Assembly: GCA_947471565.1 (NCBI GenBank)
Contig: CANIVT010000004.1
Span: 62,001-126,000, forward strand
From: Spartobacteria bacterium
GTDB lineage: Bacteria > Verrucomicrobiota > Verrucomicrobiia > Chthoniobacterales > UBA6821
Direction: 5' to 3'
DNA length: 64,000 nucleotides
The translations under genes were made by a program, and so were the position numbers. The notes under the pieces were generated by a model that worked only from the letters and a program-made list of their open reading frames with translations, made no database searches and was not told where the DNA came from. Position 1 is the first letter of the stretch, and every line of letters starts with the position of its first letter. Of this stretch, positions 1 through 64,000 are shown in pieces.

Positions 1-1
1 C

Positions 2-2299
2 AAAGGGGCCATCGAGAGAGCGAACGCCGACATGGTCACCAAGACCGCCATGATCGAGAGTCGCCTGCTGGCGGGGGACAAAAAACTCTTCGACGCATTC
101 CGAAAAGAATTCGAGTCATCATGCGTCCGCGGCAAGGAGAAGGACTACATCGCATTCCGAATCGAGAACCTGAAGGAACTGAGAGGACGCTACGGGGCCA
201 GCGTCTTCATGCAGGAGCCCAATATCAAATCGGGGTGCGGCGGCCTGCGTGACTACCAGAATCTCCTTTGGACCGGTGCTTTCCACTCTGGCGCGACCAC
301 CACGGCCAAGATGGTCGATCAGAAAATTCTCCGCGACAAGGAGCGCCGCTCGCTGGAGGAAGCCCATGATTTTCTGCTGCGCGTGCGCACGGAAATGCAC
401 TACCAGACCGGCCGCGCCTCGGATCAGCTCACTCTCCAGCTGCAGGGAAAGGTGGCCACCGCACTGGGTTATCCGGAAAAAAGCATCCTTCGCCGTTGTG
501 AGGCCTTCATGCGCGACTATTACAGCCATACGCGCACGGTTCACCTGGTAACGACACTGGCGCTGGCCCGGATCCGCGAGGAACGGGGCATGAAGCCCGG
601 CATCCTGGCCAAGTTCCTCGGGAAGCGGCCCGAGAAGGCCGGGGCGTTCGTGATCACCAACGGCGAGATCTACCCGACGGCCCGCGATATCTTCAACAAG
701 GAGCCGGCCCTCATGATGAAGGCCTTTCATCTTGCCCAGACCAGGGAGCTGGGGTTTTCCGCGGAACTTGGTGATCTTATCAAACGGCGCCTCCAACTTG
801 TCGACAGGACATACCGCTACGACAAGGAGATCCGCACCGTCTTCCTCTCGATCCTCTCATCAAAGGGACAGGTCGGCCGGATCCTGCGGCTCATGCATGA
901 CCTCGGTTTCCTCGGAAAATACCTTCCCGAGTTCGAGCCGCTGACCTGTCTCGTACAGCACGAGTTCTTCCACCGCTACACGGCCGACGAGCACACGCTC
1001 CGTTGTGTGGAGAAGATCGATGAACTGCTCTTCACCGCCAACCCGAAGCTGACGCGATACGGGGAGATTTTTCGCCATATCGGGGATGCCGCCGTGCTTT
1101 ATCTCGCGATGCTCCTACACGATGCAGGCAAAGCCGCCAATACCAAGAGGCACGAAGAGGCCAGCGCCCTCTCCGCCCAGCGAGTTGCACGACGGCTCCA
1201 ACTCACTCCCGCCCGGAAAAAAATGCTCATCACGTTGGTCTCCGACCATGGAGAAATGAGCGCCATGGCGCGGACGCGTAATGTGGAGGATCCGGCCACC
1301 GTCTCGGAATTCGCCGAAATTGTCCGCGATCCCGACATGCTCGACGCGCTGATGGTCATCACGCTCGCGGACGGGATGGGGACAAGCGACGAGGGATGGA
1401 GCGACTGGAAGGAGCAGATGGTCTGGCGGCTCTATCACCAGACCAAGGAATACATTGCCGACAGTGAAGGCTTCCTTGCCGAGCGCGCCCAGCGGCGCGA
1501 GGAACTCCACGGCGAGGTGACGCGATTGTTACCCGCTGAATTCACGGAGGAGTTGGAGGCACATTTTTCCGGAATGGAGGAACGCTATTTCCTGAGCCAC
1601 GACGCCCGCGAGATCGGTCGGCACATCCGGCTTTTCCGACGTTTCTTCACGGAGGGTCTCGGGAAAGAGGGGACCAATCTCGACGCCGTGGTCGAGTGGA
1701 TTGACCATGCCGAGGCCGGCCATGCCGAGGTACTCGTCTGCGGATGGGATCGGGAACGGCTCCTGGAGCGCATCTCCGCGGCATTCCTCGAGGCGGGAAT
1801 CAACATCCTTGGGGCTGACATCAACACGAGAGCCGACGGTCTTGTCCTCGATATCTTCCGCGTCTCCAACCACCGGAATGAACCACTTCCCAAACAGCGT
1901 GACCGAGACCGCTTTGAGAAGAGGCTCGAGGAATTGCTTTCCCTCCCCGGCAGCCGGGCTCTACCAAAGTCGAAACGGCCGGTCCATGTCCGTGAGGAGA
2001 CCGAGGAGGATGAGGAACTCCCCGTGTGGGTGGTCGTTAACAATAACGCCCACCCTGACAGCACGATTCTCGAGCTGCAGGCACCCGACAAGCTGGGGAC
2101 GCTCTACCATCTGCTGCGTGCAATTTCCCACGGAGGTATCGTGATCAAGTCGGCCCGCATCGCCACGGAAAGCCGCGCGGCACTGGATGCCTTCTACTTG
2201 GTGGACCGCCTCGGCCAGAAAATCACCGACCGCACCGATCTGCTATGGCTTGAGCGCCGGATCCGCACGGCGGTTCGGATGGCCGGGGACACCGCATGA
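2..2299 (+). CDS. glnD: [Protein-PII] uridylyltransferase GlnD, 5'-truncated by window edge
   Basis: This is the C-terminal 765 residues of GlnD, the bifunctional enzyme that uridylylates and de-uridylylates PII signalling proteins in response to glutamine. The reading frame is open to the left edge, so the start codon and most of the nucleotidyltransferase active site lie outside the window. Visible in order are the linker motif EPNIKSGCGGLRD of the GlnD family, an HD phosphohydrolase domain with LLHDAGKA, and two C-terminal ACT domains (around AEVLVCGWDRERLLERIS and ILELQAPDKLGTLYHLL) that sense glutamine. Family members are usually 850-950 aa, consistent with the missing N-terminus. The stop codon overlaps the next start by ATGA, so the downstream permease is probably translationally coupled. 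The identification is firm. Confidence 0.93.
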   Translation, partial: KGAIERANADMVTKTAMIESRLLAGDKKLFDAFRKEFESSCVRGKEKDYIAFRIENLKELRGRYGASVFMQEPNIKSGCGGLRDYQNLLWTGAFHSGATTTAKMVDQKILRDKERRSLEEAHDFLLRVRTEMHYQTGRASDQLTLQLQGKVATALGYPEKSILRRCEAFMRDYYSHTRTVHLVTTLALARIREERGMKPGILAKFLGKRPEKAGAFVITNGEIYPTARDIFNKEPALMMKAFHLAQTRELGFSAELGDLIKRRLQLVDRTYRYDKEIRTVFLSILSSKGQVGRILRLMHDLGFLGKYLPEFEPLTCLVQHEFFHRYTADEHTLRCVEKIDELLFTANPKLTRYGEIFRHIGDAAVLYLAMLLHDAGKAANTKRHEEASALSAQRVARRLQLTPARKKMLITLVSDHGEMSAMARTRNVEDPATVSEFAEIVRDPDMLDALMVITLADGMGTSDEGWSDWKEQMVWRLYHQTKEYIADSEGFLAERAQRREELHGEVTRLLPAEFTEELEAHFSGMEERYFLSHDAREIGRHIRLFRRFFTEGLGKEGTNLDAVVEWIDHAEAGHAEVLVCGWDRERLLERISAAFLEAGINILGADINTRADGLVLDIFRVSNHRNEPLPKQRDRDRFEKRLEELLSLPGSRALPKSKRPVHVREETEEDEELPVWVVVNNNAHPDSTILELQAPDKLGTLYHLLRAISHGGIVIKSARIATESRAALDAFYLVDRLGQKITDRTDLLWLERRIRTAVRMAGDTA

Positions 2300-4863
2300 G
2301 GTTCTCCACGCTGGCACTGCTGTGCTGGAGGGGGGCTGTGAGGCCACGCCTCAGGGACCCCGCGGCCACAGCAGCCGGAATCCTGAGCATCGCCTTGGGC
2401 GTTTCGGTGTTTCTCGCGGTGACGATTGCCAACCGCAGCGCGGTCGGAAGTTTCCGCAATGCATTCGGCATGGTCACCGGCCGAGCAGACCTCGAGATCC
2501 GCGGGAGAATTTCCGAGGAGATCCTGCCGCAGGTTCTCGCCATACCCGGGGTGACAGGTGCAACGCCGCTCGTGGAGGCGGTTCTGACGATCCCGGGATA
2601 TCCGGGCGAGTCGCTGAGGCTCGAGGGAATCGACCCGTTCACCGCACCTGGCCTACTCGGCTTTGAATCTCCGGCAGGCGGCACGGGATCATCGGCAGAC
2701 CTGACAGATTGGCTCGCAGGAAACGATCTCCTGGCTGTCAGCCCTGCGTTTCTCAAACAGCATGGCCTTCAAGCCGGCACCGTGATTTCGGTGCAAGGAC
2801 CCGGTGCTCCTCGGCCGATGCGTCTGACCACCATTCCCGAAAACGAAGGAATTTCCGCTGCCAATGTCGCTGCGACCGATATTGCCACCGCGCAGGAATG
2901 GGTCGGGAGACCGGGGGAGATCTCCGCGATCCTTCTCCGGCTTGATCCCGCTGCTAACCGGAGCGCCTTGGTCGCCCGTCTCCGGGACTTGGTTCCCGGT
3001 GATGTCAGCGTGGAGCCGCCGGCCAGACGGACAGGACGCGTGGAATCGATGATCGCGGCGTTCCGCCTGAACCTCACGGCCCTAAGCCTTGTCTCCTTGC
3101 TGGTCGGGATGTATTTCGTCGGGAACGCCGCACTTGCCTCCGTGGTGAGGCATCGCGTTTCCCTTGGAATCCTCAGGGCCGTCGGAACCGGCCGTCGGGA
3201 AATCATGGCGCTGGTCCTTGCCGAGGCAAGTCTCACCGGGATCGCCGGAGCCGTGGCGGGGTTAATTCTCTCCCGCCCGCTAGCCGGCATCATGGCGGCC
3301 CCCGTGGCCCGCACGGTCAGCGCCTTGTACCTCCCGGTCGATGCACACGGCGGATGGCCCACTGTGGTGGAAGCCGCAGCAGGTGTGGCTGCAGGTCTCG
3401 CGGCGGCGCTGGTCGCAGCATGGATTCCTGCACGGCAGGCGGCACGCCTCGATCCCACGCGGATTCTCCATCCCGGAACGGCCCCGGAAATTTTCCGCGT
3501 TAGGTCGGGCCTTCTGGCCGGATGGGGTGGCGTCGTGCTCTGTTTAGCGTTCCTTGCGGCCCTCGCGGCGCTGAACGGACTCTCCTCGCTGTTCGGCTTT
3601 GCGGCGGCTTTTTTGGTGCTGGCCGGCGGATCGCTTGTCGTCCCGGCCGCCATGCACCAGGCCGCCAGGGTTGGCCGGAGCCTCCCGCTGCACGGATCCG
3701 GAGGGGCCCTGCTCCGGCTTTCCCTCGGTCAGACGCTCCGCGCCATGCATCGGACCGCACCGACGGCTGCAGCGCTTGCGGCCGCGGCAGCCATGACCGT
3801 GGGGATAGGGGTCATGATCCATTCTTTCCGCGGAAGCGTGGTCGAGTGGGTGGGGCGGACACTGGCGGCGGATCTGTTCATCGCGCCCGCCGCCAACGAG
3901 CTTGTGGGTCTGGAACACACCCTGCCAAGCGATGCCGCGACATGGTGGTCGGCTCGTACCGACGTCGAGTCGGTCGGGACATTCCGCGAATTCGAGGCAC
4001 GGTCAACACATGGCGAGTCGGTTACGCTGGGACTGGTTGAGGGACCAGCCCGGGGAGCGGTCGATTTTCTGCACGGGGATTCGGAGAATAAGCGAGAGGC
4101 CATCGAGAGGGGCGGTTGTACGGCCCTCTCGGAAAGTCTGGCCCGCCGTTTGGGTTTGGCTCCGGGTGGAGAACTCGTGCTTGCAGGTCCTCATGGCCCC
4201 GTCCGCCTCAAGATTCTGGATCTCTACCGCGACTATACCCGCGATCGGGGTATCGCCATGGTTGGGGCGACTGCATTCAGGTCGGGATGGGCGGTCCCGG
4301 GAGAGCATTCGCTGGCCATCAAGTTCCGGCCGGAAACCAACGTCGATCAACGGGAAGCTGCGAAGCGTGCATTTCTCCATGCCTATGGCGGACAGGAAGC
4401 TTTCGCCTGTTACGCCAACGCGACGCTTCGGGAACGGATCCTTGCCATCTTCGACCAAACCTTCGCTGTCACTGCCATCTTGCGATCGATTGCTGTTGCT
4501 GTCGCCGTGGGGGGTGTCTTGTTGACGCTCGGGATTCTGGTGCTGGAAAGGACGCGGGATCTTGGCGTCCTGCGTGCCATCGGGGCGTCGCGGACGCAGG
4601 TGTCGCATCTGATGCTGGTGGAGGCGGGATTCCTTGGTCTGGTTTCCAGCGGGGTGGGCCTTCTCTCGGGAATCGGGCTGGCGCTTGTCCTGACATTCGT
4701 GATCAATAGGGTCTTCTTCGGATGGACCATTGATCTTTCTTTTCCGTGGTGGGAATTGGCCGCCCTTCCGTTCTGGATGACGGCCACTGCTCTGGTGGCC
4801 GGCGTGTTTCCAGCCCTTCGAGCCGCAGAGGTGGCACCCGCCGCCGCCCTTCGCATGGAATAA
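2296..4863 (+). CDS. FtsX/MacB-type ABC transporter permease (large, duplicated)
   Basis: An 855-residue integral membrane permease of the FtsX/LolC superfamily. It has an N-terminal transmembrane helix (about 20-45), a periplasmic MacB-like region, and a first three-helix FtsX core (about 255-380) with the HRVSLGILRAVGTGRREI coupling segment. A middle pair of helices and a second periplasmic domain follow, then a second FtsX core near the C-terminus with ERTRDLGVLRAIGASRTQV. This duplicated layout matches putative lipoprotein or lipid-exporting ABC permeases of 800-850 aa. No ATPase gene is adjacent, so the partner must be elsewhere or the protein could be recruited by another ATPase. It starts inside the glnD stop (ATGA overlap). 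The substrate is unknown. Confidence 0.85.
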   Translation: MRFSTLALLCWRGAVRPRLRDPAATAAGILSIALGVSVFLAVTIANRSAVGSFRNAFGMVTGRADLEIRGRISEEILPQVLAIPGVTGATPLVEAVLTIPGYPGESLRLEGIDPFTAPGLLGFESPAGGTGSSADLTDWLAGNDLLAVSPAFLKQHGLQAGTVISVQGPGAPRPMRLTTIPENEGISAANVAATDIATAQEWVGRPGEISAILLRLDPAANRSALVARLRDLVPGDVSVEPPARRTGRVESMIAAFRLNLTALSLVSLLVGMYFVGNAALASVVRHRVSLGILRAVGTGRREIMALVLAEASLTGIAGAVAGLILSRPLAGIMAAPVARTVSALYLPVDAHGGWPTVVEAAAGVAAGLAAALVAAWIPARQAARLDPTRILHPGTAPEIFRVRSGLLAGWGGVVLCLAFLAALAALNGLSSLFGFAAAFLVLAGGSLVVPAAMHQAARVGRSLPLHGSGGALLRLSLGQTLRAMHRTAPTAAALAAAAAMTVGIGVMIHSFRGSVVEWVGRTLAADLFIAPAANELVGLEHTLPSDAATWWSARTDVESVGTFREFEARSTHGESVTLGLVEGPARGAVDFLHGDSENKREAIERGGCTALSESLARRLGLAPGGELVLAGPHGPVRLKILDLYRDYTRDRGIAMVGATAFRSGWAVPGEHSLAIKFRPETNVDQREAAKRAFLHAYGGQEAFACYANATLRERILAIFDQTFAVTAILRSIAVAVAVGGVLLTLGILVLERTRDLGVLRAIGASRTQVSHLMLVEAGFLGLVSSGVGLLSGIGLALVLTFVINRVFFGWTIDLSFPWWELAALPFWMTATALVAGVFPALRAAEVAPAAALRME

Positions 4864-4946
4864 AGGGGCAACACCCCGAAAAAAGTGCCGACACCCTACT
4901 TTTCTCTTAAAACAGGGAGAAAATCAGAAATTTTTACGAAAACAAC

Positions 4947-4974
4947 TTGCATGTCGGGAGAAAACCCATAAGAT
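4947..4974 (+). promoter_or_regulatory. Candidate sigma70-type promoter upstream of the TamB-like gene
   Basis: A TTGCAT element is followed after 16 bases by TAAGAT in an AT-rich part of the 257-base gap between the permease and the TamB-like gene. The match to consensus is moderate, and promoter rules for this phylum are less well known. A transcript starting here would carry about 140 bases of leader containing the hairpin at 5007-5040. Confidence 0.35.
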
Positions 4975-5006
4975 TCTCTTATTGAAAGATTGTTCTGGGG
5001 GGAACA

Positions 5007-5040
5007 ACAGGCCGTCGTACCATATGGTGCGGCGGCCTGT
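5007..5040 (+). terminator. Long inverted repeat, terminator-like or leader hairpin
   Basis: Thirty-four bases form an almost perfect inverted repeat (ACAGGCCG...CGGCCTGT) around the palindromic centre ACCATATGGT, with G-U compatible mismatches as expected for an RNA hairpin. It is followed by ATCTTTT, a weak U-tract. It could end transcription of the glnD-permease operon or act in the leader of the downstream gene. The sequence does not decide between these. Confidence 0.4.
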
Positions 5041-5120
5041 ATCTTTTCCGGGGTTTGTCAGGGAATTCGCTCTTTTGTCGGGTCAAGGCAACGGCGAGTG
5101 GTTAGCCTCCCTTCCTGCCG

Positions 5121-8100
5121 ATGACCACCTTGTCCCAACCCGCTGAAACAGCCGGTTCCGACCATCCCCCGGCACGTTCGGGCACTCCGACTGCTTGGAT
5201 GGCGCTGGGTCTCGTGTCACTCCTAGTGGCTGGCTGGATGTTTGCCGATCAGATCGTGTGCGGCGCGATCAGGACAGGAGCCACCGTCTGGACATGGAAG
5301 CGGGGAGAGATTCTCCGCATCGGACGCCTTGATTTCGACGGGGCCGGGAGCCTGAGGGCGACCGACATTGAATGGTCGCGCGGAAAAAGCGAACACCGCA
5401 GCACACTCCGGTGCGAGATGGCGATCCTGACGCCCGCAACGATCCGAGACCTGATCTTGCCGCGCTCGGGGCACGACCGGCTCTGGATCCGGGAACTTTG
5501 GCTCGCAAAGACCCGCCTGCTCCTCGACTCGCGCGTGGAAAAAACGGCTACGGGTTCTGAACCCCCGGCTAAAAATGAGTCGTACGCCTTGCCTTCCGTT
5601 CTGCTTCCGGGATCGCTTTATGCCGGACCCGTCGAGGCCGTCTTCATTGGGGAGACGGGACGGCTTGCGATCCACGACCTGCGCCTCGATCTTCCCTCCC
5701 GATGGACAGGTCGCCTTGCTTTTCGAGCTGCGGAGGCGGATCTCGGGGCGGGACACCGGGTGATCCCCGCGAGTACCGCCAGGGCCTATTGGGAACCCGG
5801 TTCGCTGAGGATCGGAAGCCTCCCGTTGGGCGAGGGGCTCTCGCTTGGAGAACTCACGCTCCGGCTCCTCCCCCAGCGACTTGATTTCGGTCTCCGGGGA
5901 ACGATTGGCAAAGGGTTGATCCGCGGGGATGGATCAATCGATGGTAAAAACCAGCTCGAGGTCACACTCGTTGGCGAACAACTCTCGATCGAAGCGGTCG
6001 CGGGACTGATGCCCGGTCCGGCTAAAGCCGCCGGAATGATCAATCAGGCACGACTTTCGTTCAGGGGCGATCTTCAAAAGCCGATGGACGCCGACGGATC
6101 GATCCGGCTTGTGGGCAGGAATTTCCGCTGGGAAGGCCGGGGATGGGAATCACTCCGGCTGGCGGCCGCCATGACCGGCCGGAACCTGACCCTTTCGGAA
6201 TTGGCCCTGCGTCAGGGGGAGAATGAGCTGGTGGCCGAGGGCCACAGCAGTCTCCCCGGCGACTGGCATGCACTGCTTCGAGCGCCTTTCACTGCAAACT
6301 TTCGAGCCTCGTTGACCGATGCGGGAACCCTTGCCTCTTTGTTCGGGCCTGATGCCTCGTTACTCGGCGGATCGCTTTATCTCGATGGCTCGGTTCGCGG
6401 AGCCGATAACAAGGCGGAGGGGTACTGCAACTTCTCCGGTCTCGGCACCACATTCCGCCGCCTGACGGTGGATTGGATCAAAGGGTGCCTGCTCTTCGAG
6501 GGTCCCTCCACCCACATGCCCTATGCCGAGGCAGCCGCCGGACAGGATCGGATTTCACTGAGCGGATGGTCGGTGGATAACAGCCGCCCCCATGCCTATC
6601 AGGGAGAGGCTGACGTTGCGGTAAAGGATCTTGCCCGTCGGCTCGGCGAGCTGGGGGTTCCTGTCGCACCCAACATCGGGGTCGGCGCCCTCGCAGGATC
6701 GTGGAAGGGTGGAGGTGACATGAACGCCCATCACGGGGAGTTCCAGGTCCGATTCACGGAATGGATCAGCAACTGGACCAAGGGGGGAGTCTCCGGAACC
6801 GCCGAGGGAACGTACGACCCTTCCGGCCTGAAACTGGGCAAAGTGCAGATGATCCAGGATGATCTCACCTTGTCGTTGGGGCTGACGGCGACCAGGCAGC
6901 GACTCGATCTCTCGTCCATCAACGTGGTGAGGTCCGCATCCAAAAAGCCGATGGCATCGGGAGAGATCACCCTTCCACTGGATCTGATGGATCTCTGGAC
7001 TGGAGGAGATCCGGTCAAGACGCTTGCCATGGACCAACCGATGAGCGTGAAGCTGGTGGCCGATGGACTCCGAGCCGAGCAATTGGCGGAACTACTGGGT
7101 CAGAAAAAATCCTGCTCAGGAAAGCTCGGGGGATGGATTACTGCCGGCGGAACACCTGCAGTTCCTGAGCTGAACGGAACGGTGGCCATCGCTGGATTCT
7201 CACCGGATGCCGGATCACTGTCAGGCGAACTATCGTTGGATCTTCGCTCCGCCGCAGGAGAAACGACGGTCACGGTCCATCAGAAAAACGGAACCGAGGT
7301 CTTGGATGGCGAATACACCCTTCCGCTCAAGCTGGCCAAAACCGAGGGCAAACTCGTTCCCGATACTGCGGCAAAAATGAAGGGGTTCCTACGGTTGAAC
7401 ACACTGCCCCTGGACGGATGGGTTTCGATGCTGACGGGATCCCCCGCAAGCGCGGTCAAGAATATCACGGCCAATGGAGAGGCGACCTTTTCAGGTACGG
7501 TCGGCCAGCCGATGGCCCAAGGTCACCTAGAGATAAAGGCCTCCAAGGCCGATCTGTCGGCTCCCCATCAACTTGAGAACCTTTCGCTCCCACTCACGAT
7601 CTCCAACACGGTCGCCACCATCGGACAGGGAACAGCAAGTTACCAAGGACAGCCGGTGGCTCTCTCGGGATCCGCCGACTGGTCCGCAGGGATGGCCTCA
7701 CCCAAACTTACCCTGAGGATCAGCGGAACGAACCTTCCCCTCGAGTTGGCACCCGGTCTTCCGGCTACGGCCACGGCCGATCTGACATACGCGTGGAAGT
7801 CCTCCTCACCCGCAGTCTTGGGTGGAAAGCTCCTGATCGATCCCGTGCGAGCTGATTTGGCGAGACGCATCGCGCCGGCCTTCTGCCCACCGGCGTTCGT
7901 GATGGCTTTGAACCTGCCCTCTGCAGGTACGAACGCCGCGACACAATGGGATCTCCATCTGTCGATGGCCACCAATGCCCCGGTATCGGAGGGGCCGAGC
8001 GTTGACATCAACCTGCATCTCACCGGGAGCAGCATCATCCCAACGATGGTGGGAAGCATCACCGCGAACGAACAGACCCTGCGCCTGCCGGGAGGACGGT

Positions 8101-8492
8101 TCGACCTACCGAGCGCCACGGTGACCTTTACCAAGCAGGGTACCAGTCTCTCGGGAACAGCCACTGGCATCACGGCCGCCGGGCTGGGCGCCCTTCAGCT
8201 CGGCGGGAGTCTCGAAAACCCCACGGCGGCGATCGATGCGGCAGGCGGAAGCACCGCCGCAGACTGGATCCTTGCCTGCAGCATGCCGTCACGACATTTG
8301 GCGCCGCCTGTGATGCTAGCCTGGCTCCGTCAACAGATGATCCTACCCATCCCTGCGCGTCCTTGGAGCACGCGCGTGCAGACCGAAGCCAATCCCGCCG
8401 CCCTCGGGTTTTACGGGACACCCTGGATTTGGAATTTTCTTCCCGCTACTTCCGTGGGATCCGGGGAACAACCCGCAACGATGACACGATGA
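5121..8492 (+). CDS. TamB/AsmA-like envelope protein
   Basis: A 1123-residue protein with one N-terminal membrane anchor (about residues 27-45) followed by a long region of short amphipathic beta segments, the organisation of AsmA/TamB-type intermembrane lipid-transfer proteins. The C-terminal 200 residues resemble the TamB C-terminal domain, with alternating strands around PGGRFDLPSATVTFTKQG. Family members bridge the inner and outer membranes and affect lipid transport or outer-membrane protein insertion. It is shorter than E. coli TamB (about 1250 aa), and no TamA partner is next to it. The stop overlaps the yicC start by ATGA. The architecture is clear, but sequence identity to characterised members cannot be judged here. 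Confidence 0.65.
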   Translation: MTTLSQPAETAGSDHPPARSGTPTAWMALGLVSLLVAGWMFADQIVCGAIRTGATVWTWKRGEILRIGRLDFDGAGSLRATDIEWSRGKSEHRSTLRCEMAILTPATIRDLILPRSGHDRLWIRELWLAKTRLLLDSRVEKTATGSEPPAKNESYALPSVLLPGSLYAGPVEAVFIGETGRLAIHDLRLDLPSRWTGRLAFRAAEADLGAGHRVIPASTARAYWEPGSLRIGSLPLGEGLSLGELTLRLLPQRLDFGLRGTIGKGLIRGDGSIDGKNQLEVTLVGEQLSIEAVAGLMPGPAKAAGMINQARLSFRGDLQKPMDADGSIRLVGRNFRWEGRGWESLRLAAAMTGRNLTLSELALRQGENELVAEGHSSLPGDWHALLRAPFTANFRASLTDAGTLASLFGPDASLLGGSLYLDGSVRGADNKAEGYCNFSGLGTTFRRLTVDWIKGCLLFEGPSTHMPYAEAAAGQDRISLSGWSVDNSRPHAYQGEADVAVKDLARRLGELGVPVAPNIGVGALAGSWKGGGDMNAHHGEFQVRFTEWISNWTKGGVSGTAEGTYDPSGLKLGKVQMIQDDLTLSLGLTATRQRLDLSSINVVRSASKKPMASGEITLPLDLMDLWTGGDPVKTLAMDQPMSVKLVADGLRAEQLAELLGQKKSCSGKLGGWITAGGTPAVPELNGTVAIAGFSPDAGSLSGELSLDLRSAAGETTVTVHQKNGTEVLDGEYTLPLKLAKTEGKLVPDTAAKMKGFLRLNTLPLDGWVSMLTGSPASAVKNITANGEATFSGTVGQPMAQGHLEIKASKADLSAPHQLENLSLPLTISNTVATIGQGTASYQGQPVALSGSADWSAGMASPKLTLRISGTNLPLELAPGLPATATADLTYAWKSSSPAVLGGKLLIDPVRADLARRIAPAFCPPAFVMALNLPSAGTNAATQWDLHLSMATNAPVSEGPSVDINLHLTGSSIIPTMVGSITANEQTLRLPGGRFDLPSATVTFTKQGTSLSGTATGITAAGLGALQLGGSLENPTAAIDAAGGSTAADWILACSMPSRHLAPPVMLAWLRQQMILPIPARPWSTRVQTEANPAALGFYGTPWIWNFLPATSVGSGEQPATMTR

Positions 8493-9370
8493 AAAGCATG
8501 ACCGGACACGGCAGGGGAAACGCGACAGCGGGAGGGTGGCGCTGCGCTGCCGAGTGTGCCTCCGTGAACCGCAAGGGAATCGAGATCGCGGTGGCGCTTC
8601 CCAAGCCGCTTGCGATTTTGGAAAGCAGGATTCGCGAGGAGGTGCAGCGCACCGTGCATCGCGGACGGATCAACGTCTCGCTCGCTATCGAGCCCACCGG
8701 TTCATCCCCAACCAGCGAGAGCATCGTTGACCGCTCGGCGGCACGCCGGGCCCTCGGCGACCTGCAAACCCTGAGGGATGAACTGCAGCTGCCGGGGGAG
8801 ATCACGATCGAACTGCTGCTGCGGTCGCCCGGCGTCCTGCGTGCCGCCGCGGAGGAAACACCGGATCCAGAGACGCTCTGGCCCGCGGTCCAGCAGGCAT
8901 TGCAGCAGGCGCTTGAGCGCATGGGAGCAATGAGGAGCAAGGAAGGGGCCCATCTCGTCGCCGACCTTCTCAAGCGGGTGAAGCTCCTTGAGTCCGCGGC
9001 CAAGGCCATCCGGACACGAGTCCCTGCCGTGATCAGACAACGGCGCGACGCCTTGCGCGCACGTCTCGAGGAGCTTGGGGCCCCGACGCCCGTGAACGAC
9101 CCGGCGCTTGCCCGCGAGCTGGCCTTTGCCGCGGAGCGAAGCGACATCACGGAGGAACTGACCCGTCTCGAGAGCCACTTTGCGCAGTGCCGCGAGGCGC
9201 TTGCCGGGAGCGAACCGGCGGGGAGGACGCTCGACTACCTCGCACAGGAGATGTTCCGTGAGTTCAACACGCTGGGCAACAAGGCCGGCGACGCGGCCAT
9301 TTCCCGTCGGGTCGTGCAATCGAAGGCGGAGCTTGATAGGATCCGCGAACAGACCGCCAACCTTGAATAA
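8489..9370 (+). CDS. yicC: YicC family endoribonuclease
   Basis: A 293-residue YicC/YloC-family protein beginning MKSMTGHGRG, the hallmark N-terminus. The conserved C-terminal DUF1732 part shows ARELAFAAERSDITEEL and EMFREFNTLGNKAGDAAI. YicC proteins are RNases implicated in small-RNA turnover. The start at 8489 was chosen because it gives the conserved N-terminus and overlaps the upstream stop by ATGA; a longer in-frame extension inside the upstream gene is spurious. Gmk follows directly, the classical yicC-gmk arrangement. Confidence 0.93.
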   Translation: MKSMTGHGRGNATAGGWRCAAECASVNRKGIEIAVALPKPLAILESRIREEVQRTVHRGRINVSLAIEPTGSSPTSESIVDRSAARRALGDLQTLRDELQLPGEITIELLLRSPGVLRAAAEETPDPETLWPAVQQALQQALERMGAMRSKEGAHLVADLLKRVKLLESAAKAIRTRVPAVIRQRRDALRARLEELGAPTPVNDPALARELAFAAERSDITEELTRLESHFAQCREALAGSEPAGRTLDYLAQEMFREFNTLGNKAGDAAISRRVVQSKAELDRIREQTANLE

Positions 9371-9998
9371 CACCCCGCTCCAGTTTCGCCGCACCGGCAT
9401 CCTCTTTGTTATTTCGGCCCCGTCGGGGGCCGGGAAGACAACGCTCTGCACGGCGCTGCGTCAGAAACCCGACTTTGTCTGGTCGGTCTCCTGCACCACG
9501 CGCTCCCCGCGTTCGGGGGAGGTGGATGGGGAGGACTACCATTTCCTTTCGCCGGAAGACTTTGCCTCCCGACTTGCCAACGGGGAGTTCCTGGAACATG
9601 CCGAGGTCCACGGAAATCACTACGGCACACTCAAGGCCCCCGTTCTGGAGAATCTCCGCAACGGCATCGACGTCCTGCTCGATATCGACACCCGGGGCGC
9701 TGCGAATATCCGTGCTTGCGGCGACCCTCTTATCCTCAGGGCATTGGCCGATGTGTTTTTACTTCCTCCCGACCTAGAGGAGCTTCGTCGGAGGCTTCTG
9801 CGTCGCGGCACCGAGACCGAGGACCAGGTGGAGATCCGCATGCGCAACGCTGCCAGGGAAATGGAGTGCTGGCGCGATTACAGGTACACGATCCTCAATG
9901 GGTCGATGGAAGAGAACATCGACAAGTTCCGCGCTATCATGCGAGCCGAGCGGTATCTCACCCGCCGCATGACCGCAGTGAGCCCCACCACCGCATGA
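9363..9998 (+). CDS. gmk: Guanylate kinase
   Basis: Guanylate kinase converts GMP and ATP to GDP and ADP. The 211-residue product carries the P-loop APSGAGKTT, the GMP-binding segment TTRSPRSGEVDGEDYHF and the lid and adenine regions (RLLRRGTETEDQVEIRMRNA). No ATG lies upstream of the P-loop in this frame. The most plausible start is the TTG at 9363, which overlaps the yicC stop and leaves a normal-length N-terminus. There is no clear Shine-Dalgarno sequence, so initiation is probably coupled to yicC. The stop overlaps the coaC start. Confidence 0.93.
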   Translation: MNNTPLQFRRTGILFVISAPSGAGKTTLCTALRQKPDFVWSVSCTTRSPRSGEVDGEDYHFLSPEDFASRLANGEFLEHAEVHGNHYGTLKAPVLENLRNGIDVLLDIDTRGAANIRACGDPLILRALADVFLLPPDLEELRRRLLRRGTETEDQVEIRMRNAAREMECWRDYRYTILNGSMEENIDKFRAIMRAERYLTRRMTAVSPTTA

Positions 9999-10555
9999 AC
10001 CCCTCGTCATCCTCTCGCACGATTGTCCTCGGCGTGACCGGCTCGATCGCCGCGTACAAGTCGGCGGAGATCGCGAGCCAACTGCGCAAAGCGGGCCACG
10101 AGATCTTCGTCGTCATGACCAGATCGGCGGCCGACTTCATCACGCCGCTCACTCTTGCGACGCTCAGCCGCAATCCGGTGCTGAGCAACCTCTCCGAGGA
10201 ACAGGAGGGAGGATGGAAGCCGGGACACATCGAACTAGCCGACCGCGCCGATCTCCTGCTCGTCGCCCCGGCAACCGCGGACACGATCGCGCGCCTCGCT
10301 CACGGATTTGCCGATGACGCACTGGGTGCCGTCGCGCTGGCGACGCGCGCACCACTTCTCGTCGCCCCCGCGATGAACGGGAAGATGTGGGAGCATCCCG
10401 CAACGCGCGCGAACATCGAGACGCTGCGGGCTCGCGGAGCTCATGTTGTCGGCCCTGCGGAGGGAATGCTTGCTTGCGGCTACGAGGGAACGGGACGACT
10501 CGCGGAGGTTGCGGAGATCGTTGCGCACGCGGAAAAAATCCTCGCAGCACGCTGA
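9995..10555 (+). CDS. coaC: Phosphopantothenoylcysteine decarboxylase (stand-alone CoaC)
   Basis: A 186-residue flavoprotein of the HFCD family that decarboxylates 4'-phosphopantothenoylcysteine in coenzyme A synthesis. The N-terminal FMN-binding GVTGSIAAYKS, the motif PAMNGKMWEHPAT and the substrate clamp ACGYEGTGRL are all present. It stops after the CoaC domain, whereas most bacteria carry a fused CoaBC of about 400 aa. The phosphopantothenate-cysteine ligase (CoaB) must therefore be encoded elsewhere. It is coupled to gmk by ATGA. The usual rpoZ gene between gmk and coaBC is absent. Confidence 0.9.
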   Translation: MNPSSSSRTIVLGVTGSIAAYKSAEIASQLRKAGHEIFVVMTRSAADFITPLTLATLSRNPVLSNLSEEQEGGWKPGHIELADRADLLLVAPATADTIARLAHGFADDALGAVALATRAPLLVAPAMNGKMWEHPATRANIETLRARGAHVVGPAEGMLACGYEGTGRLAEVAEIVAHAEKILAAR

Positions 10556-10614
10556 CGGAATTTTTTCCGCGAGGGTTGCGGGAAAAAGTGAGCAAGAAAT
10601 TTTTAGAAAATCCG

Positions 10615-10643
10615 TTGACGGATCACGCGCGCACACTTATTCA
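10615..10643 (+). promoter_or_regulatory. Candidate promoter of the histone-like gene
   Basis: TTGACG, 17 bases, then TATTCA, located 70-100 bases before the histone-like start codon. The -35 match is strong and the -10 weak. The stretch between coaC and this gene is otherwise A/T-rich and non-coding. Confidence 0.45.
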
Positions 10644-10713
10644 CATCCAGCAGTGAGTTATTCACAAACCTTTCACACACGCAGCCATTGCTGAACAAAG
10701 GAGGTGGAACGTC

Positions 10714-10902
10714 ATGCCCGCTAAAAAGAAAGCACCCGCTAAGAAGAAAGTTGTCGCGAAGAAGGCCCCAGCCAAGAAGGTTGTGAAGAAGGCCGTCGCG
10801 AAGAAGGCCCCAGCCAAGAAGGTTGTGAAGAAGGCCGCAGCCAAGAAGGTTGCAAAGAAGGCCCCAGCCAAGAAGAAGGTTGCCGCCAAGAAGAAAAAGT
10901 AA
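10714..10902 (+). CDS. Lysine/alanine/proline-rich histone H1-like protein
   Basis: A 62-residue protein made almost only of Lys, Ala, Val and Pro in KKAPAKK-type repeats, like the tails of eukaryotic H1, chlamydial Hc2 and AlgP-type bacterial proteins. Such proteins bind DNA or RNA non-specifically and may compact the nucleoid. The start is secured by a near-perfect Shine-Dalgarno sequence (AAAGGAGGTGG) seven bases before the ATG. There is no globular domain. A 42-bp unit is duplicated exactly in the gene. It is monocistronic, with a promoter candidate upstream and a strong terminator after it. Confidence 0.88.
   Translation: MPAKKKAPAKKKVVAKKAPAKKVVKKAVAKKAPAKKVVKKAAAKKVAKKAPAKKKVAAKKKK
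10753..10836 (+). repeat. Two exact tandem copies of a 42-bp unit in the histone-like gene
   Basis: Bases 10753-10794 and 10795-10836 are identical. They encode two copies of a 14-residue unit of the type VAKKAPAKKVVKKA. Exact identity at synonymous sites points to recent slippage or unequal recombination and suggests the protein's length varies between strains. Confidence 0.9.
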
Positions 10903-10945
10903 AATCCCCTCCCGCCGGAACACCCTTTCGGCGACGAGCTAAAAC

Positions 10946-10983
10946 TTGGGGGAAGCGCCGCAACGCGCTTCCCCCAATTTTTT
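10946..10983 (+). terminator. Rho-independent terminator after the histone-like gene
   Basis: A GC-rich stem (TTGGGGGAAGCG pairing with CGCTTCCCCCAA) is followed by six T residues. It ends the histone-like transcript and separates it from the inositol monophosphatase gene. Confidence 0.85.
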
Positions 10984-11058
10984 GTGCCGGCACGATTTTG
11001 CCGAATGCTCGACCCCGAATGCTCGACCAAGAGGTGCCTCTCCGCTACTGAATCACGG

Positions 11059-11814
11059 ATGAACGAACTCATCCTCACCACCGCGCGCGATGCCGCCTTG
11101 GCAGCGGGCGGCATGATCCGCGGTCACTTCGAGCGGGAACTCAACGTCGATTCCGCCGAGGCGCACGACATCAAACTGGAGCTCGACCGCCGCTCGCAGG
11201 CACTCATTGAGTCGCTCATTCTTACCATCTTTCCCGGTCACGCCATCTATGGGGAGGAGGGGGTGAGGGGGGACCAGTCGGCCTCGGACCAGTGGATCAT
11301 CGACCCGATCGACGGGACGGTGAATTTCTTTTACGGCGTCCCGCACTTCGCGGTTTCCATCGCGCACCGCCGCGACGGAGTGATCACCGCGGGCGTGATT
11401 TACCAGCCGATGACCGGTGAGCTCTGGGAGGCATCCCGCGCGACGGGACGTGCGCTGCTGAACGGCCGCCCGATCCGCGTCAGTGAGCGCGCCCAGCTTT
11501 CCGACGCCATTGTCTCGGTCGGGGTCTCCAAGACGGAGGCCTCGATCGAGAAGGGACTCCCAGTCCTCGGAGCGATGATGCGCTCTGTACGCAAGACCCG
11601 CATGATGGGAAGCGCCGCACTGGACATCGCCTATGTGGCAAGTGGCCGTCTCGATGCCTACATCGAAAGCCAGATCAGCCTCTGGGATATCGCCGCCGGC
11701 ATGCTTCTGGTCGAGTTGGCCGGAGGAAAAGTCGATCTCAAGCCTCACGAATCCGTCCCGGACAAATTTTCCGTCGTCGCTTCCAGCGGGCGGATTCCCT
11801 TCACTCATCTTTAA
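11059..11814 (+). CDS. Inositol monophosphatase family protein
   Basis: A 251-residue Mg-dependent phosphatase of the IMPase/SuhB/CysQ superfamily. The metal-binding motifs are complete: GEEG near residue 68, DPIDGTVNFF near residue 84, and the C-terminal WDIAAGMLLVELAGG. Likely substrates are inositol-1-phosphate or other small phosphomonoesters; motif reading alone does not separate SuhB-like from histidinol-phosphatase-like members. The ATG at 11059 gives the usual family N-terminus; longer in-frame starts would run into the terminator region. It is followed within 71 bases by ispF. Confidence 0.85.
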   Translation: MNELILTTARDAALAAGGMIRGHFERELNVDSAEAHDIKLELDRRSQALIESLILTIFPGHAIYGEEGVRGDQSASDQWIIDPIDGTVNFFYGVPHFAVSIAHRRDGVITAGVIYQPMTGELWEASRATGRALLNGRPIRVSERAQLSDAIVSVGVSKTEASIEKGLPVLGAMMRSVRKTRMMGSAALDIAYVASGRLDAYIESQISLWDIAAGMLLVELAGGKVDLKPHESVPDKFSVVASSGRIPFTHL

Positions 11815-11850
11815 TCTCGCGCAGAGAAGATCAATCGGTGTCGTCGCCCA

Positions 11851-11884
11851 ATTCCCCATTCCCTATCCACCTATCCCCCAATCC
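11851..11884 (+). repeat. C/T-rich degenerate repeat directly before ispF
   Basis: Runs of ATTCCCC, TTCCCTATCC and ACCTATCCCCC form a pyrimidine-rich imperfect repeat ending at the ispF start codon. It resembles the short repeats seen in other gaps of this window, and it leaves no room for a Shine-Dalgarno sequence. Confidence 0.5.
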
Positions 11885-12385
11885 ATGATCACGCGCAGCG
11901 GCATCGGCTATGACGTTCACCGACTCGAGGCAGGCGACGGCGTGCGTCCCCTTGTCCTTGGAGGGGTCACCTTGCGCCATCCTCAGGGACTTGTCCTGAC
12001 CGGCCACTCCGACGCGGATGTCCTCTGCCACGCCATCGCCGATGCCTTGCTGGGAGCAGCAGGCCTGCAGGACATCGGCCACTACTTTCCCAATACCGAC
12101 CAGAGCCTGCGCGGCATCTCCAGCCTCGAGATCCTGAGGCGTGTTGCCGGGATCCTCGCGGAGGCGGGAGCGCGGATTGTGAATGTCGATTCGACGTTGG
12201 TCGCCGAGGAGCCGCGCATCGGACCCTTTGTCCAGCAGATGAGAGAGCGGATCGCGGATTCGATCGGGATCGATTCACAACGCGTGGGCGTGAAGGCCAC
12301 CACCAACGAGTGTCTTGGGTTCCTGGGACGGGGCGAGGGAATCGCGGCGCTAGCGACTGCATCAGTCTCGATGCCTCAGGAATAA
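11885..12385 (+). CDS. ispF: 2-C-methyl-D-erythritol 2,4-cyclodiphosphate synthase
   Basis: IspF forms the cyclic diphosphate in the MEP isoprenoid pathway. The 166-residue protein has the zinc ligands GYDVHR near the N-terminus and GHSDADVLCHAI near residue 40, the family segment SSLEIL, and the C-terminal KATTNECLGFLGRGEGIAA. Length is normal (about 160). The start at 11885 gives the canonical N-terminus. CysS follows after 14 bases; ispF-cysS adjacency is common. Confidence 0.95.
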   Translation: MITRSGIGYDVHRLEAGDGVRPLVLGGVTLRHPQGLVLTGHSDADVLCHAIADALLGAAGLQDIGHYFPNTDQSLRGISSLEILRRVAGILAEAGARIVNVDSTLVAEEPRIGPFVQQMRERIADSIGIDSQRVGVKATTNECLGFLGRGEGIAALATASVSMPQE

Positions 12386-12399
12386 AACCCCCGCGCCGG

Positions 12400-13812
12400 A
12401 TGCCCGTTCAGATTCACAACACGCTCACCCGTTCGCTGGAGGAGATTTTTCCCAGAGCCGGCGAGGGCCGGAGCCTCTCCCTCTACACCTGCGGACCGAC
12501 CGTCTATGCCCATGCGCATATCGGGAACTTCCGTGCCTACGTCTTTGAGGACCTGCTCCAGCGGCATCTGCGTGAGCGTGGCTTCGACGTGCGGCGCGTG
12601 ATGAATCTCACGGACGTGGATGATAAAACGATCCGTGGTGCTGTCGCCTCGGGGATTCCCCTCAGTGACTACACGCGCCCGTTCAAGGACGCCTTCTTCG
12701 AGGATGCCGGAACCCTCCGCCTTCTTCCTGCGGAGGCCTATCCTGCCGCGACCGACCCGGAGCAGATCGCACGGATGATCGCGATGATCGGCACGCTGAT
12801 GGAGCGAGGACATGCCTATCAGGCTGAGGATGGGTCGGTCTATTTCCGGATCGCCTCGTTCCCCGGCTACGGGAAACTCGCCCGAGTGGATCTCGAGGGA
12901 CAGCGCCCCGGCCAACGAGTGGCCAGTGACGAATACGAAAAGGAGGCCGTGGCCGACTTCGCCCTCTGGAAGGCCTGGGTTCCCGAGGATGGATCCGTCG
13001 GATGGGAGAGTCCCTGGGGCAAAGGAAGGCCGGGATGGCATATCGAGTGCAGTGCCATGGCAACAGGTCTTCTGGGCGAAACGATCGACATCCACTGCGG
13101 AGGCGTCGACAACATCTTCCCGCATCACGAGGCTGAGATTGCCCAATGCGAATGTGCCGGACATGGTGCGGGGCCGTTTGTCCGCTACTGGATGCATTGC
13201 GCCCACCTCATGGTCGAGGGATCGAAGATGGCGAAGTCCGCAGGAAACTTCTTCACCCTGAGGGATCTGTTGGAGAAAGGATGGACCGGGCGCGAGGTTC
13301 GCTACGCCCTGATCACCACGCATTACCGTGGATCGCTCAACTTCACTTTCGACGGGCTTGCCGCCGCACGCACCGCGCTCGGTCGCCTCGATGCGTGGCG
13401 TGAGCGCCTGATCGAGAGTGCCGGATCCGAGCCCGAGCCCGTGGCCGAGGCTCCTGACGCCGCGACGGAGGGGTTTTTCGAGGCACTGGATGATGATCTT
13501 AACATTTCGGGAGCTCTGGCCGTTCTCTTTGAGACGCTCCGTGAGAGCAACCGCAGCCTGGACGAGGGGGTCCTGACACCTGCCCAAGCCAAGGGCTTGC
13601 TCCACTGGCTGTCGCGTGTGGATGGGGTGCTTGCGCTGGAGCCAGACGCCGCCTCGGCCCTGCCCGCAGAGGTTGAGGTGCTCGTTGCGTCTCGTGTCTC
13701 CGCCCGCGCCGCCAAGGAATGGAAGAAGAGCGATGAACTTCGTGATCAGATCGCCGCCCTTGGCTGGATCGTCAAAGACACGAAGGACGGGCAGAAGGTC
13801 AGCAAAAGCTGA
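12400..13812 (+). CDS. cysS: Cysteinyl-tRNA synthetase
   Basis: A class I aminoacyl-tRNA synthetase of 470 residues. It has the HIGH-type motif within CGPTVYAHAHIGNFR, zinc-binding residues around WHIECSAM and HCGGVDNIFPHHE, and the KMSKS loop in the variant KMAKSAGN, with a DALR-type helical C-terminus. Start chosen at 12400, 14 bases after ispF. No inserted domain or truncation is seen. Confidence 0.95.
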   Translation: MPVQIHNTLTRSLEEIFPRAGEGRSLSLYTCGPTVYAHAHIGNFRAYVFEDLLQRHLRERGFDVRRVMNLTDVDDKTIRGAVASGIPLSDYTRPFKDAFFEDAGTLRLLPAEAYPAATDPEQIARMIAMIGTLMERGHAYQAEDGSVYFRIASFPGYGKLARVDLEGQRPGQRVASDEYEKEAVADFALWKAWVPEDGSVGWESPWGKGRPGWHIECSAMATGLLGETIDIHCGGVDNIFPHHEAEIAQCECAGHGAGPFVRYWMHCAHLMVEGSKMAKSAGNFFTLRDLLEKGWTGREVRYALITTHYRGSLNFTFDGLAAARTALGRLDAWRERLIESAGSEPEPVAEAPDAATEGFFEALDDDLNISGALAVLFETLRESNRSLDEGVLTPAQAKGLLHWLSRVDGVLALEPDAASALPAEVEVLVASRVSARAAKEWKKSDELRDQIAALGWIVKDTKDGQKVSKS

Positions 13813-13820
13813 CCTGGAGG

Positions 13821-13912
13821 CTGTTAGCGAATTAGACTGTTAGGATAGAGACATCTGCAGCAAAGCCCCATTCCGCAGAGCCTTTTCAGCTTTCAGCTTT
13901 CAGCTTTTCAGG
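13821..13912 (+). repeat. Intergenic octamer (CTGTTAG) and heptamer (CAGCTTT) repeats
   Basis: The gap after cysS holds CTGTTAG at 13821 and GACTGTTAG at 13835, then three tandem CAGCTTT-like heptamers from 13888. The block ends 15 bases before the next start codon. Related blocks occur at 20386, 23237, 30745, 37541 and 58761. Confidence 0.65.
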
Positions 13913-13927
13913 TTTTTCTTTTCTCGC

Positions 13928-14614
13928 ATGTTCTCCCCTGACGATCTCCTCGACCTCGAGCGCACCGAGCACCGCGTCATTTTCGAGAATGTCACCCACG
14001 CCTGGGAGGCGCTCGCCAAGATCGCTCCCTACCTCCAGTTTCGGCTCAAGCCCGGCATCTTCGGGAAGCTGATCGGCAAACCCTTCATCAGCGGTGCCGT
14101 CTTCATCGGGCGCGGCACCGTGATCGAGCACGGGGCCATGATTAAGGGCCCAGCATGGATCGGCGAGGGATGCGAGATCCGCAACGGCGCTTACATCCGC
14201 GAGAATGTCGTGGTAGGCAACGGGGTCGTGCTGGGCAATTCCTGCGAATTCAAGAACTGCCTGATCTTTGACGAGGCCCAGATCCCGCACTTCAACTACG
14301 TCGGCGATTCCATTCTCGGCCACAAGGCTCACCTCGGTGCCGGAGCGATTCTCTCCAATGTCCGGCTCGATCATCAACCCGTCGTCGTCAATGCACCCGA
14401 GGGGCCGGTGAACACTGGGCTCAAAAAATTCGGGGCGATTGTCGGTGACCGGGCCGAGATCGGCTGCAACTCCGTGCTGAGCCCTGGCTCGATCCTCGGG
14501 CGCGACTCGATTCTCTATCCCAGCACTTCTTGGAGAGGGATTTTACCCGCTAACTCCATCGGGAAGACCGCTCCTCAGACCTTGAATGTAACGCCCCGGC
14601 AGCAACGGGACTGA
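13928..14614 (+). CDS. Left-handed beta-helix (hexapeptide repeat) transferase-like protein
   Basis: A 228-residue protein with a short alpha-helical N-terminus followed by isoleucine/valine-anchored hexapeptide repeats (residues 50-200, for example GAVFIGRGTVIEHGAMIKGPAWIGEGCEI), the left-handed beta-helix fold of acyl- and nucleotidyltransferases. It resembles the C-terminal half of GlmU-type proteins, without a nucleotidyltransferase domain. Likely roles are acyl- or acetyl-transfer to a nucleotide sugar, but no specific substrate can be assigned. Confidence 0.7.
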   Translation: MFSPDDLLDLERTEHRVIFENVTHAWEALAKIAPYLQFRLKPGIFGKLIGKPFISGAVFIGRGTVIEHGAMIKGPAWIGEGCEIRNGAYIRENVVVGNGVVLGNSCEFKNCLIFDEAQIPHFNYVGDSILGHKAHLGAGAILSNVRLDHQPVVVNAPEGPVNTGLKKFGAIVGDRAEIGCNSVLSPGSILGRDSILYPSTSWRGILPANSIGKTAPQTLNVTPRQQRD

Positions 14615-14825
14615 AATTCCGTCCTGACGAAAAGGCTTCCGGTCGCTTGACGACTGGTCGAACAGAGTTAGGTTGTGAAGTTATGGCTTTTTGCGCGGCG
14701 ATCCCGACCCGGCAGATCCTTGCGCTGCGATCTCGGATTTCCCCTCATCAATCCGAACGTGGGTATCTCGATCGGCCCAACCGTTGCACTGGGAGCCACG
14801 GTGGGATTCTGACCTAGGAACGAAA
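14615..14825. other. Intergenic region between convergent genes
   Basis: These 211 bases separate the beta-helix gene from the minus-strand gene ending at 14826. No convincing terminator, promoter or RNA gene is seen. A short stretch near its right end could be read as hexapeptide-like residues (GPTVALGATVGF then stop), possibly a relic of a duplicated beta-helix gene, but it is too short to claim. Confidence 0.3.
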
Positions 14826-15833
14826 CTAACGAGATCCGCCCGGTGAGGCCGGAGTCGGCGTAGGTCGCGGAGTTGGCGTCGGCGTGGCGTCTCGAGTCAG
14901 GACGGTGGGAGCGGCATTGCCTCCTGGGATGATCGGCTGACCCGGAGCGATCGGGAGGGTATTGGGCGCGTTATTCTGGGTCGGAGCAGCATCGTCTCCA
15001 TCGTCGTTACCTCGCTGTTGGGATGAAGGGGTATCGTGCTTGACCACCTCGGCCGCGACCTGTCCGGCCACCTCGCTGGCCACTCCCTGCCGGATCACGG
15101 AATCGATGTTCTGCGCCACGTTCACACACTCGGCCGCCGCGCGGTTGACCGCCGTACTGATTTCCTTGTCTGAGAAGCCTGCGGTCTTCGCCACTTGGGC
15201 GATGGTGGCCACAATCATGGCAGTCACCGTTTTACCCTCCTCTGCAGTATCCATCGGCAGGCCCTTGGAGGGATCGGGCGTTCCGTTCTTCGAGGCTGCT
15301 GCTGTGAGAGCGGCCTGAGTGCCCGCATCTTTGACCATCGAGGTGGTGACTGCGGCGATCAGTTGCTGGAGTTCAGGCGCCCCGATCCCGGCAGAGACAC
15401 CCCCGTCGATGGCACCCTGCACGACGGCCTTGGTCATTTTCCGGTATCCATCATCCACGGCGACCGATTCTGAAGGGGAGAGCTGGGCCACCTCCTCATG
15501 GGAAAGGTTTCCCTGGGGAGTTTTTCCCTGGGCTGCGGTCTGAAGGGCTGTTTGCTGCACGGTCTGCATGGCGGCGGTGCAGATTTCGGCTATGGCGTAG
15601 GGCGCCGCTTGGGTGGCCTGTCGTACGACCGTGGTGACCACGGCGGATGCCTGACGGGAATTCAGGCCGGTATCGCCCTGCAGGGCGAACGAAGTTGCCG
15701 CCGCAGTGATCTGAGGGGCGCTTGGACAAGTGGAGACGCCCCCCAAGCCTTGGGCACGGAGATTTGGGATCACGAGCACGAGTGCAAGAACCGGAACAAA
15801 GGAGGCTTTGGCCGTGGTGGATCCGGGATTCAT
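14826..15833 (-). CDS. Secreted Ala/Thr-rich protein with Pro-Thr tail, function unknown
   Basis: A 335-residue protein with a clear signal peptide (hydrophobic core VPVLALVLVIPNLRAQG). A mature part rich in Ala, Val and Thr follows and is probably helical, with two near-repeated regions built on AAVTTSMVKDAG- and ATIAQVAKTAGF-like segments. The last 35 residues are low complexity (TPTPTPRPTPTP), as in periplasmic or surface proteins that span a wall or mucus layer. No known domain is recognised. Its start overlaps the stop of the upstream gene by ATGA, so the two secreted proteins are made together. Confidence 0.6.
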   Translation of the reverse strand: MNPGSTTAKASFVPVLALVLVIPNLRAQGLGGVSTCPSAPQITAAATSFALQGDTGLNSRQASAVVTTVVRQATQAAPYAIAEICTAAMQTVQQTALQTAAQGKTPQGNLSHEEVAQLSPSESVAVDDGYRKMTKAVVQGAIDGGVSAGIGAPELQQLIAAVTTSMVKDAGTQAALTAAASKNGTPDPSKGLPMDTAEEGKTVTAMIVATIAQVAKTAGFSDKEISTAVNRAAAECVNVAQNIDSVIRQGVASEVAGQVAAEVVKHDTPSSQQRGNDDGDDAAPTQNNAPNTLPIAPGQPIIPGGNAAPTVLTRDATPTPTPRPTPTPASPGGSR

Positions 15834-16459
15834 GTCTGAAGGGGACGGAGGGTGATGACGATGATGCCGTTGTCGGATCCGGCTTTGGCGGCACTCGGGC
15901 GTGTGTTTCCAATCACGCCACCCTTGCTCACGTTGATGGTTTGCATGACGCCGGTTTGCTTGGCGAGAATCGGCACTTCTTTGCCGTTGACCAGGAGCGT
16001 GACGATCTTGTCGCCGCTCCGCACGAGATCGCCGGGATGCTTGTGCACGGCGATGACCTTGGCGCCCATGGGGGCCGGGATGTCATGTTGGATGCTGTTG
16101 TCACGGATCACCTTACGGACGGCGGCGGAGACGGAACGGTTGCTGGTGAGCTTTCCCTCCTCCTGGAGCTTCTGCATCGCAGCCGTCATCTCGGAAGCGG
16201 CCTTGGACATTGCCGGGGGTTGGGCCGCGTTGGTGGAGGCGGGCACACCAGCTCCATTGGTGGCTGGGGCCGGTAATGGGCTGCCGTTCGTGGACTGGTC
16301 GGGCAACGGGGTCGCAGGAGAAGGCGCTGGAGCGGGAGCGATTTGTTGATTGGTGACCGGATTCGTCGGGGCTTGGGCGCGGAGAATAGACATCGTGGCT
16401 CCGCTCACCAGAAGGGCCGGGAGAAGAATCCTCAGTAATGGGGTTTGATGCCGCACCAT
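15830..16459 (-). CDS. Secreted protein with lipoyl/biotinyl-like domain
   Basis: A 209-residue protein with a signal peptide (ILLPALLVSGATMSILRAQA), a 45-residue Pro/Ala/Asn-rich linker and a C-terminal domain of about 100 residues. That domain includes IPAPMGAKVIAVHKHPGD, VRSGDKIVTLLVNG and a matching second half, the hammerhead pattern of biotinyl/lipoyl-like barrels found in membrane-fusion proteins. No biotinylated lysine motif is seen, so a structural role is more likely than a carrier role. Start 16459 was chosen because it begins the signal peptide. The gene overlaps its downstream partner by four bases. Confidence 0.55.
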   Translation of the reverse strand: MVRHQTPLLRILLPALLVSGATMSILRAQAPTNPVTNQQIAPAPAPSPATPLPDQSTNGSPLPAPATNGAGVPASTNAAQPPAMSKAASEMTAAMQKLQEEGKLTSNRSVSAAVRKVIRDNSIQHDIPAPMGAKVIAVHKHPGDLVRSGDKIVTLLVNGKEVPILAKQTGVMQTINVSKGGVIGNTRPSAAKAGSDNGIIVITLRPLQT

Positions 16460-16561
16460 GGAAGATAACCATCCGACGGGTTCACTCCCTGCGCAAGCAG
16501 GAAAAAGCCCTGCGAAGGTCACAAATCCGCCATTTTTTGGGTTTTTCAGCAAGGGAGTGAT

Positions 16562-17164
16562 TCAACCTGATGCTTCTTCCGTAAAGTGTTGGCCGATAGC
16601 CTCGATGACCCGGGCGACGGGCAGGCCGATGACGTTTTCCAAGGATCCCTCGATCCGCTCGATGAGTCGACCCCGGTCGTCCTGGGCCGCATACGCCCCA
16701 GCTTTGTCGAGCGGATCAATGTCGGCGAGGTAGGCTTGGATCATGGCCTCATCCAGAGACCGGAATGCGACGCAGGTGGATTCGACAAAGAGGCAGACTT
16801 TCCTTGTACCTCCCCGGACAAGACAGACGCCGGTCAGGACCTCGTGAACCCTTCCCGAGAGTCGGCCCAGCATCTCGGAGGCATGGTCCCTGTCGCGGGG
16901 CTTGCCGAGGATTTCCCCATCGAGCACGACCACGGTGTCGGCGCCCAGGATAAGCTCCCCTCGACGCTCCGCCGCCACGTGGAGTGCCTTCTTCTCGGCA
17001 TTGGCGACCACCAGATCCCGTGGGGCAAGGCCCCCTTTCAGTTCCTCGACGTCCGCGGGCCGGATGATGATTTCGAAACCGGCCGCCTGCAGCAGATCCC
17101 GACGTCTCGGCGAGGAGGAGGCGAGGACAATCCGCCTCGGGAGGGGACCGCGTGATCCTGCCAT
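16562..17164 (-). CDS. maf: Maf-family nucleotide pyrophosphatase
   Basis: A 200-residue Maf/YhdE-type house-cleaning NTP pyrophosphatase that hydrolyses dTTP/UTP-like or modified nucleotides. Diagnostic motifs are LASSSPRRRDLL at the start, GADTVVVLDGEILGKP, and the C-terminal DPLDKAGAYAAQD with NVIGLPV. It sits in a minus-strand operon 19 bases after a small membrane-protein gene and about 100 bases ahead of the lipoyl-like secreted protein. Confidence 0.92.
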   Translation of the reverse strand: MAGSRGPLPRRIVLASSSPRRRDLLQAAGFEIIIRPADVEELKGGLAPRDLVVANAEKKALHVAAERRGELILGADTVVVLDGEILGKPRDRDHASEMLGRLSGRVHEVLTGVCLVRGGTRKVCLFVESTCVAFRSLDEAMIQAYLADIDPLDKAGAYAAQDDRGRLIERIEGSLENVIGLPVARVIEAIGQHFTEEASG

Positions 17165-17183
17165 CGAGGCTCGGGGTGAACGA

Positions 17184-17492
17184 TCAGATCAGGTGCTCGG
17201 AGTCGTCAAAGCCGACATCCTCGCGGATCGACTCCAGATGACGCCGGGCGCGGCTGGAGGAGTGAGGACGGTTCCGGACGCGGTGCACCACACCCGCCAC
17301 CACGGGGGCGAGTGCCAAGGCCCCCGCGACCAGGAGGACGGCGCCGGTGCGTCGGCGGGTCTCGCCCGACATCTTGTCGGCGATGAGAAGCCCGAGACCG
17401 AGGCCTGCGGCAGCCTGGGTCAGTCCGATCGTCCCGCTCACAGGGAGATTTTCCGAAAATTTGTTGAGGGAAAGTTGTGCCATGATTCCCAT
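17184..17492 (-). CDS. Small membrane protein of unknown function
   Basis: A 102-residue protein with two predicted transmembrane helices (around TIGLTQAAAGLGLGLLIAD and TGAVLLVAGALALAPVVAG) and a basic, then acidic, C-terminal tail. The ATG at 17492 is preceded by GGGAGGA at good spacing, which selects it over longer options. First gene of the minus-strand operon containing maf, divergent from ruvX. No family recognised. Confidence 0.6.
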   Translation of the reverse strand: MGIMAQLSLNKFSENLPVSGTIGLTQAAAGLGLGLLIADKMSGETRRRTGAVLLVAGALALAPVVAGVVHRVRNRPHSSSRARRHLESIREDVGFDDSEHLI

Positions 17493-17590
17493 CACTACTC
17501 CTCCCGAGGCCTGCAGGCAACCGGGAATCGGCAAAAACGGGTCCCCTGCCCCGCCTTGCATCCGGCGCCCGGCTCCTGTGTCATCGCGGG

Positions 17591-18016
17591 ATGACTTCCA
17601 CGGCACGTGTTCTCGGCGTCGATCCCGGTGCGGCCCGCATCGGCCTCGCGCTCAGCGACGAGATCGGGTGCATGGCCCATCCCCTGCGCACGCTCCGCGG
17701 GGGAACCGAGGCGGAGAATGCACGAGCCATTGCCGAGGTTGTGCGGGAGAAGTCCTGCCCGACGTTGATCCTCGGCCTGCCGCGCAACATGAACGGCACC
17801 TACGGCCCCGCCGCCGAGAAAAGCCGCTCTCTTGCCGCCGCCCTCCAGCCGCTCACCGAGGCCCGCGTCATCCTCTGGGATGAGCGACTCACGACGGCCG
17901 CCGCCACCCGCCGTCTCCAAGAAGCGGGGCGCAACAGCCGCGAGCAGAGGAGCGTCATCGACCAGGCGGCCGCCGTCCAGATCCTGCAGGACTGGCTCGA
18001 TGCGCAGACCATGTGA
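17591..18016 (+). CDS. ruvX: Putative pre-16S rRNA nuclease / Holliday junction resolvase RuvX
   Basis: A 141-residue YqgF/RuvX-fold RNase-H-like protein. The catalytic segments GVDPGAARIGLALSD, LGLPRNMNGT, WDERLTT and IDQAAAVQIL are intact. Family members process the 5' end of 16S rRNA; a role in recombination has also been proposed. It is followed by truA after 7 bases. Confidence 0.93.
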   Translation: MTSTARVLGVDPGAARIGLALSDEIGCMAHPLRTLRGGTEAENARAIAEVVREKSCPTLILGLPRNMNGTYGPAAEKSRSLAAALQPLTEARVILWDERLTTAAATRRLQEAGRNSREQRSVIDQAAAVQILQDWLDAQTM

Positions 18017-18023
18017 CGTGGGA

Positions 18024-18824
18024 ATGAAGATCCGCCTCCTTGTGGCCTACGACGGCACGGCCTTTCGCGGCTGGCAGAGCCAGCGCGGCGGTGAGACCGT
18101 CCAGGATCGTCTCGAGGCCGCTGTGGCCGGCATCGTCGGGGAGCGGGTCGTGCTGCACGGCTCGGGCCGGACGGATGCGGGAGTCCATGCGCTCGGCCAG
18201 ACCGTGCATTTCGAGCTGAAGTCAGATCAGGCGGGGCGTCTTGGCCGGATGAGTGAGGCGGGACGCTGGGGTGCGGCGCTGAACGCGGCCCTGCCTCCCG
18301 AACTCCGTGTCCTGAGGGCGACCCGTGCCGCCGCAGGTTTTCATGCGCGGTTTTCGGCGACGGGAAAAATCTACCGCTACGAACTCTGGCATGCCCCGGT
18401 CCTACCACCTCACCTGTACCGGCGCGCCTGGCATCTCCATGGGGAACTCGACCGGCGGCTTCTGCGGGAATTGGTGGCGCTCGTTCAGGGACGGCATGAC
18501 TTTCGCGGATTCTGCGCCGACTCGGGATCGCTCCCGGAGAGCACGGTCCGGACGATCCGCCGCGCCGTGTTCCGGGAACGAGGGCCGGTCCTTTCGATCA
18601 CCTTCGAAGGTGACGGCTTCCTCTACCGGATGGTCCGCATGCTGGTCGGCGGGATGGTGCGTGTCGCGCAGGGGAAGGAAGACCGCCCTGTTTTTGCGCG
18701 GCGCCTCGCTTCAGGAAAACCGTGGCCCACACCTGCGATGGCGCCCGCCGAGGGTCTCTATCTGGTCCGCGCGCTTTATGGAAAGAAGGTGGGCGCACGC
18801 GGTGTTGGGTCGACGGCCGCTTGA
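18024..18824 (+). CDS. truA: tRNA pseudouridine(38-40) synthase TruA
   Basis: TruA isomerises uridines 38-40 in the anticodon arm of tRNAs. The 266-residue protein has the N-terminal YDGTAFRGWQ, the catalytic GSGRTDAGVHALGQ with its aspartate, and C-terminal segments LYRMVRMLVGGMV and GLYLV. The ATG at 18024 was chosen; a GTG two codons upstream is an alternative. It probably forms an operon with ruvX. Confidence 0.94.
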   Translation: MKIRLLVAYDGTAFRGWQSQRGGETVQDRLEAAVAGIVGERVVLHGSGRTDAGVHALGQTVHFELKSDQAGRLGRMSEAGRWGAALNAALPPELRVLRATRAAAGFHARFSATGKIYRYELWHAPVLPPHLYRRAWHLHGELDRRLLRELVALVQGRHDFRGFCADSGSLPESTVRTIRRAVFRERGPVLSITFEGDGFLYRMVRMLVGGMVRVAQGKEDRPVFARRLASGKPWPTPAMAPAEGLYLVRALYGKKVGARGVGSTAA

Positions 18825-18854
18825 TCCCAGACTCGCGGCTGGTAGCCTCACGAA

Positions 18855-19913
18855 GTGATCTGTTGCCGCCTTCCATTGCTCCTGTTCCTCTGCATGGCGG
18901 GAACCGGCACGATCCGGGCCGAGCTGACCGAGGCGCAGAAAAAAGAAATTATCCGCAAGCAGCACGCAGGAGGCTCCTCCCACTCTTCGGGCAAAAAGAA
19001 AAGCGCTTCAGGCAAAGCCTCGGGATCCTCGGGCAAGAAAAAATCCTCCTCCGTTTCCTCGGGAGGGAAGCATTCCAGCGGGACGAAGAAGAAAAAACAT
19101 GCCGGCTCATCGTCTGGCCATCACGGCAATACCACTACACCCAGTCACCCTAACGCGACTCCGCGACCTTCACCTGATCATCAGGCTGCATCAGCGTCCG
19201 CTCCGATGGCGTCCCCGATCCCCCCGTCACCGAATCCTGCTGCGCCAGCCGCCGCTCTTCCGTTGCCCCATGGCGCCGAACCCTCCGCGCCGATTACGAT
19301 CGAGAAATCGGGCGTCGAACCGGATCGGGGTCTCGAGCCAGTTCCGGTTCAGGAGCCGTCGCACGAAGGATTCTGGAGCAGGGTCTTTGGGTCCCACAAA
19401 ACATACACCTATCTCACCTCCTCGGTGCGCTCCGCGATCGACCGAGCGCCCGTGAAAAGGGGTCGCTGGAAATACATCGTGGTCCATAACAGTGGCACCC
19501 GCGAGGGGAACGCCCGCGTCTTCGATATCTATCATCGGCGCGTTCGGCACATGGAGAACGGGCTCGCCTATCATTTCGTGATCGGGGATGGGCATGGTTC
19601 CGGAGACGGCCAGATCGAGATCGGCCCCCGATGGACGCGCCAGATCAACGGAGGCCATGTGGCGAGCGACTACCTCAACGACATCGCGCTCGGCATCTGC
19701 CTCGTGGGCGACTTCAACCGCGATTCCCCGACCAAGGCTCAGGTCGCCGCGATGGAGGAACTGGTCGCCTACCTCCGCAACCGTGTTGGCCGCTCGCAAG
19801 GTCGCCAGGCCATCGTCCACGCGCACAAGGAGATCAACCCCCGCCCCACCGATTGTCCCGGAGACCGCTTCCCCTACGGCTGGCTCCATGCCAAGTTCGG
19901 CAACGCCCACTGA
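18855..19913 (+). CDS. Secreted N-acetylmuramoyl-L-alanine amidase (amidase_2 / PGRP fold)
   Basis: A 352-residue exported protein. A GTG start (18855) opens a signal peptide (LPLLLFLCMAGTGTIRA). A 130-residue low-complexity linker follows, first Ser/Gly/Lys-rich and then Pro/Ala-rich. The C-terminal 160 residues form an amidase_2 domain with the zinc ligands in YIVVHNSGT and VHAHKEINPRPTDCPG. It should cleave the bond between muramic acid and the stem peptide, for wall recycling or remodelling. The long basic linker probably binds anionic envelope polymers. The SMR gene follows after 19 bases. Confidence 0.85.
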   Translation: MICCRLPLLLFLCMAGTGTIRAELTEAQKKEIIRKQHAGGSSHSSGKKKSASGKASGSSGKKKSSSVSSGGKHSSGTKKKKHAGSSSGHHGNTTTPSHPNATPRPSPDHQAASASAPMASPIPPSPNPAAPAAALPLPHGAEPSAPITIEKSGVEPDRGLEPVPVQEPSHEGFWSRVFGSHKTYTYLTSSVRSAIDRAPVKRGRWKYIVVHNSGTREGNARVFDIYHRRVRHMENGLAYHFVIGDGHGSGDGQIEIGPRWTRQINGGHVASDYLNDIALGICLVGDFNRDSPTKAQVAAMEELVAYLRNRVGRSQGRQAIVHAHKEINPRPTDCPGDRFPYGWLHAKFGNAH

Positions 19914-19932
19914 CACTCTCCTGACTACCTCC

Positions 19933-20265
19933 ATGAAAACGTATCTCCTGCTTTTTCTGGCCATCGTCGCCGAGGTGGTCGCCACCTCCGCGCTGAAGGC
20001 CGCGGAGAATTTCACCCGACCGATTCCTTCCCTGCTCGTCGTGGGAGGATACGGGGTGGCCTTCACCTGCCTCTCGATGACGCTTAAGACACTCCCCCTC
20101 GGTGTGGCCTATGCGATCTGGTCGGGGGTCGGCACGGCGCTCGTGGCCATCGTCGGCTGGTTCGTCTACAAGCAGCAGCTCGACCTGCCCGCCATCGTGG
20201 GCATCTCGCTCATCATCATCGGAACCATCGTGCTCAACCTCTTCTCCAAGGTCGCCGCGCATTGA
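19933..20265 (+). CDS. Small multidrug resistance (SMR) family transporter
   Basis: A 110-residue four-helix membrane protein of the EmrE/SugE family. The essential membrane-embedded glutamate is present in AIVAEVVATSALKAAENFT, and the GVAYAIWSGVGTALVAIVGW motif of helix 3 is intact. It should exchange protons for cationic hydrophobic compounds or guanidinium. An upstream frame extension is shadow of the amidase gene; the ATG at 19933 yields the normal length. Confidence 0.93.
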   Translation: MKTYLLLFLAIVAEVVATSALKAAENFTRPIPSLLVVGGYGVAFTCLSMTLKTLPLGVAYAIWSGVGTALVAIVGWFVYKQQLDLPAIVGISLIIIGTIVLNLFSKVAAH

Positions 20266-20295
20266 TCCGGAGAAGAAGGCGGATAGTAATCCGGG

Positions 20296-20322
20296 CTCGC
20301 GCGGAGGCGCGGAGGCGCAGAG
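20296..20322 (+). repeat. GCGCGGAG-type purine/GC repeat
   Basis: Three near-identical nonamer-like units (GCGCGGAG, GCGCGGAG, GCGCAGAG) lie in the gap after the SMR gene. This cgcggaggcgcagag motif is a low-complexity intergenic element; no function can be inferred. Confidence 0.55.
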
Positions 20323-20385
20323 AATGTTCAGGGATAAAAGTTCCCTCCCCCCCTTTTACCATATCTCTCTCTGTGAATTTTCCCT

Positions 20386-20416
20386 CCTTCAGCCTTTAGC
20401 CATCAGCCTATCCACC
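20386..20416 (+). repeat. Pyrimidine-rich heptamer repeat before the TIGR01777 gene
   Basis: Units such as TTCAGCC, TTTAGCC, ATCAGCC and TATCCACC run up to eight bases before the start codon. They belong to the same loose family as the repeat blocks at 13821, 30745 and 58761. Confidence 0.55.
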
Positions 20417-20423
20417 TTTTCTC

Positions 20424-21302
20424 ATGAATATCGGCATCACCGGCGGGACAGGATTCATCGGCCACGCGGTCCGGCGTGCACTCCAGGAGCAGGGAGACTC
20501 GACGGTGCTCTTCAGCCGCCGCGAGGGTGCGGGACGGAGGCCTTTTTCACGCACGCAGCCCCTCGATGTCTCAGGCTGTGACGGGCTCGTCCATCTTGCG
20601 GGGGAATCGATCCTCGGTCTCTGGACCCGCGAGAAGCGCCGCAGGATTCTCGACAGTCGCGTCGAGGGAACCCGCCGTCTCGTGGAGGGAATCGCCGCCG
20701 CCCCGGTGAGGCCCCGCGTGCTCGTAAGCGCCTCGGCGATCGGATACTATGGAGACACGGGGGATCGCGTGGTCGACGAGACCTCGCCGGCTGGAACAGG
20801 TTTCCTAGCCGAGGTCGCGCAGGCTTGGGAAGCGGAGGCCGTGAAGGCCGAGGAATTCGGCGTCCGGGTCGTCCGACTCCGCATCGGCTTCGTCCTGGGC
20901 CGCGACGGCGGGGCGATGAGCCTGATCAGGCCGGTCTTCCGACTGGGCCTTGGCGGCAGACTTGGCTCGGGCAGGCAATGGATGTCGTGCATTGAGATTG
21001 CCGATCTGGCCGCGATGGTGACGACCTGCCTGCATGATGACTCTTTTTTCGGGCCAGTGAATGCCGTGATGCCCGAGCCGGTCACCAATGAGGAGTTTAC
21101 CCGCGCTATCGCCCGCTCCGCCCATCGCCCCGCGCCCTTCCCTGCTCCAGCTTTTGCCCTCCGTCTAGGCCTCGGCGACCTATCTCATCTCCTACTCGAT
21201 AGCCAGCGAGTGGTGCCAGAGCGATTGAGGCAGGAGGGATTCCACTATCGGTTCCCAACCATTGATTCCTCCATGAAAGAGGTTTTCCGGTCCAGTGGAT
21301 GA
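20424..21302 (+). CDS. TIGR01777 family NAD-dependent epimerase/dehydratase-like protein
   Basis: A 292-residue extended SDR protein (YfcH/SulA-like TIGR01777 family). It has the Rossmann motif GITGGTGFIGHAV, the segment DGLVHLAGESI, and the conserved SASAIGYYGDTGDRVVDE around the active-site tyrosine. A C-terminal DUF1731-type tail ends the protein. Its physiological substrate is unknown even in model bacteria. Confidence 0.88.
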   Translation: MNIGITGGTGFIGHAVRRALQEQGDSTVLFSRREGAGRRPFSRTQPLDVSGCDGLVHLAGESILGLWTREKRRRILDSRVEGTRRLVEGIAAAPVRPRVLVSASAIGYYGDTGDRVVDETSPAGTGFLAEVAQAWEAEAVKAEEFGVRVVRLRIGFVLGRDGGAMSLIRPVFRLGLGGRLGSGRQWMSCIEIADLAAMVTTCLHDDSFFGPVNAVMPEPVTNEEFTRAIARSAHRPAPFPAPAFALRLGLGDLSHLLLDSQRVVPERLRQEGFHYRFPTIDSSMKEVFRSSG

Positions 21303-21372
21303 ACTTGTCTGTCGTGAGCAAAAAGCCGACTCTTCCTTGCATCCATGACCCTCTGGGGTAGAGTTCAAGCTT

Positions 21373-22380
21373 ATGTCCGATAAGCCTGTCTCCACGAGCA
21401 ACAAGATTGTTCTCCAGCTTGTAGTCTGGATTCCTCTGCTGGCCACCGTTTTTGCCATTTACAGCCTCTGGGGCCGTTTCATCACTCCCGTCGATCTGAC
21501 TCTGCTGGTGGTCGGCTACACTCTTTGCGCCCTCGGCATCACGATCGGTTATCATAGGATGCTGACCCACAAGGGGTTTGAGGCTCCGGATTGTATTCGT
21601 GGGTTCTTCCTGATCTGTGGCTCGATGGCCTTTCAGGGGCCTGCCCTGAATTGGGCGGCCACCCATATCCAGCACCATGCCAACTCGGACGACGAGGAGG
21701 ATCCGCACAGCCCCCTCAAGAGCTTCTTCCATGCCCATGTCGGCTGGATTCTGGATGATTTCAGCCCCGATGTGCAGCGCTACGCCGGCCCCCTCCTCAA
21801 GGACAAGCTGGTGGTCTTTGTCAGCAAGACCTTCCTGGTCTGGGCCCTTCTGAGCCTCCTGATCCCTTTCCTCGTTGGGTATGCCTTCGGTGGCCTGACC
21901 GGCGGGTTGTATGGATTCATCTGGGGTGGCCTCGTCCGGATGTTTCTCAACCACCATGTCACCTGGGCGGTGAACTCGGTCTGCCACACCTATGGTGGCC
22001 GCGAATTCGTCACGACCGACCAGAGCCGGAATAATTTCCTCGTCGGACTCCTCGCCATGGGCGAAGGCTGGCACAACAACCACCACGCCTTCCCCCGCTC
22101 CGCCAATCACGGGATGCACTGGTGGCAGATCGATCCCTCGGCCTACATCATCGCCACTCTCGAGAAACTCGGCCTGGTCAAGAAGGTCGTGCGCATTGCT
22201 CCCGAGCGTCTTGCCGTCCGCAGGATTCAGGCGGATGTGGCTGAGGAGCGCGATGTCCTTCCCGGACTGCACATCCCGATTCCCGGAGTGGTCATGGAGC
22301 ATGGTACGGCCGTAGCCGCCGCCGCGACCACGATGGCCGAGGTGGTGACCAAGGCCTCCGTCCACCAGCCCCCGCTCTAA
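21373..22380 (+). CDS. Acyl-CoA/acyl-lipid delta-9-type fatty acid desaturase
   Basis: A 335-residue membrane di-iron desaturase that introduces a double bond in acyl chains. The three histidine boxes are present: HRMLTH, HIQHH and HNNHH. The four-helix arrangement matches bacterial stearoyl-CoA-type desaturases. The C-terminal 50 residues after the last box are an Ala/Val/Thr-rich extension without recognised motif. Probable role: membrane fluidity. Confidence 0.9.
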   Translation: MSDKPVSTSNKIVLQLVVWIPLLATVFAIYSLWGRFITPVDLTLLVVGYTLCALGITIGYHRMLTHKGFEAPDCIRGFFLICGSMAFQGPALNWAATHIQHHANSDDEEDPHSPLKSFFHAHVGWILDDFSPDVQRYAGPLLKDKLVVFVSKTFLVWALLSLLIPFLVGYAFGGLTGGLYGFIWGGLVRMFLNHHVTWAVNSVCHTYGGREFVTTDQSRNNFLVGLLAMGEGWHNNHHAFPRSANHGMHWWQIDPSAYIIATLEKLGLVKKVVRIAPERLAVRRIQADVAEERDVLPGLHIPIPGVVMEHGTAVAAAATTMAEVVTKASVHQPPL

Positions 22381-22385
22381 AAAAC

Positions 22386-22405
22386 GGCGGGGATTTCCCC
22401 CCGCC
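22386..22405. terminator. GC hairpin after the desaturase gene
   Basis: A seven-base GC stem (GGCGGGG/CCCCGCC) with a six-base loop lies six bases after the desaturase stop. The plus strand has no U-tract after it, while the minus strand would read a run of T, so any termination activity on the plus strand is doubtful. Confidence 0.35.
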
Positions 22406-22422
22406 TCTCCGCGCCGGATTCC

Positions 22423-23217
22423 ATGGGCCGTTACGCCGAGATCTATGGCCTGATGTTCCGCAACTCGCTCATCCGCGAGATGAGCTTCCAGCTGAATTTC
22501 GTCCTCTGGATGCTGGTGGAGGTGCTTTGGTTCCTCGGACAGATCGTCTTTATCGAGGTGGTCTTTGCCTATGTCGGGTCAATCGGCGGCTGGTCGAAAT
22601 GGGAGGTGGTCCTGCTGATCGGCACGCATCAGCTCATCGGTCAGCTCTTCCAGGCTTTCTTCTACATGAATCTCGCCAATCTCCCGGAGCTGGTCCGCAC
22701 GGGGAGGATGGATTTCATGCTGCTCCTGCCGGTCGACTCCCAGTTCATCGTCTCACTGAAGCAGTTCGGCATGGATAATGTGGTCAATGCGCTGGTCGGC
22801 GCAGGCTTTGTCCTCTTCGCCCTCTGGAAACTGTCCGTGGTACCGACGGCCGGCCAGATCCTTCTGTACGCTGTCGCCGTCTGCTGCGGCATCCTGATTC
22901 ATTATGCGGTGATGCTGGCCTTCGCCGCGTCGAGCTTCTGGATGGTCCGCTCCCAGGGACTCATCTACGGCTATTACAGCCTCTTCAACATCGGGCGTTA
23001 CCCCGACACGATCTATCGGGGAGCCTTCAAGCTCGTCTTCAGCTGGATGATCCCGGTGATCATCGTGGCCAGCATTCCGGCGCGTTTCCTCATTCATGCC
23101 GCCGAGAATCCCCTACCGACGCTCCTGCATCTCCTGACGGCAACCATCCTGATGGTCGGGGGCACTCGGCTTCTTTGGAACGCGGCCCTGAGGCACTACT
23201 CCAGCGCGAGCTCGTGA
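22423..23217 (+). CDS. ABC-2 family transporter permease
   Basis: A 264-residue protein with six predicted membrane helices, matching the ABC-2 family permease type that works with a separate ATPase. The internal segment NLPELVRTGRMDFMLLLPVDSQF is typical of this family. No ATPase or second permease is adjacent, so the transporter is incomplete here. The substrate is unknown; homologues are associated with drug or polysaccharide export. Confidence 0.75.
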   Translation: MGRYAEIYGLMFRNSLIREMSFQLNFVLWMLVEVLWFLGQIVFIEVVFAYVGSIGGWSKWEVVLLIGTHQLIGQLFQAFFYMNLANLPELVRTGRMDFMLLLPVDSQFIVSLKQFGMDNVVNALVGAGFVLFALWKLSVVPTAGQILLYAVAVCCGILIHYAVMLAFAASSFWMVRSQGLIYGYYSLFNIGRYPDTIYRGAFKLVFSWMIPVIIVASIPARFLIHAAENPLPTLLHLLTATILMVGGTRLLWNAALRHYSSASS

Positions 23218-23236
23218 TGGCAGGCGGTCATCAAGG

Positions 23237-23267
23237 CTGTTAGACTAAAGTCTGTTAGGCTATTAGG
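23237..23267 (+). repeat. CTGTTAG/CTATTAG octamer repeats
   Basis: CTGTTAG at 23237, CTGTTAG at 23252 and CTATTAGG at 23260 lie in the gap between the ABC-2 permease and the glycosyltransferase, the same motif as at 13821 and 37541. Confidence 0.6.
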
Positions 23268-23289
23268 TAGAAACCATCCGCTTCCCAGA

Positions 23290-24948
23290 ATGACCACCCA
23301 CGCCGTCCTCCACCGCCGCTCGCTGATCATCGGGTGGGTCGCCCTGCTGATGGCCCTGATCGTCTATTGCACGGGACTAGGCAGTGATCATCTGGCGACC
23401 AATGGGGACGAGCTGCTCTATGCCCAGATCGCCAAGCTTACGGCGGCCTCCGGGGATCTGCTCCCGTTGATCTCGCCCGTGGAGCGGCATGGAAATACCA
23501 AGCCCCCGATGCTGTTCTGGCAGGGGATCTTTTCCACCGGGTGGGGTGAGCATTGGAAGCTCGCCCTGCTCCGGGCTCCGAATGTCCTCTACACGCTGCT
23601 GACCGCAGGACTGCTGGTCCTGATCGGGCGCGTCCGGCTAGGGAACACCATGCTGGGAGTGCAGGCTGCCTTGCTTTTCCTCTGTTTCTTCAGCACCTAC
23701 CGCTATGGCCGCGTGTTTCTCACGAGTGCGCCCGAGACTTTCTGGCTCTTCCTGCCGCTGGCCCTCCTGCTCCTGCATCGGGAACCGCGACTTCCCTCGG
23801 GTGCGCTCTGGCCATGGATGTGGGGAGGCATGATCGGGATCGGCCTGCTCTACAAATCCTTCGCCCTGCTGGTGCCCGTCATCGTGACGATGGGCGTCTG
23901 GCAATTGCGGGCTCGTGGGTGGAAGATCCGACCCTTCCTGACCGGTGATCTCTGGCGACTGATCCTGGTTGCCGTGGCCGCACTCCTGATTTTCGGTGCG
24001 TGGTTCTGGCTCGATCCCGAGCCGATGAAGGTGCTCCGGGATTTTGTCCTGCGAGAGAATGCCGGGAAGTTCGATACAGGAGGCGGGAATTATCTCCTGA
24101 ACCTGATCTGGGGGCAGTCGAGCCTCTGGCGGATCGTGGTGTCCTATCCCCTTAATGCGGGTCTTCTGGCTCCGGCCGTTGTGGCGCTCGCCGTCGATGC
24201 ATGGCGCCGGCGGCATCATCTTGGCGCGCTCGAGGTTTTCCTTTGGATCTGGATGATCGTGCTGGCGATCTTCTTCTGCCTGCCCAACCAACGTGACGAG
24301 CGCTACCTCCTGCCGGCCATGCCCGCCCTGGCCCTGCTGCTCGCCGTGCGACTCGGGCATCTCCCCCGTTGGGTGGTGCTCATCACGCCGGTGGCTTCCG
24401 GGATGATCATCATGGGGCTGACAGCCTTGGCCGTGATCCTCGGGTATCACGCCGGAGCCGGGCGCCTTTATCCGTTCTGGACGCTGCTTGTTCCGGTCAC
24501 CGGGATCCTTCTCGTTGTGGAGGCCTTGGTTCGACCCCACTATTCACGTCCCCTCCTGCCAGCCGCCGTGATGCTGGTCTACTTCTGCTATGCGGTCTTC
24601 CTGTTTCCGCTCGACAGGGGGCCCGGGCTCTTCCGGGGCGAGGGTGTGGAATCGGTCGCCGGTAACGAGGTCTGGGTACCGGCCAACTTCAATGCGCGAG
24701 AGGAGAGCTACGCCTTCCTGCTGCCGGGTGCTGTCGTCAGGCCTTATGATCACAGGGGTCATCCGCCCGCCGATGTTTCCTTTGCCGTGATCAGCACCCG
24801 CCTGAATCAGCCGGCGCCCGAGGGGGTGATCCTAGCTCGTCGGCTCAACATGATCGATCGCTTCGATGCGGCGGAGACACGCGACATCCTGCTCGGGAAT
24901 GTCACGCGGAACCTGTTCCGCTGGGACTGGCTCGTTCAGCAGAACTGA
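23290..24948 (+). CDS. Glycosyltransferase family 39-like (ArnT/PMT fold) membrane protein
   Basis: A 552-residue protein with about 11-12 transmembrane helices and the GT-C signature near the N-terminus: NGDELLYAQIAKLTAASGDLL contains the acidic catalytic residue in the first periplasmic loop, and the next loop reads ERHGNTKPPMLFWQ. Such enzymes transfer a sugar from a polyprenyl-phosphate donor to lipid A, protein or another acceptor in the periplasm. The acceptor cannot be assigned. It is preceded by an octamer repeat, not by a partner gene. Confidence 0.8.
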   Translation: MTTHAVLHRRSLIIGWVALLMALIVYCTGLGSDHLATNGDELLYAQIAKLTAASGDLLPLISPVERHGNTKPPMLFWQGIFSTGWGEHWKLALLRAPNVLYTLLTAGLLVLIGRVRLGNTMLGVQAALLFLCFFSTYRYGRVFLTSAPETFWLFLPLALLLLHREPRLPSGALWPWMWGGMIGIGLLYKSFALLVPVIVTMGVWQLRARGWKIRPFLTGDLWRLILVAVAALLIFGAWFWLDPEPMKVLRDFVLRENAGKFDTGGGNYLLNLIWGQSSLWRIVVSYPLNAGLLAPAVVALAVDAWRRRHHLGALEVFLWIWMIVLAIFFCLPNQRDERYLLPAMPALALLLAVRLGHLPRWVVLITPVASGMIIMGLTALAVILGYHAGAGRLYPFWTLLVPVTGILLVVEALVRPHYSRPLLPAAVMLVYFCYAVFLFPLDRGPGLFRGEGVESVAGNEVWVPANFNAREESYAFLLPGAVVRPYDHRGHPPADVSFAVISTRLNQPAPEGVILARRLNMIDRFDAAETRDILLGNVTRNLFRWDWLVQQN

Positions 24949-24985
24949 GAGCCCCCTTGCAGGAGATCGCGAATAGGGGCGGAGA

Positions 24986-25891
24986 TCAGGCCACCGGCTC
25001 CGTCGTCAGCGCGATTGTGACGCTGCTTCCTTGGAGCTTCTGCTCGATATCGCGCCGGATGGCGTCGATCGCCTGCTGGATCTCGGACACCTTTTTCTCC
25101 GGATCGAACTCGAGGAAGATCTCCACATAGACCTGTGCCCCTGAGCGGCGGGAGCGGATTCCGTGAAGCTCCTCGTAGTCGTGGAAGTGACGGGCCAACT
25201 CCGCAAGGATGACGATCTGACGCTCCTCCTCGAGGGTGCGATCGAGCAGGTCGTAGAGGGAGCTGGAGAAGATGCCAAGCGTGGCCGAGAGGATCGAGAG
25301 CGCGATCACCATGGAGGCGGCGGGATCGATGTATTCCGCCCAGCCGAAGTGTGACAGGGCCATGCTCAGACCGAGGGAGAGCAGGATGAAGGCGTTCCCG
25401 ATGAAGCGCGTCAGGAAGAGCTTCGTCTGCGAATCCATGAGCGGCGAGGGGGCCGATTTGGAAAGCCGGCGGTTCTTGAGCCAGAGGCTGCCGTTGATGC
25501 CCAGGTAGATGACCTGGGATCCGATACTGATCCAGAGACCGATTCCCTGAATGTGCCCGGGTACGATGATCGAGTGCACGGAATTGGCCGTGATGATCAG
25601 GAAGGAGAGGAGCATCACGAGCCCCACGAAGAGGCTGGAGATGTTCTCGAGCTTCCCAAGTCCGTACTCGAACTTCTTGCCGCCGCCGCGGTTGACCCTG
25701 CGGATGGCCACCCAGGAGAGGGTGATCGCAATCAACTCGATCGTGGTCTTGAGGAAATCGGCTAGAAGAACGCCCGAATTTGCCAGCAGGAAGGCCGTCG
25801 TTGTCAGAAGGACGTCGAGCAGGCCAGCGAAGAACAGGCCGCGCAGTGCTTTCTCGCGGGAGAGTCCGTCCCCGCCGATCGCCGTGGTCAT
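24986..25891 (-). CDS. Cation diffusion facilitator family protein with atypical metal site
   Basis: A 301-residue CDF-fold protein: six membrane helices and a C-terminal ferredoxin-like cytoplasmic domain (about 210-295). The family frame S-x-x-LLAD in helix 2 and the segment FEYGLGKLENISSL are clear. Aligning by eye, the helix-2 HxxxD ligands read K and E (LLADFLKTTIE) and the helix-5 pair reads R and N (RFIGN), so the canonical transport-site ligands appear replaced. It may move another ion, or act without transport. Its start overlaps the STAS gene stop by ATGA. The family call is solid; Zn or Cd transport should not be assumed. Confidence 0.75.
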   Translation of the reverse strand: MTTAIGGDGLSREKALRGLFFAGLLDVLLTTTAFLLANSGVLLADFLKTTIELIAITLSWVAIRRVNRGGGKKFEYGLGKLENISSLFVGLVMLLSFLIITANSVHSIIVPGHIQGIGLWISIGSQVIYLGINGSLWLKNRRLSKSAPSPLMDSQTKLFLTRFIGNAFILLSLGLSMALSHFGWAEYIDPAASMVIALSILSATLGIFSSSLYDLLDRTLEEERQIVILAELARHFHDYEELHGIRSRRSGAQVYVEIFLEFDPEKKVSEIQQAIDAIRRDIEQKLQGSSVTIALTTEPVA

Positions 25892-26256
25892 GCCTTGCGC
25901 TTGGACTGCTTGGCGCGGAGGAGCGCCTCCTCCAGCGAGGTGGCGATCTCGAGGAACTCCAGGAAATTGCTCACTTCGAACGTTTTGAGAATCTGGTCGC
26001 CGGGGGCGCAGAAGATCATGCGGGCGTTTCGCTTCTTGGTCTTCTTCATGAAGACAAGGATGAGCCTCAGACCGGCACTGCTGATGAAGACGAGGTCCTT
26101 GAGATTAACCACGAGCAAGTCGCCCTTCTCGATGATGTCGATGATCCGCTGCTCGGCTGATGGGGAAGTCACCGAATCGAGACGACCCGCCAGATGCAGG
26201 ATGTGGAGGCCGTCCTCTTCCTGATGGATGATATCGATAGTCGGTTCTTTGCTCAT
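25888..26256 (-). CDS. STAS-domain anti-sigma-factor antagonist-like protein
   Basis: A 122-residue single STAS domain like SpoIIAA/RsbV. The conserved phosphorylatable serine lies in VFISSAGLRLIL, preceded by the strand LLVVNLKDL. Proteins of this kind switch an anti-sigma factor or sulphate-transporter-like partner by serine phosphorylation. No anti-sigma kinase is adjacent. The ATG at 26256 was preferred to a TTG four codons upstream because it follows the preceding stop by five bases. It is co-transcribed with the CDF-like gene. Confidence 0.85.
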   Translation of the reverse strand: MSKEPTIDIIHQEEDGLHILHLAGRLDSVTSPSAEQRIIDIIEKGDLLVVNLKDLVFISSAGLRLILVFMKKTKKRNARMIFCAPGDQILKTFEVSNFLEFLEIATSLEEALLRAKQSKRKA

Positions 26257-26260
26257 GCGA

Positions 26261-26875
26261 TCAGTCAATCACCGCCGACGCCGAAGTCAACGGAGAGCAT
26301 CGGCGCAGCACAAGGATTGCCGACACGACAAGGGCGGCGGCACCATAGAACGGATCCACCAGCGTGTTCCAGAAATTGGTCGATTCCTGGATCCCGATCA
26401 CCCCTCCCGCAAAGGGCAGGAGCAGGACGATTCCGAAGCGATTGCCTCGGAACAGCAGAAGGGTGGCTGCCGCCGCGACAACCAGCGGGAGAACCGGATC
26501 CCAGCCCCAGGTGTAGGGATCGATCCCTGTCAGGCCCAGGCCCATGGGGTAGAGCACGAGGGCGGCAAATGCGCCGAAGATCCAGGCGGCGTTCCAGTCC
26601 TGCCGTCGGAACAACGGATGTCCTGCGAGCCGTGACGTGAGGGCGAGGAGAAGTAAAACGGTCAGCGTGATGCTTGGATTCGGTTCGAGGACGCGCAGCC
26701 AAGCCGCAATGGTCCATCCGCTGAACGGGATGACGAAAAGCACCAAGGCTGACAGCAGGATGGCGGCGATTTTCCGGCTGAGGTCCGGATGCGGATTTCT
26801 GCCGAGGAGCAGCAGCGCGAGTGCCGACCACGGGGCGATCGCGGCGTACAATTGATGGATCAAGAGATGATTCAT
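26261..26875 (-). CDS. Integral membrane protein, unknown function
   Basis: A 204-residue protein with six or seven hydrophobic helices and few charged residues apart from a cytoplasmic RRQDWN loop. No family recognised. It begins within the stop of the sialidase-like gene (ATGA) and ends five bases before the STAS start, so it belongs firmly to this operon. It may anchor or feed the secreted hydrolase. Confidence 0.65.
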   Translation of the reverse strand: MNHLLIHQLYAAIAPWSALALLLLGRNPHPDLSRKIAAILLSALVLFVIPFSGWTIAAWLRVLEPNPSITLTVLLLLALTSRLAGHPLFRRQDWNAAWIFGAFAALVLYPMGLGLTGIDPYTWGWDPVLPLVVAAAATLLLFRGNRFGIVLLLPFAGGVIGIQESTNFWNTLVDPFYGAAALVVSAILVLRRCSPLTSASAVID

Positions 26876-28011
26876 GGCTTGCCGGAGCGTGCCGCCTGGT
26901 CGTTCAACCAAGACTCGTTGAAGCTGATGAGGCGGAGTTCCCGGCCCTTCCATGTGTAGGCCAGCTGAATCATGCCGTCGGAGGTGGGAAAGAGATAAGG
27001 GTACGCGAAGGAAGCTCCCTCCTCATGCAGAAGGGAGACAAGCTTCGACCAATTCCGTCCCCCGTCCGAGGAAAGGGCTAGTGAAAGATCGGATCGATCT
27101 TTCGGCGAATCGTTGTAGGCGATCAGGATCCGGTTGTTTCCGAGAGGCAGTCCCGAGATCCCCGCATCGGGATTGGGCAGGGTCGTTGGCCTTGCCTGGG
27201 ACCAGGACAGGCCGCCGTCGCTGGTATTGCTGATCTGGACTTTCCGCGCCTTCGTGTAGTCGCGCATCAGGGAAACCGCCGAGTCGGCACTCGTGGGAAC
27301 CACGGAGGGCTGGAAGACGGAACACCCTCCGGCGACCCGGCTTTTGCGCCAGACCCCTTCGTTCGAGAGCCAGAGCAGTTCCGCGAATTTTCCGAGGAAT
27401 TCCTGATAGATCGGCACGCACCACCCGCCGTCATGAAGCGGCACCGGACGGTTGCGGACAAGCTCGCTGAGGTTGAAAAACGGGCTCAGGGTGAGGTGCT
27501 CCGCCCGCGACCAGGTCAGTCCACCGTCCTTGGAAACGGAGGAGTTGAGCTGGCTGCCAGACCATTTCCCCATCGCGATCGTCACGAAGAGCAACCGCAG
27601 GGTTCCGTCCTGGCCCGCGATGAGCAGCGCATTGCCCAGTCCTTGGACGGGCCGGCCCAGGTCCCACTCCGCCTGCTCACGTGTCATGATGGAGACGGGT
27701 TGCGTCCAGCGACCACCGGGTTCCTTCTGCGACAGGTAGATTTTGACATCGGGCCGGCATTCGGCACTGCCGCCATACCAGACGCAGTGCAGGATGCCGT
27801 CGGGCGTCTTCGCAAGGGCTGCGACATGAACCATCGGCAACCCTTGATCCGGGTTGATGGCTTCGGTGAGAAAGACCGGAGAGGCCGCTTTTTCCTGTGA
27901 TGGTGGAGCCTCGGCAAACCGGGGCGTGGCTCCGGAGGGCAGGGAGTGGATCCCCACACCGCAGAGCACCCAGAGGATGACGATCAGTAGGGCTCGGAGT
28001 GCGACCGGCAT
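26872..28011 (-). CDS. Sialidase-like BNR-repeat exo-glycosidase
   Basis: A 379-residue six-bladed beta-propeller protein with an N-terminal signal anchor (LLIVILWVLCGVGI). Three Asp boxes (SKDGGLTW, TSDGGLSW, SSDGGRNW) mark sialidase-type propeller blades. Other conserved pieces include the WYGGSAECRPDVKIYLSQ segment and a C-terminal arginine-containing blade. Relatives are annotated as predicted neuraminidases; several act on sugars other than sialic acid. It is the second gene of a five-gene minus-strand operon, eight bases after the DUF2452-like gene. Confidence 0.78.
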   Translation of the reverse strand: MPVALRALLIVILWVLCGVGIHSLPSGATPRFAEAPPSQEKAASPVFLTEAINPDQGLPMVHVAALAKTPDGILHCVWYGGSAECRPDVKIYLSQKEPGGRWTQPVSIMTREQAEWDLGRPVQGLGNALLIAGQDGTLRLLFVTIAMGKWSGSQLNSSVSKDGGLTWSRAEHLTLSPFFNLSELVRNRPVPLHDGGWCVPIYQEFLGKFAELLWLSNEGVWRKSRVAGGCSVFQPSVVPTSADSAVSLMRDYTKARKVQISNTSDGGLSWSQARPTTLPNPDAGISGLPLGNNRILIAYNDSPKDRSDLSLALSSDGGRNWSKLVSLLHEEGASFAYPYLFPTSDGMIQLAYTWKGRELRLISFNESWLNDQAARSGKP

Positions 28012-28019
28012 CGGGCAAG

Positions 28020-28388
28020 TCAGCCTTGCTGTTCCACCACCTTCACGAAGTATCCGTCGCTGTGAAGCCGCGTCTTGCCGTGGTACGTATACGTGCCTCC
28101 CATTTCCAAGGGGGAGATCAGAGAAAGGAACTTTCGACCGGTTCCTGACTCGTAAAGGTAGTAGTCCTGATTCAGGCGGGTCTGGAAGTTGATCTGAAAC
28201 CCTTCGACGAACTGGTTCCAGCGCTGTAACTCCACAAGTTCGTTGTATTCCCTCTCCAGATCCTTGAGACGGCTCATGATCTTGTTGGAGAGACTGTGAT
28301 TGCGGGCATCCTCGAAGCGCAGGAGATCCGGCACCTCGATCTTAGGCCCGGCGATCTCCATCAGGAAACTCTGTTCGTTGCGCCCCAT
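28020..28388 (-). CDS. DUF2452-like small soluble protein
   Basis: A 122-residue protein. A helical N-terminal half (KIMSRLKDLEREYNEL) is followed by YYLYESGTGRKFLSLISP, reminiscent of the DUF2452 family that includes human C1orf50. No catalytic motif is known. The ATG at 28388 gives a compact protein; an upstream extension overlaps the divergent gene and is rejected. It heads the sialidase/STAS/CDF operon. Confidence 0.55.
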   Translation of the reverse strand: MGRNEQSFLMEIAGPKIEVPDLLRFEDARNHSLSNKIMSRLKDLEREYNELVELQRWNQFVEGFQINFQTRLNQDYYLYESGTGRKFLSLISPLEMGGTYTYHGKTRLHSDGYFVKVVEQQG

Positions 28389-28468
28389 CCCCCTGTTATC
28401 GCGGCTACAGGCTCCCAATACAAGCGTTGCGGGTTGACGGAAGGCGTTGCGCCCCCAAGGGTGGATCC

Positions 28469-29029
28469 ATGAAACGGACTCTCCTCCTGCTCCTGCTTCC
28501 GGTTCTGACTCTGCGGGCGGCTTCCGCCGATCCGGTCGCCTCGTTTCAAGAGGCTCTCGCGCAGACGGAGAAAATCCAAGGTCCCGCACGCGGGAGCTGC
28601 ACCGAGCAGGCAGGCATCCGGCGCTTCGAGGAATTTCTCTCCCATCTCGACGAGAAGACCGCACGGGAGGAGACCGAGAAGGTCTACGCCCCCAATGCTT
28701 TTCTGAACGACACGCTCAAGACGATCCATGGGGCTCCGGCCATTCGGGACTATTTCATCAAGACCGCGAAGGGGCTCGACTCGATGACCGTGGCCTTTGA
28801 CGACATGGCGGTTTCGGGCCGCAACTACTACTTCCGCTGGACCATGGATACTCGCATGAAAAATCTCGCCCGGGGCAAGACCGTCCGCACGATCGGGATC
28901 ACGATGGTGCGGTTCGACAGCGAGGGGAGGGTCATCCTCCATCAGGATTTCTGGGATTCGGCGCAGGGGGTCTGGGAGCATGTTCCCGGGGTAGGCGCGG
29001 CGATCCGCTGGATCCGTGCCAAGATCTGA
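28469..29029 (+). CDS. Secreted SnoaL/NTF2-like protein
   Basis: A 186-residue exported protein with a signal peptide (MKRTLLLLLLPVLTLRAASA) and an NTF2-like cone fold. Motifs include APNAFLNDTLKTIHGAPAIRDYF and, late, FDSEGRVILHQDFWD, as in SnoaL-type cyclases and polyketide-associated or ketosteroid-isomerase-like proteins. No catalytic residues can be assigned, and it may be a binding protein. Divergent from the DUF2452-like gene. Confidence 0.7.
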   Translation: MKRTLLLLLLPVLTLRAASADPVASFQEALAQTEKIQGPARGSCTEQAGIRRFEEFLSHLDEKTAREETEKVYAPNAFLNDTLKTIHGAPAIRDYFIKTAKGLDSMTVAFDDMAVSGRNYYFRWTMDTRMKNLARGKTVRTIGITMVRFDSEGRVILHQDFWDSAQGVWEHVPGVGAAIRWIRAKI

Positions 29030-29087
29030 TGCGCCGGACGACACGGAGAGTCTCGACAACAGGGGCCTCTTCGGCGAGAGGTGGAAC

Positions 29088-29297
29088 ATGAGCAACGCAG
29101 GACAAGGATCCGTGGGTAATGTGATCGCCTCGCTGGCCAGCTTCTTCATTCCCGGTCTCGGACAGCTCCTTCAGGGACGTCTTATTGCAGCCCTTCTCTT
29201 CTTTGTGTTCACGGGCATCCTTTGGATCTTTCTGCTCGGTTGGCTCATCCATCTCTGGGCCTGCCTTGATGCGGCACTCTGGAAGCCTCGATCCTGA
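29088..29297 (+). CDS. Small hydrophobic membrane protein (PGLGQ motif)
   Basis: A 69-residue protein with two close helices and the motif FFIPGLGQLLQGRLIAALL, found in many short TM2-like or DUF5683-like membrane proteins. The ATG at 29088 is preceded by GAGAGGTGG, a usable ribosome-binding site. Function unknown. Confidence 0.7.
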   Translation: MSNAGQGSVGNVIASLASFFIPGLGQLLQGRLIAALLFFVFTGILWIFLLGWLIHLWACLDAALWKPRS

Positions 29298-29318
29298 TCA
29301 CTCGCAGCCGTTCTCCCC

Positions 29319-29897
29319 ATGTCGTCGCTCTTCACGCCTGCTCACCTCCATCTCGCGATCAATCATGTGCCGATCATCGGCCTGACGGTGGCCTCCCTGC
29401 CGCTGCTGATCGGGATCCTCTTCCACAGTCGGGGGGCTTTGGCCTCGGGCCTGATCGCCGTGATCTGCTGCGCCGGGACCATGCCCGTGATCATGGAAAC
29501 GGGCGAGGCGGCGAGGGATGCGTTTTTTGACGGCTCCGCCCAGCCCGATCTCGATAAGCCGGGCTACGATACTCTGCGCCAGCACGCCGGACGCGCGAAG
29601 GCGACGGCACCCGTCGTCTATGCCGCCGGAATCCTCGCGCTGGTGGCCTTGCTTGCCCTGACCAAATTCCCTCGCCAGGCCGCCTTGATCGGCTGGGCCG
29701 TTCTGGTCGGCAACCTGCTCTCGGTGGCGCTTTCGGTCTGGACTGCCGAGGCAGGGGGCCGAATCCGTCACGCCGAGTTCCGCCCTGTTCCTGCAACGAC
29801 GCCTTCCCCGACACCGCTTCCCATGCCGCAGGCCGTTGTCGTGCCCGAACAGCCCCTGCAATCCGCACCCGCGACGAATCCGGCAGGGACTCCTTGA
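29319..29897 (+). CDS. DUF2231-like membrane protein
   Basis: A 192-residue protein with four hydrophobic helices and a Pro/Thr-rich cytoplasmic or periplasmic tail. The first helix contains LHLAINHVPIIG, recalling the histidine-bearing helix of DUF2231 proteins. A second conserved-looking piece is METGEAARD. Function unknown; a heme or quinone association is only a guess. The stop overlaps the TTG start of the AraC gene. Confidence 0.55.
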   Translation: MSSLFTPAHLHLAINHVPIIGLTVASLPLLIGILFHSRGALASGLIAVICCAGTMPVIMETGEAARDAFFDGSAQPDLDKPGYDTLRQHAGRAKATAPVVYAAGILALVALLALTKFPRQAALIGWAVLVGNLLSVALSVWTAEAGGRIRHAEFRPVPATTPSPTPLPMPQAVVVPEQPLQSAPATNPAGTP

Positions 29898-30757
29898 AGA
29901 CGAGTCTTCCACCGCTTTCCTCCCAGGTTGCCGGTGCCCGCTACTATTTTCTTGATCGTGCGAAGGGCAGGCAAAGCGATCTGCAAGTGGTTCTAGCCGG
30001 CAGGGAGCAATGCCGTCCTGACTACCGGATTTTCCGGGAAAGTTATCCGACGCATGCCCTTGAGGTGGTGGTTGCCGGCATCGGTGTCCTGCAACTCGGC
30101 GGGAAGACGCAGAGGCTGGTTCCAGGCATGGTGTTCTCGTACGGTCCCGGGATCCCCCACGGGATCAGCGCCGAGGGCCCTGGCCTGGTCAAATACTTTG
30201 TCGATTTCACCGGGAGGGAGAGCGACGAATTACTCGCAACCGCGTTCCTCAAGCCGGGTCGAAGCATCCTGGCGCGTCATCCCGATCAGATTGCTGCCCT
30301 CATTGACCTGATCCTCGACCGCGCCGGCGAAAAATCCCGTGTCAACGAGGGACTCTGCGCCGATTACCTGCGGGCTATCCTGCGACTCTGTACGGAAACC
30401 CTCGGGAAAAAACGGGGTGTCCGGGGCCGTGACGATTGTCTCCGGCCCGCACTCGCCCTGATCAATGCGGAGTATCTCCGGATCCGTTCGGTGTCGGAGT
30501 TGTCCTCCCGCCTCGGCGTCACCCCGGAGCATCTGACTAGGACGTTTCGCCGGGGAGGGTTACAGCAGCCTTCTCTCCTGCTCGCGTCCAAGCGCATGAG
30601 TCATGCGGCGGGCCTTCTGCTCTCGGGTGACGCGAAAGTGAAGCAGATTGCCTACGAACTTGGATTCACCACGCCGTTCCATTTTTCGGCCGCCTTCAAG
30701 CGGCATTACGGCTGCTCGCCCCGGACGCTGCGCGATCGGCGCGCCCCTAGCGCCTAG
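29894..30757 (+). CDS. AraC-family transcriptional regulator of the sugar cluster
   Basis: A 287-residue regulator with an N-terminal cupin-like sugar-binding domain (VVVAGIGVLQLGGKTQRLVPG and PGIPHGISAEGPG) and a C-terminal pair of helix-turn-helix motifs: VSELSSRLGVTPEHLTRTFRR and VKQIAYELGFTTPFHFSAAFKR. The likely start is the TTG at 29894, in the stop of the previous gene and preceded by CAGGGA. It probably activates the adjacent fucosidase and L-galactose-type operon, since a 21-bp direct repeat typical of AraC half-sites lies between the two. Confidence 0.88.
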   Translation: MKTSLPPLSSQVAGARYYFLDRAKGRQSDLQVVLAGREQCRPDYRIFRESYPTHALEVVVAGIGVLQLGGKTQRLVPGMVFSYGPGIPHGISAEGPGLVKYFVDFTGRESDELLATAFLKPGRSILARHPDQIAALIDLILDRAGEKSRVNEGLCADYLRAILRLCTETLGKKRGVRGRDDCLRPALALINAEYLRIRSVSELSSRLGVTPEHLTRTFRRGGLQQPSLLLASKRMSHAAGLLLSGDAKVKQIAYELGFTTPFHFSAAFKRHYGCSPRTLRDRRAPSA

Positions 30758-30771
30758 AGCCTAGAGCCTGA
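30745..30771 (+). repeat. GCCTAGA heptamer repeat overlapping the AraC-gene stop
   Basis: Tandem CGCCTAG/AGCCTAG/AGCCTGA heptamers run through the last codons and stop of the AraC-family gene (PSA-stop). The repeat thus defines the protein's C-terminus. Confidence 0.65.
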
Positions 30772-30788
30772 TCCCTCATGGTGAAAGA

Positions 30789-30827
30789 TCAGGAATCGGC
30801 ATGTTTTTGTCAGGAATCGACATCTTT
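30789..30827 (+). promoter_or_regulatory. Direct-repeat operator, two half-sites 21 bp apart
   Basis: TCAGGAATCGGCATGTTT at 30789 and TCAGGAATCGACATCTTT at 30810 match at 16 of 18 positions and start exactly 21 bases apart, two helical turns, on the same face. This is the geometry of AraC-family half-sites such as araI1-I2. They lie between the regulator stop and the fucosidase start, about 30 bases before that ATG, where an activator would contact RNA polymerase. Confidence 0.7.
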
Positions 30828-30857
30828 CCTCGCGTGCGGGAGGGATGATTCCCTGCC

Positions 30858-32471
30858 ATGATGACCACGATGAAATTCCCCCACCAACGCTTGCTTCTCG
30901 GATCCGCCCTGATGTTTCTGTCCACGGTCCATGCCGGCGAACAGACCAACGCCCCCGTTTCCAACAAGGATCTCCCGGCGATCGCACCGGGACGCTTCCA
31001 ACCGACCGACGAGTCACTGAAGCAGTATCAATACCCCGACTGGTTCCGCGACGCGAAACTTGGTTTCTGGTCGCACTGGGGACCACAGGCTGTGCCCCGC
31101 CAGGGCGACTGGTATGCGCGGAAGCTCTACATCGCAGATCATGTGTCCAAAAAAACGGGTGAACATAGCGGTCCGGACAGCGACTATACCGATCACCTTG
31201 CCCGCTACGGCCATCCCTCGGAGCATGGTTACAAGGACATCATCCCTCTTTGGAAGGCCGAGAAGTGGGATCCCGAGGCCCTCATGGCTCTCTACAAGAA
31301 AGCTGGGGCGAAGTACTTCGTCAGCATGGGTACCCACCACGACAATTTCTTCCTCTGGAACTCTAAACTTCACCGCTGGAATGCCGTCCAGATGGGGCCG
31401 CACAAGGATGTCGTGGGCCTCTGGCAGAAAGCCGCCAAGGCTCATGGGTTGCCATTCGGTGTATCAGAGCATCTGGGTGCAAGTTACAACTGGTTCCAGC
31501 CAGCCCACGCTTCGGATCCCTACGGAATCAAAAAAAACGTCCCATACGACGGAAACAACCCCGAGTTCTCGGATCTCTATCACAGGAAATCGGCTTCGGA
31601 TGATACGGGATGGCTGACCAAGGATCCCGAAAACCAAAAGGAGTGGAACGCCATGATCCGCGAGCTTGTCGACACCTATCACCCGGATCTTCTCTACTCC
31701 GACAGCAAGATCCCCTTCGGCGAGGTGGGACGCAACCTAATCGCACACTATTACAACGGCAACGCGGCCTTCAACGGGGGGAATCTGACCGCCGTCTACA
31801 ACTGCAAGGAGCCCTCCGAAGGGCGCTTCGTGCAGGATCTGGAGCGGGGGGTGAAGGATGATATCAGCCCATACCCGTGGCAGACCGACACGTCCATCGG
31901 TGACTGGTTCTATCGCACAGGTCAGAAGTACAAGAGTGCAGCCGAGGTGAGCGCTATGCTTTGCGACATCGTCAGCAAGAACGGCAACCTGCTGATCAAC
32001 ATCGTCCAGACCCCCGAGGGCGATCTGGAGCCCGACGTGCTGGAGATAGTCGAGGGCATTGCCAAATGGACATCAATCAACGGCGAGGGCATTTATGCGA
32101 CTCGCCCTTGGAAAATCGCCGGTGAAAACCCAGTGCCAGCTTCTCCAACACCTACACCAGATCCCAAGATGGGGGAAATGTTCAACGAGGGGAAGCAGAG
32201 GTTGAGCGCGGAAAATATCCGCTTCACCAACAGCAAGGACGGGAAAACGCTCTACGTTTTCGCTCTCGGCGAACCACAGAAAGACATCGTGATTAAGGCG
32301 CTCGGCAGATCATCCGGAAAGCTGGACAAGAATATCGCCTCCGTTGCCCTGCTTGGTGGAAGCGGTGAACTGAGCTGGAAGCAGAATGAAGACGCACTGG
32401 TCGTCACAAAGCCTGCATGTTTTCCGCTCCCCGGGATGCCGGTCGGTTTCAGAGTGACCTTCAAGGACTAA
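30858..32471 (+). CDS. GH29 alpha-L-fucosidase-like exo-glycosidase (possibly alpha-L-galactosidase)
   Basis: A 537-residue secreted GH29 retaining glycosidase. A signal peptide (about residues 1-26, ending STVHA) precedes the (beta/alpha)8 barrel with the family motifs DWFRDAKLGFWSHWG, SMGTHHDNFFLWNS and YHPDLLYSDSK. In the last, Asp282 fits the catalytic nucleophile. A C-terminal beta-sandwich runs from about 400 to 537. GH29 enzymes release L-fucose and in some cases L-galactose, which differs only by a hydroxyl at C6. The next genes encode L-galactose-type oxidative enzymes and a mutarotase, so galactosidase activity deserves consideration. First gene downstream of the AraC operator. Confidence 0.9.
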   Translation: MMTTMKFPHQRLLLGSALMFLSTVHAGEQTNAPVSNKDLPAIAPGRFQPTDESLKQYQYPDWFRDAKLGFWSHWGPQAVPRQGDWYARKLYIADHVSKKTGEHSGPDSDYTDHLARYGHPSEHGYKDIIPLWKAEKWDPEALMALYKKAGAKYFVSMGTHHDNFFLWNSKLHRWNAVQMGPHKDVVGLWQKAAKAHGLPFGVSEHLGASYNWFQPAHASDPYGIKKNVPYDGNNPEFSDLYHRKSASDDTGWLTKDPENQKEWNAMIRELVDTYHPDLLYSDSKIPFGEVGRNLIAHYYNGNAAFNGGNLTAVYNCKEPSEGRFVQDLERGVKDDISPYPWQTDTSIGDWFYRTGQKYKSAAEVSAMLCDIVSKNGNLLINIVQTPEGDLEPDVLEIVEGIAKWTSINGEGIYATRPWKIAGENPVPASPTPTPDPKMGEMFNEGKQRLSAENIRFTNSKDGKTLYVFALGEPQKDIVIKALGRSSGKLDKNIASVALLGGSGELSWKQNEDALVVTKPACFPLPGMPVGFRVTFKD

Positions 32472-32490
32472 TCATCCCTCAACACATTCC

Positions 32491-33426
32491 TTGGAATACC
32501 GCGCACTTGGCAAAACAGGGCTCAAGGTCTCAAAGCTCGCCTTCGGTGGTTCTTCATTGGGATCCGTCTTCCGCTTCATTGACGAGTCGGAAGGAATTCG
32601 TGCGGTACACACCGCCCTTGACCATGGCATCAATCTCATTGACACCGCACCCTACTACGGAGCCACCAAGGCAGAATTCATACTCGGCAAAGCGCTCCGG
32701 GGTGTTCCCCGTGACCGCTACCTCTTGGCCACGAAAGTGGCACGATTTGGTCCTGAGATTGAGAATTTCGACTTCTCGGCTGAGCGCGTATTTTCCAGCA
32801 TCGAGGACAGTCTTGCACGCCTCGGGGTCGACCACTTCGACTTTATCCAGGTCCATGACATGGAGTTTGGCAACATCGACCAGATCGTGACGGAGACCAT
32901 CCCCGCCCTGCGGGAGGCGCAGCGTCAGGGTAAAGCACGCTTCATTGGTATCACGGGCCTGCCGGTCCGCCTATTTGCTGAGGTGATGGACCGGCTCGAC
33001 GTCGATCAGATCCAGTCTTACTGCCACTACTGCCTCAACGACACGGCGCTCGCCGACGTGCTGCCCTACCTCAAGGAAAAGCAGGTCGGCATCTTCAACT
33101 CCGCACCGCTCGCCATGCGCCTCCTCACACAAGAGGGGCCTCCCTCATGGCACCCCGCCCCAGCCTCGGTCGTTGCAAAGTGTGCCGAGGCGGCCGCCTA
33201 CTGCGCCTCCCAAGGGACCGACCTCGCCAAACTCGCGCTCCAGTTCTCGGTCGCAAATCCCGACATCCACACCACTATTGTCGGGACGGCGAGTTGGGAT
33301 CGTATTCTTGAGAATATCCGCCAGATCACTGAACCTCTTGACACGGCGTTACTGGCCAAAATTCAGGACATCCTCAAGCCGATCCACAATGTCACCTGGC
33401 CCAGCGGACGACCCGAGAACAATTAA
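32491..33426 (+). CDS. Aldo/keto reductase, L-galactose (L-fucose) dehydrogenase-like
   Basis: A 311-residue AKR barrel with the tetrad in NLIDTAPYYGATKAEFILGK, ATKVARFG and FIQVHDMEF. Compared from memory with plant L-galactose dehydrogenase, long stretches agree: LGKTGLKVSKLAFGGSSLGS, TIPALREA, ARFIGITGLP, SYCHYCLND, and the EGPPSWHPA segment. That enzyme oxidises C1 of L-galactose to L-galactono-1,4-lactone, and L-fucose dehydrogenases belong to the same group. The start is the TTG at 32491, with no clear Shine-Dalgarno, 19 bases after the fucosidase stop. This gives the first oxidative step after glycan release. Confidence 0.85.
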   Translation: MEYRALGKTGLKVSKLAFGGSSLGSVFRFIDESEGIRAVHTALDHGINLIDTAPYYGATKAEFILGKALRGVPRDRYLLATKVARFGPEIENFDFSAERVFSSIEDSLARLGVDHFDFIQVHDMEFGNIDQIVTETIPALREAQRQGKARFIGITGLPVRLFAEVMDRLDVDQIQSYCHYCLNDTALADVLPYLKEKQVGIFNSAPLAMRLLTQEGPPSWHPAPASVVAKCAEAAAYCASQGTDLAKLALQFSVANPDIHTTIVGTASWDRILENIRQITEPLDTALLAKIQDILKPIHNVTWPSGRPENN

Positions 33427-33459
33427 TCACTACAACCGCATTCCCAAACCTCCGAACCC

Positions 33460-33852
33460 ATGCTCAAATCCGGCATCCTTAATCCCGCAATCCTCTCCCT
33501 CATAGCACGTGTCCGTCACACGAACATGCTGGTCGTTGCCGACCGCGGTTTCCCATTTTGGCCACAGATCGAGACCATCGACATCTCGCTGGTGGACGGC
33601 CTTCCCACGGTGAACCAGGTCCTTGAGGCCCTGCTGCCTGCCGTCGATCTCGGAAAGGCCTACATGGCCGAGCAGTTCAAGGAGATCAACCCGGTGTCGG
33701 TCGTCGAGGAACGCCGCAAGCTGCTCGGGAACATCGATCTGACCTTCGAGGACCACGAGGCTGCCTTCAAGAAGCGCGTCCCTTCGGCGATCGGACTGAT
33801 CCGCACGGCCGATACCACCCACTACTCCAACATCATCCTTGTTTCCGCCTGA
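33460..33852 (+). CDS. RbsD/FucU family sugar mutarotase/pyranase
   Basis: A 130-residue RbsD/FucU-fold protein that interconverts anomers or ring forms of free sugars. The catalytic histidine and aspartate lie in ARVRHTNMLVVADRGFPFWP, and the C-terminal HYSNIILV matches the family's YxN motif. FucU acts on L-fucose; an L-fucose or L-galactose role fits its position after the L-galactose dehydrogenase-like gene. It supplies the anomer the dehydrogenase needs. Confidence 0.85.
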   Translation: MLKSGILNPAILSLIARVRHTNMLVVADRGFPFWPQIETIDISLVDGLPTVNQVLEALLPAVDLGKAYMAEQFKEINPVSVVEERRKLLGNIDLTFEDHEAAFKKRVPSAIGLIRTADTTHYSNIILVSA

Positions 33853-34034
33853 TGGGTCATGGAGTCCAATTACCGTTTGCCCTCGAGGCACGACCATGAA
33901 GGCGGAGCGGATTGCATTTTTCCGGTAACGTTCTCTTCATCGCTGTGTCTTTATGTTTTCTGGGGATGATTGAAGCCGTCGGAATCCCGCCCGAGATCCT
34001 CCGTGATTCTGCGATATCCTGTTGATGGCATCCT

Positions 34035-34056
34035 ATGATTCATGGATTGGAATCAT
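34035..34056 (+). promoter_or_regulatory. ATGATTC-N8-GAATCAT inverted repeat upstream of the epimerase gene
   Basis: A perfect seven-base inverted repeat spaced by eight bases (22 bp in all) sits 26 bases before the epimerase start, in a 229-base non-coding gap. The size fits a dimeric regulator's operator. It differs from the AraC direct repeat, so a second regulator could act on the downstream half of the cluster. No regulator gene for it is adjacent. Confidence 0.4.
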
Positions 34057-34081
34057 TCGAAAACATCCCCAAACCCCCATT

Positions 34082-35320
34082 ATGAACTTACCTCCATTAA
34101 CGCTCGGCATAGGCGATCGCTTCGGTCATCAGGGTCAAGCCCAACTCCGCGCCCTCCAGTATGCAAGAGCAGAGGGTATCGAGGTTTCACCCGTTTGGAA
34201 CAAGTCGAACCGGGAGCACGCTCTCATCGGTACGGAACCACCTTCCCTTAGGGCCGAGGCTGAGGAGGCCGTTACCGCGCTCGGGTGGATGTATCCCTAC
34301 TTCGTCGACGCCGACCACATCAACCTGAAGACCGTCGACCGATTCCTCGAAGCCTCCGATTTCTTCACCATCGACGTGGCCGATTCGATCGGGAAAACCC
34401 CTGAACCCTCCGCTGTGGATCGCCTTGTGGCCAAACACGCCGGCAAGCCGCTGGAGTACCCGGGCCTTTCGTCTCCCATCCTCCGTGGTCCGGATGAGGT
34501 GAGGGCTGCGGCCGCAAAATTCCTGTGCGCCATGCAGGAGGCGGGCGAGGTCTACCGCCACATCGCCTCGCTGAAGCCTGCGGGATCGTTCGCCGTCGAG
34601 GTCTCCACCGACGAGGCCTCGGCGCCGCAGACGCCGGCCGAGCTCTACCTGATCCTCGCGATGCTGGCCGATGAGGGGGTTCCCGTTGCAACGATCGCGC
34701 CGAAATTCACGGGGCACTTCAACAAAGGCGTCGACTACGAGGGGAACGTCGGGGACTTCACCCGTGAGTTCGAGGATGACCTCATCGTCCTGAAGCATGC
34801 CGGACCTGCCCTGGGGCTTCCCGAGGGTCTGAAGCTGAGCATCCACTCCGGCAGTGACAAGTTCTTGATCTATCCCGTCATCAACCGTCTCGTGAAGAAG
34901 CACGGAGCCGGCCTGCATCTCAAGACCGCCGGCACCACGTGGCTCGAGGAGATCGCAGCGGTCGCGGCGTCCGGAGAAGAGGGCCGCCGACTGGCCGCCG
35001 GCATCTACGCGGATGCGCTCGCGCGCTACGAGGAGGTTACCGCCCCCTACGCCACGGTGCTGCACATCGACCGGGCAAAGCTCCCGCCCGCCGCCGAAGT
35101 CTCCTCATGGGACGGCGCCCGTCTGGCCCGCGCGATCATTCACGATCAGTCCTGCCCCGACTACGATCCGAACGTGCGCCAGCTCTACCATGTCGCCTTC
35201 AAGTTGGCGGCCGAAGCCGGCACTAAGTTTACCGATCTGCTCAAGCTGCACGATGAAGCCGTTGGCACAGCAGTGACCGGCAATCTCTGGGAACGGCATC
35301 TCAAGCCGCTGTTCCTTTAA
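34082..35320 (+). CDS. uxaE: Tagaturonate epimerase family protein (UxaE-like)
   Basis: A 412-residue protein resembling UxaE, which converts D-tagaturonate to D-fructuronate by 3-epimerisation. Family stretches seen include GIGDRFGHQGQAQLRAL, KFTGHFNKGVDY and SIHSGSDKFLIYPV. Characterised members are somewhat longer, so it may be a subfamily with a related hexulosonate substrate. The ATG at 34082 was preferred to an upstream TTG because it begins the conserved GIGDRFG region. It lies 18 bases before the dehydrogenase start. With the adjacent dehydrogenase it would connect L-galactonate to the uronate pathway. Confidence 0.78.
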   Translation: MNLPPLTLGIGDRFGHQGQAQLRALQYARAEGIEVSPVWNKSNREHALIGTEPPSLRAEAEEAVTALGWMYPYFVDADHINLKTVDRFLEASDFFTIDVADSIGKTPEPSAVDRLVAKHAGKPLEYPGLSSPILRGPDEVRAAAAKFLCAMQEAGEVYRHIASLKPAGSFAVEVSTDEASAPQTPAELYLILAMLADEGVPVATIAPKFTGHFNKGVDYEGNVGDFTREFEDDLIVLKHAGPALGLPEGLKLSIHSGSDKFLIYPVINRLVKKHGAGLHLKTAGTTWLEEIAAVAASGEEGRRLAAGIYADALARYEEVTAPYATVLHIDRAKLPPAAEVSSWDGARLARAIIHDQSCPDYDPNVRQLYHVAFKLAAEAGTKFTDLLKLHDEAVGTAVTGNLWERHLKPLFL

Positions 35321-35338
35321 CGCCAACAACCATCCGCC

Positions 35339-36355
35339 GTGAACGTAATCATCCTGAACGAACCCGGAAACCTGTCGCTTGTCGATGCTCCCGAGCCACC
35401 CTCACCCGGAGTCGGGGAGGCACTGATCCGCGTCCACCGCATCGGGTTCTGCGGCACCGATTACCATGCCTTCCATGGGCGGCAGCCCTTCTTCAGTTAC
35501 CCCCGTATTCTAGGCCACGAACTCGGCCTCCAGGTTCTCGCGGTAGGGGGAGACGTGACGAACATCGCAGTCGGTGACAAATGCAGCCTGGAGCCCTACG
35601 TCCACTGCGGAACGTGTCGACCCTGCCGGAAAGGCGCCACCAACTGCTGCGCCAACATCAAGGTGATCGGAGTCCACGCCGATGGAGGGATGCGCGAGCG
35701 TTTCGTGGTTCCTGCAGCGAAACTGCATCCCTCAAAAACGCTCTCCTATGACGCCCTCGCCCTCGTCGAGACGCTCGCCATCGGAGCCCATGCGATCGAT
35801 CGGGCGGCGGTGCAGAAGGGCGAGACCGTCGTCGTCATCGGCGCCGGCCCCATCGGCCTCTCTACGATCCAGTTCGCCCTCCTGCGCGGTGCCCGCGTGA
35901 TCGTCATCGACCGAGCAGCATCGCGTCTTGAGGCCTGCAGCCGGCTCTATCCCGCCATCGTGGCCCTCGATCCGCAGAAGCCATTCCCCGAGCAGTTGAG
36001 CGAGCTCACCGGCGGCGATCTGGCGGATGCGGTGGTTGATGCCACCGGCAATCTCGCCTCCATGGGAGCCTCGCTCGAATACGTGGGTTCGACCGGTCGT
36101 CTTGTCTATGTCGGCCTTGCCCAAGGCGAGGTCACCTTCAACGATCCGCTTTTCCACCGCCGCGAGATGACCTTGCTGGCCAGCCGCAACGCCCTCCCCC
36201 GCAATTTCACGGAGATTATCGCCGATATGGAGCAGGGAAATATCGATCCCCTCGCATGGATCACGCACCGATGTACGCTGGCAGAGATCCCGGGAAAGCT
36301 CCCCGTCTGGAGTGAGCCGGCTGCCGGGGTGATCAAAGCCGTCGCCTCCGTGTAA
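35339..36355 (+). CDS. Zinc-dependent alcohol dehydrogenase, L-galactonate 5-dehydrogenase-like
   Basis: A 338-residue MDR-family dehydrogenase. Catalytic zinc ligands are Cys38, His60 and Glu61 (FCGTDYHAFHG, GHELG). The structural zinc cysteines are at 90, 93, 96 and 104 (HCGTCRPCRKGATNCC), and the Rossmann motif is VIGAGPIGLSTIQFALLRGARV. It resembles YjjN/LgoD and RspB-type enzymes that oxidise L-galactonate to D-tagaturonate, which would place it immediately before the neighbouring UxaE-like enzyme. The start is GTG 35339. Its exact substrate is inferred from context. Confidence 0.82.
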   Translation: MNVIILNEPGNLSLVDAPEPPSPGVGEALIRVHRIGFCGTDYHAFHGRQPFFSYPRILGHELGLQVLAVGGDVTNIAVGDKCSLEPYVHCGTCRPCRKGATNCCANIKVIGVHADGGMRERFVVPAAKLHPSKTLSYDALALVETLAIGAHAIDRAAVQKGETVVVIGAGPIGLSTIQFALLRGARVIVIDRAASRLEACSRLYPAIVALDPQKPFPEQLSELTGGDLADAVVDATGNLASMGASLEYVGSTGRLVYVGLAQGEVTFNDPLFHRREMTLLASRNALPRNFTEIIADMEQGNIDPLAWITHRCTLAEIPGKLPVWSEPAAGVIKAVASV

Positions 36356-36435
36356 TATCGCCTCCGGCAGTGCCCTCGAGTCGACAGAACCCGATGCAAC
36401 TGATTTACTAAAACCCACCAACCTAACGCACCAAC

Positions 36436-37536
36436 ATGTCCATCCTGACCATCAAGCCGGCCGACAAGTGCCGCTACGACGAAGTTTCCCTCGGCGAAGT
36501 CATGCTCCGCCTCGATCCGGGCGAGGGTCGTATCAAGACTACCCGCTCCTTCCGCGCATGGGAAGGCGGCGGCGAGTACAATGTGGCCCGCGGCCTGCGT
36601 CGTTGCTTCGGACTCCGCACCGCTGTCCTGACTGCCTTCGCCGAGAACGATATCGGCCGCCTCGTTGAGGACCTGATCCTGCAGGGTGGCGTCGATGCTT
36701 CCTTCCTCAAGTGGGTCCCCTACGACGGCATCGGCCGCACTGTTCGCAACGGCCTCAACTTTACCGAGCGCGGCTTCGGCGTGCGCGGAGCGGTCGGCAT
36801 CTCCGACCGTGGCATCACAGCCGCCTCGCAGATTAAGCCCTCCGACTTCGACTGGGATCACATCTTCGGAACGCTCGGCACCCGATGGTTCCACACCGGC
36901 GGCATCTTTGCCGCGCTCAGCGAGAGCACGGCCGAGACTGTCATCGCGGCAACCGAAGCGGCCCACCGCCACGGGGTGATCGTCTCCTACGACCTGAACT
37001 ACCGTCCCTCCCTCTGGAAGGCGATCGGCGGCAAGGAGAAGGCGCAGGCCGTCAACAAGACTATCGCCAAGAATGTCGACGTCATGATCGGCAATGAGGA
37101 GGACTTCACTGCCTGCCTCGGTCTTGAGGTCAAGGGAGCGGACCACAACCTCACCAATCTCGAACTCGACAGCTTCAAGGCGATGATCGGCGAGGCCGTG
37201 AAGGCCTACCCGAACTTCAAGGTCGTCGCCACGACGATGCGCGGCGTGAAGACCGCCACGATCAATGACTGGGGCGCCATCTGCTGGGCGGGCGGCAAGT
37301 TCTACGAGTCGACCCACTACCCGAGCCTCGAGATCATGGACCGCGTCGGTGGTGGCGACAGCTTTGCCTCCGGCCTGATCTACGGTTTCATGACCAGTGG
37401 CGACCCTCAGGAGGCAGTCAACTATGGCGCTGCCCACGGCGCGCTCGCGATGACCACCCCGGGTGACACCTCGATGGCCTCCTTGGGGGAGGTTAAGAAG
37501 CTAGCCGGAGGTGGCGGCGCCCGAGTGGATCGCTGA
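36436..37536 (+). CDS. kdgK: PfkB-family sugar kinase, 2-dehydro-3-deoxygluconokinase-like
   Basis: A 366-residue ribokinase-fold kinase. It begins with SLGEVMLRLDPGEGRI, has the substrate-side RAWEGGGEYNVARGL, and carries the catalytic PfkB signature DRVGGGDSFASGLIYGF with the base aspartate. The N-terminal GEVMLR pattern is typical of 2-keto-3-deoxygluconate kinases. It would phosphorylate KDG, or a related keto-acid sugar, after fructuronate is reduced and dehydrated by enzymes not in this window. It ends just before a repeat block and the cluster's terminator. Confidence 0.82.
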   Translation: MSILTIKPADKCRYDEVSLGEVMLRLDPGEGRIKTTRSFRAWEGGGEYNVARGLRRCFGLRTAVLTAFAENDIGRLVEDLILQGGVDASFLKWVPYDGIGRTVRNGLNFTERGFGVRGAVGISDRGITAASQIKPSDFDWDHIFGTLGTRWFHTGGIFAALSESTAETVIAATEAAHRHGVIVSYDLNYRPSLWKAIGGKEKAQAVNKTIAKNVDVMIGNEEDFTACLGLEVKGADHNLTNLELDSFKAMIGEAVKAYPNFKVVATTMRGVKTATINDWGAICWAGGKFYESTHYPSLEIMDRVGGGDSFASGLIYGFMTSGDPQEAVNYGAAHGALAMTTPGDTSMASLGEVKKLAGGGGARVDR

Positions 37537-37540
37537 GAGA

Positions 37541-37575
37541 GCCTATTAGGCTGAGGGCTGTTAGACTGTTAGGTC
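37541..37575 (+). repeat. CTATTAG/CTGTTAG octamer repeats
   Basis: GCCTATTAGG, GGCTGTTAG and ACTGTTAGG in succession, right after the kinase stop. The same motif family occurs at 13821 and 23237 and, inverted, at 58761. Confidence 0.6.
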
Positions 37576-37606
37576 TGCAGCTGCAGCGACCACGGGAAAA
37601 TCTGAG

Positions 37607-37640
37607 AGCCCCTGCGCTGAAAACGGCGCAGGGGCTTTTG
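37607..37640 (+). terminator. Strong rho-independent terminator of the sugar cluster
   Basis: An eleven-base GC stem (AGCCCCTGCGC with GCGCAGGGGCT) and an eight-base loop are followed by TTTTG. It closes the fucosidase-to-kinase transcript. Confidence 0.85.
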
Positions 37641-37878
37641 CTTGTGGGATCAGGAACTCGGGAAAGTTTGCATGCCGAGGCTGTTCGTTTGCTCCTACCA
37701 GTCTCATAGTATTGATGCTACTTCCCTTCCGGGAAGCCGTGGCACCCTTCGGGCTGCGACTACGTCACGGTCTACCGCGCCCGACCCTACGGGCTTGGTT
37801 CAGCCTAATCACCTCCCTCCCCCTGCCCCCTTCAGTGCTTGGCTCCCGGGCCCTGTTCTTGCTCTACTTTCCGGCTCT
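37641..37878 (+). other. Hairpin-rich leader of dapL, no gene recognised
   Basis: The gap between the kinase and dapL is 342 bases; after the terminator, 238 remain before the dapL ATG. The dapL frame is open through it, but the in-frame product is Pro/Ser/Thr-rich and unlike the family, so it is not coding. Several short hairpins can be drawn: CTTCCC/GGGAAG near 37730, CCGTG with CACGG enclosing GCACCC/GGGCTGC near 37740-37770, and GCCC/GGGC near 37785-37800. They are followed by a pyrimidine-rich tract of about 40 bases. No known riboswitch class is recognised. Confidence 0.45.
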
Positions 37879-39117
37879 ATGGCGACGCTCAATTCCAATT
37901 ACCTCAAGCTCAAGGCCGGCTATCTTTTCCCCGAGATCGCACGGCGCGTGAAAGCCTTCACCGAGGCGAATCCAGAAGCCCCCACCCGGCTCATCCGATG
38001 CGGGATCGGCGACGTGACGGAACCACTTCCCTCCGCCGTGCGCGAGGCGATGCATGCCGCCATCGACGAGATGGGAACGCGCGAGGGATTTCACGGCTAC
38101 GGCCCGGAGCAGGGCTACGAATTCCTGCGCACAGCGATCGCCAAGCACGACTACCGCGACCGCGGGCTCGATGTGGCCGACGACGAGATCTTTGTCTCCG
38201 ACGGTTCCAAGTGCGACGGAGGTGCGATCCTCGATATCCTGGGTGACGACAACAAGGTGGCCGTCATGGATCCCGTCTATCCTGTCTATGTCGACACGAA
38301 CGTGATGGCCGGTCACACGGGAGAGGGTCGCGAGGATGGTTCCTACGAGGGGATCACCTACCTCGAGTGTACGGCCGAGAACGGCTTCGTGCCCCAGATC
38401 CCTTCCGAGAAGGTCGATGTGATCTACCTCTGCTTCCCGAACAATCCGACCGGCGCCGTTGCCACCCGTGAGCAGCTCGAGGCCTGGGTCGCCTACGCCC
38501 GGAAGCACGGCTCCATTTTATTGTATGATGCCGCTTACGAGGCTTTCATCTCAGAGTCGTCCGTACCCCGCTCGATCTACGAGATCCCCGGCGCGCGCGA
38601 GTGCGCGATCGAGTTCCGGAGCTTTTCCAAGAATGGCGGCTTCACCGGCACCCGCTGTGCTTTCACCGTGGTACCCAAAGGTCTCACCGCGCTTTCGGCT
38701 GACGGCGAGCGCCGCCCGATCCATCCGCTCTGGCACCGCCGCTTCACCACCAAATTCAACGGCGTCAGCTACATCACCCAGCGCGGTGCCGCCGCTCTCT
38801 ACAGCGAGAAGGGTCGCTCCGAGGTTGCTGCCTTGATCGAGCACTACATGGGCAATGCCAAGATCCTTCGCGAAGCGGTGGAGGCTGCGGGACTGAAGGT
38901 CTTCGGCGGTGTGAACGCTCCTTACATCTGGGTGAAAGGACCCCAGGGCGTCACGAGCTGGGAGATCTTTGACCGGATGCTCAACGAGGTGAACATCGTC
39001 GTCACCCCCGGTAGCGGCTTCGGCCGTGCAGGCGAGGGCTACTTCCGCATCTCCGCCTTTAACAGCCGCGAGAAGGCAATCGAAGCCGCCGGACGCCTCA
39101 AGGCGATGACGTGGTAG
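37879..39117 (+). CDS. dapL: LL-diaminopimelate aminotransferase
   Basis: DapL converts tetrahydrodipicolinate directly to LL-diaminopimelate for lysine and peptidoglycan synthesis, a route found in Chlamydiae, Verrucomicrobia, Spirochaetes, some other bacteria and plants. The 412-residue fold-type I PLP enzyme shows the N-terminal [18 protein letters not shown], the cofactor segment [25 protein letters not shown], and the Schiff-base lysine in [15 protein letters not shown] longer in-frame start exists, but [11 protein letters not shown] at 37879 is the family N-terminus. Confidence 0.95.
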
Positions 39118-39172
39118 ATTGCCCCCATTGACGGCTACCTGGTTGCGTGGTTCCTTGAAGGAGTTTCTTACC

Positions 39173-40153
39173 ATGAACCCTAGGGAAATTCTGACCATTG
39201 GTGTCCTGCTCCTTGCCACCCAGAGTGGAAGGGCAGTGATCGTCGGGGCGGGAAATGGTTCAGGCAATACCAATGCTCCCAGTGGTTCGTGGGCAGATGC
39301 GGGGTGGTCTTATGTCGGCAAGGTGAACGGAGGATCCGGGATCTATCTGGGGGAGTATGGAGGGGGAAACTGGGTGATCACGGCAGGGCATGTCTTCAAC
39401 GACGGCGGGAATCGGAGCTTTATCCTTAACGGAACTTCCTATGATGCGCTCTCAGGCTCGGGCATCCAAATCTCCGGCATCGATCTTTATGTGTACCGGA
39501 TCAGCGTGGGAGCCGGCACCGGGCTTTCCCTGCTGGCCAACCTTAGCCTGTCGGGCGCCTCGCCCACGCCGGGAAATCCCCTAAGCAACTCCTCCTCCGA
39601 TCCTCTTTGCATGATCGGATATGGAATGGATCGCGCCGCCTCCGTGACCTACTGGAACGTCAATACCTCCAGTTGGATCTGGACTGAGACCTCGGCCGGA
39701 AGTGCCAATGCGACCGGATTCAAAGAACTTGGGAGCCAGTCCAAGCGCTGGGGATACAATTATGCGGACCAGATCACGACGGTGAACGGTACCTCGATGA
39801 TCCAGACAACCTTCCGCTACTCGGCGAATGACGGCGCCACATTTTCCACCCAAGCTGCCGTTGGGGACTCGGGCGGCGGGGTGTTCAAGTTGCTTGATAA
39901 CGGCGCATACGAACTGGCAGGTCTCATGGATCTCGTTACTACCCTTCCGAACCAACCGGCCAACACCGCCATTCTTAACAATTCTCTCACCTACAGCATC
40001 GATGTGGCCACCTACCGCTCCGCCATCCTGGACACCATTCCCGAGCCCTCGTCTTATGCGCTCATCGGGCTAGGTGGTTTTCTCCTGCTTTTGGGGTACA
40101 GGCCAAGAATTTTTAGAAACAGAATGACTCAGGCCACCAGGCTGTCGAGGTAG
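39173..40153 (+). CDS. PEP-CTERM-anchored trypsin-like serine protease
   Basis: A 326-residue exported protein: signal peptide (ILTIGVLLLATQSGRA), chymotrypsin-like domain and a C-terminal PEP-CTERM sorting signal (IPEPSSYALIGLGGFLLLLGY followed by basic residues). The catalytic triad can be placed at WVITAGHVF (His), GIDLYVYRI (Asp) and VGDSGGGVF (Ser). The motif implies processing by an exosortase encoded elsewhere. The start at 39173 has GAAGGAG upstream. The 3' end overlaps the convergent aminopeptidase gene by 25 bases. Confidence 0.85.
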   Translation: MNPREILTIGVLLLATQSGRAVIVGAGNGSGNTNAPSGSWADAGWSYVGKVNGGSGIYLGEYGGGNWVITAGHVFNDGGNRSFILNGTSYDALSGSGIQISGIDLYVYRISVGAGTGLSLLANLSLSGASPTPGNPLSNSSSDPLCMIGYGMDRAASVTYWNVNTSSWIWTETSAGSANATGFKELGSQSKRWGYNYADQITTVNGTSMIQTTFRYSANDGATFSTQAAVGDSGGGVFKLLDNGAYELAGLMDLVTTLPNQPANTAILNNSLTYSIDVATYRSAILDTIPEPSSYALIGLGGFLLLLGYRPRIFRNRMTQATRLSR

Positions 40154-41292
40154 GCCGAGGGCTCGTAGTTCTCGATCAGGACTTCGTTCTGGTCACCTCG
40201 CTTCATCCGGACCTGCTTGACCAGGATTTCGGGGGTCTTGTGCGGGGCAAAGAGGATGTCGTCGTGAGTGGCGTGGTTCTTTTCCGCGAACATGGAGGGA
40301 ACGAGGTGTCCTCCGAGATGGTCGCTGCGCCCGGTGGCGACATGGACGGTGCCTCGCACTTTCTCGTCCTGAATGTCGCGGCCACTGACGGGTAGGAGTT
40401 GGGTGCCAAGACCGAGCTCGCCGAGTTCGCCGGTGACGGGATCCGAGATGAGCTTTGCGTTATGAGTGTCGATGGTGGTCTGGCTCCCCTTGATGAGTTC
40501 GGCCTTCACGATGCGACCGCCGGTGACGGTCATGAGTCCGAGCGTTCCATCCTCATATTTATGGGGGAAAGCACCCTCGGCACCCTCAGGGACGAAGTAG
40601 ACCTCACCCGCAGGGAGGTTCGCGACATCGGGCTCATCGCCAAGGCAGAGGCCGTGGCTCTTCTGTGCTTCCTGACCATTGAGGAGGAGGCGGAGGACAT
40701 GATTTTTTCCCTCGCAGCCGAACTCGATCTCGACCCAGTCGGCGTTGGTGACTCCCTTGCGGAGCTTCTCTGCCTCGACACTCACGTCATTGTAATCGAC
40801 CGCCAGTCCGCTGGAGAGGATGACCTCATTGACCCCATGCAGGGTCGCGCCGCGGAATCCGTACTGCTTCGCAAAAGCGGTCAGCGGGGCAGTCGCCGAG
40901 TAAGTCGAGATGCAGAGGATGATGTCGTAGTTCGGGTAGACATCCTTGGAGAGGCTGACCTGTTTACCCTCGGGCGTGAAGGCCTCGTCGGGGAGGTCGA
41001 GGTTGCTGCCGCCGGTGAGCTTGTAGGCAAAGATCTCCCCGCCCGTAAGACCCATCTTGGATAGGATCTCGGTGTTGAGAGGTTTGTGGAACGACTCAAC
41101 GGCGTGCTTCTGGATCGTAAGTGCCGGATTCTTAAGGAAAGCATAGTCCTTGATCTCGGCGGGGTTCTCCAGATCGATCAGGATGCAGAGGCGCTGGCCG
41201 GGTTTGGGGCCGAACGTTGTTTTGAGAAGACGCTCGAGGCTGAAGGGAGGAAAGGTACGTGCGGCGATGCGCTCGGCAATCGGAGTGGTCAT
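40129..41292 (-). CDS. M29-like aminopeptidase (thermophilic metalloprotease family)
   Basis: A 387-residue protein resembling aminopeptidases of the AmpS/aminopeptidase T group. The family segment NLPAGEVYFVPEGAEG supplies a glutamate, and the late segment EKNHATHDDILFA supplies a His-x-x-Asp pair, as expected for the dinuclear metal site. It may trim peptides in the cytoplasm. The usual length is about 400-415 aa. The last 25 bases of the gene are antisense to the end of the PEP-CTERM protease gene. Confidence 0.7.
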   Translation of the reverse strand: MTTPIAERIAARTFPPFSLERLLKTTFGPKPGQRLCILIDLENPAEIKDYAFLKNPALTIQKHAVESFHKPLNTEILSKMGLTGGEIFAYKLTGGSNLDLPDEAFTPEGKQVSLSKDVYPNYDIILCISTYSATAPLTAFAKQYGFRGATLHGVNEVILSSGLAVDYNDVSVEAEKLRKGVTNADWVEIEFGCEGKNHVLRLLLNGQEAQKSHGLCLGDEPDVANLPAGEVYFVPEGAEGAFPHKYEDGTLGLMTVTGGRIVKAELIKGSQTTIDTHNAKLISDPVTGELGELGLGTQLLPVSGRDIQDEKVRGTVHVATGRSDHLGGHLVPSMFAEKNHATHDDILFAPHKTPEILVKQVRMKRGDQNEVLIENYEPSAYLDSLVA

Positions 41293-41299
41293 AGTGAAA

Positions 41300-41326
41300 G
41301 GATGAATGATGAGGGATGAATGATGA
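41300..41326. repeat. GGATGAATGATGA 13-bp direct repeat
   Basis: Two exact copies (41300-41312 and 41314-41326) lie directly upstream of the minus-strand aminopeptidase start. On that strand they read TCATCATTCATCC, matching the pyrimidine-rich style of other pre-start repeats in the window. Confidence 0.7.
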
Positions 41327-41429
41327 AGGAAGAAAGAGGGGCTGCTCGCTGAATCCGGCGGGGAAGGAGGATTAGAATAAACGGGGAGTTTGCATCGGGA
41401 AGCGAACTCGGGAGGGAATCAGCACTTCG

Positions 41430-42443
41430 TTAGCGGGTGAGCTGGCAGGAGTGGGCGGAAAATCCTGCGCCGAAGGAGGTGAGCCAGTAGGAGTCGGCAC
41501 CGCTTTCCAATGCCCGTTCGAGGGCGATCAGCACGGAGGGACTGCTGACATTGCCATAGTCCTGGAGCACGGAGCGGGATTCCGGGAGAGAGACCCCCAG
41601 CGTCGATTCCAAAGCATCCAGGACATCGCGGCCTCCGGTGTGAGCGACGACTTTTTCGGGATCGGACTCCCTGAGTGACCAGAGCGAGGAGACCGCCTCG
41701 GCGGCGATCACGGGAACCGAGCGGTGAAGCTGGTTTTTCAGTCGGCCATCCTTATTGACGAAGCGGACCTTTTCGCGATGTTCCGGAAGATGGAGTGTCC
41801 GGAATCCGGAGAACCGCAGGGCATTGCCAGCCGACACATCATCCCAGATCGCAGCAGCAGCGCCATCGCCAAAGAGACAGAGGCTGATCAAGACCCCGGG
41901 GTCATCATCGAGGTAGAACGCGGCCGAGCAGATTTCCACGGCGACCGTCCCGATCACGCTGCCCGGTCGGGCCTGCATCAATCCCCGTGCCGCCTCCAGC
42001 ATCGGGATGGCCGCACCGCATCCCAGACCAAGAAGATCTCCCAGATAGGCATCCGGTTTCATCCCTAGCCGCTCGGAGACATAGCTTGTGAGTCCTGGGC
42101 AGAGGTAACCCGTGCAGGTGCAGATCAGCAGGGCGTCCAGATCGGCGGGGCGTATCCCTGCCCGTTCGCAGGCTTTGGCAAGGGCGGTGGCCGCTAAGCG
42201 AGGGGCTTCTGCTTCGAACAAGGCGTGCAGCTCCCCGGCTCCGGCTCTGAGCAGGGCGGCGGGGGAGGGCGTTGCGAATCTGCGCGTCGTGATCCCGCTC
42301 TCCCCTCCGAGTACCTTCTGGAGGATCTGGGCTGAGCGTGGACGAACCGTTTCCAGGACCCCCGAATCACGGAGAAGAGTCAGGGACTCTGCCTGGGTCA
42401 ACCCTAGCTCCGGAAAGGCGGCGGCGATCGACCGGAGGTACAT
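41430..42443 (-). CDS. Type III polyketide synthase
   Basis: A 337-residue thiolase-fold enzyme of the chalcone synthase/alkylresorcinol synthase family. The catalytic Cys (about 142) is in [13 protein letters not shown], His (about 268) in [13 protein letters not shown] and Asn (about 298) in [12 protein letters not shown]. These enzymes extend an acyl starter with malonyl-CoA and cyclise it to resorcinols, pyrones or similar phenolic lipids. The start at 42443 overlaps the preceding stop as TGATG. Last gene of a three-gene operon with an FAD oxidoreductase and a methyltransferase. Confidence 0.9.
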
Positions 42444-43456
42444 CACCTAAGCGTACGGTAGATCATGCCAAAGGGAAGGAAACGCGCCATCCCGAGGTGC
42501 CTCACCCACCGCGTGCCGCGTGCATGGGTAATCACGGGATGAAGAAGATTGGCAGCACGTAGGCGCCTGCCGAATGCGCGGGAAGCCGCCTTGCTGTTCC
42601 GCACGGTTGCCTCGGTCCATGCGATACGGCCCTCTACATAGTCCAGAATCGGTGAGATGGAGTGGAAAGCGGCTTCGAGTGCCATGCTCATGCCGTTGCC
42701 TGTGAACGGCGGAATCATGGCGGCAGCGTCGCCGATCGAAAAGATCCCGGCATCATGCGGATCGAAGGAAATGCCGGCGACACCGCAGAAGCTGGTTGTA
42801 TCGGGGAGGGCGGAAGAGAGTCTTGCAGAGAGATCGGGCAATCCGATTTCCCGGAGATAGTGGTGGAGAATCTCGACGCCCTTGCTTCCGGATGGGTTGC
42901 GCTTTCGGAACAGACCGCAGACATTCACCCTGTCCTCCTCGATCCGGGCCAGACCGATGTATCCCGATCTTCCGACGTGCATTTCCAGATCATGGGTCAA
43001 CGGGAGGTCACGGAAGTGGCATTTCAAGCCCACCCAATCGGAGGCCCGCTTCGGCCGTCCCGCAGCCCAGACAACCCCTTCCTGCGCCGCCACGCTTTCG
43101 GCCCCAAGCCGCGATCCCGTCAAAAGAGCTCCACCCAGTTCGCGGAAACGGGTTTGAAGGCGGTCGTCGAGCAGGTGCCGCGAAATCCCGCGGCCTTCCA
43201 CTTCCATATCGCGCAGTGGGCCCTCCTCGTCGTGCCATCGGGAGCTTCGGAGCGGCACGGCATCCTCCAGAGCAAACGAAATGCCGAGGCATTCCAGCAC
43301 CTCGTCGGAGACACCGCTCAGAAACTCCCCGCAGACGCGGTGTCTCGGATACTCCGAGGCATCATGCAGGGTGACAGGGATGCCGCGCTCCCGCAGCGCG
43401 ATGCCAAGCGAAAGGCCGGCGAGCCCACCCCCGACGATGATGATGGAGCGTTTCAT
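42443..43456 (-). CDS. FAD-dependent oxidoreductase, geranylgeranyl-reductase/hydroxylase type
   Basis: A 337-residue flavoprotein with the N-terminal dinucleotide motif [19 protein letters not shown], the middle motif [12 protein letters not shown] and the FAD-binding [20 protein letters not shown]. The family includes geranylgeranyl reductases and aromatic hydroxylases. Between a methyltransferase and a type III PKS it most likely hydroxylates or oxidises the polyketide ring, or reduces an acyl chain. Both gene borders overlap. Confidence 0.85.
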
Positions 43457-44091
43457 ATCCGGATAGCGGCGAAGCGCAGGGTGCCGCGCCGGGTCACCGT
43501 TTCGCGGATTTCCCAGCGTGCGGTATCCAGACCGAGCAAGCGCGCCAACTCACCCTTCCGGAATCCTGCACGGATGCTTGCAGGCATATCATGACGGGTG
43601 ATCTCGCCAAAAAGAGGGGAGGCAAGCCCAGCCATCCGCAGAGGAAACATGCCGCGGTACGGCTCGGAAAAGAGCAGAAACGAGAATCGGCGAAACTCCC
43701 GTCCCAGGCGTCCGAGAGCGGAAGCGTCGAGATGATGGAGGATCAGCGAACCGTAACAGGCCTCGGCTTCCACCCCCGGGAGTGTCTGGAGGAAATCGCC
43801 ACGCATCCAGTGGATCGATGATGGAAGATCCCCGGTGCGTGCAATCAGGTCGAGCCCCGTGATCTCGCTTGCTGGATGGGCTGTATGGACACAGCTGCAG
43901 AGACGACCCTCCCCGGCGCCGAGCTCCACGTATCTGCGGCAGCGATCTTGAATCCGTCGGAGGGCTCGAAGGATCCAGCGGCTGTTCCCGAGAAAGAGAT
44001 CGAGGAACCGAAGATCTCGTCGGCTCCTTACCGCTCCGGGATCGGCTGGGTCGAGATGATCCAGAAGCTCCGTTTCCAGGATTCGGTTCAT
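43453..44091 (-). CDS. SAM-dependent methyltransferase of the polyketide operon
   Basis: A 212-residue class I methyltransferase. Motif I reads YVELGAGEGRLCS and the next strand gives EITGLDL; a later acidic strand lies near SLILHHLD. First gene of the operon; it probably O- or C-methylates the phenolic product made by the PKS two genes downstream. The stop overlaps the FAD gene start by ATGA. Confidence 0.75.
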   Translation of the reverse strand: MNRILETELLDHLDPADPGAVRSRRDLRFLDLFLGNSRWILRALRRIQDRCRRYVELGAGEGRLCSCVHTAHPASEITGLDLIARTGDLPSSIHWMRGDFLQTLPGVEAEACYGSLILHHLDASALGRLGREFRRFSFLLFSEPYRGMFPLRMAGLASPLFGEITRHDMPASIRAGFRKGELARLLGLDTARWEIRETVTRRGTLRFAAIRI

Positions 44092-44100
44092 TGTGTTTTT

Positions 44101-44186
44101 AAGATAGGTTGACGCCGCGAAAGCCGAAGAAGGAAAACGGTCCTGATGGCGAAATAGTCACAATGCTTAGCCGAATTACCTATCTT
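44101..44186. promoter_or_regulatory. Distant inverted repeat AAGATAGGT ... ACCTATCTT in a divergent promoter region
   Basis: Identical nine-base arms at 44101-44109 and 44178-44186, inverted, flank the 68 bases between the methyltransferase start (44091, leftward) and the small membrane-protein start (44218, rightward). They may be two copies of an operator that allow looping control of both directions. Coincidence cannot be excluded. Confidence 0.35.
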
Positions 44187-44217
44187 CCGGGATGTGGCAG
44201 CCTCATAAGGGGGGTCT

Positions 44218-44421
44218 ATGAAACCCCTCAGCAACCTCTGTTTCGTCCTAGGTCTGGCCTCCGTCATCGCCTCCATCGCCATCTGGTATTATGCCGGCGG
44301 CAAGGATGCCACGTTCGAGGCGCGCACCCATGGAGAACTTTTCGGGATCTTCGTCGGCCTTTGGGCCCCGACCTTCCTGATCCTCTCCAACCGCATCGCG
44401 CGGTATGTGGAATCAAAATAG
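44218..44421 (+). CDS. Small two-helix membrane protein
   Basis: A 67-residue protein with two transmembrane helices (LCFVLGLASVIASIAIWYYA and LFGIFVGLWAPTFLILS) and a basic end. AAGGGGGG precedes the ATG as ribosome-binding site. It has its own terminator. Function unknown. Confidence 0.7.
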   Translation: MKPLSNLCFVLGLASVIASIAIWYYAGGKDATFEARTHGELFGIFVGLWAPTFLILSNRIARYVESK

Positions 44422-44447
44422 TTCCCTTCTGATTTCAATCACGAATG

Positions 44448-44472
44448 GGCCGGGTCATTGACCCGGCCTTTT
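44448..44472 (+). terminator. Rho-independent terminator
   Basis: A perfect nine-base stem (GGCCGGGTC/GACCCGGCC) with a three-base loop is followed by TTTTC. It lies 26 bases after the small membrane-protein gene. Its position shows that the possible ATG start at 44445 of the next gene is not used. Confidence 0.85.
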
Positions 44473-44492
44473 CATTTTCTCAGACTACCCCT

Positions 44493-45500
44493 GTGGATTC
44501 GCCCAATTATCAACGTATTCGTCTCTGGTCAGGCATTACCTCCATCGGGGCCAACCTCGCCCTGATCTGGGGACTTGCCCTCAGTGCGTCGTGGTGGGCT
44601 GGTGATGTTCATGGTGCTTTGGCGGTTTTGGCGGTCCTTGGTGCCGTAGCCACCCTGGTGACCTTGGCCAATCTGCCTTTTGATATGCTCACCGGACATG
44701 CTGTGGAGCACGCAGTCGGTCGCACGGGCCAATCGGCAAGCGGCTGGTTGTTGGAATGGATCCGCGGTCGTTTCGTGACGTTGATCGGCCTCTGGTTCGG
44801 CATGGGTTATTTTTCGGCAATCCATCAAGCCCCCGGTGATGCCGTCGTCTCCCTGATCCTTGTCGCAGGAGTCGTGGTGATCCTTTTGTTTTTATTCGTT
44901 CCTGCCGGATATCCTGCCCCCAAGGGATCCTCCCATGAGGCGTTTGAAAAGAGCATGGCTGCGGAATCGGCTTCCTTGGCTGTGAAATCGAGACCGGTGC
45001 GGTGGTTCGATCTCGGAGATCAGGAAACGGTGAACGGCTGCATCACTCCCCGGGGTTTGCTTTCGCTCTCAACCTCGGTAGCCCAATGGCTTACGCCCCG
45101 TGAGGCAGCTCTCATCGCGGCCCGTGAGGAGTATTACCGGAGATCGGGAGCCTGGATCGTGAACCTGCTTATCGTGGTGGTGTGGACACTCCTGGGAATC
45201 TTGGCGGCATCCCTTCTGCCAAGCATGAACCCTGTGCAGGCAGGACTGGGCGGAGCCTCCGTCATGACTACCTGGTGCTTTCTGGCCCTTTTTGTCTGGC
45301 CGACACTGAATCGGTTCTGGATGCGGCGGGCCGACTCTTTTCTGGCCTCGCTGGCTACTCATGGAGAGGTACGTGATCTCTTGTCCAAGATCGAACGGCT
45401 CAACGCCACGGACATATCCCTCTCTCCTGCCAAGACGGCAGTCTTTCATCCCATCCCTCCGCTTCAGGAAAGGCTCACGAACCTGGACCGACGCTCATGA
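44493..45500 (+). CDS. M48 (Ste24/HtpX)-like membrane protein lacking the metal site, putative pseudoprotease
   Basis: A 335-residue protein with two N-terminal and two mid-C-terminal helix pairs. The region NGCITPRGLLSLSTSV-QWLTPREAALIAAREEYY follows the pattern of M48 peptidases, where the same place reads L-x-x-x-EL-x-AVLAHE-x-GH. Here HExxH is REEYY (211-215). The third ligand glutamate of the E-x-x-AD motif is Met267 (WMRRADSF). The C-terminal HPIPPLQERLTNLD matches the M48 HPPLEERI end. Fold retained, all zinc ligands lost. GTG 44493 was chosen because the ATG at 44445 lies inside a terminator. The stop overlaps a 40-codon ORF. Confidence 0.6.
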   Translation: MDSPNYQRIRLWSGITSIGANLALIWGLALSASWWAGDVHGALAVLAVLGAVATLVTLANLPFDMLTGHAVEHAVGRTGQSASGWLLEWIRGRFVTLIGLWFGMGYFSAIHQAPGDAVVSLILVAGVVVILLFLFVPAGYPAPKGSSHEAFEKSMAAESASLAVKSRPVRWFDLGDQETVNGCITPRGLLSLSTSVAQWLTPREAALIAAREEYYRRSGAWIVNLLIVVVWTLLGILAASLLPSMNPVQAGLGGASVMTTWCFLALFVWPTLNRFWMRRADSFLASLATHGEVRDLLSKIERLNATDISLSPAKTAVFHPIPPLQERLTNLDRRS

Positions 45501-45619
45501 ACCAGATCCCCCGCCTTCTTTTCTTTGTCACCCGTTGGTTCGGAAACGCCATCGGGACTTCTCTTCATTGTCATGTCGGGAAGCCTCGCTTCTGGAATCA
45601 CCCGCCCAACTGGTCGTGA
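45497..45619 (+). CDS. Possible 40-residue coupled small protein
   Basis: An ATG overlapping the previous stop (ATGA) opens 40 codons ending one base before the GTG start of the AlkB gene. The product has a hydrophobic-aromatic first half (IPRLLFFVTRWFGNAIG) and a His/Pro/Trp-rich end (HCHVGKPRFWNHPPNW). It bridges exactly the gap between two genes in an operon of overlapping genes, which argues for translation. No homologue is known to me. Confidence 0.4.
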   Translation: MNQIPRLLFFVTRWFGNAIGTSLHCHVGKPRFWNHPPNWS

Positions 45620-45620
45620 G

Positions 45621-46259
45621 GTGAATCAGCAGACCCTTTTTCAGGAAAGCGATCAGTCACTCCTGATCCGGGATGGGGTGGTGGAGTACATCCCGTCATT
45701 CTTTAGTCCTCCGGAAGCGGAGTCCCTTTTTCAGGAGTTGCTTGAGACGACACCGTGGCAGGAGGACGAAGTGGTGCTGTTCGGTCAACGCAGGAAACTC
45801 TCCCGCAAGGTGGCCTGGATGGGGGATTCCGGATTCACGTATTCCTACTCGGGTACCAGCAAGACAGCCTCCCAGTGGACGCCTGCACTGACGCTTGTGA
45901 AGGAGCGCGTTGAACGGCGGACGGCTCAACGATTCAACTCCTGTCTGCTCAATCTGTACCACGATGGTTCCGAGGGGATGGGATGGCACAGCGATGATGA
46001 AAAAACCCTTGGCCGTAATCCCGTGATCGCATCGGTTAGCTTTGGTGCCGAGAGGATCTTCAAACTGAAGCACAGGAAGTCCAAAGAAGTGGTGTCCGTG
46101 ATCCTGGAACAGGGCAGTCTCCTTGTGATGAAAGGAGAAACCCAGCACCACTGGGTTCATACTCTCCCCAAAACGAAGAAGATCTCCACTCCGCGGATCA
46201 ACCTGACCTTCCGGATGTTTGTCGGAGCCCGGTCTGATCTACAACCCGGGGAGTCATGA
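45621..46259 (+). CDS. alkB: AlkB-like 2-oxoglutarate/Fe(II) dioxygenase
   Basis: A 212-residue AlkB2/3-type dioxygenase that directly reverses alkyl lesions in DNA or RNA. The iron ligands are in GMGWHSDDE and QHHWVHTLPK, and the 2-oxoglutarate-binding arginines are in STPRINLTFRMF. The lesion-binding segment FTYSYSG is recognisable. The GTG at 45621 gives the usual short N-terminus (MNQQTLF); in-frame ATG 45573 is an alternative. It is coupled by ATGA to a flavoprotein gene, at the left border of a DNA-repair island. Confidence 0.88.
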   Translation: MNQQTLFQESDQSLLIRDGVVEYIPSFFSPPEAESLFQELLETTPWQEDEVVLFGQRRKLSRKVAWMGDSGFTYSYSGTSKTASQWTPALTLVKERVERRTAQRFNSCLLNLYHDGSEGMGWHSDDEKTLGRNPVIASVSFGAERIFKLKHRKSKEVVSVILEQGSLLVMKGETQHHWVHTLPKTKKISTPRINLTFRMFVGARSDLQPGES

Positions 46260-47293
46260 TTTACGACGCTGCGATCATCGGAGCGGGATTGAGCGGACTT
46301 TCGGCAGCCCGGCAACTTGCAGCTCAAGGCCTCGATGTTGTCATCGTGGAGAAAAGCTTGGGAACCGGCGGGCGTGCTGCCACGCGTAGGCTGGAATTAC
46401 CCGAGGGGGGACATGTGAGCGTTGATCATGGCGCCCAGTTTTTCACGGCGCGCGACCCTCTCTTCCGTCAACAGGTCGCCGGGTGGCTTGACCGGGGCGT
46501 TTGCTTCGAATGGAGCTCGGGATTCCACACGTGGGATGGAGCTTCCCTGCTTTCCCCCGATGACAGATGGAAAGAGCCCCGTTTTGCCTGCCATTCCGGG
46601 ATGAGTGCCCTTGGAAGGGATCTTGCCGAAGGATTGCAAATCATACGGGGATTTCGAGTAGTATCCGTCGATCGGAACGGGGAGGAATGGGTGCTTCATC
46701 CCATGGGGGAGAACTCCATGGAATCCATTCGTGCGAGGACGATCTTTTGTTCGGCGCCGGTTCCCCAATCGCTGGAATTGACCGGGCGCTACATCTCGGA
46801 GGATCAGCGGCGACTGCTTGGATTACTTTCTTACGGGCCCTGCCTTGCGGTCATGGCTCTTTATAAGGATAAAAAACATCACCCAAGTTGGAAGGGTGTC
46901 CAGGTCCGGAATCCGGGATCATCGCTTTCGTGGATGGCGTGGGATTCTACGCGCCGGGATAGGGAACATCTGGCGGATGCGGCAGTGTTTCATTCCTCCG
47001 TCGATTTTGCCTCACGTTCCGGACTGGACTCTGCGGATGGGAAGCAACTGGCCGCCAGTGAGATGCTCCGCGATGCCGCCAGGATCGGCGGAGAATGGAT
47101 CGAGCATCCTTCCCAGACGAGTGTTCATTTCTGGCGCTATGCCATTCCGCTTGGGGAGGGTGTTGAGAGAGGGTTTCTCCGTTCCGAAGAAAACCCTGAA
47201 CTTTATTTCATCGGAGACGGCCTGCAGGGAGGACGCATTGAGGGGGCGTGGCTCTCGGGATTCAAGGCAACACAGGACTATCTTCTATCTTGA
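46256..47293 (+). CDS. Renalase-like FAD-dependent oxidoreductase
   Basis: A 345-residue flavoprotein with the Rossmann motif AAIIGAGLSGLSAARQLAAQG, the second-motif region EKSLGTGGRAATRR, SVDHGAQFFTARD, and a C-terminal FAD segment FIGDGLQGGRIEGAWLSG. This pattern matches bacterial renalase-like/NAD(P)-binding amine oxidase family proteins, often found near photolyase genes. The substrate may be an isomeric NAD(P)H, as for characterised renalases, but this is not shown here. Confidence 0.82.
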   Translation: MIYDAAIIGAGLSGLSAARQLAAQGLDVVIVEKSLGTGGRAATRRLELPEGGHVSVDHGAQFFTARDPLFRQQVAGWLDRGVCFEWSSGFHTWDGASLLSPDDRWKEPRFACHSGMSALGRDLAEGLQIIRGFRVVSVDRNGEEWVLHPMGENSMESIRARTIFCSAPVPQSLELTGRYISEDQRRLLGLLSYGPCLAVMALYKDKKHHPSWKGVQVRNPGSSLSWMAWDSTRRDREHLADAAVFHSSVDFASRSGLDSADGKQLAASEMLRDAARIGGEWIEHPSQTSVHFWRYAIPLGEGVERGFLRSEENPELYFIGDGLQGGRIEGAWLSGFKATQDYLLS

Positions 47294-47370
47294 GAGGCAG
47301 GGGTAAACCTCCAAGCCATGGACGGATTCTGTCGTAGAAAGTCATCCGTCCTGAAAGTACACTGCTCGAT

Positions 47371-47619
47371 GTGCCGGATATCCACACTGATCAGATTTCG
47401 CTAGTAATCCGACTGGCTTGGGAGGATCGAACGAGCTTCGAGGAGATCAAGGAACGGACGGGTCTTGTCGAGCGTGAGGTCATCGAGATCATGCGGCGGG
47501 AACTCAAGCCATCAAGTTTTACCATGTGGAGAAAACGGGTCGGAGGCCGAGTGACAAAACACCGGAAGCTGCTGGAGCGGCGCTTGAAATACGCGCCTCA
47601 TGAGGACTCCGATTACTAG
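47371..47619 (+). CDS. TIGR03643/DUF2805 family small protein
   Basis: An 82-residue basic protein with family segments IRLAWEDRTSFEEI, EREVIEIMRRELKP and FTMWRKRVGGRVTKH. The first half looks like a helix-turn-helix. It starts at GTG 47371. Members occur beside cryptochrome/photolyase genes, as here, where the converging neighbour is a photolyase. Molecular function unknown; DNA binding is plausible. Confidence 0.85.
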   Translation: MPDIHTDQISLVIRLAWEDRTSFEEIKERTGLVEREVIEIMRRELKPSSFTMWRKRVGGRVTKHRKLLERRLKYAPHEDSDY

Positions 47620-47633
47620 GGAAGCTTCCCTAG
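47616..47633. terminator. Perfect 18-bp palindrome between convergent genes
   Basis: CTAGGGAAGCTTCCCTAG contains the TAG stop of the TIGR03643 gene and ends five bases before the stop of the converging photolyase. It folds into a seven-base stem with AGCT loop on either strand. No U-tract follows, so termination activity is uncertain. Confidence 0.45.
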
Positions 47634-47637
47634 AGGA

Positions 47638-48840
47638 CTACGCGACCAGTGACAGCTGTGTGAGCACGGAGGGTATCCGCTCCTTCAACTTGAAAAATCC
47701 ATGGGTGGCGTGCGGCCAGAATGCCTCATCCCAAGGACGACGTAGTTTTCGTAGCGCAACCTGGTTGCTTGCCAGATCGGAGAGCATCGGTTCGATCAGA
47801 CTGCGGATCGGGCCAACAGGCGGATTCATGATGCTGAAGCTATCCGCGCCACTTTCCTGCAGAAGGGTATGCAAGTTCGCTAATGGTGATTCCTCACTAA
47901 GATGGAGTCGATGGACCGGGCACTGAAATCCGGCTTCCAAGCGAGCAGCGGTTTCCTCGATCGCTTTGTTCTTCCATGCCGCGGGCAGGGCGCCGATTCC
48001 AGGGTAAGACTCAGCCGCATGAAGAAGAACGATGGCGGAGACATCGCTCTGTGGAATACCCCAATCCTCCGGAAGCAGATCCTCTTCCGTGACGAGAAGA
48101 ACCGTGTTTTCGCCGACAACATGTTGATCCGGACGAGACAATGGGAGTAACGGGTGGATGGTGAAAGACTCCTTAATCAGAGGAGCTTCCTGAGCCAGGA
48201 GGCCGTGTGGGGAATAAAGGCCGTTCGTGAAGCGCTCGATATTCCCGGCGGTGGCCAGATAGACCTTTCCCTGAGTCTGCAATCCGCAGACCCAGCGCCA
48301 TGAGAGGGTGTTGGACGCAGGGTCTCCGTCGAGAAGGTGCCTCATGAAGAAGTCGGCTCCGAGTTGCCAGGGCAGACCCAGCGTATGAATCCAGATGCTC
48401 GCAAACCACATGCGGACATGATTGTGAAGCCATCCGGTGCTGCGGAGTTCGCATGCCCAGGCATCGAGACAATCAATTCCTGTGAGGCCCTGCTCAGCTG
48501 CCGCAACGCGGGCAGTCAGATCATAATCACTCGCCATGGAGGCACGCAGCACATCGAGATCGCGGAGGTAGTTACTCCAGACGGCAGGCCGCATCTCCAA
48601 CCACCCCTTCCAATAAGTACGCCAGCAGATTTCCTGAATGAATTTTTCCGTTTCCTGAAGGGAATGTCTTTTAAGTACCTCGCCAACAATCTCGGGTTCC
48701 GTGATGAAACGGTGGCGCACATAGGGAGAAAGTCCGGAAACAACGCCGGGAACAAAATTGCGTCCCTCTGCATAACTGATACCGGCCAGTGGTAAAAACT
48801 GCTCGAGCTTGAGCAGGGCATCCGCACGTGTGGGATTCAT
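47638..48840 (-). CDS. Cryptochrome/photolyase-type flavoprotein with permuted domain order
   Basis: A 400-residue protein. The FAD-binding helical domain comes first: KFIQEICWRTYWKGWLE, STGWLHNHVRMWFAS, LPWQLGADFFMRHLLDGDP and SNTLSWRWVCGL are typical of photolyases. The usual N-terminal alpha/beta antenna domain is missing there. Instead, the C-terminal 150 residues look alpha/beta (VLLVTEEDLLPEDW, GADSFSIMNPPVGPIRSL, FWPHATHGFFKLKERIP), as if the two domains were exchanged. It may repair DNA or sense light. It faces the TIGR03643 gene, a known companion of such proteins. Confidence 0.72.
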   Translation of the reverse strand: MNPTRADALLKLEQFLPLAGISYAEGRNFVPGVVSGLSPYVRHRFITEPEIVGEVLKRHSLQETEKFIQEICWRTYWKGWLEMRPAVWSNYLRDLDVLRASMASDYDLTARVAAAEQGLTGIDCLDAWACELRSTGWLHNHVRMWFASIWIHTLGLPWQLGADFFMRHLLDGDPASNTLSWRWVCGLQTQGKVYLATAGNIERFTNGLYSPHGLLAQEAPLIKESFTIHPLLPLSRPDQHVVGENTVLLVTEEDLLPEDWGIPQSDVSAIVLLHAAESYPGIGALPAAWKNKAIEETAARLEAGFQCPVHRLHLSEESPLANLHTLLQESGADSFSIMNPPVGPIRSLIEPMLSDLASNQVALRKLRRPWDEAFWPHATHGFFKLKERIPSVLTQLSLVA

Positions 48841-48858
48841 CGAATCAACAGTTCCAGA

Positions 48859-49821
48859 TCATGCAGTGAGTAAAAACCGTTTTGGCACTCCGTTGGCAGC
48901 ACCCAGCAGGCTTCCGACGACCGCGCCACGGTGGCAGTTGTCACCTCCGACCATGGCATTGGCGATGACGCCGGCCGCGAAGTCGCCGCTGTATTTCCAG
49001 ACGAGGTAGAGGGAGGCGGGCATCGCATCGGCGATGTAGCAGGCGGGGCTGAACCGTGATCCGATCACATGGTCATCGGGTTGATGTAGCCATGAGTCGC
49101 TCTTGTTGCCCGAAATCCAGTCGCCTGCCTCCGCGCGGATGGCCTCGTGGAGAGATGCGCCTTCCGATACTTTCCAGAGAAGTCGCACAAGAGTATCCGC
49201 AGCGCGCAGTACATTGGCATGGGCATGGGTGAGGCCTACATGCTCCTTCACGATCTTCCTCAACTCCGGGAGATCGGTTCCTTCCAAGGCAGCGCAGAGC
49301 GCGGGTACCGTGGCAAGCCCGCCGATGTGCTCATCGCTGATGCCACACTTCCGCGGTTTCTTTCCCTGCGCGTAGCGCGTGAAAAAAGCCCGGTGGTATT
49401 CCTCGACATAGGTGTCGCGATGCCATCCCGCCTCAAGCATCCGGGCGATGTAGCGCTCGAGCCAGGCATCCGCATCATAGCCGCCGCGCTCACGCACGAA
49501 GGCAAAGAGTTCCCGTGCCAATCGGAAGTTGAGCGTGTTCTCACCCGCCCTCAGAAACTGATGGTAGTGAATCCCGCGCTGCCCCCAATACTGCGCCTGC
49601 TCGCGGAGGATATTCCCCTTCTCGTTGAGGGGATGATATTCGGATCGCCAGAGGATGCTGCCCGGGTGAGGGCTCTTCGGTTCAAGGAAACGGTCGACGG
49701 TACCGTAGTCGCGGCGGAGTGCCGCCGTGTCGTAGTACCAATGAACCGGCATCGCCAGCGCATCGGCGGCGAGTGAACCAAGGTATGCCTGATGCCACCG
49801 CGAAGTCGTCTCTTCGTTCAT
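48859..49821 (-). CDS. ADP-ribosylglycohydrolase family protein with altered metal motif
   Basis: A 320-residue all-helical protein of the ARH/DraG superfamily: GSLAADALAMPVHWYYD near the start, SDEHIGGLATVPAL in the middle, and VGGDNCHRGAVVGSLLGAANG at the end. In active ARH enzymes the last motif reads GGDTDT, with two aspartates binding Mg. Here it is GGDNCH, so one ligand is replaced by cysteine, and the substrate or activity may differ. The ATG at 49821 overlaps the ABC1 kinase stop (ATGA). Confidence 0.75.
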   Translation of the reverse strand: MNEETTSRWHQAYLGSLAADALAMPVHWYYDTAALRRDYGTVDRFLEPKSPHPGSILWRSEYHPLNEKGNILREQAQYWGQRGIHYHQFLRAGENTLNFRLARELFAFVRERGGYDADAWLERYIARMLEAGWHRDTYVEEYHRAFFTRYAQGKKPRKCGISDEHIGGLATVPALCAALEGTDLPELRKIVKEHVGLTHAHANVLRAADTLVRLLWKVSEGASLHEAIRAEAGDWISGNKSDSWLHQPDDHVIGSRFSPACYIADAMPASLYLVWKYSGDFAAGVIANAMVGGDNCHRGAVVGSLLGAANGVPKRFLLTA

Positions 49822-51173
49822 GAATTGATCCAAGCCGGGAGTTCGATCCGGACCCGTGCTCCGATGCGGCCGAGCAGGCTGTAGAGTCCGAAGAAGGCCC
49901 GGTTTACATAGATCGTGTCGGGGGAGCCTCTCTGACCGCGCATCGTCCGCAGATGGTCGGCTCGGCGGTTCTCCTCGCCGAGGTCGTAGATCGCCTTCAG
50001 AAAATCCGGGTCACCGAAGTCGAAGATTCCGCTACGGAAAGGGCGGGCCAGTAGTTCGAGCCAGACCATGCAGAGGGAGGTGATCATGGAGATTTCCTCA
50101 GGACCATCCTCGGGAAGAATCACATCGAGATCGCGCAGGGCCTGCTGCAGGAGAGCCGGATCGCGTTCCAGGCGTGGATCGAGGAATCGGAACTGCTTGC
50201 GGTAGAACTCCTCCGAGATCTTCTTTGTGCAACCGAAGTCGAGCACCCAGAGTTCACCGTTCTTCACGAGGAAATTGCCCGGGTGCGGATCGGCGTGGAA
50301 GAGCATCAGTTCGTGGACCTGATGAGCGTAAAAGTCCCACAGGGCCTGTCCGATTGTGTCGCGCTCGGTCTGGGTGGCCCCTCCGTCCGCAAAGCGGTCG
50401 AGCTGTGTCCCGTCAATCCAGTCGGACGTCAGGATCCTGCCGGTCGAGAGCTCGGGGTGGTAGCCCGGGAAACGCACTCCCCTCAGATGGGCGGAGGCTT
50501 TGGTCAGCTCCACGGAGCGCTCCAGCTCGTGACGGTAGTCGGTCTCCTCGAGCAGGCGGGTCTCGACCTCGCGAAAATAGGAATCCACATCAGCCTCGCG
50601 CAGACCGAGGATCCGAAGGGCGATCGGCTTCACGACGGCGAGGTCGCTTTTCAGGCTCCGTGCGACGCCCGGGTACTGGACCTTCACGGCGAGGTCGCGA
50701 CCCTTCCGTCGCGCCCGGTGCACCTGTCCGATGGAGGCGCCGTGGGAGGCCTTCTTCTCAAAGTGTTCAAAGAGCTCCTCCGGCCCCTTTCCAAACTCGC
50801 GCCGGAAGGTCTGAGCCACCAGCGGATAGGAAAGTGGCGGCACGGAGGACTGGGCCTGGGCGAACTGGCGCGCATAGGCGGCAGGGAGCAGGTTCTTATC
50901 GATGCTGAGCATCTGAGCGAGCTTGAGTGGTCCGCCCTTGAGCTTGCTGAAGGTATCGTAGACCGCTTCGGCATTCTTCTCGTCGAGTTCCTCGCGGAGT
51001 CTTCGGAGGTTCGTCGCGTCCTTCCCTCCGACCATGAAGCGGCCGTAGTGCTTGAGGTAGTTCATGCCGACGCGTGCCCCGGCTCCTCCCAGAGCGGCCA
51101 TGCGCCCGATGGCACCCTCGCGGATCGTCTCCTGATCCTTTTTCCGGCTCTTTCCGGACGGTGAATCTTTCAC
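49818..51173 (-). CDS. ABC1/UbiB/ADCK family atypical kinase
   Basis: A 451-residue member of the UbiB/AarF family linked to quinone or isoprenoid-lipid metabolism. The KxGQ-like motif appears as LKGGPLKLAQMLS; other kinase pieces are ASIGQVHRARR (Ala-rich loop), AVKVQYPGV (Lys), ELERSVELT, LMLFHADPHPGNF (catalytic) and VLDFGCTKKI (metal). In KxGQ the glycine-glutamine is replaced by lysine-leucine, a variation that may matter. It starts at GTG 51173 with AAGGGA upstream, four bases after the TetR stop. Confidence 0.87.
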   Translation of the reverse strand: MKDSPSGKSRKKDQETIREGAIGRMAALGGAGARVGMNYLKHYGRFMVGGKDATNLRRLREELDEKNAEAVYDTFSKLKGGPLKLAQMLSIDKNLLPAAYARQFAQAQSSVPPLSYPLVAQTFRREFGKGPEELFEHFEKKASHGASIGQVHRARRKGRDLAVKVQYPGVARSLKSDLAVVKPIALRILGLREADVDSYFREVETRLLEETDYRHELERSVELTKASAHLRGVRFPGYHPELSTGRILTSDWIDGTQLDRFADGGATQTERDTIGQALWDFYAHQVHELMLFHADPHPGNFLVKNGELWVLDFGCTKKISEEFYRKQFRFLDPRLERDPALLQQALRDLDVILPEDGPEEISMITSLCMVWLELLARPFRSGIFDFGDPDFLKAIYDLGEENRRADHLRTMRGQRGSPDTIYVNRAFFGLYSLLGRIGARVRIELPAWINS

Positions 51174-51177
51174 CGGA

Positions 51178-51888
51178 TCACTTTCCCTTGCAGCCGGACC
51201 ACGGGTTGCCCGGCAGGAGGAATCGGATCAGATCGGCTGCAGAGTCGAGTGCCTGTGAGCGGAAAAGGTCGAAGGCCAGAGTGACGGTCTTCTCGATAAA
51301 GGCATCGGTGCGCTCGAACTCCTCGCTCTCGTCCTTGAGCCATTGGTCGATGACCCAGCGCAGATGGACGTAAAGGATCCCCGGATACAGGGTGGTCAGG
51401 CCACGGCGATCGGCGATCTCGCCCGACTCCGTCCCCCGGTCGACGAGGCGGTGGGCGAATTCCAGAAATTCTTTCCTCATTCCTTCCATCGAAGCCGGGT
51501 GCGAGATCGGGGAGATGTCATGAAAGCGCTCCAGCAACAGCGAGCGGCGAGCGGTCGCCGACTGTGTCAGCGCAAAGAGGAAGGCGAGGTAGCGCTCGCG
51601 GGCGGTGAACTCCTCCCAGTCCTCTCCTCCTTCGACGGCCGAGATCACTTCCGTGATCCAGTGACGCCAGAAGCCTTTCTCCACCGCGTGGAACGAGGGG
51701 AAGTGCTTGTAGAAGACAGCCTCTGTCATCCCGAGTTCCTTGCAGAATCGTGCCACGGAACGCGGCGGATGACCCTCCTCCGACCAATGGTTGGCAAAGG
51801 CCTCGAGAATTTTGGCGCGGAGATCAGGTGCGGTGCCGGCTTTGGAACCAGCGCTGGTCTTGGAACGGGAAGGACGCTTGGTGGCCAT
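51178..51888 (-). CDS. TetR/AcrR family regulator
   Basis: A 236-residue regulator. After a basic Ser/Thr-rich tail, the N-terminal HTH reads RSVARFCKELGMTEAVFYKHF, then a helical ligand domain follows. It heads an operon with the ABC1 kinase and ARH-like genes, which it probably autoregulates. The ligand is unknown. The DoxX-like gene diverges 123 bases away and may be controlled too. Confidence 0.87.
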   Translation of the reverse strand: MATKRPSRSKTSAGSKAGTAPDLRAKILEAFANHWSEEGHPPRSVARFCKELGMTEAVFYKHFPSFHAVEKGFWRHWITEVISAVEGGEDWEEFTARERYLAFLFALTQSATARRSLLLERFHDISPISHPASMEGMRKEFLEFAHRLVDRGTESGEIADRRGLTTLYPGILYVHLRWVIDQWLKDESEEFERTDAFIEKTVTLAFDLFRSQALDSAADLIRFLLPGNPWSGCKGK

Positions 51889-52011
51889 GAACTAGAGACT
51901 ACTGCATCTGGCAAGCAGGGGCAATTAACCCCTGCGGTGGAGCGGATCAGAGGGATGGCCGCACCGGGGAATTCCCTTTCATTTTCATGCGGGATGCCAT
52001 TAGGTGACCGC

Positions 52012-52374
52012 ATGGAGTTAGTACGCATCGTTCTTCAAGTCGTGGTTGGGCTCGGAATCCTGAATGTGTGGCTCATCCGGGCCAACTGGGCGACGGGATA
52101 CCGCGGCGGAGATGCCAAGACGCTGAAAGAGGAGTTTGCCAACTATGGGCTGCCTGCTTGGTTCTTTTATCTGATCGGCACCCTGAAGATCCTATGCGCC
52201 CTCGCCGTCTTGGCCGGGATTTGGTTCCACCCGCTGGCAACGCTCGGCGGTGCGGGATTGGCCGTGCTGATGGCCGGGGCTTTCTCGATGCATCTGAAGG
52301 TGAAAGATCCCTTCAGCAAGGCGATCCCCTCGCTGGTCATGCTCGCGCTGTCCCTCGCGATCGCGCTGCTGTAA
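52012..52374 (+). CDS. DoxX-like membrane protein
   Basis: A 120-residue four-helix membrane protein of the DoxX superfamily, with the typical segments WFFYLIGTLKILCALAVLAGIW, TLGGAGLAVLMAGAFSMHLKV and the final LVMLALSLAIALL. The ATG at 52012 has TAGGTG at good spacing. Family roles in sulphur or redox chemistry are poorly defined. It converges on another DoxX-like gene. Confidence 0.8.
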   Translation: MELVRIVLQVVVGLGILNVWLIRANWATGYRGGDAKTLKEEFANYGLPAWFFYLIGTLKILCALAVLAGIWFHPLATLGGAGLAVLMAGAFSMHLKVKDPFSKAIPSLVMLALSLAIALL

Positions 52375-52387
52375 ACGCTGGCGCTTT

Positions 52388-52717
52388 TTAGTGCGCTAAG
52401 AGGGCTAGGTATCCGTTCACCAAAAAGAAGAGAACGGCCGGCGTGGTCTTCAGGAACCCGTCACGGATTTTGATTCGCACCAAAATGGCGAGCAGCATCA
52501 TCACGGCAAGACCGCCTGCCGCCGTCTGACCAAGCAGGGGAAAACGATGTCCCGCGAGGAGTCCCAGGGCACCGCAGATCTGCAGAAACCCGATGAGCTG
52601 GCGGAGTGACGACAAACCGAATCGCACGAACTCCTTTTCGAGATGGCGGGAGGTGAAGCAGCCAGTCCCGTAAGCCAAAAACGAAATGGCTGAGAACAGT
52701 GTGATCGCGGTGTTCAA
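52388..52717 (-). CDS. DoxX-like membrane protein, second copy
   Basis: A 109-residue four-helix protein similar in layout to its convergent neighbour (LRQLIGFLQICGALGLLAGHRF then GGLAVMMLLAILVRIKI). It starts at TTG 52717; no ATG is available upstream of the first helix. The two genes face each other across 13 bases, so the pair may derive from an inverted duplication or be a functional pair. Confidence 0.65.
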   Translation of the reverse strand: MNTAITLFSAISFLAYGTGCFTSRHLEKEFVRFGLSSLRQLIGFLQICGALGLLAGHRFPLLGQTAAGGLAVMMLLAILVRIKIRDGFLKTTPAVLFFLVNGYLALLAH

Positions 52718-52790
52718 TCACCCGAACTTAGGGAGAAGCAGGGCTTTCGCCTAAAACAATCGCTTTGTGGTCACGGTTTTCCTCAGCCAA

Positions 52791-54230
52791 TCAGTTCCCG
52801 AGATCCAACTCGAGCTGTGGAAGGGCGGCCTTGCCTGCGCTCTTGGGGTTCTTGGGACCGTGTGACCGCATGATCCGCCAGAGGGATCCGGGAGGCACGA
52901 TGGCCGCCGGATAGCCGTTGCGACTGCTCTCGGTCGGCAGGTGGATCGCATCGCTGGAAAGGTCTCGGAGCTCCGGCACCCAGCGGCGGATGAATTCCCC
53001 CTCGGGATCTTTCTCAAGAGACTGCTTGATCGGATTATAGATCCGTGGCGGCGAACCGTGGGTGGTTCCCGACTGCATCTGGAGCTGGCTGTAGTGGATA
53101 CCCGGCTCGTAGTCGAGGAAGGTGCGGGCCAGATGCGGGGCAAAGCGGCGCCAGTCAAGGTTGAGCGCGTAGGAGGCAAAGGAGACGAGCATCGCCCGGG
53201 CGCGGAAGTTGATCCATTTGGTCTCATTTAGCGAGCGCATGCAGGCATCGACAAAGGGGTAGCCCGTCATGCCCGAGGCCCAACGTGCGTAGAACGTCTC
53301 GTCCCAGCCATGAAGGGTTTCTCTGGCCGGGTTGATGCAGCGGAATTCCATCCACGGCAGTGACTCGAACTTCTGCAGGAAATGATCCCGCCAGCGAAGT
53401 CTCCGGTGGAAGCTGTTACGGTGCATCATGCTCCCGTGAGGTGGCCGCGGCTCGCGGGCCATCGAGGCCTGGGCCGCCCGCTTCGTGGAGAGACTACCCC
53501 AGGTGAGGTGAGGGGAGAGTCTTGAGCAGGCCTCGTGCGCATGGAGAGGGCTCCCCATCTCCACACGGTATCCCTGATGAAGAAGACACCGCTCGCCGAG
53601 AAAACTCTCCAGCAAACCGAGGGCGAGGTGCTCACCGCCCTGCTGGCGGGAAATGTCCCCGGGCGTGGAAAGATCCGAAGCCGGGAGACCGGATGGCATG
53701 GCGGAGGGGTTTCTCCAGAACTTAGGCTCGGGGGCCTGCGGTGTGGAGATCCACTCCCGCCAGAATGCTTGGTGCTCAGGCTTCTCCCGAGGAGCTTTTG
53801 AGCCCCTCAGGACGCCGTTTTGTAGAAACTCCACGACCGGAACTCCTCGTTCCCTGCAAAGTCGGAAGATGCGCTTGTCCCGATCAAAGGTCCAACCGTT
53901 TCCTGTCTCCTGATGGCAGAGGAGGTCCGTGATCTCGTACTGCTCAAAAAGGATCCCCAGCACGTTTTCTGCCGAGGGTGCTTCGGCGATCAACAGGTTG
54001 CCGCCGATCTTCCCCAGGCCTGATGCCAGATTGAGCAGGCACTCCGCGACAAATGCCCACTGATCTTCCGAGGCCTTGTCGGTTACCCAGTAGTCGGTCT
54101 CGCGGACATAGAGAGCGAGCGCTTTTTCTCCTGCAGCACATCGCCGCGAGGCCTCTGCTAGTGGGGCATGGTCGTGCAGCCGTAGATCCCGCTTCAGCCA
54201 GACCAGAGTGATCCTCTCGCTCCCGCTCAT
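52791..54230 (-). CDS. phrB: Deoxyribodipyrimidine photolyase family protein
   Basis: A 479-residue cryptochrome/photolyase in the normal domain order. The antenna-domain motif LVWLKRDLRLHDHAPL opens the protein. The FAD domain shows RLSPHLTWGSLSTKRA, HRRLRWRDHFLQKF, GYPFVDACMRSLNETKWINFRARAMLVSF and DYEPGIHYSQLQMQSG. It probably repairs UV-induced pyrimidine dimers using blue light. The DUF2256 gene upstream overlaps it by ATGA. A second, permuted photolyase lies at 47.6-48.8 kb. Confidence 0.9.
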   Translation of the reverse strand: MSGSERITLVWLKRDLRLHDHAPLAEASRRCAAGEKALALYVRETDYWVTDKASEDQWAFVAECLLNLASGLGKIGGNLLIAEAPSAENVLGILFEQYEITDLLCHQETGNGWTFDRDKRIFRLCRERGVPVVEFLQNGVLRGSKAPREKPEHQAFWREWISTPQAPEPKFWRNPSAMPSGLPASDLSTPGDISRQQGGEHLALGLLESFLGERCLLHQGYRVEMGSPLHAHEACSRLSPHLTWGSLSTKRAAQASMAREPRPPHGSMMHRNSFHRRLRWRDHFLQKFESLPWMEFRCINPARETLHGWDETFYARWASGMTGYPFVDACMRSLNETKWINFRARAMLVSFASYALNLDWRRFAPHLARTFLDYEPGIHYSQLQMQSGTTHGSPPRIYNPIKQSLEKDPEGEFIRRWVPELRDLSSDAIHLPTESSRNGYPAAIVPPGSLWRIMRSHGPKNPKSAGKAALPQLELDLGN

Positions 54231-54400
54231 GGGCTGGTTCTACGTGACCGTTTCAACTCGCCCTTGCAGGCCTCGCTACAGCAGGTGATGGACTCCCAGT
54301 CGCGCTCCCATTTCTTGCGCCAGGCAAAGGGACGGTTGCAGTGCCGGCAGATCTTCTCCGGGAGATCGGACTTGCTGACCGCTTTCCCGTTCCGGCGCAT
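54227..54400 (-). CDS. DUF2256 small zinc-ribbon protein
   Basis: A 57-residue protein with the family motif ICRHCNRPFAWRKKWERDW followed by ITCCSEACKGELKRSRR, carrying two CxxC-like pairs. DUF2256 proteins are commonly encoded with photolyase or cryptochrome genes, exactly as here with an ATGA overlap. The ATG at 54400 gives the usual size; longer frames are spurious. Function unknown; zinc binding inferred from the cysteines. Confidence 0.88.
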   Translation of the reverse strand: MRRNGKAVSKSDLPEKICRHCNRPFAWRKKWERDWESITCCSEACKGELKRSRRTSP

Positions 54401-54410
54401 GGTGCGGGAA

Positions 54411-55202
54411 TCAGACGGAGAGCGCCGCCTGCACCTGATCCCAGAGACGGGCACGGCTTGCGAGGGCTCCGCGTGCCGCTTCGACGGCCTCGGCGAGCTT
54501 TGCCCGATCATCACCACAGAGGGTGGCAACGAGGCGAAGCGCAGCGGGTCCGTGCTCGTCGCCGTCGAGTTCCGCGTGGCGCTTCAGATAATAATGGAAG
54601 ATCGGCGCGGGGTCCTCGCCGATGCCGAGCCTGGCGAGCAGGGAGTTGAACATCCCGGGGATGACGTTCTCTCGGCCAAAGGAGAAGGAGGCGGCGATCC
54701 TGTGTGCCTCGCCTCGCTTGAGCAACGCGAAGGTATCCTGCATGAAAGCCCGCGAAGGCTCCGGCACCATCGGTGCTTCGAGGGCTGCCTCGAGCCCCTG
54801 CGAGCGCACGATGTCGAGGAAGGCCGTGATGGGCGCCGTATCAGCCCCCACCTCGCGCATCGCCATCAGGTAGAGGTCAAAGTGGCTCGCGTGGGTCGAG
54901 TGCTCGCGATGGGACTTCGGAAGCCGGTCCGATTCCTCCCCGGTCACGATGTCGTTAATTAGGCGTACGAGATCGCCGTGAGGGCGCGGCATCCAGGGCC
55001 AGGTTGCCGGAGCCAACTCTGCCTGGAGGAACTTCAGCAGCGACATGAAATCCCAGACGGGGAAGACATGGTGCTCCATGAAAATGCGGAGCTGTTTCTC
55101 GGTCTGAACTACTCCGAAGACAGGGTGGGTCTCAACGGTCTCAAGCGAGGTTTTCAGTGCGTCAGCAAGATGCTGCTCGGTGGGCGTGAGAAGTGCGGTC
55201 AT
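54411..55202 (-). CDS. DUF3050 family heme-oxygenase-like protein
   Basis: A 263-residue helical protein matching DUF3050: HPVFGVVQTEKQLRIFMEHHVFPVWDFMSLLK, EESDRLPKSHREHSTHASHFDLYLMAM and DPAPIFHYYLKRHAELDGDEHG. Repeated HH/ExxH-like clusters suggest a di-iron or heme site in a heme-oxygenase-like fold. The ATG at 55202 was preferred; one at 55232 is possible. Ten bases upstream of DUF2256, so likely part of the photolyase operon. Confidence 0.82.
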   Translation of the reverse strand: MTALLTPTEQHLADALKTSLETVETHPVFGVVQTEKQLRIFMEHHVFPVWDFMSLLKFLQAELAPATWPWMPRPHGDLVRLINDIVTGEESDRLPKSHREHSTHASHFDLYLMAMREVGADTAPITAFLDIVRSQGLEAALEAPMVPEPSRAFMQDTFALLKRGEAHRIAASFSFGRENVIPGMFNSLLARLGIGEDPAPIFHYYLKRHAELDGDEHGPAALRLVATLCGDDRAKLAEAVEAARGALASRARLWDQVQAALSV

Positions 55203-55234
55203 GGGTAGGAATTTACCATGATTCAGCCTCATGG

Positions 55235-55462
55235 TCAGAGCGAGAAAACGAAGTGATCGAACTTGGCAAGCAGGTCACCCCAAAAGCCCCATCCCTTCGC
55301 GATCAGGCTGACTCCGGAAAGGGCCAAGAGGACGATAACCAGCCGGTTGTAGACGGAATTGGATAACCTCCGGAAAGCCATCACGCCGAGCCTCGTCGTG
55401 ATCACGATCACGAGAAGAGAGGAACCCCAGAGGATTCCCAGACATCCGCTGAAGACACCGCC
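55235..55462 (-). pseudogene. C-terminal remnant of a TauE/SafE-like membrane protein
   Basis: This frame encodes about 75 hydrophobic residues ending LSNSVYNRLVIVLLALSGVSLIAKGWGF. That pattern (R-x-L-S-x-x-x-x-RLV-x-x-LL-x-LSG-SL) is typical of the last helices of TauE/SafE sulfite-exporter-like proteins, normally about 250 aa. No start or N-terminal part exists; immediately upstream is the remnant of an unrelated acyltransferase in another frame. Confidence 0.5.
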
Positions 55463-55489
55463 CCGGATCAGGAGCAACCAGCATCCGTG

Positions 55490-55850
55490 CCTCCCGCTTG
55501 AGGAGATTGTCCACGGGGACAATCGTTAGAAGAGCTAGCAGCAGCGGCAGGAGGATCCTTTGCACGCGCTGACGGATCATTCCGCCAAGGCCGTGACGCT
55601 GGAGAATGAACATCGTGAAGAAGCCGCTGATCAGGAAAAATAGCGGCATCCGGAACATGTGGATCGCCGCATAGGGAATGAAGAACAAGCCGTTCTGACG
55701 AGTGTCCTGAACGGGCCAAGGGACCGGGATAAAACTCAACAAGGCGTGCAGGACGATCCCCAGGATCATCGCCACGCCGCGAAGTGCATCGAGGTCGGTA
55801 CGCCTGGAGGGGCTGCCACCCATGGTCGGATTATTCGAGAAATCGTTCAT
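55490..55850 (-). pseudogene. N-terminal fragment of an acyltransferase-3 family protein
   Basis: Starting from ATG 55850, the first 120 residues match membrane acyltransferases: RRTDLDALRGVAMILGIVLHALLSF (opening helix with the family histidine), IHMFRMPLFFLISGFFTMF and RVQRILLPLLLALL. Complete proteins are about 370-400 aa with ten helices. After about residue 120 the frame continues to 55275 with a charged, unrelated sequence, while a TauE-like remnant starts in another frame. A deletion has probably joined two genes. Confidence 0.7.
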
Positions 55851-55898
55851 GCGACCTGAACCATCCTTGGAGACGAAGGGATCAGCCCGGGCCCGAAC

Positions 55899-56900
55899 TC
55901 AGGGATTGGCCGACTGCGGCAGGACGATGACGGGCTTGTCGTTTTCCCGAGGAGCATTGGGTGCTGGCGGCGCGCCGTCGATGAAAGCATCCATCTGCTG
56001 GCCCACGTAGATCGGCACCTTGGTCTTGTCGAACTGGTAGATGACCTGCAAAACGCGGGTGTCGACGCGTTCGGTGCTGTCACCGGTGAGCGATTTTTTC
56101 ACGGTGATGTAGGGTTCGATACGGACAAAGCGGAGAGGGATCGGTTCCGAGCGCATCCCCTTGATGTAGGCGATCGCAGGTGCCCCTGCCCTCACGCGGG
56201 AGGCACTGTCCTCGTCGACATCGGTGCGCAATTGCAGTCTCTCGGTTTCGCCCAGCAAGAGGGAGGGAGCATTCGGATCGGTCGGGGAGACGCCCGCATA
56301 CTCCCCCTCGTGCATGTTCTGCCTGAGGATGTCGCCGTCGCGGGGTGCGCGGACGGTGAGCAGGTCCAGGTTCACCTCCGCCTGGGTCAACTGGGCACGG
56401 GCCAGCAGGAGATTCGCACGTGCTGAACCTAGAGAGGACTCGGCCGACTGGAGCTCGAAGTATTTCCTCTTCTGCACATCCTCACTGATCACGCGCTGCG
56501 AGAGAAGACGGTCGCTGCGTGCAAGATCGTCCTTCTTGTCCTCGACCTTGACCTCGGCCTCCTTGACCTGGGCCTCCAGCAGCGCCACCTGGGCCTTCTG
56601 CGCGGAGACTTTCGCCTCGGCATCCCTGGTATCTTGGCGGAATAGGGGATCCCCCTTTCTCACCCGGTCTCCCACCTTCACGTAGATGTCCATGATCAGT
56701 CCGGGCAGGATGGGGGCCACGATGACGTTCTCATTGACCGCCTCCACCATTCCACGGGCGCCTATCGAGTCGGTGTAGGGAGCCCGCGACGGCTCTACCA
56801 GCGGGACCGGTGTGGGAAGGGGCTTCTTGAGCTTGAAGACGAGTAGTGCGGCGGCACAGATCCCGATCAGTGCCAGGAGGATGGAAAGGCGATTAAGCAT
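55899..56900 (-). CDS. HlyD/DevB-type membrane fusion protein
   Basis: A 333-residue periplasmic adaptor: N-terminal anchor helix (ILLALIGICAAALLVF), split lipoyl domain (NVIVAPILPGLIMDIYVKVGDRVRKGDPLF and VRAPRDGDILRQNMHEGE), a long coiled coil between them (residues about 90-180), and a C-terminal beta domain. It should link the inner-membrane ABC exporter encoded by the next two genes to an outer-membrane channel. The start overlaps the end of the ATPase gene by eight bases. Confidence 0.88.
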   Translation of the reverse strand: MLNRLSILLALIGICAAALLVFKLKKPLPTPVPLVEPSRAPYTDSIGARGMVEAVNENVIVAPILPGLIMDIYVKVGDRVRKGDPLFRQDTRDAEAKVSAQKAQVALLEAQVKEAEVKVEDKKDDLARSDRLLSQRVISEDVQKRKYFELQSAESSLGSARANLLLARAQLTQAEVNLDLLTVRAPRDGDILRQNMHEGEYAGVSPTDPNAPSLLLGETERLQLRTDVDEDSASRVRAGAPAIAYIKGMRSEPIPLRFVRIEPYITVKKSLTGDSTERVDTRVLQVIYQFDKTKVPIYVGQQMDAFIDGAPPAPNAPRENDKPVIVLPQSANP

Positions 56901-57624
56901 GGCGGTATTCGGCAGCGGGGCAGCTCTTCACAACCCTGCCATCCTCCATCTCCGCAATCCAGTCGGCGAAGGAAAAAATCCTGCTGTCGTGGGTGACAAC
57001 AATGACGCAGCGGTCCGGACGGCAGGCGCTCTCCTTAAGTAACTCGAGGGCATGGTGACCTGTCTTGGCATCGAGAGAGGCTGTCGGTTCGTCGCAAATG
57101 ATGAGGCGCGGATCGTGCACGAGAGCTCGGGCTATCGCAACCCGCTGCTGCTGGCCTCCGGAGAGCTGCCTAGGGAAGGAGCGGATCCGGGTGCCGAGAC
57201 CGAGTTCAGTCAGGACCGCCGCCGCCTTCTCCTCGGCTTTGCGAGAGGGCCATCCCTGAAGAATGAGAGGAATGGATGCATTCTCAGCGAGCGTGAGCGT
57301 GGGGATGAGGTTGAACTGCTGGAAAATGAACCCGACGTTCCTGCTGCGAAAGGCGGTCACCTCAGCATCGCTCATGCCGCCGATGTCCTGGCCAAAGACC
57401 TCGATGCGCCCCGAGTCGGTCTGCATCGTGCCGCAGATGACGCTCAGGAGGGTTGTTTTCCCGCATCCGGAGGGCCCAACGATCATGGTAAGTTGTCCCG
57501 CGAGCGCCGTGAACGAAACGTCGCGCAAGGCGTAGGTCGGTGTGTCGCCGTTGGGAAAGGTCTTCACGACCTTCTCCACCCGGACGGCGACGGAGTTTTC
57601 GGATGCCGTAATCGGATGGCTCAT
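56893..57624 (-). CDS. ABC exporter ATPase, DevA/LolD/MacB type
   Basis: A 243-residue nucleotide-binding subunit. Walker A is [11 protein letters not shown], the Q-loop [13 protein letters not shown], the signature [15 protein letters not shown], Walker [13 protein letters not shown] and the switch His in VVTHD. This belongs to the MacB/LolD/DevA group, which pairs with FtsX-type permeases. ATG 57624 overlaps the permease stop by ATGA; a longer frame is rejected. Confidence 0.93.
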
Positions 57625-58754
57625 TTGAAGACGACGGCGGGTTCGAGCTTTGCGATCTGTCGGAGGCCAACCAATGCGGAGAAGCTGCAGATGAGCATGA
57701 TAATGACGGCCACTGCCACGGGCACCTGCCATGGCATGAAGAAAGGAGGAGTCTCGAGTTTGAGAACCTTGAGTCCGAAGAGGGTGGTCAATCCCACGCC
57801 GATCCCGAAGCCGACAAAGCCGACCGAAAACGACTGGAGGAAAACCATGGCCGTCAAAATGGGCATACGGGCTCCCATCGCCTTCAGGGCGGCGAGATAG
57901 CGCAGGTTATCGAGGATGAAGAGGTAGAAAGTCTGCCCGGCGATCGCGATACCGACAATCATCCCCATGATCACGACCGTTCCGAAGGAAATCGGGATAC
58001 CGGTGTTTTTGATATACCACCGAACGGTCGTCCAGAAGAGGTCGTCGCGCGCGAAGGCGCGGAGGCCAGGAACCCTGCTGATCCGCGCTGCGAGTTCCTG
58101 AGGTGACACCCCTGGCTTCGGCTCCACCAGCACGCAGCTGAGCATCTTGCGCTGGGGCTTTGCGAACTGGAGTGCCCGGTCATAGGTTGTGAAGACGTAG
58201 GGTTGGGCTAGGAAGCTGCGGTTTTCGTGGCAGATGGCGACGACCTCAGCGCGCTTGTCGTTGATCTCAAAGGAGGTGCCGATATCGATTTTGATTCCCT
58301 TCTTCCGGTATTTCTCGACGCCGACCTGATCGATGATCACGGCATCCGGGAGACGCAGATCCTCCACCCGGCCCTTGAGGATTTCCATCGGCCTGCCGAC
58401 GAAAGTCGCCGTGTCGAGTCCGGTCAGTTGGACATTCTGGAAGGATCCGTCTCCCAGTCGTGCCTGCTCGATCCCCAGATAAAGAGGGACGGCCCACTCC
58501 ACGCCCGGGACGCTCCGCACGCGCGTCACCTCGATCTCGCGCAGGGGGATGACCTCGTTGACCTGCTCCACCTTCGCGTCGAAGACCCAGACCTTTGCAT
58601 CGATGTTCCGCACGGTTGCGGTGGTCCAGAGCATGATGCCGCAGAAGACCGATGTCTGCTGGGTCATCAGCAGGGAGCAGAAGGTCAGGCCGCCGACCAG
58701 CATCACGTACTTCGCGCGGTCGCGGAAGAGCATGAGGAGGGCAATGCGGAGCAT
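57621..58754 (-). CDS. ABC exporter permease, DevC/FtsX type
   Basis: A 377-residue permease: first helix (YVMLVGGLTFCSLLM), a periplasmic domain of about 200 residues, then three C-terminal helices with FILDNLRYLAALKAMGARM as coupling region and FKLEP-like ending ([11 protein letters not shown]). With the ATPase and fusion protein it forms a DevBCA-like tripartite exporter. In cyanobacteria DevBCA exports heterocyst glycolipids; the substrate here is unknown. No outer-membrane TolC gene is adjacent. Confidence 0.88.
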   Translation of the reverse strand: MLRIALLMLFRDRAKYVMLVGGLTFCSLLMTQQTSVFCGIMLWTTATVRNIDAKVWVFDAKVEQVNEVIPLREIEVTRVRSVPGVEWAVPLYLGIEQARLGDGSFQNVQLTGLDTATFVGRPMEILKGRVEDLRLPDAVIIDQVGVEKYRKKGIKIDIGTSFEINDKRAEVVAICHENRSFLAQPYVFTTYDRALQFAKPQRKMLSCVLVEPKPGVSPQELAARISRVPGLRAFARDDLFWTTVRWYIKNTGIPISFGTVVIMGMIVGIAIAGQTFYLFILDNLRYLAALKAMGARMPILTAMVFLQSFSVGFVGFGIGVGLTTLFGLKVLKLETPPFFMPWQVPVAVAVIIMLICSFSALVGLRQIAKLEPAVVFK

Positions 58755-58760
58755 AAAAAA

Positions 58761-58798
58761 TTAGGGTGTTAGGGGTTTAGGCTGAAGGCTGTTAGGGC
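58761..58798. repeat. TTAGGG(T)GTTAG-type degenerate octamers
   Basis: The gap before the DevC-like gene holds GGGTGTTAGG, GGTTTAGGC, TGAAGGC and TGTTAGGGC in a row. On the minus strand, the sense strand of the neighbours, it reads CCCTAACAGCCTTCAGCC-like, the counterpart of the blocks at 20386 and 13888. Confidence 0.6.
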
Positions 58799-58818
58799 TG
58801 CACCCGATAGCCAAATCC

Positions 58819-59409
58819 CTAGGTCCTATTTGACAGTTGTCGTTCGGCGTATTTGGCGATGAGGTCGTATTCCAGATTCACGGGATCGCCCTGCTTCAGG
58901 TTGCCAAGGTTTGTTTCCTGAAGCGTGTGGGGAATGATCCAGAGGCCGAAGCTTCCCTCGGCGAGGGAGGCCACGGTCAGGGAGACGCCGTTCACGGCGA
59001 TCGAGCCCTTCTCAATGAAATAGCGCAGACCTTCCCTGGGAATCGCGATCACGAGGTTGAGATCGTTTCCCATCGGCTCGGCGGACAGCACTTCGGCCGT
59101 CGTATCGATATGTCCCTGGACGAAGTGACCCCCGAAGCGTCCATCCGCTCGTAGGGCTCGCTCGAGATTCACCCATGAACCGGGCTTGAGAGTGCCGAGG
59201 TTGGTGCGGTTGAGCGTTTCCACCAAGAGATCGAAGGAAACCCCTCCCTCCTTACCCGTGACGGTCAGGCAGCAGCCGTTCACCGCGACGCTTTCCCCCA
59301 GGGCCAACTCGTCGGCAAAAGGCGCCTCAATCACGAGGCGCGCGGCATCGTTGCCTCTCGGTTCGAGCACTTTCACGGTGCCGACCGACTCGATCAGTCC
59401 GGTGAACAT
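58819..59409 (-). CDS. ribE: Riboflavin synthase alpha chain
   Basis: Riboflavin synthase dismutates two 6,7-dimethyl-8-ribityllumazine molecules into riboflavin. The 196-residue protein has the expected internal duplication of two barrels: MFTGLIESVGTV with VAVNGCCLTV, and the second half beginning near HFVQGHIDTTAEV with IAVNGVSLTV. The other riboflavin genes are not here. It is placed 64 bases upstream of the exporter operon. Confidence 0.95.
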   Translation of the reverse strand: MFTGLIESVGTVKVLEPRGNDAARLVIEAPFADELALGESVAVNGCCLTVTGKEGGVSFDLLVETLNRTNLGTLKPGSWVNLERALRADGRFGGHFVQGHIDTTAEVLSAEPMGNDLNLVIAIPREGLRYFIEKGSIAVNGVSLTVASLAEGSFGLWIIPHTLQETNLGNLKQGDPVNLEYDLIAKYAERQLSNRT

Positions 59410-59418
59410 AAAAGAAGG

Positions 59419-60702
59419 CTACCGGAGAAAAATCCATCCTGCCAGCGCCAGCACGGGAAGCAGGATCGGCAACGCATAGGTGACGATGTAGCCGAAGAAG
59501 CCGGGACACTTCGCTCCAGCCCCCTCGACGATGCTGCGGACCATGAAATTCGGCCCGTTACCGATGTAGGTCATCGCGCCGAAGAAAACTGCACCGAGCG
59601 AGATAGCCATCAGGTTCGCGGGTGTCTGCATGGCGATTCCCAGAATATCGGCGGGGTTGTGCAGAGATCCCACCTTCAGTCCCGCATCGACGGAAAGGAA
59701 GGCGAGGTACGTGGGAGCGTTGTCGAGTACCGAGGAGAGAAGCCCCGTCGCGTAGTAGAAATGCAGCGGCCCCATCCCAAAGCTCCGCGTGAGTTCCGGG
59801 GCCAGCCGCCCCAGCAGATCGAGCGCCGGAATCATGGTCAGGAAGATCCCAAGGAAGAGCCACGCAACCTCGCGGATCGGCGCGAAGGAGAAATCATTCC
59901 TTTCATGGATGAGCCTCGGGGTCAGATACCACGAGCAGAGGGCGGCCCCCGCCATGACGACCTCCCGCCAGGGGCTCGGCAGGAAGATTGCCCCCAGGAT
60001 GACGACCAGCGGGGCGAGGTTTCCGATCCCCTCCACGGAGAAGCGTTCCTCGCCCGCCTCCTCCTGACGGACTGCCTTTGGAGCCCTCAGGAAATTCTCC
60101 CGGTCCATGAGGAAGAAAACCGCCCCGAGTAGTCCAAGGGCTAGGAGCCATGGCTTCCAGAGATGGGCAAGCGTCCAGAAGAAGGGGACCCCCTTCAGGA
60201 ATCCGAGGAACAGTGGAGGGTCTCCGACGGGCGTGAGGCAGCCGCCGACATTGGAAATCAGAAAGATGAAAAAGACGGCGTGGAATCCCGTGAAGCGGTA
60301 TCGGTTCATCCGGATCCAGGGACGGATCAGGAGCATCGAGGCGCCCGTGGTGCCGATGAGGTTGGAAAGCACGGCGCCGCCGAGCAGAAAGAGAAGATTC
60401 CTCAACGGGGTGGCCTCGCCCTCCACGCCGAGATGGATGCCACCCGCCACGATGAAGAGGGAGGCCATCAGGATCAGGAAGCTTCCGTATTCATGCAGTG
60501 CGTCCCCGACCCGGGGAGCTTCGTGCAGAGCAACGAGATAGTATCCTGCCACCACGGCGCCGAGCACCACTGAGACCTTCGGGTAGTTCCGCTCCCACCA
60601 GTGATGGGCCAGGAACGGCAGGAGCGCGATCCCAAGCAACTGCAGAGCAAAGGGTATCAACAGCCAGGGGCCGGGGACTGCGCCGAGGGGAATGTCGTGC
60701 AT
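59419..60702 (-). CDS. Sodium:proton antiporter-like (ion transporter superfamily, NhaD/CitMHS type)
   Basis: A 427-residue membrane protein with about 11-12 helices and two repeat units typical of the ion transporter superfamily. The conserved hairpin NLIGTTGASMLLIRPWIRMN and the matching SVLDNAPTYLAF and AVFFGAMTYIGNGPNFMV are present, as in NhaD- and CitMHS_2-type proteins. It may exchange Na+ for H+ or carry a carboxylate. The ATG at 60702 is divergent from the lipoprotein gene. Confidence 0.8.
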   Translation of the reverse strand: MHDIPLGAVPGPWLLIPFALQLLGIALLPFLAHHWWERNYPKVSVVLGAVVAGYYLVALHEAPRVGDALHEYGSFLILMASLFIVAGGIHLGVEGEATPLRNLLFLLGGAVLSNLIGTTGASMLLIRPWIRMNRYRFTGFHAVFFIFLISNVGGCLTPVGDPPLFLGFLKGVPFFWTLAHLWKPWLLALGLLGAVFFLMDRENFLRAPKAVRQEEAGEERFSVEGIGNLAPLVVILGAIFLPSPWREVVMAGAALCSWYLTPRLIHERNDFSFAPIREVAWLFLGIFLTMIPALDLLGRLAPELTRSFGMGPLHFYYATGLLSSVLDNAPTYLAFLSVDAGLKVGSLHNPADILGIAMQTPANLMAISLGAVFFGAMTYIGNGPNFMVRSIVEGAGAKCPGFFGYIVTYALPILLPVLALAGWIFLR

Positions 60703-60757
60703 GGATCCTATGCGTTTTTCATGGACTTCTGAGACTTCGCGAGCAAATTCAACCGAC

Positions 60758-61501
60758 TTGAAATTTTCGTCCCTGCCACTTCTTTGCTTTCTGATGATGT
60801 CGCTTTTGCTGGGGGGGTGCGCTTCCGTCAGCGTCGGCAATATCCATCCGAAGGGAACTCCCCCCAAGTCACTTCCCAAGATAATCTATGTCCGTGAGTT
60901 TACGGCACCTCCCGATGTTTTCCATGTCGACCGGAGCAGCGAAAAACTGCGCGAGTTCCTCAAAAAAGAACGGCATGCGCTCGCGGTCGATCTTGCGGGG
61001 CAGCTCTCCAAATACATCGCCCCCGCCGAAATCCTGCCCGAAGAGAAGCCTCTCCCGAAGGGGAATTACTGGATCCTGCAGGGTGTCTACGACAGGGTCG
61101 ATCAGGGAAGCCGCGCCCTGCGTATCGGTCTCGGTTTCGGGGCGGGAGGAACGAAATTGGAGACCCGGGCCATTTTCAGCAATCTCTCGTCGGGCAAGCC
61201 CGTCCCCTTCCTCTCCCTGCTGACGACTGGAGGTTCCGGGATAGCGCCGGGCGCCTGGGCCGCCTTCACCCCTGCCGGGGCTTTCTACATTCCGGGCGCT
61301 ATCGCCAATGCCGGGGGAGCCTCCCTGGGTGGTCTCTCGGTGGATCGCAACCGGACGGCCCGCGAGGTCGTTGCCACGCTTTCCGAGTATTGCCTTCAGC
61401 AGCACCTGATCCCGGAAAGACGCACCCGCAGACCGAAGCGACTGGGTGCCTTGCCTTCGTTACAGAGACCCGATTTCGTGATTCCAAAGACGGGTCTCTG
61501 A
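60758..61501 (+). CDS. DUF4410 family lipoprotein
   Basis: A 247-residue lipoprotein. Starting at TTG 60758, the signal peptide KFSSLPLLCFLMMSLLLGGC ends in a lipobox cysteine; longer ATG starts (60692, 60710) would put a charged stretch before it. The family-like segments are PKIIYVREF, DLAGQLSKYIAPAEIL and WILQGVYDRVDQGSRALRIGLGFGAGGTKL. DUF4410 proteins are outer-envelope lipoproteins of unknown role. The C-terminal 25 residues are basic and unstructured-looking. Confidence 0.75.
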   Translation: MKFSSLPLLCFLMMSLLLGGCASVSVGNIHPKGTPPKSLPKIIYVREFTAPPDVFHVDRSSEKLREFLKKERHALAVDLAGQLSKYIAPAEILPEEKPLPKGNYWILQGVYDRVDQGSRALRIGLGFGAGGTKLETRAIFSNLSSGKPVPFLSLLTTGGSGIAPGAWAAFTPAGAFYIPGAIANAGGASLGGLSVDRNRTAREVVATLSEYCLQQHLIPERRTRRPKRLGALPSLQRPDFVIPKTGL

Positions 61502-61604
61502 GGGGTCGTAAAAAACCACGGACTTTTCAAGAGCCCCGCAGTCTGGTTTGCTTTTCAGCTTCGTCGCACGGCGGCATGACACCTTTTTCAACCAACCCTT
61601 TTTC

Positions 61605-63017
61605 ATGAGCACCATCCTTCGCAAAACCAAGATCATCGCCACCCTGGGGCCCGCCTCCGAGACTCCCGAGCGCCTGCGCGAGATGATCCTCGCCGGTGTG
61701 AACATCTTCCGGCTCAACATGAGCCACGCCAACCACGACTGGGTGAGGAAGATTGTCCCGTCGATCCGCTCCATCGCTACGGAGCTGGACATGCCTGTCG
61801 GCATTCTCATGGATACGCAGGGCCCCGCCGTCCGGACAGGAGACCTTTCCACCAAGCTCGACCTGAAGATCGGCGACATCATGGAGTTCACCGTGCGGGG
61901 CACCCACAGCGAGGAGCTCTATTCCGTTGGCGTGAACTACGACGGCCTCATCGACGACATTTCCGAGGGTGATGTGGTGCTCGTCGACAACGGCGTCATC
62001 CACCTCAAGGTCCTCTCCAAGATCAACAACCGCATCCGCTGCGAGGTGCTGACCCCGGGCCTGCTCGGATCCCGCCGTCACATCAACCTTCCCGGCGTGA
62101 AGGTCAACCTCCCCCCTCTTACGGAGAAGGATCTTGTTGACGTGGCCGTGGGTGCCGAGACAGGCGTCGACTTTGTTGCCCTCTCCTTCTGCCGCGAACC
62201 CTCCGACATCGTGGCCCTCCGCAAGGTGCTCGAGGGGCATAACTGCCCCGCCAAGATCGTTGCCAAGATCGAGGACCAGAGCGCGGTGAAGCTCATCAAC
62301 GAGATCATTCAGGAAACGGACGCGGTCATGATCGCCCGCGGCGACCTCGGCGTGGAGTGCCCCATGGAGGAGCTCCCCATCATCCAGCGCCGCATCCTCA
62401 AGGCGGCCCTGAAGCTTGGTAAGCCCGTCGTTGTGGCAACCCACATGCTTGAGTCGATGATCGAGAATCCTGTGCCGACGCGTGCCGAGGTGACCGATGT
62501 CGCCAATGCTGTCTTCGAGCAGGCAGATGCCATCATGCTTAGCGGCGAGACCACGGTCGGAAAATACCCCGTCGAGTGCGTGAAGGTCCTCGACCGCATT
62601 GCCCGACGCATTGAGCGCAGCGGCAGTGCACACTTCGCCGACAAGACCGTCCTACTCACGGCGCGCCAAAAAGCGGCCCACTCCGGCGTTGTCCTGGCGA
62701 ATTCATTCCCCGATTCCCACATCGTCGTCTTCACCCGTCAGGGCAACATGGCCGGCTACGCCAGCCACATCCGTCCCGAGCACGCCCACATCCATGCCTT
62801 TACTCCGTCGAAGGTCATCGCCGGTCACATGACCCTTCTTTGGGGAGTGAACCCCATCGTGCAGCCCTTTTCCGAGAGCTTCGAGTCCAACGAGAAGAAC
62901 GCGGAGAAACATCTCCTCGAGCAGAAGCTCGCCGACAAGGGCGACCACCTCGTGGTCATGAGCGATATTATCGAGGGGGAGGAGAAGTTTGACTCCATTC
63001 AGCTCCGCAAACTGTAG
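61605..63017 (+). CDS. pyk: Pyruvate kinase
   Basis: Pyruvate kinase transfers phosphate from phosphoenolpyruvate to ADP, the last step of glycolysis. The 470-residue protein shows the N-terminal TKIIATLGPASETPE, the active-site region NIFRLNMSHANHD, AKIEDQSAVKLINEII, the signature MIARGDLGVECPMEELP, MLESMIENPVPTRAEVTDVANAV and AIMLSGETTVGKYPVE. The start at 61605 gives the normal length. An upstream in-frame extension is rejected. Confidence 0.96.
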   Translation: MSTILRKTKIIATLGPASETPERLREMILAGVNIFRLNMSHANHDWVRKIVPSIRSIATELDMPVGILMDTQGPAVRTGDLSTKLDLKIGDIMEFTVRGTHSEELYSVGVNYDGLIDDISEGDVVLVDNGVIHLKVLSKINNRIRCEVLTPGLLGSRRHINLPGVKVNLPPLTEKDLVDVAVGAETGVDFVALSFCREPSDIVALRKVLEGHNCPAKIVAKIEDQSAVKLINEIIQETDAVMIARGDLGVECPMEELPIIQRRILKAALKLGKPVVVATHMLESMIENPVPTRAEVTDVANAVFEQADAIMLSGETTVGKYPVECVKVLDRIARRIERSGSAHFADKTVLLTARQKAAHSGVVLANSFPDSHIVVFTRQGNMAGYASHIRPEHAHIHAFTPSKVIAGHMTLLWGVNPIVQPFSESFESNEKNAEKHLLEQKLADKGDHLVVMSDIIEGEEKFDSIQLRKL

Positions 63018-63023
63018 GCGCTT

Positions 63024-63112
63024 GCGCTTTTAGCGCGGATCGGTGTTGGCTTGATCTCGCAGTAGCTCGACTACAGCTTCGCTTGGCCGCCTTGATCCGC
63101 ATCTAAAATCGC
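63024..63112. repeat. Imperfect inverted repeat element after pyk
   Basis: GCGCTTTTAGCGCGGATC (63024-63041) is matched in inverted form by GATCCGCATCTAAAATCGC (63094-63112), with an inner hairpin GTAG-CTCGA-CTAC near 63062. The remaining 170 bases to the next gene show nothing else convincing. It could be a terminator region or a short palindromic extragenic repeat. Confidence 0.45.
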
Positions 63113-63289
63113 TGCGGCCTCAAGCTGGCCAAAAATCGGAGAAATCAACGGCACCGTCGTTAAAAGGGTGCGGTGTCTGCACCCGCCTGGCCCTGCTCCA
63201 AACTTCCAAGCATTGGGAGATTCAAGCAACGGGGGCTTAGCCAATTCTCTTCCCCTCTGCGATCTCCGCCCCACTGCGGGAAAATTTTC

Positions 63290-63706
63290 TCACACTCCGC
63301 GCCAGATCAGGTAGGCCCAGTTGGCAGCGATCAGTAGGATGAGCCAGATTCGGATCAGGAGAGATTCGAGTCCTGACGCAGGAGTCCATCGGAGGCGAGG
63401 GAGTTTACCGATCACGACCACAGCCGCGTAGAGGATGTAGAGCGCAGCCCCCGAGAGGACGAGTGTCATAAGCGGATTCCACGCGAGGGACGCGGCGATG
63501 TCTCCGTGAAGAATGGCAGTCGTAGCACGGGTCATCCCGCAGGTCGGGCAGGGGATGCGGGTCAGCGTATGGAGTGGGCAGAGGGGCGTGGGGAAGCCCG
63601 ATCTAAGCCAAGCGGCCGCGATCAGGGCCGCTGCTCCGAGGGTCGATCCCCAGAGCAATTCCGGGTCGTGCTCTCCCGGAATGAGAGGGCGCCAATAAAA
63701 GCGCAC
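63290..63706 (-). CDS. DUF2752 membrane protein
   Basis: A 138-residue protein with three helices and the DUF2752 motif CPLHTLTRIPCPTCGMTRA followed by LHGDIAASLAWNPLM. The GTG at 63706 (VRFYWRPLIPG) gives the usual short N-terminus and lies eight bases after the stop of the upstream YIP1-like gene. Function unknown; the CxxCG pair could bind metal or be redox active. Confidence 0.85.
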   Translation of the reverse strand: MRFYWRPLIPGEHDPELLWGSTLGAAALIAAAWLRSGFPTPLCPLHTLTRIPCPTCGMTRATTAILHGDIAASLAWNPLMTLVLSGAALYILYAAVVVIGKLPRLRWTPASGLESLLIRIWLILLIAANWAYLIWRGV

Positions 63707-63714
63707 AGTCTTGG

Positions 63715-64000
63715 TTAGTGGCCGATCTTGCTCAACTCGGCGATGCTGAGGCCGGCTGCAGTACCAAGCAGCAGCAGTCCCCCGCAGCAGAGAAGTCCTG
63801 GCAAGGTGATGGCCAGGGTCGCTTTCCATCCTGTGGTTTGCTGGGCTTCGCGCAGTCCGATGATGATGCAGTAGGCGCCCCAGATCACTCCGATCAGACC
63901 TCCGCAGAGAGGGAGCAGGTTGAAGACGGCCGCGCTGGCCTGGGCGTAGCAAATGACACGGAAAGTGGTCTCAAACGGCCGGTTCGCGCCGCCGAGCATC
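63715..64000 (-). CDS. YIP1 family membrane protein, truncated by window edge
   Basis: The last 95 residues of a YIP1-like integral membrane protein. The visible part shows LGGANRPFETTFRVICYAQA, then hydrophobic helices with LPLCGGLIGVIWGAYCIIIGLREAQ, matching YIP1 domain ends. The beginning lies to the right of the window. Such proteins are often encoded next to DUF2752, as here. Confidence 0.7.
   Translation of the reverse strand, partial: MLGGANRPFETTFRVICYAQASAAVFNLLPLCGGLIGVIWGAYCIIIGLREAQQTTGWKATLAITLPGLLCCGGLLLLGTAAGLSIAELSKIGH

Follow-up and report, generated by a model that had tools for sequence, protein, structure and literature searches.

Apart from the family described here, the intramembrane chamber of Ste24 is known from lamin and CAAX processing. 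The closest described proteins are the M48A CAAX prenyl proteases Ste24p and ZMPSTE24 (4il3, 4aw6 and 2ypt), with which the pseudoprotease of this work shares the full-length membrane fold, the invariant Asp281 and Arg327, Glu72 (in its clade C1) and the C-terminal HP..RL region. It differs from them in the replacement of all three zinc ligands and in the presence, in its family, of a separate microprotein or a fused C-terminal segment. It is also shorter than ZMPSTE24, the alignment beginning at ZMPSTE24 residue 65, whose first helix has no counterpart. The iRhoms, pseudoproteases of the rhomboid family, likewise keep a membrane protease fold with catalysis lost clade-wide, and act on an unrelated protease. 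Their fold and family are unrelated to those of our protein, which is bacterial, has no active paralogue in its genome and is linked to DNA-repair genes. The Ste24 fold is able to act without cleaving, since the catalytically dead ZMPSTE24-E336A remains antiviral and surpasses the wild type in binding IFITM3 (PMC9601121). In that case a small membrane protein is bound by a catalytically inactive Ste24 protein, a likeness to the pair described below, with the differences that the role is eukaryotic and antiviral, that the wild-type enzyme is active and that IFITM3 is unrelated to our microprotein by anything tested. Finally, photolyase, FAD-dependent oxidoreductase and SDR genes are grouped in the light-inducible LitR/PplR clusters of Pseudomonas (PMC9758184). 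The present locus, to judge by its genes, also brings photolyase and flavin-enzyme genes together in the manner of a LitR/CarH-type cluster, whereas no Ste24-fold pseudoprotease or microprotein is named among the Pseudomonas cluster genes.

The window, a 64,000-nucleotide stretch of a Spartobacteria bacterium contig, contains the following features around the pseudoprotease gene:

44218 to 44421, forward strand: 67-aa small membrane protein with its own terminator, conserved upstream in the genus (an association only).
44447 to 44469, forward strand: hairpin forming the intrinsic terminator of the upstream gene, with a likely -35 element, TTGACC (44458-44463), in its 3' half.
44481 to 44486, forward strand: putative -10 element, CAGACT here and TAAAAT in two of the relatives, separated from TTGACC by 17 nt and from the start codon by 6 nt.
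44493 to 45500, forward strand: Ste24-fold pseudoprotease of clade C1, 335 aa, GTG start, assigned by fold, profile homology, tree and purifying selection.
45123 to 45137, forward strand: REEYY, residues 211-215, at the HExxH position (hhalign and joint alignment).
45321 to 45323, forward strand: Met277, at the third zinc ligand position (joint alignment and tree).
45333 to 45335, forward strand: ExxxAD-motif residue Asp281, unchanged in dead and live forms alike and the proposed partner of Arg211.
45497 to 45619, forward strand: 40-aa microprotein MNQIPRLLFFVTRWFGNAIGTSLHCHVGKPRFWNHPPNWS, recognised by pN/pS and by homology to a C2 motif; its ATG overlaps the pseudoprotease TGA (ATGA) and a single nucleotide separates its stop from the AlkB GTG.
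45621 to 46259, forward strand: AlkB-type 2OG-Fe(II) oxygenase (PF13532, E 7.8e-42), true start GTG 45621.
46256 to 47293, forward strand: FAD-dependent amine-oxidase-type flavoprotein, in some genus members only.
47371 to 47619, forward strand: DUF2805/TIGR03643 protein, linked in the genus.
47638 to 48840, reverse strand: short photolyase-like protein of 400 aa with an N-terminal FAD-binding domain, linked in the genus and recurrently elsewhere.

The pseudoprotease ORF is genuine, and the coordinates 44493-45500 given by an earlier, sequence-only reading are correct. Its start codon is the GTG at 44493, relatives starting at the equivalent position. A longer ORF from the in-frame ATG at 44445 was rejected, as it crosses the terminator hairpin and its frame is not maintained in relatives. 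At nine loci of the genus, TTGACC lies in the 3' half of the hairpin and is followed, 16-17 nt downstream, by a YANNNT hexamer 5-6 nt before the start codon. The arrangement suggests that the operon is transcribed from a promoter of its own, lying within the terminator, as a leaderless mRNA; the candidate promoter was not called by a standard promoter scan. An RNA gene was excluded as the source of the hairpin because tRNA, tmRNA and Rfam searches were negative.

The similarity to known families is faint at the level of the single sequence. The Pfam match to PF16491 (Peptidase_M48_N) scores 22.8 bits, below the gathering cut-off of 27 (E 9.5e-5), NCBIfam holds no usable model for the family, and phmmer with the pseudoprotease sequence found no match in the PDB. 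A profile of 13 relatives searched against the PDB retrieved, by sequence alone, yeast-type Ste24p (4il3) with an E-value of 1.9e-5 and human ZMPSTE24 with one of 1.5e-3. Profile-profile comparison with intact Ste24-type enzymes of the same order (hhalign) gave a probability of 97.1 and an E-value of 4.8e-11, in a register that sets REEYY opposite HEMGH and FWMRRADSF opposite TTEREADAF. The AlphaFold model of the pseudoprotease (pLDDT 88, pTM 0.80) matched ZMPSTE24 in Foldseek with an E-value of 3.5e-9, and the C1 model superposed on ZMPSTE24 (VIA) with a Z score of 20.6 and an rmsd of 3.7 over 328 of its 335 residues. The M48 frame that had been read from the sequence is thus beyond chance and has a structural match within M48, in the Ste24 subfamily. 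As modelled, the protein is a complete Ste24/ZMPSTE24-type membrane fold. The earlier description of it as a relative of Ste24/HtpX stands as regards Ste24, to which it is nearer than to HtpX.

C1 orthologues occur in 11 of the 16 genomes of the genus and also elsewhere in the order, in further genera and families; relatives with a name are freshwater "Spartobacteria" and Chthoniobacterales MAGs. A sister clade, C2, whose proteins have about 360 aa, extends into several further families of the class. Pfam has no model for the C2 proteins, and their direct hhalign comparison with intact Ste24 was not significant (probability 2.6). Their tie to Ste24 comes from the hhalign match between C1 and C2 (probability 99.2) together with the C2 model, which likewise has the Ste24 fold (Z 19.3 to ZMPSTE24, 311 residues aligned). 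The family was not found described in the non-subscription literature searched for M48/Ste24 pseudoproteases. Some copies have decayed: that of G010 has a GTT start and an internal TGA (L008), that of G047 is pseudogenised by an internal deletion and a frameshift (L153, G047:C40), and G481, from a different family, keeps only remnants of the pseudoprotease and microprotein genes (L155, G481:C78:7500-12500). The decay in G010 and G047 shows the pseudoprotease gene to be dispensable in some lineages. The G481 remnants adjoin intact AlkB and ADP-ribosylglycohydrolase genes, proteorhodopsin and carotenoid-type genes, a cassette that suggests horizontal transfer. Proteorhodopsin is common in the genus, and its presence does not track the pseudoprotease.

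The replacement of HExxH by REEYY (residues 211-215) and of the third ligand by methionine (Met277), both noted from the sequence alone, is confirmed. In a joint alignment of 62 proteins, comprising 34 dead forms (C1 and C2) and 28 live Ste24-type homologues, position 211 is Arg in 34/34 dead and His in 28/28 live proteins. His at position 215 and Glu at position 277 are found in 28/28 live proteins and never in dead ones, position 277 being occupied by Met (ten proteins), Asn, Val, His or Tyr in C1 and by Val in 20/20 C2 proteins. All three zinc ligands are therefore missing in every dead relative and present in every intact homologue. Position 212 is Glu or Asp in C1 and Arg in all of C2. 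Asp281 and Arg327 are invariant (62/62), and Arg274 is found in 60/62. None of the C1 or C2 proteins inspected, close or distant, has HExxH, so that the loss is a conserved feature and not a local mutation of this copy; the weaker matches that reach live Ste24 enzymes all carry the motif, and two further weak matches, also without it, are unrelated proteins. A tree built without the active-site columns places the dead proteins on one side of a single branch with a support of 100/100, a value tempered by the roughness of the bootstrap and by two C2 branches that are long. To judge from these sequences, the ligand loss is ancient and fixed across the whole branch.

The dead site is under selection, since dN/dS is 0.13-0.22 among intact copies and the former catalytic core is conserved: within the genus, invariant columns make up 63-65% of residues 166-218 versus 20-38% of residues 1-165, and the C-terminal stretches 246-272 and 318-335 are as conserved as the core. 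The invariant Arg that occupies the position of the first His, together with the invariance of the old ExxxD Asp, suggests that an Arg211-Asp281 salt bridge has taken the place of zinc. Zinc-dependent peptidase activity is predicted to be absent because of the ligand loss. Like pseudoproteases in general, the protein keeps a protease fold while the catalytic residues are gone from every member of a conserved clade, and it is almost certainly a non-peptidase homologue of Ste24.

The pseudoprotease gene had been placed in a coupled operon with AlkB and the flavoprotein. The coupling is right, with ATGA overlaps (also at the AlkB-flavoprotein junction) and a 1-nt gap, but it runs only via the overlooked 40-aa ORF, which, with the photolyase/DUF2805 linkage, is new relative to the earlier reading. 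Changes in the microprotein are nearly all synonymous (pooled pN 0.017, pS 0.66, ratio 0.026), a constraint about ten times that of the pseudoprotease. The microprotein lies 3' of the pseudoprotease in 15 of the 17 examined C1 loci with a readable gene, and was traced out to the G016/G021 and G024/G102 genera. It had no match among Pfam or NCBIfam models, and the ORF is apparently undescribed so far. The spacing between the two genes varies across loci from an overlap or a longer overlap to 5-8 nt apart and, in G016, a 202-nt gap. A -1 frameshift fusing the two products was rejected, as their relative frame and distance vary and the microprotein keeps its own ATG.

In C2, the microprotein is found as a fused motif, (R/S)xxHCxVG(K/R)PxxW...PP, at the C-terminus of the pseudoprotease itself. 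The homology between microprotein and C2 C-terminus has E-values of 1e-9 to 2e-7 in a 13-protein set, the R, H, C, G, P and W of the motif are invariant in 12/12 C2 C-termini, and the motif lies outside the Ste24 fold, the aligned range of the model being 1-317. Its His and Cys are nearly invariant, with Cys changed to Ser in one C1 copy (L068). Among 384 genomes of the class, the motif is present in 25 of the 27 that bear the pseudoprotease; the exceptions are G010, with its decayed copy, and G043, where the start is kept and the motif lost while the C1 pseudoprotease looks intact. The sole other clear match in the 384 genomes is in G481, with its decayed pseudoprotease remnant. Weak matches in G018, G339 and G522 (21-23 bits) were not accepted, and plasmids gave only insignificant matches to the microprotein (E-values of 2 or above). 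Genes split in one clade and fused in another are a classic sign of a physical complex, so the pseudoprotease and the microprotein probably form one.

Regarding the neighbourhood, the gene order of the genus is small membrane protein, terminator, pseudoprotease, microprotein, AlkB, flavoprotein (in some members), DUF2805, short photolyase and ADP-ribosylglycohydrolase. It is kept apart from G002 (L022) and G013 (L021), in which an insertion of about 5 kb separates the small gene from the pseudoprotease, the first ~33 pseudoprotease codons being duplicated at its far end. The pseudoprotease, the short photolyase and DUF2805 share one presence pattern among the 16 genus genomes (all three in 11, none in the other 5), and outside the genus a photolyase-domain gene lies within 10 kb of the pseudoprotease in 7/29 genomes from five families, against 0.28 expected; these co-occurrence and linkage counts ignore shared ancestry. 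AlkB is found in 10 of the 11 pseudoprotease-bearing genomes of the genus. No photolyase is nearby in 22/29 outer relatives, and in G016, G024 and G102 the pseudoprotease neighbours are unrelated to light. The photolyase linkage is thus recurrent, not universal. Other neighbours among the relatives are COG3380-like flavoproteins, SDR and DUF2071 genes.

The short photolyase is the type linked in most cases. Its N-terminal 190 residues match residues 225-411 (the FAD domain) of class I photolyases, with no preceding antenna domain, and a profile search with its C-terminal 200 residues matched nothing; a circular permutation was rejected, as these residues match no canonical N-terminal photolyase domain. 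The 67-aa small membrane protein is also found beside the decayed G481 cassette. On the reverse strand, 41430-44091 encodes a chalcone-synthase-like type III PKS, an FAD oxidoreductase and a methyltransferase, which are absent from this position in the other genus loci examined.

The best reading of the locus, held with moderate confidence, is a two-part complex that captures a client or serves as a scaffold in the membrane, without proteolysis, within a light-damage response module. The pseudoprotease would be an obligate non-peptidase Ste24 (M48A) membrane barrel that retains the shape and part of the substrate-binding framework, with the zinc site swapped for a metal-free one formed by Arg211, probably paired with Asp281. 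It would be co-produced with the 40-residue, probably membrane-associated microprotein, and the pair would most likely act as one complex, of which C2 would be the fused version. This complex may bind or hold a client from the membrane, either a lipid or a segment of a protein, inside the old protease chamber and leave it uncut. Holding the client would serve the response to sunlight or to alkylation or oxidative damage that the linked photolyase, AlkB, flavoprotein and DUF2805 genes would carry out. That the protein probably holds something in the membrane, and does not cut it, follows from the branch-wide replacement of the ligands, the overlapping microprotein and the light-damage repair neighbours, and the regulatory, scaffold or substrate-capture role proposed by the sequence-only reading is plausible. 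The role of the cassette in a light-damage response is, taken by itself, somewhat probable; the whole combination of non-peptidase, complex, light-damage role and client capture ranges from tentative to moderately likely.

A regulator in the manner of the iRhoms, acting on another membrane protease (e.g., FtsH) or on its substrates, with the light-gene neighbourhood incidental, is unlikely. It would be of the same general type, with the fold kept and the catalytic residues lost clade-wide, and the strong conservation of the former substrate-binding core fits it. However, the operon contains no gene recognised as a protease, the linked genes code for repair and flavin enzymes, and the host genome is without an active M48 partner. 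No PF01435 protease was found there, which makes a partnership with an active M48 paralogue unlikely and argues against an M48 partner only. A new enzyme is improbable: Arg211, Glu212 (or Arg), Asp281 and Arg327, together with the HCxVG(K/R)P of the microprotein, would act on a membrane lipid in another kind of reaction, one that may depend on a metal or cofactor. The invariance of Arg211, Asp281 and Arg327 in both clades and the near-invariant His and Cys of the microprotein agree with such a site, whereas the clade dependence of residue 212 and the Cys-to-Ser change in L068 fit structure or binding better than shared catalysis. An active zinc protease with unusual ligands, for which the kept fold, Asp281 and Arg327 and the acidic residue 212 of C1 could be invoked, is very improbable, as the His positions are occupied by Arg and non-His residues and the Glu position by M/N/V/H/Y or V, with no replacement ligand set conserved across clades. 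Decay, local mutation or sequencing error, genuine as decay is in G010, G047 and G481, is refuted for the copy in the window by the dN/dS of intact copies, the intact frames in most genomes and the class-wide fixation, and has a negligible probability.

If the reading as a capture or scaffold complex is true, this is a Ste24-fold pseudoprotease family fixed across a bacterial class, its natural split and fused forms identify the binding partner of the pseudoprotease, and the photolyase and AlkB repair genes are tied to an unrecognised membrane component. The partner is a strongly selected 40-aa gene for which Pfam and NCBIfam have no model. In its widest form, which we put forward tentatively and with less than moderate confidence, the class-wide, metal-free Ste24-fold pseudoproteases and their ultra-conserved microprotein would make up a two-component machine, the membrane arm of a bacterial photodamage response. 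The family offers a route to studying the cleavage-free function of the Ste24 chamber, a question already open for ZMPSTE24.
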